Positions 1 through 36,306 of a stretch of 36,306 nucleotides of DNA are shown one piece after another. Origin of the DNA: an uncultured Lachnoclostridium sp. (GTDB taxonomy: Bacteria > Bacillota > Clostridia > Lachnospirales > Lachnospiraceae); contig CANOID010000016.1 in assembly GCA_947565985.1 (NCBI GenBank), positions 1 through 36,306 on the forward strand, read 5' to 3'. Made by a program: the position numbers and the translations under genes. The notes beneath the pieces are model-generated. The model saw nothing but the letters and a program-made list of their open reading frames with translations, did no database searches and was not told where the DNA came from. How positions within the stretch are numbered: position 1 is the stretch's first letter; every line of letters starts with the position of its first letter.

Positions 1-1079
1 TGATATTGCTGCAAAGATTTATTTGGAAAAGATGTATATGACAAATACTGGTCTGCTGCTTTAGAAACATCTTCTTCAGAACCAATACTTATCATTTTAA
101 ATAAGTCAGATAGCCCTGCATCATCTGCTGAAGTGACTTTTTCTACTTTTTTGAAAGTTATTTCTTTCATATTAATTGCTCTAGAAGCACCATAAATTAC
201 TCGATACGATACTGCTTCTCTTGCACTGCAGTAAGACTGTGGCAATGCAATAATATTTTCACATACTTGTCCAATACCCACAGTTACAACCGCTCCAATA
301 ATATTTCTGGCATATTTGCAAAATCTATCACATTCATCTGTCAGTTCTGACACGTCACTTTCTTTTTTAAGCTGTGAAATCAGAACTGTATTACCAAGAT
401 AAGAAAAACACTTCGCCTGCCATTTTGAAGCTAGACGTTCTTTTGCCTGTTTATAGACAGAGGTAGATAAAAGCACAGGATTTATATTATCAGGTACTTG
501 GCTAGATGATGTATGGATAACTAGACTGCAAAAAAATGGTCCTGTAAAAGACAATTGGTAATCTGAAAGGTATTTCGGAATTTCTTCTTCATGTATTTTA
601 CCTTCTATCAGTGAAGAATAAAAATTTGTCTGTAAAAGAGGCAATGACTCCATATAGTATTTTTGCAAAATTTCTACATTTCGTTTTTCGTTGATTTCTT
701 GGTCTAATTTTGTCTTTAACCGCATAAATACATTAGTTAATTCTACAGAATTTACAGGCTTTAATAAGTATTCTTCTGCCTCAAGATGAATCGCCTCTTT
801 TGCATATTCAAACTCGTCAAAACCAGTAAAAAACAAAATTTTAGTTGTTGGATACTCTGCTTTAATACGTTTAGATAATTCCATACCATCCATAAATGGC
901 ATTTTAATATCTGTCATAACAACATCGGGCTGAAATTCCTCTACCATCTCAAAAGCTCGTATGCCATTGTCAGCATAGCCAGTTACAATAAAACCAATCT
1001 CTTCCCAGTTAATTTTCTTAATAATGACTTGTATTACTTCCTCTTCGTCATCTACTAAAAGTACCTTATATCTATCCAT
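1..1079 (-). CDS. YesN-like response regulator (partial, C-terminus outside window)
   Basis: The reading frame stays open from ATG at 1079 to the window edge (about 359 residues). The N-terminus is a CheY-like receiver: acidic pair in LLVDDEEE (D10/D11), phospho-acceptor D57 in MTDIKMP and the conserved K in YLLKPV. The middle region matches the linker of long YesN-type regulators, which end in an AraC-type HTH; that part would lie left of position 1. A GGAG site precedes the ATG. Its own promoter is at 1114-1142. Known family role: transcription regulator paired with a YesM-type histidine kinase controlling sugar uptake. The mgl operon 7 kb upstream on the same strand is the likely target (inference). 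No kinase gene is in the window. Confidence 0.9.
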   Translation of the reverse strand, partial: MDRYKVLLVDDEEEVIQVIIKKINWEEIGFIVTGYADNGIRAFEMVEEFQPDVVMTDIKMPFMDGMELSKRIKAEYPTTKILFFTGFDEFEYAKEAIHLEAEEYLLKPVNSVELTNVFMRLKTKLDQEINEKRNVEILQKYYMESLPLLQTNFYSSLIEGKIHEEEIPKYLSDYQLSFTGPFFCSLVIHTSSSQVPDNINPVLLSTSVYKQAKERLASKWQAKCFSYLGNTVLISQLKKESDVSELTDECDRFCKYARNIIGAVVTVGIGQVCENIIALPQSYCSAREAVSYRVIYGASRAINMKEITFKKVEKVTSADDAGLSDLFKMISIGSEEDVSKAADQYLSYTSFPNKSLQQY

Positions 1080-1113
1080 TATTTATTCTCCATACACATC
1101 CCTAATTTGCTTT

Positions 1114-1142
1114 ATTATAGCAAACACAAGAATAAATGTAAA
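1114..1142 (-). promoter_or_regulatory. Sigma-A promoter of the response regulator gene
   Basis: On the minus strand TTTACA (1137-1142), a 17-nt spacer and TATAAT (1114-1119) lie 35-60 nt before the start codon, just downstream of the terminator of the preceding gene. The regulator is therefore its own transcription unit. Confidence 0.75.
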
Positions 1143-1154
1143 TCTTTATAAGCG

Positions 1155-1185
1155 AAAAAGGAACTGCCAATGTTAAGACAGTTCC
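1155..1185 (-). terminator. Intrinsic terminator after the secreted HExxH protein gene
   Basis: GGAACTG (1160-1166) and CAGTTCC (1179-1185) form a 7-bp stem. On the minus strand it is followed by five T (1155-1159); on the plus strand it is also followed by a T-rich tract, so it may work both ways. Confidence 0.7.
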
Positions 1186-1213
1186 TAAAAATTTTTTTAT
1201 ACAACAAGCATAT

Positions 1214-4051
1214 TTACTCAGTTACTGTTATTTTTATAACTCTATATCCTTTTCCTTCTACTGTATTGTAGACAATAATGTAATATCCTGTCGTTCCTGC
1301 TGAAACACCCTTTGCCGCTGTTACTTTCAATATTTTTTTATCCTTGGATAATTTTGCAGATAATTTTTTCTGGTTGTTATCTGGCTTAGATGTAATTTTA
1401 ACTTTTCCTTCTTTCATCTTAGTCACATCAAACCCTTGTTCATTTCCCATTGCATATATTTTTGGTTTATCTGTAGTTTCAAGAGTATCATTATTTTTTG
1501 AAATAGTTATTTCAAAATCTTTTGTTATTTTAGCTGTATCAGACTTTTCAATTGATAATACAGCAGTTCCTGTTGCAGCTTCTAAAGTCGGGTCAGAAGT
1601 AGATTTTAATGTAATTTTTTGTACACGGTTTAATGCCGTTGCTGAAAATACAGCTTTTTTACCATTTTCATTACACTTTATCGTAATTTTTCCAGTTACT
1701 TTCTTGTTATTCTTTAAAGAAATAGCTTTTACAGAAAAACTATATGGGTCACTTGCATTTTGACTTACTGTAAAATAATCTTTCACCTTATCATCTACAC
1801 TAATTGTATAAGATGCATCTTCTGTCTTTTGCATTGTACCATTTAGTTTATAAGTTGGGTAAAGATAAAGTTTTGTTTCAGCTCCAAGCTCTATATTATC
1901 CTTTTTATAAACGCTCTTACTGTCCTTATTACCATCGGGTTGAGCAAAAATCTGTAATTTTGATGGAGCAGGCTTTACAGACACTTTTTCACAAGTATAC
2001 GCCCTTTTATCACCTGTATCCATTACCCATAAATATACCTCTCCAGGCTGGTTCTTTGCTGTTATTTTTACATTTCCCTTGCTGATTGAAACCGTCGCAA
2101 TTTTCTTTGCATTATTATCTACAGGAAATTTTCCTTTAGAGATATCAGGCATACTTTCTGAAAGCGTAATACCTGCTATTAATTTTCCATTTTTAACTTT
2201 TGTTTTTCCTTTTTTATCTGTGGTTGTAATAGTAGATGCTTTTAAATCTGTCTTATATGTTTTTACTTTATAATTAATTTTTGTATTATCTGACTGCTTG
2301 ACATTGCCACCATTTACATATAAAACATAGTTTACATCAGGTATTACTTCATATTCAGATGGATCAAATTTAATATTTGAATGTACTGGATATTTTGTGC
2401 CTTTCTTCCATACACTTCCACCGTCATTTAACAAAGCAAGAAAATCATCAGATAACAGTTCTTGTGCTGTCTTATGTTCTCCAATATTACCAGTTGCTAC
2501 AGTATCAAGAGTATATGTTTTATCACAGTTGCCACTAAGAATATTCGTTATAGAAGCTGCCAAGTCTCCACTTACTGTTCCTGTGTTAAAACAGTGGTCA
2601 ATCTTTCCCTCTGAAGTTGCAGCGATACCTCCCACATAACGTGCAGTACCACGGACACTAGCAGAATTGCTGCAGTTTGATATTGTTCCTGTAGCATAGT
2701 TTTCTCCACAGATACCGCCTGTCTGCCAATCATCATTATAAATAGAACCAGAAACAGAACAGCCAGAAATTGTACCATAGTTTTCTGCAACAACGGCTCC
2801 TGTAAATGCTCCAATTCCCTTGTTATTGACATTTATGTTAGCAAAATGTAAATCTTTAATAACACCACTTTTCTTTAATACTCTGACAAAAGCATGGGAA
2901 TTTTCAAGTTTAGCATTTGCGATACAGTAACCATTTCCATTGATTGTTCCCTCAAAGGTATCAATACAAATAAGTTGTGCACCAGCCGCATCAATATTGC
3001 CAGCTAAATTAATACATGTATTAGCATCTGTATTAAACATGGAAGCATCAAATAAGACTTTATTTAACTCTTCTATACTGCTAGCGGTAGCCACACCTAA
3101 AGGTTCACTATTACTAAATTTAGCTGGATTATTTGCATAATCTGTTACTGTCATACCAAAAGTTTCTTTACTGTCTATAGACACTGGAACATTCCCTTTG
3201 AAAAAATTCTTATAGAAATCCTCCATTAAATCAAAACCATCAAATGGTGTATAGTAATTCCAACACCCATCTGGACTAGGCATTTCTCTTTTTACACCAT
3301 CTGGATATTCCATAGATACCCAAAACTCCAGATTGTGCATAAACTCATGTACGAATAAATCACAATAGTAAAAATGCCTTGTTAAATTACCCTCACTGTC
3401 TTTCCAAGTATCTCCTTCTGTAACATCTAGTGTAGCTGAGAATAAAGGAATTTGGTTAAAACCTGCCTTTAATCCGTCAAATCTTGGACCGCCTAGTCCT
3501 GCAAAGCCATGTGTTACCACTGATTTAGAGTTATCATCAAAATTTGTAGGTCCCCAAGCACAAGTAATCTGGTCATACTTCTTAAGCGGTTCAAGAGTAG
3601 TTCCTTTAAGTACATTTACTCCTTCACCCTCTATTGCAGCCTGAAGCGGTTCAGCATCAATATAATATCCTCTTGAACCATGATTGCTAGCTTCTACTTT
3701 AGGCACTGTAATAATAGTGCTGTCAATCTTCATATAATGCATGGAGTATTCGTATATATAGTCTTCAAAGTTTGGAACTATATAATTTTCTAAATTATTA
3801 AGCTGCAAATCCGATACCTTAGAACCTTCTTGTGCTCCACTTTCTGCTGTAGTTACTAACGGAACAACCCACAAAACTTTCCATGTTGTGGTATCTGCAT
3901 CTTTTGCATATTCTGTTATTGGAGATGTGTATTTTTCTGCCGCATATGCCTTCTTTGTATCTTTAGGTACAATATAAATACTGCACACAAGCATGGCGAT
4001 ACACAGTAAAAATGCAATTCCTCCTCCCCTTTTTTTCATAGATTTTGTCAT
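1214..4051 (-). CDS. Secreted HExxH metallopeptidase-like protein with GLUG repeats
   Basis: 945 residues from ATG 4051, chosen because AAGGAAGGG lies 5 nt upstream; an earlier in-frame ATG at 4165 lacks a site. The N-terminus (MTKSMKKRGGG then a hydrophobic stretch) is a signal peptide. HEFMH at about residues 235-239 (bases 3335-3349) is an HExxH zinc motif. Around residues 420-510 are GLUG-type repeats (GGICGENYATGTISNC, GGIAATSEGKIDHC), found in surface and adhesion proteins. The C-terminal third is beta-rich, Ig-like repeat sequence. There is no LPXTG anchor. Substrate unknown; a secreted protein acting on host, mucin or dietary protein is possible. Activity is inferred from the motif alone. 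Confidence 0.75.
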   Translation of the reverse strand: MTKSMKKRGGGIAFLLCIAMLVCSIYIVPKDTKKAYAAEKYTSPITEYAKDADTTTWKVLWVVPLVTTAESGAQEGSKVSDLQLNNLENYIVPNFEDYIYEYSMHYMKIDSTIITVPKVEASNHGSRGYYIDAEPLQAAIEGEGVNVLKGTTLEPLKKYDQITCAWGPTNFDDNSKSVVTHGFAGLGGPRFDGLKAGFNQIPLFSATLDVTEGDTWKDSEGNLTRHFYYCDLFVHEFMHNLEFWVSMEYPDGVKREMPSPDGCWNYYTPFDGFDLMEDFYKNFFKGNVPVSIDSKETFGMTVTDYANNPAKFSNSEPLGVATASSIEELNKVLFDASMFNTDANTCINLAGNIDAAGAQLICIDTFEGTINGNGYCIANAKLENSHAFVRVLKKSGVIKDLHFANINVNNKGIGAFTGAVVAENYGTISGCSVSGSIYNDDWQTGGICGENYATGTISNCSNSASVRGTARYVGGIAATSEGKIDHCFNTGTVSGDLAASITNILSGNCDKTYTLDTVATGNIGEHKTAQELLSDDFLALLNDGGSVWKKGTKYPVHSNIKFDPSEYEVIPDVNYVLYVNGGNVKQSDNTKINYKVKTYKTDLKASTITTTDKKGKTKVKNGKLIAGITLSESMPDISKGKFPVDNNAKKIATVSISKGNVKITAKNQPGEVYLWVMDTGDKRAYTCEKVSVKPAPSKLQIFAQPDGNKDSKSVYKKDNIELGAETKLYLYPTYKLNGTMQKTEDASYTISVDDKVKDYFTVSQNASDPYSFSVKAISLKNNKKVTGKITIKCNENGKKAVFSATALNRVQKITLKSTSDPTLEAATGTAVLSIEKSDTAKITKDFEITISKNNDTLETTDKPKIYAMGNEQGFDVTKMKEGKVKITSKPDNNQKKLSAKLSKDKKILKVTAAKGVSAGTTGYYIIVYNTVEGKGYRVIKITVTE

Positions 4052-4096
4052 AATATCCCTTCCTTTCCGCTTACCTAAAAGCTTTCTATTAAATTC

Positions 4097-4126
4097 AAAA
4101 AAACTGGTTAGAAAGCCAGTTTTTTT
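4097..4126 (-). terminator. Terminator after mglC, in the leader of the HExxH protein gene
   Basis: AAAAAAACTGG (4097-4107) and CCAGTTTTTTT (4116-4126) are a perfect 11-bp inverted repeat with an 8-nt loop and T-run; it works on either strand. It lies 66 nt after the mglC stop and 45 nt before the next start codon. Confidence 0.75.
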
Positions 4127-4145
4127 GAGTTTGCTACGTTCTAGT

Positions 4146-4176
4146 ATTATATAATTATATAACAACTTAATAGCAA
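4146..4176 (-). promoter_or_regulatory. Candidate promoter upstream of the terminator
   Basis: Minus strand TTGCTA (4171-4176) followed after 17 nt by TATATA or after 19 nt by TATAAT (4146-4151). If used, transcription of the HExxH gene starts just before the 4097-4126 hairpin and must read through it. The region is very AT-rich, so a chance match is possible. Confidence 0.35.
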
Positions 4177-4191
4177 ATGCTAGTATTTTTT

Positions 4192-5841
4192 TTATTTTTT
4201 CTGTACATATTTCAGACAGTCAAGTGTTACCGCAACAAGTATTATTATACCAGAGAACACAAACTGTAAGTTTGTATCAATTCCTAAAATAGTAAGCGAA
4301 TATGTAAGTGCAGTAAATATAAATACACCTACTACAACACCAGAAATCTTACCAATACCACCAGTAAAAGATATTCCACCTACCACACAGGCAGCAATGG
4401 CATCCATCTCCCAGCCCTGACCATAAGTAGCAGAACCAGAACCTACCATTCTTATACACTCAAGCCATGAACCAAATCCATATAAAACACCAGCCATAAT
4501 AAATGCACCTACTGTTACACGGAATACGGATATACCAGAAACAGCAGCAGCTTCTGCATTGCCGCCAACTGCATAAAGGTTTTTGCCAAATGTTGTTTTG
4601 TTCCAGATAAACCATACAATAATAACTGCGGCTACTGCCCAAAGTATAATTGTAGGAAAACCATTTATCTTTGGAATTATTATTGCAGGAATAGACTGTT
4701 CTATTGCACCGAATGAAACACCTTTAGTTGCATAAGTGGCAAGACCAAAAATTACTAACATATTAGCCATTGTTGAGATAAATGGGTGCATCTTGAACTT
4801 TGCAGTAAAAAATCCCGCAATTGTTGTAAAAAATGTACATAAAAGAATACACATAATAAGTGCAAAAAATATTCTGGCAATAATTGGCAAACCTGTAAAA
4901 TCGAAAATATGTCCAAACACAGAACCTGTGTTTATTCCTTGGTGCATAATAATTGTTCCAGTAGTTATTCCCATGCCAACCATACGTCCAATAGAAAGGT
5001 CTGTACCAGCAAGAAGAATAAGAGCTGCAACACCAAGTGCAAGAAATATACGTGGTGAAGCTTGCTGGAGGACATTTAGAACATTGTTATAAGTAAGCAG
5101 TGGTTGTTTTTTTACTATTGGTGTAATAATGCACAACATAATGAAAATTAAGACAATAGCAATATATAAACCATTCTGTAATAAAAATGATCTGGTATTA
5201 AATGAATATCTATAATTTTCCCATTTTTGCGTCTGTGATTCTATGAAAGTAAACTTTGACATACGCAGCAAGTCAATTAAATGATATTTATAAGTATATG
5301 CAGCGTGTCTTCTGTCTTTAATTTCTTGAAACTCTTTATTACGTTTCATTTTGGCATCAAACAATCGATTCTTATAGACATAATTCTCATCCTTAATTTC
5401 CTGATGGTCTGAAAGACTTGCTACTGTTGTAGTATGTTCTTGTTTTAATTCATCGACTTTTCTAGCATATCTCTTCCTTGCCGACTCTTTTTCCAGTTTA
5501 CAGCTTTCCTTAACTGGCTTATAATACTTATTGTCAAAATGTGCATTTAGGTAATTTTCGGCATCAGATACCAGCTTTGAAATTTCACTCTGGTTTTTTT
5601 GTTCAATTCCCTTTGCCTTTTCAAGCTGAGCATTCTTTTCTGCGATGGCAGTTTCTTTTTCTGCTTTTGTAAGAACGTGATCTCTTTTTATAGCATCAAT
5701 ATCATTCTGAAGAGAAATAACCTTATCTACTCCATCCAATCTAAGAGCGTCTATCTTTTTTTGAATCTTGCCAACATAATCGTCTATTGGCTTACGAAGC
5801 TGAATTTCTTGTTCAGCCGTGAGAATTTTTTCATTTGCCAT
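4192..5841 (-). CDS. mglC: Galactose/methyl-galactoside ABC transporter permease MglC with long N-terminal extension
   Basis: 549 residues; canonical MglC is about 335. Residues from about 210 form the hydrophobic permease, with family motifs AGTDLSIGRMVGMG and the repeats VVGGISFTGGIGKISG and FGKNLYAVGGNAEAA. Residues 1 to about 185 are highly charged, Lys/Glu-rich and helical, probably a cytoplasmic coiled coil. The ATG at 5841 has GGGGGAGA upstream. It is the last gene of mglBAC, 18 nt after mglA. The transporter imports galactose, glucose or methyl-galactosides. The extension is the odd feature; its role is unknown. Confidence 0.93.
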   Translation of the reverse strand: MANEKILTAEQEIQLRKPIDDYVGKIQKKIDALRLDGVDKVISLQNDIDAIKRDHVLTKAEKETAIAEKNAQLEKAKGIEQKNQSEISKLVSDAENYLNAHFDNKYYKPVKESCKLEKESARKRYARKVDELKQEHTTTVASLSDHQEIKDENYVYKNRLFDAKMKRNKEFQEIKDRRHAAYTYKYHLIDLLRMSKFTFIESQTQKWENYRYSFNTRSFLLQNGLYIAIVLIFIMLCIITPIVKKQPLLTYNNVLNVLQQASPRIFLALGVAALILLAGTDLSIGRMVGMGITTGTIIMHQGINTGSVFGHIFDFTGLPIIARIFFALIMCILLCTFFTTIAGFFTAKFKMHPFISTMANMLVIFGLATYATKGVSFGAIEQSIPAIIIPKINGFPTIILWAVAAVIIVWFIWNKTTFGKNLYAVGGNAEAAAVSGISVFRVTVGAFIMAGVLYGFGSWLECIRMVGSGSATYGQGWEMDAIAACVVGGISFTGGIGKISGVVVGVFIFTALTYSLTILGIDTNLQFVFSGIIILVAVTLDCLKYVQKK

Positions 5842-5859
5842 ATATGTTCATCTCCCCCA

Positions 5860-7368
5860 TTATAGGTATTTTGCGCTGAGTCTTAATAGCTCTTCCTGAT
5901 TCGTCTCTTTTGTATTTACAATTCCTGAAAGATGCCCATTTGACATTACACCAATGCGATTTGTAATGCCCAAAATCTCTGGCATTTCAGAAGAAACAAC
6001 GATAATTGTCTTGCCCTGTTTTGCCATATTTATAATCAGCTCATAAATTTCATATTTAGCACCAACATCAATTCCCCTTGTAGGTTCATCCATCATAAAT
6101 ACCTGAGGACTGCGTTCCAGCCATTTGCCCATAATAACTTTTTGCTGGTTACCTCCAGATAAACTTGAAATCATATCATCTGGTCCCATGCACTTTGTAT
6201 GCATAATTTTAATTTCTTTTGCCGTTGCTTTAACCATTTTTTGTTCAGAAAGTGCAAAACCAGATTTATACTGGGGCAAATTTGCAATTGTAGTATTAAA
6301 AGTGAGGTCTCCTTTTAAAAAAAGTCCATTTGCTTTACGCTCTTCTGTAATCAATGCAAAGCCATGGTCCATAGCCTCTTTTGCATTGTTAAAATTCATA
6401 AGGCGACCTTTAAAATAAACACGTCCTGCTGCTCTGGTTCTTATACCAAATATTGTTTCCATAAGTTCTGTACGCCCAGCACCAACTAAACCATACAGTC
6501 CAAAAATTTCGCCTTCTTTTACATCAAAAGTGACATCTTGCAGATAAGGTTCAAATTTTGTGGATAGATGCTGCACAGATAAAACAACATCCTTTGGTTT
6601 ATTGTCAATTGGTGGAAAACGGTTTTCAAGAGAACGTCCAACCATAGCAGCAATCAGCTCATTCATATTTGTCTCTTTGCTGCTTTTTGTCATAACTAGG
6701 TTTCCATCCCGAAGAACTGATATCTCATCGCAAATTTCAAAAATTTCATCCATTTTATGAGAAATATAAATTAAAGCAATTCCCTGTTTCTTTAACATTC
6801 TCATCATTTCAAACAGTTTAGCTACTTCTTGTACTGTAAGTGATGAAGTAGGTTCATCAAGTACAATAACCTTAGAATGATAAGAAATTGCCTTAGCAAT
6901 CTCACACATCTGTCTCTGTGATACAGACATATTTCGCATAGGCTGTGTAAGATTTACAGTCATACCTAGTTTTCTGAAAAGCTCAGAAGCTTCTTTCTTC
7001 ATTCTACCCTCATCTATCACCCCTAATGAGTTGACAGGATAGCGTCCCAGAAATAAATTATCAATTACATTTCTTTCCAAACACTGGTTCAGTTCTTGGT
7101 GAACCATCGCAATCCCATTTTCAAGAGCATCTTTGGGTCCAGAAAAACTTACATCTCTGCCGTCTAGCAAAATCTTGCCTTCATCTTTCTGGTATGTGCC
7201 AAAAAGGCATTTCATCATTGTTGATTTTCCAGCACCATTTTCACCCATAAGGCCCATAACCGTACCAGCTTTTACATCCAGATTGATGTGGTCTAAAACC
7301 CTGTTTCGACCGAAGGACTTGCTCATGCCCTGGATTGATAAGATGGTATCATTTTTCTTATCTCCCAT
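5860..7368 (-). CDS. mglA: Galactose/methyl-galactoside ABC transporter ATP-binding protein MglA
   Basis: 502 residues from ATG 7368 (AGGGG 8 nt upstream); a GTG three codons earlier overlaps that site and is less likely. It has two fused nucleotide-binding domains, the sugar-importer arrangement. The first has Walker A GENGAGKST (42-50), signature VSQRQM and Walker B VIVLDEPTSSL. The second has signature LSGGNQQKV and Walker B VFMMDEPTRGID. It energises uptake through MglC with ligand delivered by MglB. Length and motifs are normal. Confidence 0.96.
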   Translation of the reverse strand: MGDKKNDTILSIQGMSKSFGRNRVLDHINLDVKAGTVMGLMGENGAGKSTMMKCLFGTYQKDEGKILLDGRDVSFSGPKDALENGIAMVHQELNQCLERNVIDNLFLGRYPVNSLGVIDEGRMKKEASELFRKLGMTVNLTQPMRNMSVSQRQMCEIAKAISYHSKVIVLDEPTSSLTVQEVAKLFEMMRMLKKQGIALIYISHKMDEIFEICDEISVLRDGNLVMTKSSKETNMNELIAAMVGRSLENRFPPIDNKPKDVVLSVQHLSTKFEPYLQDVTFDVKEGEIFGLYGLVGAGRTELMETIFGIRTRAAGRVYFKGRLMNFNNAKEAMDHGFALITEERKANGLFLKGDLTFNTTIANLPQYKSGFALSEQKMVKATAKEIKIMHTKCMGPDDMISSLSGGNQQKVIMGKWLERSPQVFMMDEPTRGIDVGAKYEIYELIINMAKQGKTIIVVSSEMPEILGITNRIGVMSNGHLSGIVNTKETNQEELLRLSAKYL

Positions 7369-7392
7369 AGTTTTCACCCCTGTATTTAAGAT

Positions 7393-7420
7393 TATTAGGG
7401 AGAATTTCTTCTCCCTAATA
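7393..7420 (-). promoter_or_regulatory. Intercistronic stem-loop between mglB and mglA
   Basis: TATTAGGGAGAA (7393-7404) and TTCTCCCTAATA (7409-7420) form a perfect 12-bp stem with a 4-nt loop. In the direction of mgl transcription it is followed by ATCTTAAA, not a T-run, so it should not terminate efficiently. Such hairpins after binding-protein genes commonly protect the upstream mRNA and raise the binding protein over the membrane parts (known from other importers; inference here). Confidence 0.7.
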
Positions 7421-7454
7421 TTTTTTGTATACCATATTCAATAATTCAAAATCA

Positions 7455-8786
7455 TTACTGGTTTAACAAAGCTGTATAAGAAGCAGCATTATCTGTTTTA
7501 ACCATGTTAATTGCAAATGCGTCATACTGTCCTGGATTGCCAAGCCTGTTTGTAATATTAGATTCTGTCTGTCCATCACCACCAATATATTCAACTTGCA
7601 GATTAAGCAAATCATCATAATTTTGAAGAAGTGGCTGGTATGTTGAACTTAAAAAGTTATCTGATGCATTGTAAATATTGAGCCATACTTTCTTTGAAGC
7701 ATGTGAACCCTCATCAAGCTGTGATGATACTGGTTCATAAATTTTTGTAGAATCCGTAAAGTCTTTATAGTTATCAGCAGTAACTGCAACATTCAGTGCA
7801 TAGTATGAACGCTCATCTTCTTTATATATATAAACGTCATCTGATAAAACGTTGCCTGCATCATCTGCTGTACCAATACCTGTGTCAATATCCACACCAT
7901 CTAAAGCATTACGCAGAACACGAAGTGTTAAATATGCTTGAACGTCTGCGTGCTGGCTGATTGTTCCACCATAACCATCTGCAATAGCAGCCACCGCATC
8001 ACTGTTTGCATCATATCCAAATGTAGGAACACCTTGGTCTTTAGACCATGCATTAAACATTGACATTCCCATACCATCATTATTAGATGCTACAATATCT
8101 ATATCCTTGCCAAAAGAAGAAGACCATGTGCCAATTGCATTACCAGCAGTAGCAGCATCCCATGTTGCACCAGCAGAGTTCTTCATTTCCTGTGAAGCAA
8201 GCTCACGTACTATATATTTCTTTCCACCAATCTTGAGTTCCCCATCCTGTACAACAGATGCCGAACCATCTGCATTTGTACCAACTGGTTCACTGTTAAT
8301 ATCACCGTCTTTTTTAACTGCTGTACCAAGTGCCTTGCGTACACCTCTTGTACGTGCAATTGAATCATTATGTCCTATATCACCAATAGCAAGTACATAA
8401 CCAATTATACCATCGCCATTTCGGTCAATTTTGTCGATGTTTTTCTCAATGTAATCTTTAATCATTGTACCTTGAAGTTCAGCACCCTGATTTGCATCAA
8501 ATCCTACATAGTAAGTTTTATCATTAAAATTTAATGCAGTTTGGTCAAGCTCTCCTGTAGAACTGTTAGATGGCTGACGGTTAAACCATACCAATGGCTT
8601 ATCCTTATTTGCTACATCTGCTCCTGATGAACCACTAGATGAATCAGATGAACCTTGCTTATCTGATGATGAGCTGCCTCCTGATGTAGTACTAGAGCCA
8701 CCATTTGAGCTGCCACTGTCTCCACATGCAGTAAGTGAAAGACCAAGTACAAGTGCCATTGTCATTGAAATAATTTTTTTTCTCAT
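7455..8786 (-). CDS. mglB: Galactose/glucose-binding lipoprotein MglB
   Basis: 443 residues. The signal peptide ends in a lipobox (LSLTAC, lipidated C21), followed by a long Ser/Gly linker typical of Gram-positive anchored binding proteins. The body is a periplasmic-binding-protein type 1 fold, with motifs such as DIVASNNDGMGMSMFNAW and TFGYDANSDAVAAIADG matching the galactose-binding family. GGAAGGGGAGAAAG precedes the ATG. First gene of mglBAC; regulated promoter upstream at 8844-8904. Confidence 0.93.
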   Translation of the reverse strand: MRKKIISMTMALVLGLSLTACGDSGSSNGGSSTTSGGSSSSDKQGSSDSSSGSSGADVANKDKPLVWFNRQPSNSSTGELDQTALNFNDKTYYVGFDANQGAELQGTMIKDYIEKNIDKIDRNGDGIIGYVLAIGDIGHNDSIARTRGVRKALGTAVKKDGDINSEPVGTNADGSASVVQDGELKIGGKKYIVRELASQEMKNSAGATWDAATAGNAIGTWSSSFGKDIDIVASNNDGMGMSMFNAWSKDQGVPTFGYDANSDAVAAIADGYGGTISQHADVQAYLTLRVLRNALDGVDIDTGIGTADDAGNVLSDDVYIYKEDERSYYALNVAVTADNYKDFTDSTKIYEPVSSQLDEGSHASKKVWLNIYNASDNFLSSTYQPLLQNYDDLLNLQVEYIGGDGQTESNITNRLGNPGQYDAFAINMVKTDNAASYTALLNQ

Positions 8787-8843
8787 ATTCTTTCTCCCCT
8801 TCCAAGTAACACATTTTATGTGTGTGTTTTTATTGATATTCCT

Positions 8844-8872
8844 ATTATAATAAATTTATTAATAATAAAACA
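8844..8872 (-). promoter_or_regulatory. mglBAC promoter with a poor -35
   Basis: Minus strand TATAAT (8844-8849) is perfect, but the hexamer 17 nt upstream is TGTTTT (8867-8872), far from TTGACA. It overlaps the promoter-proximal copy of a direct repeat by 3 bp. This is the architecture of an activator-dependent promoter. Confidence 0.6.
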
Positions 8873-8904
8873 TAGAAAATTTTTCGTTTTACATAGAAAA
8901 TTTT
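8870..8904 (-). promoter_or_regulatory. Tandem direct repeats: candidate operator for mglBAC
   Basis: ACATAGAAAATTTT occurs on the plus strand at 8870-8883 and again at 8891-8904: 14 identical bases, starts 21 bp apart (two helical turns). AraC-family regulators, including YesN-type response regulators, bind direct repeats spaced this way next to the -35. The regulator at 1-1079 is the obvious candidate ligand (inference). Confidence 0.55.
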
Positions 8905-8989
8905 AAGATTTTATTAGTAATATATTACAATTTTAAGCTTATCTATCTTTATTTTATAGATAATATTAACAAATATTGTGAAAAAGCAT

Positions 8990-9023
8990 TTAAAAAAGCA
9001 CCAGAAAATAATCACTGGTGCTT
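8990..9023 (-). terminator. aspS terminator
   Basis: AAGCACCAG (8996-9004) and CTGGTGCTT (9015-9023) form a perfect 9-bp stem, followed on the minus strand by a T-rich tract (complement of 8992-8997), 18 nt after the aspS stop. Confidence 0.85.
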
Positions 9024-9040
9024 GTATTGAAAAGACAGTA

Positions 9041-10792
9041 CTACTGCCTTATTTTTATATGTGTTTCTCTAAGCTGTTGTTCTGTAATGGTATTTGGGGC
9101 ACCACACATAAGGTCTTGTGCGTTGCCATTCATAGGAAATGGTATAACTTCACGTATATTTTCCTCGTTAAGCAGAAGCATAATCATCCTGTCAATACCA
9201 GGTGCCATTCCAGCATGTGGAGGTGCACCAAATTGGAATGCGTTATAGAGTGCACCAAATTTTTCTTTTAAATCGTTTTCAGTGTAGCCTGCTATTTCAA
9301 ATGCCTTAACCATAATATCTAGATTGTGGTTACGCACTGCTCCTGATGAAAGTTCAGTGCCATTGCATACAATATCATACTGGTATGCAAGAATCTCTGA
9401 AGGTTCCTTTTCGTTTAATGCTTCAAGTCCACCCTGCGGCATTGAAAATGGATTATGTGTAAAAATATACTTTTTTTGCTCTTTGTCATACTCATACATC
9501 GGAAAATCATTTATATAGCAAAAACGGTATGAATTCTTCTCAATAAGGTCAAGACGTTCTCCAAGTTCTGTTCTTATCTGCCCTGCATATACTGCTGCCA
9601 GCTCCTCTCTATCTGCTATAAAGAAAATAGTATCTCCTTGTTCAAGACTGGCTATCTGTGCAATTTCACCTTTCATATCATCCGGTATAAACTTGTCAAT
9701 CGGTCCTTTATAGGTCTTGTCTTCTTTTACTTCAAGATAACCTAAACCGCCCATTCCTATTGACTGTGCAAATTTAAGAAGTTTTTCATGAAAGCCTTTG
9801 GACATATCTGCATGGACTTTTATAGCACGTACAGTCTTACCATGAAAAGGTTTAAATGTACATCTTTGGAAAAAGTCTGTTACATCGACTATGCGAAGTG
9901 GGTTTCTTAAATCAGGCTTATCTGTACCATATTCAAGCATTGCCTGTTTATAACTTATAATTGGATAAGGGGCTTTAGTTACTTTAGCACCTTCTCTAGC
10001 AAACTTTTCAAATGCAGCCGTCAGAACTTCTTCACCCACTTTAAATACATCTTCCTGTGTTGAAAATGCCATCTCAAAGTCAAGCTGATAAAATTCACCC
10101 GGTGAACGGTCAGCACGAGCATCCTCATCACGAAAACAAGGTGCTATTTGAAAATACCTGTCAAAGCCTGATACCATAAGAAGTTGCTTATACTGCTGTG
10201 GAGCTTGTGGCAGTGCATAAAACTTCCCTTTAAACTTACGAGATGGAACGATGTAGTCTCTAGCACCTTCAGGTGACGATGCACACAAAATTGGTGTCTG
10301 GATTTCTAAAAATCCCATATCCGTCATTTTCTGTCTTAAAAAGCTTATAACATTTGAACGGAATATCATATTATCGCGTACTTTTTGGTTACGCAAATCA
10401 AGATAACGATATTTAAGACGTACATCTTCTCTTGTCTCTTTTGAAGTAACTATTTCAAATGGTAGCTGCCTATATACTCTACCAAGTATCTCTATCTTAT
10501 GGGCTTCAAGCTCAATTGTGCCTGTAGGTATCTTAGGATTGTATGTCTCTTTGTCACGGTGTTCTATAACACCTTCAATGCTTATACAGTCTTCTTTACT
10601 TATACCATTAAGCAGTGAAGTATCACGCATAACAACCTGCATCACTCCATACATATCCCTTAAATCAATAAATGATACGCCACCATGGTCACGGATATTT
10701 TCAACCCACCCTGCTAACTTAAGATTCTTTCCAACATCACTTTCACTTACATTGTCAAGTCTAACATCACGGTAAATATTTGCTATAATCAT
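9041..10792 (-). CDS. aspS: Aspartyl-tRNA synthetase
   Basis: 583 residues from ATG 10792, preceded by GGAAAAAGGAA; an in-frame upstream start at 10831 lacks a site. Order: N-terminal OB-fold anticodon-binding domain (GWVENIRDHGGVSFIDLRD), class II catalytic core with motif 2 (PCFRDEDARADRSPGEFYQLD), the bacterial GAD insert and motif 3 (GAPPHAGMAPGIDRMIMLL). It charges tRNA-Asp. Length is typical of the bacterial-type enzyme. It stands alone, with its own promoter at 11041 and a roughly 240-nt leader; no T-box consensus is visible. Confidence 0.97.
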   Translation of the reverse strand: MIIANIYRDVRLDNVSESDVGKNLKLAGWVENIRDHGGVSFIDLRDMYGVMQVVMRDTSLLNGISKEDCISIEGVIEHRDKETYNPKIPTGTIELEAHKIEILGRVYRQLPFEIVTSKETREDVRLKYRYLDLRNQKVRDNMIFRSNVISFLRQKMTDMGFLEIQTPILCASSPEGARDYIVPSRKFKGKFYALPQAPQQYKQLLMVSGFDRYFQIAPCFRDEDARADRSPGEFYQLDFEMAFSTQEDVFKVGEEVLTAAFEKFAREGAKVTKAPYPIISYKQAMLEYGTDKPDLRNPLRIVDVTDFFQRCTFKPFHGKTVRAIKVHADMSKGFHEKLLKFAQSIGMGGLGYLEVKEDKTYKGPIDKFIPDDMKGEIAQIASLEQGDTIFFIADREELAAVYAGQIRTELGERLDLIEKNSYRFCYINDFPMYEYDKEQKKYIFTHNPFSMPQGGLEALNEKEPSEILAYQYDIVCNGTELSSGAVRNHNLDIMVKAFEIAGYTENDLKEKFGALYNAFQFGAPPHAGMAPGIDRMIMLLLNEENIREVIPFPMNGNAQDLMCGAPNTITEQQLRETHIKIRQ

Positions 10793-11035
10793 TTCCTTTT
10801 TCCTCACTATATAATAATACTGACACTCCAACGGCTAAAGCACATTGAGTTCTTAATTACATAAATTTTCAAATATACTCGAAAACATATAAGGCTAATT
10901 TATCTCATTAAGACTTTCACTGCCAAAGATACCTTTGTATCCATTAGCGACAGCATAAGGCTCACGTCAAAACCATTGCACACAGTATAGCACATTTTTT
11001 GTAATTTATGTTACTTTTTTCTTTAATTTCTATTT
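10793..11035 (-). promoter_or_regulatory. Long 5' leader of aspS with local hairpins
   Basis: About 240 nt lie between the promoter and aspS, with no gene. On the minus strand GATAC-AAAG-GTATC forms a hairpin inside a weaker CTGTC/GGCAG stem (around 10925-10965). A second possible promoter element, TATACT, lies near 10990. No T-box AGGGTGG box and no terminator are present. I cannot assign it to a known leader class. Confidence 0.35.
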
Positions 11036-11040
11036 TTTTG

Positions 11041-11069
11041 ATTATATATTACCACTTTGTTATTGTCAA
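11041..11069 (-). promoter_or_regulatory. Consensus sigma-A promoter of aspS
   Basis: TTGACA (11064-11069), exactly 17 nt, TATAAT (11041-11046) on the minus strand: a full consensus match, 10 nt after the spoVAC stop codon. Confidence 0.88.
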
Positions 11070-11078
11070 CGATTAGTT

Positions 11079-11585
11079 TTAGTGTATAAAAGCCGTATAC
11101 ACCCAATATATTACACCCAACACCCACGAACTCAATATTCCATACAAAATTACTGGACCTGCAATCGAAAATATTTTACATCCAACTCCAAATACATCTC
11201 CCTCCGCCTGAAATTCTATTGCTGGTGATACCACAGAATTTGCAAAGCCTGTAATTGGCACTATACTGCCTGCTCCTGCGAACTGTCCAAGTTTTTGGTA
11301 AATGTTAAATCCTGTAAGTATTATACTTATACCTATCAAAGTCATTGTACTGTAAAGTCCTGCAAGTTTATCATCATTGCCAAAAAACCTATACATTTCG
11401 CTAAACACTTCTCCTAAAAGGCAGATGGAACCCCCTACTAGAAATGCCTTTGTACAATTTAAAAAAATATTATTTTTTGGTGTCATGTTTTTGACATATT
11501 CATTGTATTTTTCTTTTTGTAAGTCAGTGTCCTTTTCATTTATAACTTCTTCTATATCAGGATTATCTCTGTCTTTTTCTTTCAT
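11079..11585 (-). CDS. spoVAC: Stage V sporulation protein AC
   Basis: 168 residues from ATG 11585 (GGAGG 6 nt upstream). A charged N-terminal segment of about 50 residues is followed by several membrane segments with SpoVAC signatures (ICLLGEVF, GSIVPITGFANSVVSPAIEF, GVGCKIFSIAGPVILYG). SpoVA proteins form the channel that moves Ca-dipicolinate into the forespore and out at germination; SpoVAC acts as a mechanosensitive component in B. subtilis. Last gene of the spoVAA-AB-AC unit. The usual partners spoVAD and spoVAE do not follow; the aspS promoter does. Confidence 0.93.
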   Translation of the reverse strand: MKEKDRDNPDIEEVINEKDTDLQKEKYNEYVKNMTPKNNIFLNCTKAFLVGGSICLLGEVFSEMYRFFGNDDKLAGLYSTMTLIGISIILTGFNIYQKLGQFAGAGSIVPITGFANSVVSPAIEFQAEGDVFGVGCKIFSIAGPVILYGILSSWVLGVIYWVYTAFIH

Positions 11586-11632
11586 AAACAACCTCCATTT
11601 TTATGCCATTATGATTTGGTATGCTTTTAACC

Positions 11633-12058
11633 TTAAAGACTGCCACATACAAATAGCTGATATAGTGTACCAAGCCCTTTTCCCAGAGCCAGCATAACCA
11701 CAATTACTGGTAGCCCAGTTTGAAGACTAGTCCTTTTTAAAAGTATAGGGATAACTTTTAAGTTTTCCGCAAGCGACATTGCAAGTGCACCAACAAATAT
11801 TCCTGCAAATACACCAGCGATTGCCATACCTACTATACCAATATGCACATTAAGCTTATATACTGTTATAAGGCTTCCCACAGTTCCTCCAAGAGCTATT
11901 GCGGTTTCCATTTTATAGATGTCACATCCAATTCCAAGTCCCCCTGCAAGCCTTGGAACTATGCCAAGTACAGTAATAAGTGCAAATGTCCCAGCAGCTA
12001 CTGAAATGCCACCTGAAAACCCTATAACAGCAAGAATAATATTCTGGAAAACCTCCAT
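11633..12058 (-). CDS. spoVAB: Stage V sporulation protein AB
   Basis: 141 residues, almost entirely hydrophobic with about four membrane helices. Family signatures: GGISVAAGTFALITVLGIVPRL and KRTSLQTGLPVIVVMLALGKGLG. GGGGG lies 7 nt before the ATG. It sits between spoVAA and spoVAC as in B. subtilis and is part of the forespore Ca-DPA transport apparatus. Confidence 0.92.
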   Translation of the reverse strand: MEVFQNIILAVIGFSGGISVAAGTFALITVLGIVPRLAGGLGIGCDIYKMETAIALGGTVGSLITVYKLNVHIGIVGMAIAGVFAGIFVGALAMSLAENLKVIPILLKRTSLQTGLPVIVVMLALGKGLGTLYQLFVCGSL

Positions 12059-12079
12059 TGCAGTGCCCCCTTTTTCTAT

Positions 12080-12703
12080 TTATTTAATTATTTTTCCTTC
12101 TCTTGAAGAATCAGTAATTATTGTACTATTCAGATTTTGCTCAAAAGTCCGCATCTCCATATGAAGTGGCGTTGGATCATCATGAACCTTTGAGCTTTTA
12201 AAATGGTTGTAAAAACCAAGTATTCCAACTGGAATCCCTATACTGTATGCAATCTCCAAAATTGAACCATCTGACTTATGCACGCCTGTCACCAGATAAT
12301 AAAAATCGTTAAACACATCCCCCACACTAACATCAGTATTAAATGTCATTATAGTAAATGCTGAACCGAAAAAAACTATAAGAGCTATAAAGACAAGCTT
12401 AATATATTCAATCCATTTTTTATCTGGTATAGGCATTTTATATTCCACGATAAATTCTGGTTCACCAATAGTCTGTATTGTAATATCTTGGTGCTCTTTT
12501 TGTATTATGCTTACTACTTTCATAACCGAGAACACAAGAGTTTCATTTTTATTTCCCTTTACAGTATATAAAATTATATTTCCAATTTGTTTAGTCATAT
12601 TGTTGTCAGCACAAAATATTTCTGCAACATCCTGCAATATTATTTTTTTATTTGACACCTTAACATTCTGGTCAATTTTCAGATAGACTGTGTTAGCTTT
12701 CAT
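12080..12703 (-). CDS. spoVAA: Stage V sporulation protein AA
   Basis: 207 residues. The N-terminal half is a soluble domain (VYLKIDQNVKVSNKKIILQD), followed by two membrane segments around residues 115-185 with the family motif FFGSAFTIMTFNTDVSVGDVF. Its ATG overlaps the stop of the small upstream gene (ATGA, 12700-12703), so the two are translationally coupled. First canonical gene of the spoVA set; expressed with the upstream small gene from the sigma-G promoter. Confidence 0.92.
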   Translation of the reverse strand: MKANTVYLKIDQNVKVSNKKIILQDVAEIFCADNNMTKQIGNIILYTVKGNKNETLVFSVMKVVSIIQKEHQDITIQTIGEPEFIVEYKMPIPDKKWIEYIKLVFIALIVFFGSAFTIMTFNTDVSVGDVFNDFYYLVTGVHKSDGSILEIAYSIGIPVGILGFYNHFKSSKVHDDPTPLHMEMRTFEQNLNSTIITDSSREGKIIK

Positions 12704-12897
12704 TTATATCCCCATCCTTTGTGGCTCCAACTAAATGCAACCATACTTGTATCAGGTTCTTCTTTCCAAGTTCTTTCAACGATTCTTCCATTAGCATATT
12801 CCATTCTAGTATTGCGTACAGATGTAAGATAACAAACTGTTGTAATAATCATTAGACCAAATACAATAGCAATAAGCCATACTTTATTTTTTTTCAT
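12700..12897 (-). CDS. Small single-TM protein of unknown function in the sporulation cluster
   Basis: 65 residues: one N-terminal membrane helix (VWLIAIVFGLMIITTVCYL), then about 40 polar residues ending in WSHKGWGYK. A strong site (AAGGGGGAA) precedes the ATG, and the end overlaps spoVAA by ATGA. It is the first gene behind the sigma-G promoter at 12926-12955, so forespore expression is likely. I do not recognise the family, and B. subtilis has no gene at this position. A signal-anchor orientation with the tail outside the forespore membrane is likely. Confidence 0.75.
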   Translation of the reverse strand: MKKNKVWLIAIVFGLMIITTVCYLTSVRNTRMEYANGRIVERTWKEEPDTSMVAFSWSHKGWGYK

Positions 12898-12925
12898 AAT
12901 ACATTCCCCCTTATTTTATTATGAA

Positions 12926-12955
12926 TAGTATGGCTTATATATATTTTAATATTCA
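12926..12955 (-). promoter_or_regulatory. Sigma-G promoter for the spoVA unit
   Basis: Minus strand TGAATA (12950-12955), 17 nt, CATACTA (12926-12932): an exact match to the B. subtilis sigma-G consensus. The -35 contains the TGA stop codon of sigF. It lies about 30 nt upstream of the small gene at 12897. Confidence 0.85.
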
Positions 12956-13753
12956 ACATCTTGCTTTTTCACGCATATTTTTTAATATTTTTTTCTCCAG
13001 TCTGCTTACCTGTACTTGACTTATACCTAATTTTTTAGCAACCTCCGTCTGTGTCATTTCTCCATAATATCTGTATTCTATGAGTTTACGTTCTTTTTCA
13101 TTCAGTTCATTTAAAAGCTCATGTAAAAGAATATGGTCTAAAAGTTTTTCTTTTTCTTCATCCTGCACAGAGCCATCAAACCCGATTCCTCGTCCTGCCT
13201 CTTTTGCAGAGGATGATACATAACTTGCACTTCCTTGGCAGTTTTTGACAATTTGGTCAACCATATAAATATCTTTTCCCTCTGACTGGTAAACGGTTCT
13301 GTATATCGACTCCACTTCACTATTAGCTTCTAGTGCAAGAACTATATCTTCGGGTTCAAGCTCTGTTGCCGCTGCAATCTCTTTTATCGTCGCATTTCTT
13401 CCAAGTTCCTGTCCAAGTGTATCAGCCGCTTTTTTTATTTTCCAGCCATTTTCTTTAATGGTCCTGCTTACCTTTATCATACCATCATCTCTTAAAAAAC
13501 GCTTTATTTCGCCTGTTATCATAGGTACTGCATAGGTAGAAAATTTTACACCAAACTGCATATCAAAATTGTCTATTGATTTTATAAGTCCTATGCAGCC
13601 AATTTGGAATATATCTTCAGCATCATATCCTCTGCCCGAAAATCTTTTTACAATATTCCACACAAGGCCGACATTTTCTTCAACAATTTGATCCCTTGCC
13701 TTTTTATCACCTGCACGTGCTTTCTTTAATAATTCCATTACATCCATAGGCAC
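12953..13753 (-). CDS. sigF: RNA polymerase sigma-F factor, forespore specific
   Basis: 266 residues. Sigma-70 region 2 (SGRGYDAEDIFQIGCIGLIKSIDNFD) and region 4 HTH (GEMTQTEVAKKLGISQVQVSRLEKKIL) are intact. The start is either GTG 13753 or ATG 13747; AGGATGG lies 5-12 nt upstream. Third gene of the spoIIA operon, 19 nt after spoIIAB. It is held inactive by SpoIIAB and released by SpoIIAA in the forespore. Gene order and length match B. subtilis. Confidence 0.95.
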   Translation of the reverse strand: MPMDVMELLKKARAGDKKARDQIVEENVGLVWNIVKRFSGRGYDAEDIFQIGCIGLIKSIDNFDMQFGVKFSTYAVPMITGEIKRFLRDDGMIKVSRTIKENGWKIKKAADTLGQELGRNATIKEIAAATELEPEDIVLALEANSEVESIYRTVYQSEGKDIYMVDQIVKNCQGSASYVSSSAKEAGRGIGFDGSVQDEEKEKLLDHILLHELLNELNEKERKLIEYRYYGEMTQTEVAKKLGISQVQVSRLEKKILKNMREKARC

Positions 13754-13772
13754 ATACCATCCTTAATCTCTG

Positions 13773-14195
13773 TCAGTCCTGCTCCTCACATAATCCTATT
13801 GTCTTTTTTAAAAACACTTTTGTTCCTTTTCCCGGTACCGATTCCACTTTAAGCTCGTCCATAAATGCTTCCATAAATGCAAATCCCATTCCTGAACGTT
13901 CCCATTCAGGTCTTGTTGTATACAAAGGTTCCATTGCCTTTTCTATATCACTTATCCCCACACCAAAATCTTCAATTGTAATGCTTATGTCATAATTATG
14001 TATAAAGCATTCCATAACGATATCGCCACTACCATTTTCATATCCATGTATAATACTGTTTGTGACAGCCTCTGATACTGCCGTTTTTACATCTGACAAC
14101 TCTTCTAGTGTTGGATTAAGACGAGTTATATAAGCTGCTACAACAGTTCTTGCAAATGCTTCGTTTTCTGAACAACTTTCAAATATAATTTTCAT
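13773..14195 (-). CDS. spoIIAB: Anti-sigma-F factor / SpoIIAA kinase
   Basis: 140 residues of GHKL ATPase fold: N-box EAVTNSIIHGY, G1 box DFGVGISD, G2 ERSGMGFAFM. SpoIIAB binds sigma-F with ATP and phosphorylates SpoIIAA. The ATG overlaps the spoIIAA stop by four bases (14192-14195), indicating coupled translation, which fits the need for balanced stoichiometry of the switch. Confidence 0.96.
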   Translation of the reverse strand: MKIIFESCSENEAFARTVVAAYITRLNPTLEELSDVKTAVSEAVTNSIIHGYENGSGDIVMECFIHNYDISITIEDFGVGISDIEKAMEPLYTTRPEWERSGMGFAFMEAFMDELKVESVPGKGTKVFLKKTIGLCEEQD

Positions 14196-14560
14196 ACTTT
14201 AACCTCCAAAGCCCTTATTGCATCTTCAGGCGTATTATACTTTTCAATTATTTTATACAGACCTGATACCCTGAATATCTTGTCCACAACGTTTCCCACA
14301 TTGGCTACACAGGCTCTGCCGCCAAGAAACATTACTTTTTTATATCTTCCCATAATAAGACCAATACCTGAGCTGTCCATAAAACCTACGTCTTGAAAGT
14401 CAAATACAATATGTTTTATATCCCCAGCTTCTATAAGTTTATCTGAACGTTCCCTTAAAAATTTTACTGCATGATGGTCTAAATCCTGCGTGATATAGAC
14501 AATAAGACAGTTCTTATATATTTCATAGTGAAATCCTGTCGCTACATTTTCCTTAAGCAT
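14192..14560 (-). CDS. spoIIAA: Anti-anti-sigma-F factor
   Basis: 122 residues from ATG 14560, with AGGAGG 6 nt upstream; an earlier start at 14599 has no site and overlaps the upstream terminator. STAS domain with the phosphorylation motif MDSSGIG (likely phospho-serine S63). Unphosphorylated, it frees sigma-F from SpoIIAB. First gene of spoIIA; the B. subtilis neighbour dacF is absent. Only about 40 nt separate it from the upstream terminator, so its promoter must overlap that hairpin. I see no convincing sigma-H match. Confidence 0.94.
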   Translation of the reverse strand: MLKENVATGFHYEIYKNCLIVYITQDLDHHAVKFLRERSDKLIEAGDIKHIVFDFQDVGFMDSSGIGLIMGRYKKVMFLGGRACVANVGNVVDKIFRVSGLYKIIEKYNTPEDAIRALEVKV

Positions 14561-14597
14561 AACGCTCCTCCTATATTTTTTAATTATCTTTAAAGAC

Positions 14598-14643
14598 AAA
14601 AATGCCCTGCCAGAATCACATCATATGTTATTCTGACAGAGCA
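14598..14643 (-). terminator. Terminator of the fapA-like/TPR operon
   Basis: TGCCCTGCCAGAAT (14603-14616) pairs with ATTCTGACAGAGCA (14630-14643), 14 bp with two non-Watson-Crick positions and a 13-nt loop, followed on the minus strand by TTTTT (14598-14602). A flanking AAAGACA/TGTCTTT pair extends it. Confidence 0.85.
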
Positions 14644-14653
14644 CTGTCTTTAT

Positions 14654-16102
14654 CTACTCTGATATACCAAGTTCACGCAATCTGCTGCTTGCTTCTGCAA
14701 CTCTTGGGGAATCGGGATATTCATTAATAATTTTTTCATAGTATTCTTTTGCTTTTTTAGGCTTTGATTTCTGTTGGTATGTTCTTCCTAAGAAATACAT
14801 AGCATCTGTATTGTCAGGATTGTATTTAAGTGACTCCTCTAAAAATGTTTTTGCTTTATCGTAATCTACGGCTGCTGCATATTCATTCTGTCCATTATAA
14901 GCATCTCTGCCCTTAACATAGAGTTTTTCGCTTACATCTGGAAATGACATACTTGCAATTGTATTATATATTTTCTTTGCTGCTGAACTTTCCAAATTTT
15001 CTATGTTAATATCTATTAAATTCTTTGCTGCTTTTTCAGTATCTTCCTCTAAGAATGCATTAGCTGCTTTAAATAATTTGTCGTATATTTCCAGAATAGT
15101 TGTACCCGAAGCACTGTCTCCCTGAAATTCTTCAAGTTCTTTTTCAAGCTCTTCAATCCTAGCCTGTAACGTCTCATTTTGGTTTTTTAAAGCTGTAGAA
15201 CTGCTATCCGATGCGGCTTGGTCTGCACTGTATTTCTTAAAATCTTTGTTGGCATTATCTGCTTCATTAGACTTTATATGTGGCATTATCAGACAGTACA
15301 TAACCGCAAGTCCTATTATTATGCCTATAATTATATTTACAAATGGCATTATAGATGGTCTTTCTTCTTTATAAGGCGTTATAGTCTTATACTGGTCTGT
15401 TTCATCCATATGTGGAAGATTCTTGCGTGAATTTTCCTTTTTTTCTTCATTCTTTGCAGAAAAATAATCCGCCTTTGTGTGTACATCTGAAAGCTCCTGT
15501 AGATACCTTAAAGTAGTCGTATTTGTTACATCCACTTTAATAATGTTATTTAAAAGCTTTAATGCCCTCGTGCGACCATCTTTTTTATCAGACATCATAT
15601 AAAGCAATGCAAGAAGCTGATTAGCACGTATAAACTTAGGATTAGTATTGACAACTTTTTTAAGTTGTATAATTGCCATATCCTCATCACCATGTTGTGC
15701 AGAATATAACGCCGCATTATACTTCCTAATTGTCTGACTGTGCATCTCAAGTTTATTTGGATTAGACTGTACTTCTTGAATATAATAGTCTGCGTCATTA
15801 CCACTATCTTGGTAATGTTTGCTTATAACCCATTCACTCAAAGCTGAAACTATTTCGCCTACCTCAAAATATATAAGCCCCAGCAGATTCCTTGCATCTG
15901 TATTTAATTTATTAAACTGGAGACTCTGTTTTAAAGAATTTATAGCTCCTGTCAAATCCCTTATCTTTGCCTGACCAAGTGCCTTGTTGTAGTATATATT
16001 TGATAAACTTACAACTTTCCAGTAGTCTTTCATATCCTCACCACAGTTGCTGCAATTTCTCTTTCCAAATGGTACTGTAGCGTTACATCTTGGACAGTTC
16101 AT
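14654..16102 (-). CDS. Zinc-ribbon, single-TM tetratricopeptide repeat protein
   Basis: 482 residues from ATG 16102 (GGAGGAG upstream; ATGA overlap with the preceding stop). Order: zinc ribbon CPRC(3-6)...CSNCG(18-22), TPR repeats (about 30-200), a membrane helix at 253-274, a short coiled coil around 300-325 and C-terminal TPRs (about 395-470, YNPDNTDAMYFLGRTYQQ). Probably a membrane scaffold with cytoplasmic N-terminus and extracytoplasmic TPRs. Third gene of an operon with the FapA-like protein and a 60-residue protein, ending at the terminator just before spoIIAA. Function unknown. Confidence 0.85.
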   Translation of the reverse strand: MNCPRCNATVPFGKRNCSNCGEDMKDYWKVVSLSNIYYNKALGQAKIRDLTGAINSLKQSLQFNKLNTDARNLLGLIYFEVGEIVSALSEWVISKHYQDSGNDADYYIQEVQSNPNKLEMHSQTIRKYNAALYSAQHGDEDMAIIQLKKVVNTNPKFIRANQLLALLYMMSDKKDGRTRALKLLNNIIKVDVTNTTTLRYLQELSDVHTKADYFSAKNEEKKENSRKNLPHMDETDQYKTITPYKEERPSIMPFVNIIIGIIIGLAVMYCLIMPHIKSNEADNANKDFKKYSADQAASDSSSTALKNQNETLQARIEELEKELEEFQGDSASGTTILEIYDKLFKAANAFLEEDTEKAAKNLIDINIENLESSAAKKIYNTIASMSFPDVSEKLYVKGRDAYNGQNEYAAAVDYDKAKTFLEESLKYNPDNTDAMYFLGRTYQQKSKPKKAKEYYEKIINEYPDSPRVAEASSRLRELGISE

Positions 16103-16281
16103 GGCTCCTCCACCCATTCTATAGACTTATTATCAGTTGCTCTATTGTCTGGTACTTTGTTATTAATAATAGATTGTATTAAATCTGTTACATCTGTTGT
16201 TTTATTGCCATATATTGCATCTTCAGCCTGTTCTATATCAAGACTTGGCTGAAACTTTGCCAGCTCTGCCTCAAAGTCCAT
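16099..16281 (-). CDS. Small acidic hypothetical protein
   Basis: 60 residues with many Asp/Glu and no membrane segment or known motif. AGGAGG lies 9 nt before the ATG. Its TGA overlaps the ATG of the TPR gene, so it is translationally coupled. I do not recognise it. The good site and tight coupling support a real gene. Confidence 0.65.
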   Translation of the reverse strand: MDFEAELAKFQPSLDIEQAEDAIYGNKTTDVTDLIQSIINNKVPDNRATDNKSIEWVEEP

Positions 16282-16410
16282 CTTACACTACCTCCTGTTA
16301 ATCATCAACAAATATCCGCCGCAATTATCGACATATATTACTATTCACAGCTTTGTCGCTTCATACAAGTTTTTATTTAACTAACTGTGAATAATAACCA
16401 ACATAGAATA

Positions 16411-17811
16411 TTACTCCCCTATATTATATACAATAATTCCAGTTCCACGTCTTGCATATTCAACGTGGTGGTTTTCTTCTGTAACCATTGTTTTTACCCC
16501 ATTAATTGATATTGCAGTTCCTGGATTTACAACTTTATTAATAGTAATTTTGGCAAGATTTGACTTAGCCATCTGGTCTACTATTTCTTGTAATCTCTTT
16601 TCCAGCTCATTGACCTTTGTATCACATTCTATCTTAACACGCATTAGCTGCATACGTTTTTTACTAAGGTCAGGAGTGTTAAGCCTTTCCATAGCAAGCT
16701 TTATCTTTTCCAGTGCATTAGTGACATCTCTAAGTGCCTTTTCACTTTCTTCTTTATTGTGTTCACACTGTGAAAGCAATGCAAATAAATCCCCATCAAC
16801 ACCTGCTTTTATCTCAGTTCTAACTTCAGACATATTGCCTATAATATTGGCACGTATATATCTCATCGCAGATACTGACCCTCCTACTATTACACCATAC
16901 TTTCCTGAAACTATTATATCCTGTCCACAGTCAATAATAGTATTCATAATAGCGTTTGCCTGTACATCACCTTTACATACAATATTTGCCTGTTCAAAAA
17001 ATTTTCCTTTTACATCCCCACCTGCTTCTATTTTTCCTTTGCCGTTGCCCTGCATTCCATTCTTAAGTACAACATCTTTTTTTGCATAGAGTGCTGCCTG
17101 CTCTACATACCCATCAACAATTATAGAACCTTTTTGAGAAGTTACACATACTCCAGTACATACATTACCACGAATATGTATATCATTCTGAAATTCAATA
17201 TCCCCTGTATTATACGTTACGTCGCCCTCTATAACCAGTTCATTATCTACAACAAGTCTTTTGTCTAAATAAGTAACTTTACCCTCATACTTTGCTGTAT
17301 AATTTATGCCCTTTTCATCAACATTGAAACCTTTGCCTTTTAACTTAGCTAAATCCCTACCTTTTTTAGCAAGAATCGAACCTCCACGGACATTCACTCC
17401 GTTTTTACATGGAATGGATGGATGGTATGTTACAAGGTGCTGCCCCTGTATCACAGATGGTACACTTCCATATTCTGAATAATCGACAGAGCCATCTTTT
17501 AATATTTTTGGTTTAGTATCAAGCTGTGTATCAAAAAAGAACTCAAACCAGCCGTCTGTGCCATCAACAGCAGGTGTGCCTTGGGCAAATTTTACGTTTT
17601 TATCAAAAACTTTCTTTACAAGGATAGTTTTTAATACATCTTCATTAATGCCATAGACAACTCCTGCATCTTTTACAGCATCTAGGAGCATTGCTAGTGT
17701 ATATCCCTCTCCAACTGCAGGCTGTCTTATGCATATATATGCTGCTGCCGCATCATCAGATATTGTTACCCGAATGTTTAAAACATCCTTTTCTACATTG
17801 TTTTCCTGCAT
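16411..17811 (-). CDS. FapA-like DUF342 protein
   Basis: 466 residues. The N-terminal 180 form the FapA N-terminal domain (GSVPSVIQGQHLVTYHPSIPCKNGVNVRGG). The central stretch 190-330 is a right-handed beta-helix of short repeats (DIEFQNDIHIRGNVCTGV, IIVDGYVEQAALYAKKDVVL). The C-terminus has a coiled-coil pair and the INKVVNPGTAISINGV motif. The family includes the Vibrio flagellar assembly protein A and polar-localisation factors; many non-flagellated Clostridia carry it. GGAGGGG lies 5 nt before the ATG. First gene of the operon with the 60-aa and TPR proteins; role unknown, possibly envelope organisation. Confidence 0.85.
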   Translation of the reverse strand: MQENNVEKDVLNIRVTISDDAAAAYICIRQPAVGEGYTLAMLLDAVKDAGVVYGINEDVLKTILVKKVFDKNVKFAQGTPAVDGTDGWFEFFFDTQLDTKPKILKDGSVDYSEYGSVPSVIQGQHLVTYHPSIPCKNGVNVRGGSILAKKGRDLAKLKGKGFNVDEKGINYTAKYEGKVTYLDKRLVVDNELVIEGDVTYNTGDIEFQNDIHIRGNVCTGVCVTSQKGSIIVDGYVEQAALYAKKDVVLKNGMQGNGKGKIEAGGDVKGKFFEQANIVCKGDVQANAIMNTIIDCGQDIIVSGKYGVIVGGSVSAMRYIRANIIGNMSEVRTEIKAGVDGDLFALLSQCEHNKEESEKALRDVTNALEKIKLAMERLNTPDLSKKRMQLMRVKIECDTKVNELEKRLQEIVDQMAKSNLAKITINKVVNPGTAISINGVKTMVTEENHHVEYARRGTGIIVYNIGE

Positions 17812-17879
17812 ACAATCCCCTCCTAACTTCCGTTACTACTCATAATATTGGTTCTTAAAGAGCAGAGTTACATATCTTA

Positions 17880-17908
17880 ATTATATATGAGTTTGTCATA
17901 TATTGCAA
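17880..17908 (-). promoter_or_regulatory. Promoter of the fapA-like operon
   Basis: Minus strand TTGCAA (17903-17908), 17 nt, TATAAT (17880-17885), about 68 nt before the start codon. Confidence 0.65.
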
Positions 17909-17952
17909 TAACCTGTGCAATACTTATTAAAAGTTAAAAGTGTTTTTTAATG

Positions 17953-20592
17953 TTATAGCTTAGCAAGCTCTTCTTCTACTTTCTGCATCATAGTCTGGTA
18001 TTTAGCAAGTTTTTCTTTTTCCTCATCTATCTTCTTTGCAGGAGCTTTATTCATAAATTTTTCATTGCCAAGCATACCATTTACACGCTTTAATTCACCT
18101 TCAAGTCGCTTTTTTTCTTTTAAAAGCCTCTCTTTTTCTTTTTCAAAATCTACAAGGTCAGAAAGTGGCATATATATTGTTGCGTTTTCAATAACTGTTG
18201 ATATTGCACTTTCATCTATGCCAGTCTTGTCCGTCTGTACTGTCACCTCAGATGCAAATAACATATGGTCAAATAAATTTACAAGTGCAGCAAACGTGCC
18301 AGCTACATCTTTATCATCTGCCACTATATAAACTTTTGCCTTACGTGATGGTACAACATTCATAGATGTGCGTGTATTGCGTACTGCTCTTGTAACGGCT
18401 TTCATAAGCTCTACTTTTTGTACAGCTTCTTTATTGTCCCATTCTTTTTTATACTCTGGCCATGGGGATATCATTATTGACTCTTCATCTGGCTTAATTG
18501 TGCTAAAAATTTCTTCTGTAATAAATGGCATATACGGATGAAGTAATTTAAGCGAGCATGACAGTACAGTTTTAAGTGTCCAGAATGCGGTATTTGCTGC
18601 TTTTTCATTATTTTTCTTATTAAACAACCTTGGTTTTACAAATTCAATATACCAGTCACAGAATTCTGTCCATATAAAATCATTTATTTTTTGAACAGCA
18701 ATACCAAGCTCATATTTCTCCATATTCTCAGTAACTTCTTTTACAAGTGTATTGACTGCTGAAAGTATCCACTGGTCCACAGGATATAAGTCATTATATG
18801 CAGGTTCAGTAATTTTATTATCTCCAAGATGCATCATAATGAAACGTGAAGCATTCCATACCTTATTGGCAAAGTTACGGCTTGCCTCAACACGTTCCCA
18901 ATAAAAACGCATATCATTGCCAGGTGCATTACCTGTAACAAGTGTAAAACGTAGTGCATCTGCCCCGTACTTTTCAATAACTTCAAGTGGGTCTATGCCA
19001 TTGCCAAGGGATTTACTCATCTTGCGTCCAAGAGAATCACGAACAAGCCCATGTATAAATACAGTATCAAATGGAACTTTGCCAGTCTGCTCTATACCTG
19101 AAAACATCATTCTCATTACCCAGAATGGAATAATATCATATCCTGTAACAAGTGTGCTTGTAGGATAAAAATAATCCATTTCTTCAGTTTTATCTGGCCA
19201 TCCAAGTGTTGAAAATGGCCACAGGGCTGACGAAAACCACGTATCAAGTGTATCTGGGTCTTGACGCATTGGCTTACCACATTTAGGGCATACTGCTTCA
19301 CTTTCTTTAGTAACTATCATTTCCCCACATTCATCACAATAAAAAGCAGGTATCTGATGTCCCCACCAAAGTTGACGTGAAATACACCAGTCACGTATAT
19401 TTTCAAGCCAGTGGAAATATGTCTTTTCAAAATGAGGAGGAACAAATTTTGTATCACCATTTTTTACTGCGTCAATCGCAGGTTTTGCAAGCTGCTGCAT
19501 AGCTACAAACCATTGCTTTGAAACTTTCGGCTCTACTGTAGTGCCACAGCGGTAACAAGTGCCTACATTATGCTCATGTTCTTCTGTCTTAATAAGGATA
19601 CCTTCAGCTTCAAGATCAGCAACTATAGCCTTTCTTGCTTCATATCTGTCCATTCCTGCATATTTTGGATAATCTTCAACAATTTTTGCATCATCGGTAA
19701 GTACATTGATAATCTGGAGGTTATGACGAAGACCAGCCTCAAAGTCATTTGGGTCATGTGCAGGCGTAATTTTTACGGCACCTGTACCAAATTCCATATC
19801 TACAAACTCATCTGCTATAACTGGTATCTGTCTGTGAACTAAAGGTAGGTCAAGCATCTTGCCAACCATGTCCTTGTATCGTTCATCTTTTGGATTTACT
19901 GCCACGGCTGTATCGCCAAGCAAAGTTTCTGGACGTGTTGTTGCAAGGTCAATATACCCAGTACCATCTACAGTTTTATATCTGAGATGCCAGAAATGCC
20001 CCGCTTGATTCTCATATTCAACCTCTGCATCTGAAATAGAAGTAAGACATACAGGACACCAATTGATAATGCGTTCACCACGGTATATAAGACCTTTATT
20101 ATACAGCTTTACAAATACTTCTTTAACTGCCTTATTACAGCCCTCGTCCATTGTAAATCTCTCTCTATCCCAATCACATGACGAGCCAATCTTTTTAAGC
20201 TGTTCTACAATGCGTCCACCATACTGCTTTTTCCAATTCCACACTCTTTCAAGAAACTTCTCTCTGCCAAGACCTTCCTTTGTCAACCCCTCACTTTTAA
20301 GGGTTTCAACAACCCTTGCCTCTGTAGCAATAGATGCGTGGTCTGTACCCGGAAGCCAGAGAGCTTCATATCCCTGCATTCTTTTAAAACGTATAAGAAT
20401 GTCTTGTAATGTATTGTCAAGGGCATGTCCCATGTGAAGCTGCCCTGTAATATTTGGTGGCGGCATAACAATAGTAAAAGGTTTCTTATCCTTGTTTACT
20501 TCTGCATGAAAGTATTTTTTATTTAACCATTTTTCATAAGTCCTCTGTTCAATATCAGAAGGATTATAATTTTTCTCCAATTCTTTAGCCAT
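17953..20592 (-). CDS. valS: Valyl-tRNA synthetase
   Basis: 879 residues from ATG 20592 (AGGGG 7 nt upstream; a TTG one codon earlier is less likely). Class I signatures: PPPNITGQLHMGHALD (HIGH-type) and GRKMSKSLGNGIDP (KMSKS). It has the editing domain, a zinc-binding cysteine set (CYRCG, CDECG...CPKCG), an anticodon-binding domain and the C-terminal coiled-coil arm specific to ValRS (KEKERLLKEKKRLEGELKRV). Normal length. Only 100 nt separate it from rplT; no T-box is visible. Confidence 0.97.
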   Translation of the reverse strand: MAKELEKNYNPSDIEQRTYEKWLNKKYFHAEVNKDKKPFTIVMPPPNITGQLHMGHALDNTLQDILIRFKRMQGYEALWLPGTDHASIATEARVVETLKSEGLTKEGLGREKFLERVWNWKKQYGGRIVEQLKKIGSSCDWDRERFTMDEGCNKAVKEVFVKLYNKGLIYRGERIINWCPVCLTSISDAEVEYENQAGHFWHLRYKTVDGTGYIDLATTRPETLLGDTAVAVNPKDERYKDMVGKMLDLPLVHRQIPVIADEFVDMEFGTGAVKITPAHDPNDFEAGLRHNLQIINVLTDDAKIVEDYPKYAGMDRYEARKAIVADLEAEGILIKTEEHEHNVGTCYRCGTTVEPKVSKQWFVAMQQLAKPAIDAVKNGDTKFVPPHFEKTYFHWLENIRDWCISRQLWWGHQIPAFYCDECGEMIVTKESEAVCPKCGKPMRQDPDTLDTWFSSALWPFSTLGWPDKTEEMDYFYPTSTLVTGYDIIPFWVMRMMFSGIEQTGKVPFDTVFIHGLVRDSLGRKMSKSLGNGIDPLEVIEKYGADALRFTLVTGNAPGNDMRFYWERVEASRNFANKVWNASRFIMMHLGDNKITEPAYNDLYPVDQWILSAVNTLVKEVTENMEKYELGIAVQKINDFIWTEFCDWYIEFVKPRLFNKKNNEKAANTAFWTLKTVLSCSLKLLHPYMPFITEEIFSTIKPDEESIMISPWPEYKKEWDNKEAVQKVELMKAVTRAVRNTRTSMNVVPSRKAKVYIVADDKDVAGTFAALVNLFDHMLFASEVTVQTDKTGIDESAISTVIENATIYMPLSDLVDFEKEKERLLKEKKRLEGELKRVNGMLGNEKFMNKAPAKKIDEEKEKLAKYQTMMQKVEEELAKL

Positions 20593-20615
20593 CAACTTAC
20601 CCCTTTTCTAATGAT

Positions 20616-20654
20616 AAAAACGCCCCTTGCTATATTATACAACAAAGGGCGTTT
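20616..20654 (-). terminator. Terminator of infC-rpmI-rplT
   Basis: AAACGCCCCTTG (20618-20629) pairs with CAAAGGGCGTTT (20643-20654), 12 positions with one mismatch, and a T-run follows on the minus strand. The loop contains TATAAT, so a valS promoter may be embedded here. Confidence 0.85.
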
Positions 20655-20692
20655 AACTATATTTATACAACAATGCCCGCATAAACTTTATA

Positions 20693-21049
20693 CTAAGCAA
20701 GCTTTGATTTTGCAATTTCTGTAAGGGATGCAAAACCTTCAGGGTCACTTACTGCCATCTCTGCAAGCATCTTTCTGTTTAAGTCTATATCAGCAAGCTT
20801 AAGACCATGCATAAGTTTACTATATGAAAGACCATTAATTCTTGCAGCAGCATTAATACGCACTATCCACAATCTTCTGAACTGCCTTTTTCTTTCTTTT
20901 CTGCCCGAATAGGAAGAATTAAGTGCTCTCATAACTGACTGTTTTGCAACTCTATACTGTTTAGACCTTGCTCCCCTATAACCTTTTGCAAGTTTTAATA
21001 CTCTGTTATGTTTTTTCTTTGCATTTAAACCGCCTTTAACACGTGCCAT
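20693..21049 (-). CDS. rplT: 50S ribosomal protein L20
   Basis: 118 residues, full length, typical start [30 protein letters not shown] precedes the ATG. It binds 23S rRNA during early 50S assembly and, in Bacillus, represses its own operon through the leader RNA. Last gene of infC-rpmI-rplT, followed by a terminator. Confidence 0.98.
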
Positions 21050-21067
21050 CTTAATTTTCCTCCTCGA

Positions 21068-21268
21068 TTATTTTGAATATGGTAGTATGCTCTTCATCAT
21101 CTTAACATTTGAAGCATCAACTTCAACTGCTTTCCTAAGTCTTCTTTTCCTTTTTCTTGACTTCTTATTTAAAATATGGCTTTTATTAGCTTTCATCTTC
21201 ATAAGCTTACCTGTTCCAGTAACCTTAAAGCGTTTAGCCGCTGCTCTTTTTGTCTTAATTTTTGGCAT
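21068..21268 (-). CDS. rpmI: 50S ribosomal protein L35
   Basis: 66 residues, Lys/Arg-rich with the family start [27 protein letters not shown] lies 7 nt before the ATG. Middle gene of the operon, 18 nt before rplT. Confidence 0.97.
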
Positions 21269-21322
21269 AATATATTCCTCCTTAAAATATAATTACATCT
21301 ATTGAAAAGCTGTAAAACTTTA

Positions 21323-21829
21323 CTAACGTTTTTGTGATAGAAACATAACCATTGAGCGTCCCTCCATCTTTGGTGGCTTATCTATAACAGAAACATCCTC
21401 TAAAAGTTCATAAAAACTGTCTAAAATCTGTTTGCTGTAACTGATATGTGCCATTTCGCGCCCACGGAAACGCAGTGTGACTTTAACCTTATCACCCTTT
21501 GTAAGAAATTTTCTCGCATGGTTTGCTTTAGTATTAAGGTCGTTCTTGTCTATATTAGGTGATAGCCGAACTTCTTTTACTTCCATTGTCTTTTGCTTCT
21601 TCTTAGCTTCTTTTTCCTTGCGTGCAAGCTCATAACGGTATTTACCATAGTCGATAATTTTACATACAGGCGGCTTTGCACCTGGTGCAATTTTTACAAG
21701 GTCAAGTTCTGCTTCGCGTGCAAGTCTCATAGCTTCTTTCACTGGCACAATGCCTAGCTGCTCCCCAGTTTCACTAATCAGACGAACTTCCTTATCCCTG
21801 ATTCTCTCATTAATCATTAACTCGCTAAT
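21323..21829 (-). CDS. infC: Translation initiation factor IF-3, probable AUU start
   Basis: The first ATG (21817) is 18 nt from the GGAGG site, too far. In frame four codons upstream, ATT at 21827-21829 lies 9 nt after GGAGG and gives the N-terminus (M)SELMINERIRDKEVRL, 168 residues. AUU starts are established for infC in E. coli and B. subtilis, where IF-3 discriminates against its own start codon and so limits its synthesis. Both IF-3 domains are present (IIDYGKYRYELARKEKEAKK linker; VTLRFRGREMAH). First gene of infC-rpmI-rplT. Confidence 0.93.
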   Translation of the reverse strand: MSELMINERIRDKEVRLISETGEQLGIVPVKEAMRLAREAELDLVKIAPGAKPPVCKIIDYGKYRYELARKEKEAKKKQKTMEVKEVRLSPNIDKNDLNTKANHARKFLTKGDKVKVTLRFRGREMAHISYSKQILDSFYELLEDVSVIDKPPKMEGRSMVMFLSQKR

Positions 21830-21844
21830 GTTAGTACACCTCCA

Positions 21845-22037
21845 AAATAAAAATATAATACGAAAAAAAACGTAGAAAGCAAAGACAATCCACGTTTATC
21901 AATTAATATATATGCATAAGATATACAAAGTATTACTTTTTATTCTGAAATATATCAACCATACAACCCGGGACACTTAAATGTGCTAAGGTGAGAGTGG
22001 ATTACTCTACTTTACTGCTGCCTGTACAGCAATTAGT
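21845..22037 (-). ncRNA. infC operon leader RNA, L20-type
   Basis: About 190 nt of structured RNA between the promoter and infC. Visible local hairpins on the minus strand are GCTGTACAGGCAGC and GAGTAATCCACTC, followed by GCACATTTAAGTGTCCCGGG and then the terminator. Position and layout match L20 leaders; an exact family match was not tested. Confidence 0.55.
21862..21897 (-). terminator. Leader terminator (attenuator) before infC
   Basis: AAACGTAGA (21868-21876) and TCCACGTTT (21889-21897) form a 9-position stem with one mismatch, followed on the minus strand by eight or more T. It sits only about 25 nt before the infC ribosome binding site, so it must control entry into the operon. In Bacillus the equivalent leader is controlled by L20. 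Confidence 0.8.
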
Positions 22038-22066
22038 ATGCTATCACATGAAGTCTGCCTTGTCAA
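22038..22066 (-). promoter_or_regulatory. Promoter of infC-rpmI-rplT
   Basis: Minus strand TTGACA (22061-22066), 17 nt, TAGCAT (22038-22043). Confidence 0.65.
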
Positions 22067-22092
22067 GTGTTTTTTAAGCATATTTTTCTTAC

Positions 22093-22121
22093 TTTAGAAT
22101 AAATATATTACAAATTATAAT
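22093..22121 (+). promoter_or_regulatory. Candidate promoter of the lipoprotein gene
   Basis: TTTAGA (22093-22098), 17 nt, TATAAT (22116-22121), 15 nt before the start codon. Divergent from the infC promoter. Confidence 0.4.
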
Positions 22122-22135
22122 AAGGGCGAAATACT

Positions 22136-22570
22136 ATGCACACCCACAAAAAAACTTTTTTCAACCAGATAAAATTCTGTATTTTTCTATCTATTATTAT
22201 ATTTCCGCTTCTTTTAATGACAGGATGCGAAAAAAAAGAAGAAGAAAAAACCTCATCTGTTGATTTTACAGTAGTAACAGATGGCGATATTCCTAAAGAA
22301 TTGAAGAAATTAATTAAAGAACGACGCAAAAATCCATTTGAACTTAGTTACAGTGATGGTTCATATCTATATGCCGTAAAAGGTTATGGCAGACAGGAAA
22401 CACAGGATTACAATATTAAAGTAAATGACTTCTATATATCTGATGATTCGCTGGTATTTGATACAGAATTATCTGGTCCTGAAAAAAGTGAAAATGTTGC
22501 CCAGAAACCTTCATATCCATACATAGTTGTCAAAACAAAATATATGGAAAACTCCATTATATTTAAATAA
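22136..22570 (+). CDS. Small lipoprotein, PrcB-like C-terminus
   Basis: 144 residues: type II signal peptide with lipobox LMTGC (C31), a short charged linker (EKKEEEK), then about 100 residues ending in YPYIVVKTKYMENSIIFK. This ending resembles the PrcB C-terminal domain seen in small secreted or lipoproteins of Clostridia (tentative). The ribosome site is weak. It could share transcription with GH31 105 nt downstream, but an AT-only hairpin lies between them. Confidence 0.7.
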   Translation: MHTHKKTFFNQIKFCIFLSIIIFPLLLMTGCEKKEEEKTSSVDFTVVTDGDIPKELKKLIKERRKNPFELSYSDGSYLYAVKGYGRQETQDYNIKVNDFYISDDSLVFDTELSGPEKSENVAQKPSYPYIVVKTKYMENSIIFK

Positions 22571-22592
22571 ACAAAAATTTCTAAATTTTGTA

Positions 22593-22621
22593 TTTACAAA
22601 TCCCATTTAAATTTGTATCAT
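22593..22621 (+). promoter_or_regulatory. Candidate promoter of the GH31 gene
   Basis: TTTACA (22593-22598), 17 nt, TATCAT (22616-22621). The predicted start falls in the 5' arm of the inverted repeat at 22621-22664. Confidence 0.5.
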
Positions 22622-22664
22622 TTCAGTATAGTAACAACAGTACAATAGAACCAATATACTGAAA
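22621..22664 (+). repeat. 10-bp inverted repeat at the GH31 start region
   Basis: TTTCAGTATA (22621-22630) and TATACTGAAA (22655-22664) are perfect inverted copies 24 nt apart. The right arm abuts the ribosome binding site (AGGAG, 22664-22668). It could be an operator or an mRNA stem affecting ribosome access. Confidence 0.55.
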
Positions 22665-22675
22665 GGAGTAGCGAA

Positions 22676-24982
22676 ATGAAAAACAAACACATAAAACAAA
22701 GTATGCCATCTGTAATTGTACGAAATGAAGAATTGCTTGAAAATGCTTCATTGAAAATAGAAGCAATAACAGATAATATAATTAGAATCCACACCATTCC
22801 CAATGATAAAGACTACAGTTATGTTTCTTTTGCTTTAGATGATTCGTTAGAAGCAAAAGGACAGTTTAGCGTATCACAATATAATTCTACAATAACAGCT
22901 ACAACAGATTCCATTACTGTTAAAATTAAAGAAACACTTGAAATTGATATATATGACAAAGATGGTAATCTGTTGTGTGCTGACTGCAAACCTGCACGTC
23001 AGGAAATAGATAAATATACACAAGCTGAAATAGAACAATTAAAGCAGGAAGGTCATATGCCGGACACTCTTGATACCAGCTTTAAATACAAGGTAACCAA
23101 AAGAATCATTGGCAATGAAGCATTTTATGGTTTAGGTGATAAAACAGGTTTCCTTAACAAAAGAGGATATGAATATATTATGTGGAATTCTGACAACCCA
23201 GAACCTCATGTAGAAAATACAACTTTTAGCGCACTCTACAAATCAGTTCCATTTTTTATAGTACACCATGAGAACTGCACATATGGCATTTTCCTCGACA
23301 ACACGTATAAGACATATTTTGACCTTGGATGCTTAGATGCAGGAAGTTATTCATTTGCAGTAACTAATGGCGAACTTAATTACTATTTTATATACGGAAA
23401 AAATATTAAAGAAGTTATAAAAGGCTATACCAGTCTTACAGGACGCAGTCCTCTCCCACAGTTGTGGACACTTGGTTATCATCAGTCACGCTGGAGTTAT
23501 ATGTCTGATGAAGAAGTCCTTGAAGTTGCAAATAATTTTGAAAACTATAATGTTCCTTGTGATGCAATACATCTAGATATTGACTATATGGACCAGTTTA
23601 AAGTTTTTACAAGTGATAAAGAACGTTTTTCTGATTTAAAGCAATTAAGCAGCAAGCTTGATGAACGTGGTATAAAACTTGTAACAATAATAGACCCCGG
23701 TGTAAAAGCACAAGATGGTTATTATATTTATGATGAAGGCATTGCTGGCAATCACTTTGCCAAGGCTAAGGATGGCAGTGTCTATCACAATGCTGTATGG
23801 CCGGGCGATGCAGTTTTTCCTGATTTCACATCTTTTGATACACGTTCATGGTGGGCTGATAAAACAAAATATTTAACAGATAATGGCATTAGCGGAATTT
23901 GGAACGATATGAATGAACCAGCAAGCTTTAATGGTCCGTTTCCAGATGATGTAGTTTTTGCTGGTGATGGGAAAGCTCGTCTCCACAATGAAATCCACAA
24001 TGTATATGGACACCTTATGTCAAAGGCAACATATGATGGCTTAAAGAAAAACAGTCAGAAACGTCCTTTTGTGATAACTCGTGCCTGTTACAGTGGTTCA
24101 CAGAAATATACTACTGTATGGACAGGTGATAACCAGAGCATATGGACACACTTAAAACTTGCGATTCCACAATTATTAAATTTAGGTTTGTCTGGACTGC
24201 CTTTTGCTGGTGTAGACATAGGAGGTTTTGGTGCAAACACAACTCCTGAACTTTTATCGCGCTGGATTGAAGCCTGTTGTTTTTCTCCTCTGTTTAGAAA
24301 CCATAGTGCTAAACTGACACGCCGCCAAGAACCTTGGGCATTTGATGAGGCTACTCTTAATATATATCGTAAATATGTTAAACTACACTATAAATTTATA
24401 CCATATCTCTATGATTTATGTTATGAAGAAAGTCTGACAGGTATTCCTATACTTCGCCCACTTGTTATGGAGTACGAAAATGACAAGAACGTAATAAATT
24501 GCAATGATGAATATTTAGTTGGCAGCAGTATACTTGTAGCACCAATTACAGACCAAGGAGCAGTTGCACGCAGTGTATATCTTCCACAGGGTATATGGAT
24601 TGACTATAACAGTGGTAAACGCATAAAGGGTGGCAGATATATACTATACAAAGCACCTATTGACGTATGCCCTATATTTATTAAAGGTGGAAGCATACTG
24701 CCTGTATATCCTGATATTCCAAATCTCAGTCATGAAAATACACAAAGGCTTATTGTAGAATTCTATCCATCTGACGATACAGAAAATTTTAATAATAAAA
24801 CAAATAAATCATGCTATTATATGCATTATCAAGACAATGGAACAGATTTTAAATACCAAGCAGGCGAATATAACTTATACAAATTCAGCTTTTCCTCAAA
24901 TCGCCCAAATGGTCTTAAAGCTGAACTTACAAAAAACGGATATAAAAATAAATATAAACATATATCCGCTGTAATCAAATAG
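22676..24982 (+). CDS. Glycoside hydrolase family 31 alpha-glucosidase
   Basis: 768 residues, no signal peptide, so intracellular. N-terminal beta-sandwich, then a TIM barrel with the GH31 nucleophile motif GIWNDMNEPA (D411) and acid/base D485 in WTGDN. Also HQSRWSYMS, LDIDYMDQFKVF and FAGVDIGGFG, as in family alpha-glucosidases. Members release glucose (or xylose) from the non-reducing ends of alpha-linked oligosaccharides; exact specificity cannot be read from sequence. AGGAG lies 7 nt before the ATG. It is convergent with the FHA gene, with 1 bp between stop codons. Confidence 0.93.
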   Translation: MKNKHIKQSMPSVIVRNEELLENASLKIEAITDNIIRIHTIPNDKDYSYVSFALDDSLEAKGQFSVSQYNSTITATTDSITVKIKETLEIDIYDKDGNLLCADCKPARQEIDKYTQAEIEQLKQEGHMPDTLDTSFKYKVTKRIIGNEAFYGLGDKTGFLNKRGYEYIMWNSDNPEPHVENTTFSALYKSVPFFIVHHENCTYGIFLDNTYKTYFDLGCLDAGSYSFAVTNGELNYYFIYGKNIKEVIKGYTSLTGRSPLPQLWTLGYHQSRWSYMSDEEVLEVANNFENYNVPCDAIHLDIDYMDQFKVFTSDKERFSDLKQLSSKLDERGIKLVTIIDPGVKAQDGYYIYDEGIAGNHFAKAKDGSVYHNAVWPGDAVFPDFTSFDTRSWWADKTKYLTDNGISGIWNDMNEPASFNGPFPDDVVFAGDGKARLHNEIHNVYGHLMSKATYDGLKKNSQKRPFVITRACYSGSQKYTTVWTGDNQSIWTHLKLAIPQLLNLGLSGLPFAGVDIGGFGANTTPELLSRWIEACCFSPLFRNHSAKLTRRQEPWAFDEATLNIYRKYVKLHYKFIPYLYDLCYEESLTGIPILRPLVMEYENDKNVINCNDEYLVGSSILVAPITDQGAVARSVYLPQGIWIDYNSGKRIKGGRYILYKAPIDVCPIFIKGGSILPVYPDIPNLSHENTQRLIVEFYPSDDTENFNNKTNKSCYYMHYQDNGTDFKYQAGEYNLYKFSFSSNRPNGLKAELTKNGYKNKYKHISAVIK

Positions 24983-24983
24983 A

Positions 24984-25976
24984 CTATTTGACAATAACAC
25001 AACAATTTATGCCAGCAAATGAAATTATATCACTGTTGCTGCACAGGGTTTTTACATTTGCTGGTATTTTTTGTCCATTTATATAAGTCCCATTTACAGA
25101 ATCTGTATCTTCTATATAAATTTTGCCATCCGATATATGTATTAATGCGTGGTAACGGCTTATAAAGCCAAATGGAAATACAATATTACATTTTTTATTG
25201 CGTCCTACACTTATTTTATAACTATTTTCTTCTACTTTAGAACATATATCACTAATACATATATTGATTTTGCCTTTTTTGTAATTACTAAATGGAATTG
25301 AAATTTTATCAATATTTAGAATATACTGTCTGGATATTTTGTTATATCCATTGTTTAAAGTATCTGGTTTTATAGTTTTTGCTGGTGCTTTTTGTGTATT
25401 GCAGTTGCTATGTTTATTATTAACTGTCTCATCTTTTTTAAATTCTTTAATATAAGACTTAATATCTGATGTAATGAAACCATTATCGGATATTAAACCA
25501 TATATACCATAAATAAATTTTTCTGCTGCTTTATCACTGTGGTTTATATATATTATAATATCTTCTGACAACTTTTTTATATCTTTTTGAAAATCGCCAT
25601 GCCATTCAGGCACACAACATAATTTTGCTCTTTTACTTTTCTTGTCCCAGTAGATATACTCCAAATCCAGAACATATGAATTCTCATTCAGAAAAAATTC
25701 CTCACCATTTATTACAGCCTGTACAATATCAAGGTACAACTGTCTTGTCATATTGTAATCAAGATTGTACTCCCCTATATATTCTTTTAAACACTGCAAA
25801 CCTTGAATTTTATAATATAAAGCTATATTATTATCAATATATCGATATTCCATATCTAAAAGGCATTGGATTTTATTATTCTTCATCATATTCATAGAAA
25901 GAGAATTATTAATATCAGCTTCAGGTTCAATGACTAGATATGCTGTTCTGCTATCTTGATATATATATTTTTTCAA
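24984..25976 (-). CDS. DUF6382/FHA-domain protein of the Tad locus
   Basis: 330 residues from TTG 25976, about 8 nt after AGGTG; GTG at 25985 is closer to the site than usual. The N-terminal 180 residues match the DUF6382 type (YIYQDSRTAYLVIEPE). A Lys-rich linker is followed by a C-terminal forkhead-associated domain (IVFPFGFISRYHALIHISDGKIYIED, SVNGTYINGQ) that binds phosphothreonine. Such proteins commonly close Tad loci in Clostridia and may link pilus assembly to Ser/Thr kinase signalling (inference). Last gene of the operon; 3' end convergent with GH31. Confidence 0.8.
   Translation of the reverse strand: MKKYIYQDSRTAYLVIEPEADINNSLSMNMMKNNKIQCLLDMEYRYIDNNIALYYKIQGLQCLKEYIGEYNLDYNMTRQLYLDIVQAVINGEEFFLNENSYVLDLEYIYWDKKSKRAKLCCVPEWHGDFQKDIKKLSEDIIIYINHSDKAAEKFIYGIYGLISDNGFITSDIKSYIKEFKKDETVNNKHSNCNTQKAPAKTIKPDTLNNGYNKISRQYILNIDKISIPFSNYKKGKINICISDICSKVEENSYKISVGRNKKCNIVFPFGFISRYHALIHISDGKIYIEDTDSVNGTYINGQKIPANVKTLCSNSDIISFAGINCCVIVK
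25012..25071 (+). terminator. Possible GH31 terminator inside the convergent FHA gene
   Basis: CCAGCAAATG (25012-25021) and CATTTGCTGG (25055-25064) are a perfect 10-bp inverted repeat followed on the plus strand by TATTTTTT. The 33-nt loop is long. It lies in the last codons of the FHA gene. Confidence 0.4.
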
Positions 25977-25988
25977 TATCCACACACC

Positions 25989-26408
25989 TCACTCTTTTAA
26001 TAAAATTGCATTTAAACGTATTATATCAGCAGGATTCACAGCCAAATATTTATCTCTTAGTTCAATTTGTTGTGTGCTTTTTAGAAAATAATTTAAAATA
26101 GGAATATCTAAATCACATTCTGCCAACACATCTGATTTAATATATAACTTGTCCTTAGATATACTGCCTGATTTTATCTTGAATATCCATAAATTATCCT
26201 GCATATCCTGTTGCCACTCTTTGTCATTTGTATATTCTTTTCTGTCCTCTGCTACGTTAATAACAGCTTTTTGCATATTAGAATATACTACATTTTTATC
26301 ATGAAAATAATACAATATATAAATCATTACAAATATCAGACCAAGTATTATAGGAACAACAAATATTGCTTCAATAGTATAACTTCCTTTAATTTTACAA
26401 TACTTCAT
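25989..26408 (-). CDS. TadE-like pseudopilin
   Basis: 139 residues. A short N-terminus ends in KGSYTIEA, the prepilin-like motif cut before a single N-terminal hydrophobic helix (IFVVPIILGLIFVMIYILYYF); the rest is soluble. GGAGA lies before the ATG. Probably a minor pilin processed by the adjacent prepilin peptidase. It sits between the peptidase and the FHA gene. Confidence 0.75.
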   Translation of the reverse strand: MKYCKIKGSYTIEAIFVVPIILGLIFVMIYILYYFHDKNVVYSNMQKAVINVAEDRKEYTNDKEWQQDMQDNLWIFKIKSGSISKDKLYIKSDVLAECDLDIPILNYFLKSTQQIELRDKYLAVNPADIIRLNAILLKE

Positions 26409-26423
26409 AATTAGTTCTCCAAT

Positions 26424-26867
26424 TTACATTGGTAAATAAATTGCTATAAGATAACAAGTAAATGCACTTAATATAAATGGTGCAAAGGGCATACTATAAT
26501 TATGAGATTTATGTTTTATAACAACAAGAAATATTGCCATACAAAATGCTAATATAAAACTAAGCATAATTATAAATATATTTGCCATAATACCTAAGCC
26601 AAGACCTGTAACAGCGAAAAGAAATGCATCACCAAGACCAATTTGACCACCACTGATAAATCCTACAACTACAAATAATAGACACACTATTAAAGCTCCT
26701 AAAGCACTTATAGGCGAAAAACTTTTGTGCCATATATGGAAACCAGCTACAAACAATATTTCAAAAATTATAACAGGCAAATATATTTCCCTCTTTTTCA
26801 AATCAGTTATTGTACATATAACAAGACCAATTCCTAATACTATATATAATAAAATATCTTTATCCAT
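26424..26867 (-). CDS. Type IV prepilin peptidase (A24 family)
   Basis: 147 residues from ATG 26867 (GGAG 8 nt upstream). A six-helix membrane protein with the two catalytic aspartates of aspartic prepilin peptidases: TDLKKREIY in the first cytoplasmic loop and GLGD in GGQIGLGDAFLF. It lacks the N-terminal methylase domain of long PilD enzymes, as expected for TadV/CpaA-type enzymes. It would cleave the Flp1-like pilin and the TadE-like proteins. Confidence 0.88.
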   Translation of the reverse strand: MDKDILLYIVLGIGLVICTITDLKKREIYLPVIIFEILFVAGFHIWHKSFSPISALGALIVCLLFVVVGFISGGQIGLGDAFLFAVTGLGLGIMANIFIIMLSFILAFCMAIFLVVIKHKSHNYSMPFAPFILSAFTCYLIAIYLPM

Positions 26868-26883
26868 ATTAAATTCTCCAGTT

Positions 26884-27699
26884 TTACATTCCACACTTAC
26901 TACAAGCCGATAGATGACATATTTCTGATTTTTTTACACGTCTTACATCTCTTTTAATGCCAGGACACGTTTTCATTTTGTGGTATCTGTCACCGTATCT
27001 TGTAATATATACCGTTGCCATATCTTGTGCATATAAGTTTTTACAGCACTTCTCACATTGTTTATACTTTCCACCTGATGAATTCCGTTCTGATGAAACA
27101 AGATTTCCTCGTATTTCACTAATACTTGGCTTTAAATAAGCGCATCCTCTGTCACAATGATATACCTTTCCGCTCTTTGCTATAAAAACAAAATCTTCAT
27201 TATTGTACTCTTTCTCCTTATCTTGTCTTTTCATGCTTTTGCCGGAATAATCGTTTATAACAACTTGTTGGTAAAAATCCAGTTTAAAAAGACGTGAACT
27301 TAAAAATGGCACTTTTATGCTATATGATGCAAAGCACACTGGCAGCAGTTTATCTTCGTCATACTTTATTATAACTTTATCATCCATAAATGTAGTTACT
27401 GAACTAATTTTAGTTCCAAATACTGCGTATTCTCTTGCACAGTCCGTAAGTCTGTCTTCAATATAAGTTATATTAAAAAGACATTGAAAAATATAAAATA
27501 GTGAAAACAGGGTAAGGAAAAATATTGGTACACAAAATGACGCTTCTACAGTTATAGACCCATTTTTACTGCCTAAAAACATACAGGGATATCCTTTATG
27601 AATAATATTAAAGCTATGCTGGGGAGCAGTTCTGCTATTTTGTGAGATTTTACTATTGTTCTTTTCATAAAGGATATTCCAATATGTTCTTATATTCAT
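26884..27699 (-). CDS. TadE/TadG-like protein with tandem Cys/His modules
   Basis: 271 residues. GSITVEA (47-53) plus a hydrophobic helix is the pilin-like N-terminus. If translation begins at ATG 27582 (M40, AAGGA upstream) the leader has a more usual length, but GGAGG supports 27699. The C-terminal 100 residues hold two related repeats: VFIAKSGKVYHCDRGCAYLK (171-190) with QCEKC, and VYITRYGDRYHKMKTCPGIK (230-249) with CSKC. These resemble small metal-binding YHxxxC modules. An extracellular zinc- or disulfide-stabilised tip is possible. Confidence 0.75.
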   Translation of the reverse strand: MNIRTYWNILYEKNNSKISQNSRTAPQHSFNIIHKGYPCMFLGSKNGSITVEASFCVPIFFLTLFSLFYIFQCLFNITYIEDRLTDCAREYAVFGTKISSVTTFMDDKVIIKYDEDKLLPVCFASYSIKVPFLSSRLFKLDFYQQVVINDYSGKSMKRQDKEKEYNNEDFVFIAKSGKVYHCDRGCAYLKPSISEIRGNLVSSERNSSGGKYKQCEKCCKNLYAQDMATVYITRYGDRYHKMKTCPGIKRDVRRVKKSEICHLSACSKCGM

Positions 27700-27719
27700 A
27701 CTGCCTCCAAATATCTAGT

Positions 27720-29315
27720 TTAATTCCAAACCCTAGTAATATAACTATAGCTAGTAGTAACATATCGATTGGCATCTTGTACATTTCTTTTACTAATATA
27801 AGAATAAGAATATGGTATATTATAATTAGCTTTGCACTCAGCCGCACATATACAATCACAAAATTCAAATGTCTGGTTAAACCTTGTTCTTAAATCAAAC
27901 TGTATAATATCAATTATCCGATTTTTAATCTTTTCTTTGGATACACACAATTCAAGTAGCAAAAGATACTGTTTATAAGAAATATCCTTAGAAATTTTGT
28001 TTGTATCAGCTTTCTGATACACTTTGCATTTAGCTTTGAAAAAATTGTATGAAACAGAACATATTTCTTCATATTTCATCTTAAAATTTGCAGGACTTTT
28101 TATAAGTGGCACTTTTCTGCCATCTAAAAGAGCAGTTACATCAATACAGGCTTCCTCAAATGCAAGTATAGTAAGAATCAACCACTGCATTCCTGTAATT
28201 ACAGGTGCTATGCCAGTAAACCCAGCAATCATTGTCGCGGTGACAAGGCTTTTTGACTGGAATGATGTATTTGTACTTACATAAGTCAGATTAATAAGAG
28301 TGCGTATAACAAGTAATCTCCTCACAATATATGTAAGATTTTGTTTCTCAGTTTCTTTACCTGCTATAAGGTATTCAAGTCCATAGTGTACAGTATTATA
28401 TTTGCTGTCAATATATGATGATAAAACACTTTGTGCATAGTGTATATATTTAAGTTTATTAGCATTACTACCAGCTTCTGCTTCTTTCAGAAGCTGGTCT
28501 TGGTTTAGTCCTTGGCTCCCATCATTTTCAAGCAGCGACTTGAAAAATTTTGCAACAGAAGAATTATTATCGCCACTGTCTTCTTTTTTACTGATATATT
28601 CTGTTGTCTCAATTTTAAATTCACTGACTTTTGAAACATCACAAACAAGAGATAATAAGCCATTATTAATAAGATTTTTAAATGCCTTAATCGGATTGCC
28701 ACCAGCACAATCATTTTTTAATTTTTTATCACTATCTTCCTCCGATAGCGTATCATTGTTTTTTTCACTTACATTATCTGAATTATCAGAATTATTGACA
28801 TCGTCTATTTTATATCCGCCATCTTCATACTTTATTGCTTCATCAAATAAACCTTTCTTAATACTACCCTTATTTCCGTTTGTAACAAACTCTTTTACAT
28901 TATCTATAACAGAAGTAACAATATAGTCTGAAATTTGCTCTAGAAATACCTCGTCTTCATCAAGCATATAAAAATCTCCAATTTCACATAATATGTCTCC
29001 TAACCTGTATAAATTGGAATATGCTTTTAGACTTTTTTCAGGTTTACATTCAAGATTTTTATTAATGACTTCTGTTAGCTCCAATTCTAAATCAGATATT
29101 CCTATGCCATCATATCCACCATAAGCAAGAAGACTGTATTCATCATATAATTCTTTATTATAGTTGCCAAAAACCATTTGAATAGCTGAACTGGCTGCCA
29201 TAGATACATAAGCCTCTGATGTAATAACTCTTACATTTTCTATAAATGCTGTAACCAAAGAAAGCATAATAGTAAAAATAAATATTAAAAATACAGTTAT
29301 ACTTCCCTTTTTGAT
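27720..29315 (-). CDS. DUF5702-type Tad locus protein, non-ATG start likely
   Basis: The first ATG (29267) begins inside the membrane helix, but the frame runs on upstream as IKKGSITVFLIFIFTI, the conserved N-terminus of DUF5702 proteins. No ATG, GTG or TTG lies between there and an in-frame TAA. ATC at 29313-29315 is 7 nt after a good GGGAG site and is the best candidate start (531 residues). The central region is soluble and Asp/Ser-rich; a hydrophobic patch lies around residues 335-385. Known family context is Tad pilus loci; function unknown. Frame and identity are firm, the start is not. Confidence 0.75.
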   Translation of the reverse strand: MKKGSITVFLIFIFTIMLSLVTAFIENVRVITSEAYVSMAASSAIQMVFGNYNKELYDEYSLLAYGGYDGIGISDLELELTEVINKNLECKPEKSLKAYSNLYRLGDILCEIGDFYMLDEDEVFLEQISDYIVTSVIDNVKEFVTNGNKGSIKKGLFDEAIKYEDGGYKIDDVNNSDNSDNVSEKNNDTLSEEDSDKKLKNDCAGGNPIKAFKNLINNGLLSLVCDVSKVSEFKIETTEYISKKEDSGDNNSSVAKFFKSLLENDGSQGLNQDQLLKEAEAGSNANKLKYIHYAQSVLSSYIDSKYNTVHYGLEYLIAGKETEKQNLTYIVRRLLVIRTLINLTYVSTNTSFQSKSLVTATMIAGFTGIAPVITGMQWLILTILAFEEACIDVTALLDGRKVPLIKSPANFKMKYEEICSVSYNFFKAKCKVYQKADTNKISKDISYKQYLLLLELCVSKEKIKNRIIDIIQFDLRTRFNQTFEFCDCICAAECKANYNIPYSYSYISKRNVQDANRYVTTSYSYITRVWN

Positions 29316-29329
29316 ATGTTTTCTCCCTT

Positions 29330-29521
29330 CTATTTAATTCCAAGGTCTTTATTGATTTCACTTCCATTTTTAGATATGCTGGAAAATGCCTTTTCTACTA
29401 TCTCTTTAATTTTATTTCTAAATATAACTATTAACATAATAAGAACCACTAGTATAAGAATCACCTCAATAATTCCCACACCCTCTTCATCATTCCAAAA
29501 AGCTTTTAACACATTAAGCAA
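29330..29521 (-). CDS. Flp1-like type IVb pilin
   Basis: 63 residues. LKAFWNDEEGVGIIEVILILVVLIMLIV is the typical Flp1-like signature: a charged leader ending in EEG, then VGIIEV and one hydrophobic helix. It starts at TTG 29521, 8 nt after GGGAG. This is the major pilin of the Tad locus, cleaved by the A24 peptidase encoded downstream. Confidence 0.88.
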   Translation of the reverse strand: MLNVLKAFWNDEEGVGIIEVILILVVLIMLIVIFRNKIKEIVEKAFSSISKNGSEINKDLGIK

Positions 29522-29536
29522 TACAATCGCTCCCTT

Positions 29537-31012
29537 CTACATATTTTGAAAAGCCGCAATTATTATTATTGCAAAAACTTCTACCATCATAAGCATCATA
29601 GGCATTAAAAGCTTTGTCCCAGCCTGCTCTCCAAGTATTTTTGCATTTTCACGTCTTTCCTTTAACACATCCGCAGCTTCATATTCGAGTATATTTAATA
29701 AATCAGCCGAACCTTTTTTTAAGTTCTGCATAAGCACTGTACTAAACTTCATATACTTTAAAAGCCCTATCCTTTTTCCAAATAACTCATATGCTTTTCC
29801 TTCATTCATGCCATTTTCAAGTTGTCTTTCTGTAAGCAGCATTTCTTCATACAGATAACGTTTTTTGCCACCATTTTTAAGTTTTCTTTTATATTCTTCT
29901 GCCATTCTGTACCATGCACCTTTACAGTTAAGTCCTGCACTTATTAAAAGTACAAATTTCTCGACAAATTCAGGATAATCAATGTGAAGCTCCTGTTCTC
30001 TCTGCTTTATCTTTTCCTTTGTCCTGCTGTCTAAAATTAATGGTATAAATGCAATAACAAGTATGCCTAGTGCAATAATAACCAGAATATAATTACTTTC
30101 TTGGTATTTATATGACACCTCTTTTCCTTCAATTACAGATGGAAGTTGTAAAAAGTCCTTGTCAATGGTTGACTCTGACAATTCTGTATATACATTTTTC
30201 CATTTGTCCCAAAGCATTTCACTTTGACTTTTTTCAACAGGAAGAACCATAAATTCTAAAGGCAGTTTCTTTTGAATTTCAAAATATGAAAATACTGCCG
30301 TTATCTGAACTACTTTAGGCTCTTTAAGCTGTGAACGCTCAAGTGAACCATCGCTGTCAACTATATTTTCTGTATCACATTCCCAAGATATTTCAATAGC
30401 ATTGTCTGGTATATGGCTAATAAGATTTAAACTTTGACTTACTTCTTCTGATGACTTGTTTTTACCAAGGTAATTGTCTTTTACATATTTCATAGCTTCG
30501 CTTAATTTGATTCTATATTCCTCACTGCTGTATCTTTTTGCAGGAATATTAATTATTATATCCTTTTTGTCTTTGCCAATAGAAACATTTAAGTCCTCTT
30601 CCTTATCTTGTCCACATGGCTGTTCTCTTTCTATATAGTAGTTATTTTTTAATATACTACTTTCACTATATGTCAATATAAAAGTTATAAGAAATAAAAG
30701 TATAAAAGATATGGCTATGGCAACTATTGAAAACAGCCTGCAAAAATAAAGTTTTTCGATATCATCACTGTCAAAACTTGTATACAGTTTTTTCATGTCT
30801 TCAATTTTACTGTTCTTAACTTGTATTTGCAGTTTATACTTTGACAACATAAATATAGCATATGATGCTGGATATAGTTTTTTTAAAAGTACATTTTCAT
30901 GCTCTGGTATAAATTCTAAATCAGTGTTAGAATACCTACATTTAATAAATATAAAAACTGCTATTCCTGCCAGTAAAAAAATACAGCAGATTATGATAAC
31001 AATTTTAAACAG
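29537..31012 (-). CDS. tadC: TadC-like type II/IV secretion system F protein
   Basis: 491 residues if started at CTG 31010-31012, or 437 from the first ATG (30850). The in-frame 54 upstream codons encode a membrane helix (IVIIICCIFLLAGIAVFIFI) that fits a TadC N-terminus, and no ATG, GTG or TTG lies before the preceding in-frame stop. AGGTG lies 6 nt before the CTG, which overlaps the tadB 3' end. The C-terminal T2SSF domain is clear (EFVEKFVLLISAGLNCKGAW, LLKYMKFSTVLMQNLKKGS). An insert of about 200 residues separates the helices. Inner-membrane platform protein of the pilus. Confidence 0.82.
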   Translation of the reverse strand: MFKIVIIICCIFLLAGIAVFIFIKCRYSNTDLEFIPEHENVLLKKLYPASYAIFMLSKYKLQIQVKNSKIEDMKKLYTSFDSDDIEKLYFCRLFSIVAIAISFILLFLITFILTYSESSILKNNYYIEREQPCGQDKEEDLNVSIGKDKKDIIINIPAKRYSSEEYRIKLSEAMKYVKDNYLGKNKSSEEVSQSLNLISHIPDNAIEISWECDTENIVDSDGSLERSQLKEPKVVQITAVFSYFEIQKKLPLEFMVLPVEKSQSEMLWDKWKNVYTELSESTIDKDFLQLPSVIEGKEVSYKYQESNYILVIIALGILVIAFIPLILDSRTKEKIKQREQELHIDYPEFVEKFVLLISAGLNCKGAWYRMAEEYKRKLKNGGKKRYLYEEMLLTERQLENGMNEGKAYELFGKRIGLLKYMKFSTVLMQNLKKGSADLLNILEYEAADVLKERRENAKILGEQAGTKLLMPMMLMMVEVFAIIIIAAFQNM

Positions 31013-31745
31013 TTATGTCACCTATCCTTTCGCTCCATTTATATGCGGCAACATAGATTACAAGCAGCACAGTCATCACAGGCCTTGCATTTAATGTATA
31101 AAGACAGTCAAGAAAACCAGGCGAACTTACCCAGAAATACAATATTATTGCTAGTGGTATAAGTGTCATAATTTTGCCTTCCATTCTTTTTCCAGCTATC
31201 ATTGTCTTTATTTCACGGCTGACCTCTATTTTACTGCTTATTTTATCTGCAGTTGACCTTGAAACTTCAATAAGATTGCCACCTGTACGCTTTGCTGTCT
31301 GAAATACTTCTGCAAAATTATTAATATCTTCAACTTTACAATACTGGGCAAATTCTATAAGAATTATTTCAAGTGGTTGGTTAAGCCTTAGCTTTGAATT
31401 AATTGCATCTAGCTCTCTAAGCATTACAGATTTATCGCCATACAAAAGTAATAAGTCACTTTTTGCCTCTATAAAAGCGTTTTCAATTGAGTATCCTGCA
31501 TTTAATGCAGATGAAAGACCAGTCATAACTTCTCTAAATTCAAGATTCATCTGCCAACGCCATTCTTCAATACTTTTTTTCTTATAAAGTTTTATATTAA
31601 TAATTCCATAAATTAAAGCTAAAACAAATGATACAACAACTGCTCTGTAGAATAAAAACAGCAATATAAATGCTTCTACAAATCCTGTAATAAATGCTTT
31701 TAGATACTCCGTACTTTTTATAAATCCTCTTAACTTTTTACTCAA
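31005..31745 (-). CDS. tadB: TadB-like type II/IV secretion system F protein
   Basis: 246 residues from TTG 31745, with AAGGAG about 5 nt upstream. The TTG overlaps the cpaF stop (TTGA, 31742-31745), so it is coupled to cpaF translation. N-terminal helix, the T2SSF domain (FREVMTGLSSALNAGYSIENAF, FAEVFQTAKRTGGNLIEV) and two C-terminal helices. Platform protein partner of TadC. Confidence 0.88.
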   Translation of the reverse strand: MSKKLRGFIKSTEYLKAFITGFVEAFILLFLFYRAVVVSFVLALIYGIINIKLYKKKSIEEWRWQMNLEFREVMTGLSSALNAGYSIENAFIEAKSDLLLLYGDKSVMLRELDAINSKLRLNQPLEIILIEFAQYCKVEDINNFAEVFQTAKRTGGNLIEVSRSTADKISSKIEVSREIKTMIAGKRMEGKIMTLIPLAIILYFWVSSPGFLDCLYTLNARPVMTVLLVIYVAAYKWSERIGDITV

Positions 31746-32185
31746 ATTAACTCCTTTTTAACGGATAAGCCTGCGTGTGCTAATTTATCAGTATTTAAAA
31801 GTTTATTGCCTGTAGCACGTAGATCTCCTATTATTTTTCCTTTAGAGCTTGTGCCAGTTTCAACAAACTTATATATTGGCTGCACAGTTATATCTCCATC
31901 CTTAACGCCTGTCACCTCTGCTATTTCAAGTACCTTTCTGGACTTGTCCCTTAGCCTTCCAAGCTGTACTACTATATCTATTGCCGAGGCAATTTGGTTT
32001 CTCACTGCTAACAGTGGAATATCCATTCCCATAAGTACAAGTGTTTCAAGTCTATGTAGCATATCCAATGTACTATTTGCGTGACCTGTGCTAAGGCTAC
32101 CATCATGACCTGTATTCATAATACTTAAAAGCTCACACGCAGCAGCATCTCTTACCTCTCCTAATATAATTCGACTAAGACGCAA
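31742..32185 (-). pseudogene. cpaF: C-terminal fragment of the CpaF/TadA pilus ATPase, cut by prophage insertion
   Basis: 147 residues covering only the end of a CpaF ATPase: RIILGEVRD, then AACELLSIMNTGHDGSLSTGHANS and QIASAIDIVVQLGRLRDKSRKV. The N-terminal domain and Walker A loop are missing. Upstream of the LRLS codons the frame turns into unrelated sequence and meets a stop, and the conserved Pro-Asp before RII is absent. The break therefore lies close to 32165-32190. Everything rightward looks like phage. The fragment cannot be an active ATPase; tadB remains coupled to it. Confidence 0.88.
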
Positions 32186-32582
32186 TATAAAATAATGAAA
32201 AATTATCTAAGACTAAACAAAGACTATTTCCCTATATAGTCTTTGTTTAGTCTTTAAGCCTATTTTTAAAGCAATATAACTATTTTGCTAAATTATAGTA
32301 TAAAATTTAAAGTTTTTATATTTAATATATTAGTAATATCTTTATTTTTATATAAGAAATCCAACATTAAATGTTGTTTTTTGTAGAATTTTGTATAGAC
32401 AACTCTTTTGAATTATGATAATATAATATACAACTAGTAGCATTTTTGTATATTATTACATATAAACTATGCTATTTATGCAATTTTTTGTAACATTTTA
32501 ACACATGAAAAGATATGAATATGGCACAAAATTGTATTATACTGTTGCAATATAGAAATCCATTTAGAAAGGACAAGCTTCT
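32186..32582. other. Prophage end: gene-free AT-rich stretch
   Basis: About 400 nt between the cpaF break and the metallopeptidase gene. It holds the 19-bp palindrome (32209-32254) and very AT-rich DNA with repeated TTTTTGTA motifs. Candidate plus-strand promoter elements for the following gene are TAGACA (32396-32401)-17-TAATAT and a TATACT at 32538-32543. No gene is seen. The attachment site should lie at its left edge. Confidence 0.6.
32209..32254. terminator. Perfect 19-bp palindrome near the prophage boundary
   Basis: AAGACTAAACAAAGACTAT (32209-32227) and its exact reverse complement (32236-32254) with an 8-nt loop. T-rich tracts follow only loosely on either strand. It would stop or slow transcription between phage and host, or serve as a protein-binding site. 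Confidence 0.55.
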
Positions 32583-33191
32583 ATGAGTAACAATGTAGTA
32601 CAGCTAGATTCATACATAAAAAAGGCTAAGGTGATGTCTATGTGCAAGACATTAAAGAAAATACAACATAAAACACCAGATGAACTACTTAAAGAATATA
32701 ACATAACTAATACAAGTCCTATAGATATAGAAAAATTAGTAGCGTCTATAGGGATATCTGTTTTACCTATGAATTTTTCAAAATTGAAAAAGTATATTGG
32801 AACAAAAAAAGATATATTAGGGCTTGTGATAACAAGAGAAGACGATGCTTTTATCTTTTACAAAGAGGGATCTTCACTAAACAGGAAACGCTTTACCATT
32901 GCACATGAATTAGCTCATTGTTGCAAATTTGAAGATTATAGAAAACCGCATATAGAATACAGGACAGATGATACTATTGATGATAAAACTGAAATAGAAA
33001 TGGATATTTTTGCAGGAGAATTATTAATACCAATTAATATATTAAAACGTGAATATATTAATATGCAATTTCCTTCTTCTGAACTTTTAGCAAAACAATT
33101 TCAAGTTTCGATTAAAGTAATGGAAGCTCGTTTAAATCATTTAAACATTTCATATTTTGATAAGAGAGGATTTCCAAAATTATATGGCTAA
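32583..33191 (+). CDS. ImmA/IrrE-family metallopeptidase
   Basis: 202 residues. HELAH at 108-112 (FTIAHELAHCC) is the zinc-binding HExxH motif, and EMDIFAGELLIP is the family's second helix. Known members cleave a partner repressor (ImmR in ICEBs1, DdrO for IrrE). No HTH domain is fused and no adjacent repressor gene is visible. AAAGGA lies 9 nt before the ATG. Its 3' end overlaps the two-TM gene by 8 nt, so that protein is a plausible partner or substrate (inference). Confidence 0.88.
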   Translation: MSNNVVQLDSYIKKAKVMSMCKTLKKIQHKTPDELLKEYNITNTSPIDIEKLVASIGISVLPMNFSKLKKYIGTKKDILGLVITREDDAFIFYKEGSSLNRKRFTIAHELAHCCKFEDYRKPHIEYRTDDTIDDKTEIEMDIFAGELLIPINILKREYINMQFPSSELLAKQFQVSIKVMEARLNHLNISYFDKRGFPKLYG

Positions 33192-33756
33192 TAATGATTT
33201 AGAAAGACCTATCAGTACATATGTTCCTAAGAAAGAAATAGATGAAGAAACATTATTAGAAATGATTAAACAATCTAATATTGACTTTTCTGCATTAAGT
33301 AACTTTAAAGAAGGAGTACAATATACACAACCTGACAATTCTGAAAAAACAGAATATAAAGAAAAAGTTAATACTGAATCAAAGAATTATCAGTATGATA
33401 TTGATGCTATGAATAAGCATTTTTATTCTATATATATAAAGGTTCTATCGCCTGAACTAAAAAAGAATGAAGATTTGAAGAGAAGGCAAAAACCTGAGTT
33501 AATGAAGAACATATTTAAACTTATTAAAGGGCAATTTATTGCTACATATGCAATTCTTTTTATGTTGATTGTAGTAGTTGCAATTAGTCATATACTTCAA
33601 ATATCAGACAGTTCTATAAAGCTTATATTTAGTTTTATGAAATTTTACACAACTTCTATTGTTGCTGAATTAATTGTTATATTATTTTTTATCGTAAGGA
33701 ATATTTTTGATAAATCTATTTATGACTTATTTAAAGATTTTGATAAAAGAAAGTAA
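33184..33756 (+). CDS. Two-TM membrane protein coupled to the metallopeptidase
   Basis: 190 residues from ATG 33184, overlapping the metallopeptidase stop; a TTG at 33157 is an alternative. Residues 1-117 are soluble, charged and helical. Two membrane helices follow (118-139, 153-173) with a short charged tail. I do not recognise the family. The layout (soluble domain plus TM hairpin) resembles membrane effectors of phage exclusion and defence, but no motif proves this. The stop codon coincides with the end of the adjacent IS-like relic, so the native C-terminus may have been longer. Confidence 0.75.
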   Translation: MANNDLERPISTYVPKKEIDEETLLEMIKQSNIDFSALSNFKEGVQYTQPDNSEKTEYKEKVNTESKNYQYDIDAMNKHFYSIYIKVLSPELKKNEDLKRRQKPELMKNIFKLIKGQFIATYAILFMLIVVVAISHILQISDSSIKLIFSFMKFYTTSIVAELIVILFFIVRNIFDKSIYDLFKDFDKRK

Positions 33757-33960
33757 ACTACCACAGACCTTTATGGTCTGTAGCTTCAAAAGTTCACCAG
33801 ACTAAGTTGCTAGAAATAACAGCTACGATATTTAGGTCATGACACCCTTGGTTGACGCAACAAACCATTGCTCTGTCATGTATGTTTAAGTTAGGTTCGA
33901 GTAAGAAAAGCCCTGTGATATACACCTAAAAAGTCTTTATATCATTGTCGAGGCGAATAA
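33753..33960 (-). mobile_element. IS200/IS605-type right end with omegaRNA-like structure, no tnpB
   Basis: Read on the minus strand, the segment ends in GAAGCTACAGACC-ATAAA-GGTCTGTGGTAGTTTAC, a subterminal hairpin and terminus like those of tnpB-bearing IS200/IS605 elements (pattern GAAGC...GGTAGTTYAC, from memory). Before it lie nested stems: CATGACA/TGTCATG (33838-33844 with 33874-33880) enclosing TGGTT/AACCA, and TTAGGT/ACCTAA. No transposase gene remains; at most a few decayed codons resembling a TnpB end near 33920-33955. Right boundary uncertain. Confidence 0.5.
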
Positions 33961-33985
33961 GGAAAAATTACATGGTAACAGTATA

Positions 33986-34093
33986 ATGGAGGACATACTA
34001 CCTACTGATTTAATTGCAATAGAGAATTTAACTCCAATAGAAGAGTATGTGTTATATATTTTGTATTGGAGAATTGTTTCAAAAAAATATTGA
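33986..34093 (+). pseudogene. Orphan short reading frame, probable gene remnant
   Basis: A 35-residue frame (MEDILPTDLIAIENLTPIEE...) with protein-like composition and no ribosome binding site. The frame is open upstream to a TAA at 33902 without another start. It may be the 3' end of a gene whose 5' part was removed by the adjacent IS-like relic. Family not recognised. Confidence 0.3.
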
Positions 34094-34112
34094 AATATAT
34101 AGTAAATCAAAG

Positions 34113-34160
34113 AAGAGAAAGAAAACCACTTACTTAAAAATAAGTGATTTTCTTTCTCTT
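34113..34160. terminator. Long bidirectional terminator-like hairpin
   Basis: AAGAGAAAGAAAACCACTTA (34113-34132) pairs with TAAGTGATTTTCTTTCTCTT (34141-34160) over 20 positions with a single mismatch and an 8-nt loop. The arms are purine/pyrimidine-rich, giving U-rich 3' arms on either strand. It separates the rightward cassette from the leftward phage genes. Confidence 0.65.
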
Positions 34161-34197
34161 TCAATTTATAAAGTATATGTTTTCTTATGACAGCATA

Positions 34198-34263
34198 TTA
34201 AACAATACCAAAACTAATAGCATTGATAACTATAATTAAACAGCACACAAGAAACATTTGCAT
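34198..34263 (-). CDS. Possible tiny hydrophobic peptide downstream of the methylase
   Basis: ATG at 34263 or 34257 gives a 19-21-residue peptide that is almost all one membrane helix (MFLVCCLIIVINAISFGIV). AAGGA lies 6 nt before the second ATG. Size and composition recall type I toxins or phage peptides, but chance is possible in AT-rich DNA. Confidence 0.2.
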   Translation of the reverse strand: MQMFLVCCLIIVINAISFGIV

Positions 34264-34304
34264 TCCTTATATGCTACTAGAAAACATTGTATATATGTTG
34301 AGTA

Positions 34305-35060
34305 TCAGAAATTTTTAATCAGAAGTTCCTTATAACGTGGTTTTTTATCCCTCACGCATACTAAATTATGTCCTCTATCAACACTTGTAATGTCGTAATC
34401 ATTATATAGATTTCTGATATATTCGCAATCATTATACGACAATATAAATTTGCCTTTTATATTATCAAGGATAGCTTTTAGCTTTACGTGGTCTTCTGGT
34501 GAAAATCCTGTATAATATTTTTCTGTTTCATAGTATGGTGGGTCAAGATAAAACAGGGTGCTATTTCTATCATATATCCTTAAAATACGACTATAATCTG
34601 CATTTTCTATCACGACCTGTTTTAACCTATTTGCCACAACCTGTATATATTCTATGGCTTTAGGCATATTTCTAGGACGCACTCCGAACGAATCTAATCT
34701 TGCTCCAAAACTTTCCTTTATCAGTATAAAAAATCTTGCTGCCCTTTGAATATCAGTAAGTCCACGCATTTCTAACTGTGCTAGTGCATCAAAAAACTGT
34801 TCCCTAGACATTAATGTGCAATCTAGTTCTTTTTGTAGCTCCTCTGGATGATATTTTACACATCTAAATAAATTAACTAGGTTTCCATTGATATCATTAT
34901 AAACTTCTGTTTCAGCGTGCCTGTCAGAAGCAAATAATACCCAACCTGCACCGCCAAATACTTCAACGTAACGATTAAACGTTCCCTTTTCTGGAAACAA
35001 TGCCAAAATTTTATTTCTTAATAATTTTTTACCGCCCACCCAGCTTATGAAACTATTCAT
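34305..35060 (-). CDS. D12-class DNA adenine N6-methyltransferase
   Basis: 251 residues. FISWVGGKKLL and VEVFGGAG (32-39) form the SAM-binding motif; DPPY (173-176) is the catalytic motif IV; LSYNDCEYIRNLY is the conserved C-terminal segment. This is the Dam/MboII type. AAGGAAAA precedes the ATG. No restriction endonuclease is adjacent, so it is an orphan phage methylase, likely protecting phage DNA or tuning expression. Recognition sequence unknown. It follows the amidase in the same direction. Confidence 0.9.
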   Translation of the reverse strand: MNSFISWVGGKKLLRNKILALFPEKGTFNRYVEVFGGAGWVLFASDRHAETEVYNDINGNLVNLFRCVKYHPEELQKELDCTLMSREQFFDALAQLEMRGLTDIQRAARFFILIKESFGARLDSFGVRPRNMPKAIEYIQVVANRLKQVVIENADYSRILRIYDRNSTLFYLDPPYYETEKYYTGFSPEDHVKLKAILDNIKGKFILSYNDCEYIRNLYNDYDITSVDRGHNLVCVRDKKPRYKELLIKNF

Positions 35061-35093
35061 AGTATATTTTTCCTTTCATAGATAAACTGGATA

Positions 35094-35666
35094 TTAATAC
35101 CTCTTATTATGATTTACCACAGCCTTTATTATTGCTTTTGCCACAGCGTCCCTATCTTTCCTGTAAAGTATTGCATCGTCCCTATCATCCACAAAACACA
35201 CCTCAATAAGTATTGCTGGTGCTTTGGTATGGTTCAGAAAGTACAGACCTTTATTTACCTTAACCCCACGATTTGTATATCCAAGTCGTTTCATCTGATT
35301 GCATATCCTTTTAGCAATATCGCCCTTATCAGATACGTTTTCAGTGAGTAGCACTTCTGTACCACCAACTTTTCCATCGCCTTTTTTGTCAGCTCTGCCA
35401 GAATTAAAATGTATAGATATATGTAGGTCTGCATCTGTGACAGCATTACATTTTGCACAGATTTTTTGTAAAACGTCTGTCTGGTTTTTGCCGTTGTTGA
35501 CTGTACAGTTGATAGCTTTAATGCCTTTTTTCTTCAAAAGCTTTATAACTTTTTTTGTAATATATCTATCTTCTTTGGATTCATCCAAGAAGTCTGAAGC
35601 CCCACAGGCAATCTTGCCAGATGGGTTGTGTCCGCCGTGGACTGTTACTGTTTTAATTTTTTTCAT
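35094..35666 (-). CDS. Phage N-acetylmuramoyl-L-alanine amidase (endolysin)
   Basis: 190 residues, a single Amidase_3 domain: VHGGHNPSG (H10/H13), ISIHFNSG and ILIEVCFVDD supply the zinc ligands and catalytic Glu. It cuts the amide bond between MurNAc and the stem peptide. No signal peptide and no separate cell-wall-binding domain, so export needs the holin encoded just upstream. The ribosome site is weak (GAGAT). Confidence 0.92.
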   Translation of the reverse strand: MKKIKTVTVHGGHNPSGKIACGASDFLDESKEDRYITKKVIKLLKKKGIKAINCTVNNGKNQTDVLQKICAKCNAVTDADLHISIHFNSGRADKKGDGKVGGTEVLLTENVSDKGDIAKRICNQMKRLGYTNRGVKVNKGLYFLNHTKAPAILIEVCFVDDRDDAILYRKDRDAVAKAIIKAVVNHNKRY

Positions 35667-35692
35667 GTTTTTATCTCGCTTTCTTTGTTTAC

Positions 35693-35868
35693 CTATGACA
35701 ATCCTGCCATTGATGTTAAAACTAATAAAATCCCACCTAATAATGATGATGATACAACCATAGTCCAGTTGACATCACCCATTACTGTAGCCGTTCCTAT
35801 TGTGGCTATAGCCATCTGTGCCATTGTTTTGTATCTACTGAAGCATTAAATACATTGTTTTTAAACAT
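35693..35868 (-). pseudogene. Phage holin, frameshifted
   Basis: ATG 35868 (GGGGG 9 nt upstream) begins MFKNNVFNA, the usual start of short phage holins, but this frame stops early. The body KTMAQMAIATIGTATVMGDVNW...LLGGILLVLTSMAGLS lies in another frame, ending at 35693. A single-base indel around 35830-35840 would join them. Translation from the internal ATG 35824 would give only 43 residues with a weak site. Position next to the amidase supports the holin call. Confidence 0.7.
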
Positions 35869-35882
35869 AATATTTCCCCCTA

Positions 35883-36086
35883 TTAGTTGTCTATAGTTTT
35901 CATCCCATCAGATACGCATTCCATAATAAATTTTTCTGCTTCACTCATACTGATGTTTTTCTCTATTGCTACTTTTTCTGCCAATAGTTTACTAATTGAC
36001 ACAAGCAATGTTAATAAATTAAGCGTACTACCTACTGCTTTTATTTTTGCTTTTTCACGTGTCGAATGTGCAAATATAATTGCCAT
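35883..36086 (-). CDS. Small phage protein upstream of the holin
   Basis: 67 residues from ATG 36086 (AGGGG 7 nt upstream; an ATG two codons earlier is too close to the site). One moderately hydrophobic helical stretch (LNLLTLLVSISKLLAEKVAI) and a charged C-terminus. No family recognised. It belongs to the phage lysis/late operon by position. Confidence 0.6.
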   Translation of the reverse strand: MAIIFAHSTREKAKIKAVGSTLNLLTLLVSISKLLAEKVAIEKNISMSEAEKFIMECVSDGMKTIDN

Positions 36087-36099
36087 AATCATTCCCCTT

Positions 36100-36183
36100 T
36101 CACAAACCTATTTGTGCGAAAACAAAACCTATCATAATTCCTATAATGGTTGTTATAATATAGCCTGTTACACTTAGCCACAT
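36100..36183 (-). CDS. 27-residue single-TM phage peptide
   Basis: MWLSVTGYIITTIIGIMIGF and seven more residues: one membrane helix, with GGTGAG just before the ATG, 13 nt before the next gene. Small TM peptides of this type occur before holins in Firmicute phages. Supported only by site, spacing and composition. Confidence 0.4.
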   Translation of the reverse strand: MWLSVTGYIITTIIGIMIGFVFAQIGL

Positions 36184-36217
36184 CTCACCGTCCCTAGCTT
36201 CCTAGCTTGTAGGGTTT

Positions 36218-36306
36218 CTAATCTTTTTCATTGTCTGTCTCACTTTCCTTATTTATCATTTCATCCGCAACCTCAAGCCCTTTTATAAGAACCTCTGGTA
36301 CATCAT
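36218..36306 (-). CDS. C-terminal end of a phage gene (partial)
   Basis: The frame is open from the window edge to TAG at 36218, encoding ...DVPEVLIKGLEVADEMINK and an acidic tail. Start and identity lie outside the window. Small acidic C-termini like this are common in phage tail-to-lysis genes. Downstream is a tandem AAGCTAGG repeat. Confidence 0.5.
   Translation of the reverse strand, partial: DVPEVLIKGLEVADEMINKESETDNEKD

What the first reader, a model, noticed from the sequence alone, without database searches (positions are those of the whole stretch)
32583..33756. ImmA/IrrE-like protease coupled to an unknown two-TM protein in a phage accessory slot
The two genes overlap by 8 nt, run opposite to the phage lysis genes, have their own AT-rich leader and are insulated by strong hairpins on both sides. 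They sit between lysis cassette and attachment site, where phages carry exclusion and defence genes. No repressor accompanies the protease. A model: the protease senses infection or damage and cleaves, activates or releases the membrane protein, which then depolarises the membrane. This is the best candidate for an undescribed system in the window.
Basis: inference. Interest (0 to 1): 0.75.

Follow-up and report, generated by a model that had tools for sequence, protein, structure and literature searches.

The report
Phage protease and membrane-protein gene pair
A prophage carries two overlapping genes, a zinc protease and a two-helix membrane protein, that recur together in temperate phages and as small cassettes in bacterial chromosomes, which makes them a good candidate for an undescribed, probably defensive, two-gene system.

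Summary
An M78 zinc-protease gene (32583-33191) and a two-TM membrane-protein gene (33184-33756) overlap by 8 nt in a prophage, between the endolysin and an attachment site at 32175-32176; a serine-integrase prophage splits tadA. The pair is conserved. Of 154 dereplicated M78 loci, 39 have a two-TM gene directly downstream: 0 of 60 with an HTH neighbour, 39 of 94 without; background 18 of 447. With the membrane-protein profile, all 7 hits below 1e-5 sit beside an M78 gene, two being in the model. Pairs occur in Gordonia, Burkholderia, Mammaliicoccus and P2-like phages, in the P2 hotspot, and as chromosomal cassettes. Best reading: an M78 protease whose usual partner, a repressor, is replaced by a membrane effector that it probably cleaves or controls. 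Defence rests on location and company only; trigger, cleavage and pore are untested, and structure prediction was off. The hairpins right of gene 2 are a HEARO RNA inserted at its stop codon. A new variant of a known kind; my searches found no description.

The parts
32583..33191 (+). gene 1: standalone M78 (ImmA/IrrE-like) zinc metalloprotease, 202 aa, HELAH at 108-112 and Glu137
   Evidence: ORF; Pfam Peptidase_M78 56.2 bits; PADLOC capP 66.2 bits; H108, E109, H112 and E137 identical in 26 of 26 aligned proteases
33184..33756 (+). gene 2: membrane protein, 190 aa from ATG 33184, long N-terminal part, two TM helices (119-137, 157-175), Glu162 inside TM2, Phe175 at its end
   Evidence: column of Glu162 is Glu in 17 of 22 and that of Phe175 is Phe in 21 of 22 aligned members, window included
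32186..32582 (+). AT-rich leader of the pair (20% GC)
   Evidence: promoter-like matches not above chance
32209..32254 (.). perfect 19-bp inverted repeat, terminator-like, on the attachment-site side
32175..32176 (.). prophage right-hand attachment core (2 bp) inside tadA
   Evidence: tadA halves and flank join; position
33753..33963 (+). HEARO RNA (RF02033); its first bases give the last base of the last codon and the stop codon of gene 2
   Evidence: 89.3 bits; 10 matches in the genome, 8 over the gathering score; left end GT[ACG]AACTAC in 9 of 10 copies
34113..34160 (.). 23-bp inverted repeat, terminator-like, between the HEARO element and the methylase gene
34305..35060 (-). context: phage DNA adenine methylase (Dam-type)
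   Evidence: PHROG phrog_56 257.4 bits
35094..35666 (-). context: phage endolysin (amidase)
   Evidence: PHROG phrog_435 182.6 bits
31742..32185 (-). context: C-terminal half of tadA, interrupted by the prophage (last codons beyond 32176 are phage DNA)

Best explanation
The two genes are a prophage-borne two-component module. The cytosolic M78 zinc protease acts on, or is held by, the membrane protein whose gene overlaps its own. In the classical M78 pairs (ImmA/ImmR, PprI/DdrO, CapP/CapH) the protease cleaves an HTH repressor once triggered, by ssDNA for PprI and CapP. Here the neighbour is a two-TM protein with a long N-terminal arm and a conserved acidic residue inside TM2. I propose that a trigger of infection or DNA damage switches on the protease, which cuts or releases the arm and opens a membrane pore, so that the infected cell stops before the rival phage matures (abortive infection). 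Shown: gene content, overlap, conservation of the pair, no HTH partner in the sample, placement in phage accessory slots and chromosomal cassettes. Inferred: protease acts on partner, arm is cytosolic, pore formation, trigger, defence.
For: Two-TM gene directly downstream in 39 of 154 dereplicated M78 loci: 0 of 60 with an HTH neighbour, 39 of 94 without (Fisher p 1e-10; background 18 of 447). Overlap in 26 of 39 as the longest ORFs are read, 4 nt in 11 and 8 nt in 4. Reverse search: 7 of 7 hits below 1e-5 beside an M78 gene, 5 of them not in the model. Similarities of the two proteins correlate over 39 pairs (Spearman 0.20, 0 of 2000 permutations as high). Catalytic residues identical in 26 of 26. 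Phage slots: Gordonia Polly gp29/gp30, Burkholderia Carl1 near cosL, Mammaliicoccus phi31 downstream of the endolysin, P2-like phages between replication endonuclease and portal. Repressor-less M78 genes also open Pycsar-like operons with a PycTM effector (L096 and L097 scanned), and in L097 this operon lies about 200 bp from an amidase gene 60% identical to the window's endolysin. CapW/BrxR and CapH/CapP together control BREX, Pycsar, CBASS and DISARM operons, and CapP is activated by ssDNA (passages of PMC13373217); PprI likewise senses ssDNA (PMC10904395, abstract start, passages).
Against: No experiment or cleavage datum. 43 of the 94 HTH-less M78 loci had neither two-TM partner by the script (a few are threshold misses, e.g. 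L128 and L165), so HTH-less M78 proteases also occur in other settings. Two-TM proteins of the Gram-positive type and those of proteobacterial type could not be shown to be homologous (hhalign probability 22%). I saw no conserved cleavage motif in the arm (by eye). Phage ACA1's protease is annotated as an antirepressor, which fits a lysogeny role as well. Several pairs are not in phage slots.
Confidence: 0.45

Rival explanations
1. Toxin and antidote: the two-TM protein is a membrane toxin, and the protease keeps it harmless by cutting or holding it, so that loss or inhibition of the protease by a rival phage frees the toxin.
For: Two small overlapping genes, found as a cassette at unrelated chromosomal sites and in phages; same counts as the best explanation.
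Against: The M78 proteases described in the passages I read act by cleavage after a trigger (ImmA, PprI, CapP), not as constant antidotes.
Confidence: 0.2
2. The membrane protein is the sensor or anchor: it holds the protease at the membrane and releases it, and the protease then cuts a repressor of the prophage or host (lysogeny switch).
For: ACA1 gp1 is annotated 'antirepressor'; ImmA-type proteases control lysogeny in staphylococcal phages (passages of PMC12323379).
Against: Some pairs sit as lone cassettes with no phage gene recognised in the 8-13 kb read (L312, L313, L315, L316), and in P2-like phages in the accessory interval beside cos. In the window the pair is on the opposite strand to the phage genes seen.
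Confidence: 0.17
3. Superinfection exclusion or a lysis accessory: the two-TM protein alone blocks DNA entry or acts as a holin or antiholin, and the protease only matures it.
For: Location near endolysin-type genes in the window, L131, phi31 and L098; two of 22 members touch Pfam Phage_holin_3_6, best E 0.00051.
Against: Opposite strand to the lysis genes in the window; phi31 and the window have their own holin or holin candidate; not beside lysis genes in the P2-like loci opened; the L098 contig otherwise looks chromosomal; chromosomal cassettes.
Confidence: 0.12
4. Chance neighbours: an orphan protease and an unrelated small membrane gene.
For: By single-sequence search gene 2 is found in 1 of 28 genus genomes, the window's own.
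Against: Conservation in both directions; the genus relative L043 has a diverged pair that this search missed.
Confidence: 0.02

Closest known systems
CapP of the CapH/CapP controllers of immune operons
   Same: M78 protease; best PADLOC model (66.2 bits) and best PDB relative of the protease profile (7t5t, E 1.2e-15)
   Different: no CapH-like HTH gene and no known immune operon downstream; the partner is a membrane protein
ImmA/ImmR of ICEBs1 and phages
   Same: M78 protease on a mobile element
   Different: no ImmR-like repressor beside it
RosmerTA (RmrA)
   Same: protease domain matches RmrA models at up to 44.4 bits
   Different: RmrA models span 357-400 positions, of which the match covers only part; no second RosmerTA gene seen
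Pycsar-like operons opened by an M78 gene (L095, L096, L097)
   Same: repressor-less M78 protease as first gene, membrane effector in the operon; L097 near the same kind of phage amidase
   Different: they have a ~500-aa middle gene and a PycTM effector; the two-TM profile shows no similarity to it (hhalign probability 0.3%)
TIR plus 2TM SLATT phage modules, sometimes with a zincin-like metallopeptidase (PMC9503650, one passage)
   Same: 2TM protein and metallopeptidase in firmicute phage neighbourhoods
   Different: no TIR gene seen here and no SLATT match among 22 members at E 0.01
CarolAnn gp43/gp44 and lambda RexAB
   Same: prophage two-gene exclusion with a membrane protein; model of activated depolarisation (PMC6426606, passages)
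   Different: the soluble partner there has a weak DUF4747 match, not a protease; four putative TM domains instead of two

Membership tests
ImmA/IrrE (Peptidase_M78) proteases | M78 domain with HExxH and downstream Glu ligand | tested here: met
   Pfam 56.2 bits; residues identical in 26 of 26. That Glu137 is the third ligand is recalled from IrrE.
ImmA/ImmR or CapH/CapP two-gene controllers | adjacent HTH repressor as substrate | tested here: not met
   No HTH ORF within 250 bp of gene 1 by a ten-seed HTH profile
CapH/CapP controllers | known immune operon downstream | tested here: not met
   Downstream are gene 2 and a HEARO RNA; no convincing PADLOC model for gene 2 (best E 0.038; none at 0.01)
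CapP | activation by single-stranded DNA | not testable with these tools
   needs protein
RosmerTA | full-length RmrA and its partner gene | tested here: not met
   partial RmrA match only (best 44.4 bits, model positions 123-293 of 380); gene 2 has no RosmerTA match
Pycsar | nucleotide cyclase plus PycTM or PycTIR effector | tested here: not met
   no PADLOC Pycsar match in gene 1, gene 2 or the methylase; two-TM profile against PycTM alignment 0.3%
SLATT 2TM effectors | SLATT domain profile | tested here: not met
   no SLATT family among Pfam matches of 22 members at E 0.01; a fold comparison could not be run
phage holins | holin profile or lysis-gene operon | tested here: inconclusive
   2 of 22 members match Phage_holin_3_6, best E 0.00051, the window's not among its own matches; gene 2 is on the opposite strand to the lysis genes
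anti-phage defence systems | measured protection against phage | not testable with these tools
   only location and pairing support it
HEARO RNA (RF02033) | score over the gathering threshold | tested here: met
   89.3 bits against 83

The most novel reading that the evidence does not exclude
A widespread, undescribed class of phage-carried immune modules in which the M78 protease has exchanged its usual DNA-binding repressor for a membrane effector, giving a direct one-step switch from proteolysis to membrane damage with no transcription in between; unrelated two-TM effectors may have been recruited more than once.
Probability: 0.4. Interest if true: 0.8.

Novelty: new variant of a known kind. 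Interest (0 to 1): 0.66.

Why it matters
M78 proteases are known as switches that cut repressors. In this sample a two-TM gene follows 39 of 94 M78 genes that lack an HTH neighbour and 0 of 60 that have one, which suggests a second way of wiring the same switch. It can be tested easily in P2-like phages of E. coli, where the pair sits in a known defence hotspot. It would also give a lead on PHROG families of unknown function that match some of the membrane proteins (phrog_35754, 5346 and 13343; 6, 4 and 3 of 22 members).

Tried and rejected
Direct searches with the window's own proteins found almost nothing: no INPHARED match, no confirmed viral or genome contig, gene 2 in 2 of 200 family genomes, one being the window's own, and in 1 of 28 genus genomes, its own. 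Searches with L043's membrane protein also gave nothing useful. The hit of gene 2 in G123 (L010) was dropped: 22% identity, within a longer ORF, no M78 relative beside it. Only profiles built with the genus relative L043 opened the family.

Rejected: gene 2 as a SUR7, DUF7004, NifT or PorB protein (all below curated cut-offs); one single origin of the pair (the tree needs 18 changes of the two-TM label against 37 for shuffled labels: clustered, not one clade; a quick tree in which L043 sits on a long branch); homology of Gram-positive and proteobacterial two-TM proteins (not shown).

Against a clean split by rank: the 7 best non-self hits are pairs and none of the 22 lower loci opened is, but two more pairs, G382 and G483 (the second with a split membrane gene), lie lower in the same list; 30 places of a longer list were opened at first. 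The two-TM profile is not complete either: G377, a pair, is not among the hits.

Rows dropped: 15 of 191 loci had no HExxH ORF at the match and 22 of 176 were removed at 80% identity. In one search I labelled L128, L165, L270 and L272 as two-TM by hand (42 instead of 39). The two-TM label rests on a Kyte-Doolittle threshold, the HTH label on a profile of ten seeds.

Full report
Setting. The window is the whole of contig 16 of a 2.76-Mb, 185-contig genome. Genes 27720-32185 on the minus strand include a tad-type secretion locus whose ATPase gene tadA is cut: only its C-terminal half is present. Pfam T2SSE finds the N-terminal half on contig 14 (profile 7-212) and the C-terminal half in the window (214-287). 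The N-half ends beside a 524-aa serine integrase (PHROG integrase 358.7 bits). Joining the flanks at a 2-bp AG core restores ...LLKTSLRMRPSRIILGEVRDAAA... in frame, and the phage-side half sites are inverted copies. So the pair lies in a prophage whose right end is at 32175-32176, about 400 bp from gene 1. To its right are a Dam-type methylase, an amidase endolysin and a weak holin candidate, all on the minus strand. The contig ends there; the rest of the prophage was not assembled.

The two genes. Gene 1 is an M78 protease of 202 aa. PADLOC's capP model is its best defence match (66.2 bits), with partial RmrA matches; CapP (7t5t) and IrrE (3dte) are the nearest solved structures of its profile. 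Gene 2 starts best at ATG 33184, overlaps gene 1 by 8 nt and encodes 190 aa with two TM helices near its C-terminus. No library names it above a cut-off.

Finding relatives. The window's own sequences find almost nothing. One genome of the genus has an M78 gene, 30% identical and without an HTH neighbour, overlapping a two-TM ORF. A profile of these two proteases over 392 genomes of the order gave 116 genomes with matches. Of the 30 places opened first, the 7 best besides the window are each followed directly by a two-TM gene, and none of the 22 below is. Two further pairs sit lower in the list. Profile scans then gave 80 viral and 80 genome loci.

Counting. In 191 loci (80 viral, 80 genome, 29 order, window, L043), 176 had an M78 ORF at the match and 154 remained at 80% identity. 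HTH beside or in the M78 ORF: 60, none with a two-TM gene downstream. No HTH: 94, of which 39 have the two-TM gene downstream, 12 upstream and 43 neither. Among other same-strand neighbours in these loci, 18 of 447 fit the two-TM definition. A quick tree of 157 proteases clusters both labels (HTH 17 changes against 48 shuffled; two-TM 18 against 37) and puts the window with L098, L127, L128 and L213, all pairs, at SH-aLRT 96. In reverse, a profile of 22 two-TM proteins over 392 genomes of the order gave 7 hits below 1e-5, all beside M78 genes; the window and G335 are in the model, the other five are not. Of 23 weaker rows opened, G511 is a true pair and G483 a pair with a split membrane gene; the other 21 showed no HExxH neighbour (three gave no ORF). 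In 39 pairs the similarity matrices of the two proteins correlate (Spearman 0.20, 0 of 2000 permutations as high), as expected if they travel together.

Anatomy of the membrane protein. In 22 aligned members TM2 holds a Glu in 17, Gln or His in 3; a Phe closes TM2 in 21. Charges weakly favour both ends in the cytosol (small, not uniform). The proteobacterial partners have the same plan but could not be joined by profile (22%).

Where the pairs live. Named phages: Gordonia Polly gp29 metalloprotease and gp30 membrane protein, between tail and integrase genes; Burkholderia Carl1 gp1/gp2 near cosL; Mammaliicoccus phi31 downstream of holin and endolysin, 8-nt overlap; Pseudoalteromonas ACA1 gp1/gp2; P2 record OU784750 and a Salmonella P2-like phage; two-TM helices of these downstream genes. 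In E. coli, 49 of 5426 complete genomes match at least part of the P2 pair, 3 of them over 80% of it; the rest match about half, the protease gene and the start of the next, at about 78% identity. The two opened have the pair between replication endonuclease and portal. PMC9122126 describes this interval (gpA to gpQ) as a hotspot with many anti-phage systems (section 10 read); its main text has no occurrence of ImmA, IrrE, protease or M78 ('peptidase' twice, elsewhere); its supplements were not read. Other pairs: beside terminase and portal genes (L130, L314), downstream of an M23 endopeptidase or endolysin (L131), near integrase and tape-measure genes (L128). L098 lies beside a gene with a PHROG endolysin match (123 bits), but the rest of that contig looks chromosomal. 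Several are lone cassettes between genes that look like housekeeping genes (L312, L313, L315, L316; names recalled from the sequences).

Same slot, other cargo. In L097 a Pycsar-like operon opened by an HTH-less M78 gene starts about 200 bp after an amidase gene that is 60% identical to the window's endolysin over 173 residues. Its membrane protein matches PycTM (PADLOC 74.8 bits, Pfam 30.7 against a cut-off of 27.2).

HEARO. The hairpin-rich stretch at the end of gene 2 is a HEARO RNA. The genome has 10 matches, 8 over the gathering score; 9 of 10 share the left end GT[ACG]AACTAC. In the window this G and TAA give the last base of the last codon and the stop of gene 2, so the element landed on the end of the gene. 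The four nearest relatives run about 4 to 26 residues further (alignment), so a short tail may be lost; whether gene 2 still works is unknown. One copy, on contig 4, is followed by an open frame of at least 392 aa that I recognise as IscB-like (label recalled). HEARO/omega RNAs guide such nickases and nucleases (PMC9755519 and PMC9581776, passages).

Mechanism and novelty. The absence of HTH neighbours from the two-TM pairs suggests a swap of the protease's partner. The known M78 proteases cut a repressor when triggered (PMC13373217, PMC10904395 and PMC12323379, passages). I therefore read gene 2 as the substrate or client, and membrane damage as the output; this is inference. Defence is favoured by hotspot location and by the Pycsar-like operons. 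PADLOC 2.0.0 has no model that names gene 2. The listings of nine answered paper searches on this question and the passages read show no description of the pair; subscription papers, preprints and supplements were not searched. The nearest statement in print that I saw is a passage in PMC9503650 that TIR plus SLATT phage modules sometimes include a zincin-like metallopeptidase.

Noticed in passing
window 32175-32176 and G000:C14 about 2052 (L307): A serine-integrase prophage splits tadA of a Tad locus; excision would restore the gene in frame, so lysogeny may switch the pilus off (as with prophages in comK, recalled).
   Followed up: partly
window 33753-33963; 10 matches in the genome: Solo HEARO RNA at the stop codon of gene 2, similar copies dispersed in the genome, one on contig C4 (L308) followed by an IscB-like ORF.
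   Followed up: partly
L095, L096, L097: HTH-less M78 protease, a ~500-aa protein (cyclase-like by a recalled motif, only a weak NUDIX match by profile) and a PycTM-type membrane protein form an operon; in L097 beside an amidase 60% identical to the window's endolysin.
   Followed up: partly
L154, L158, L166, L234, L288: A two-TM gene upstream of the M78 gene and a ~350-aa 'beta protein'-like gene (label recalled) downstream: a possible three-gene variant.
   Followed up: no
L043 5401-5430 and 7053-7082: A 30-nt direct repeat flanks the pair in the genus relative, as if the cassette had been inserted.
   Followed up: no
L328 (G483:C47): A pair whose membrane gene is split into two ORFs.
   Followed up: no
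window 34079-34182 and G000:C15:13664-13767: The hairpin region left of the methylase gene recurs at 83% identity on another contig.
   Followed up: no
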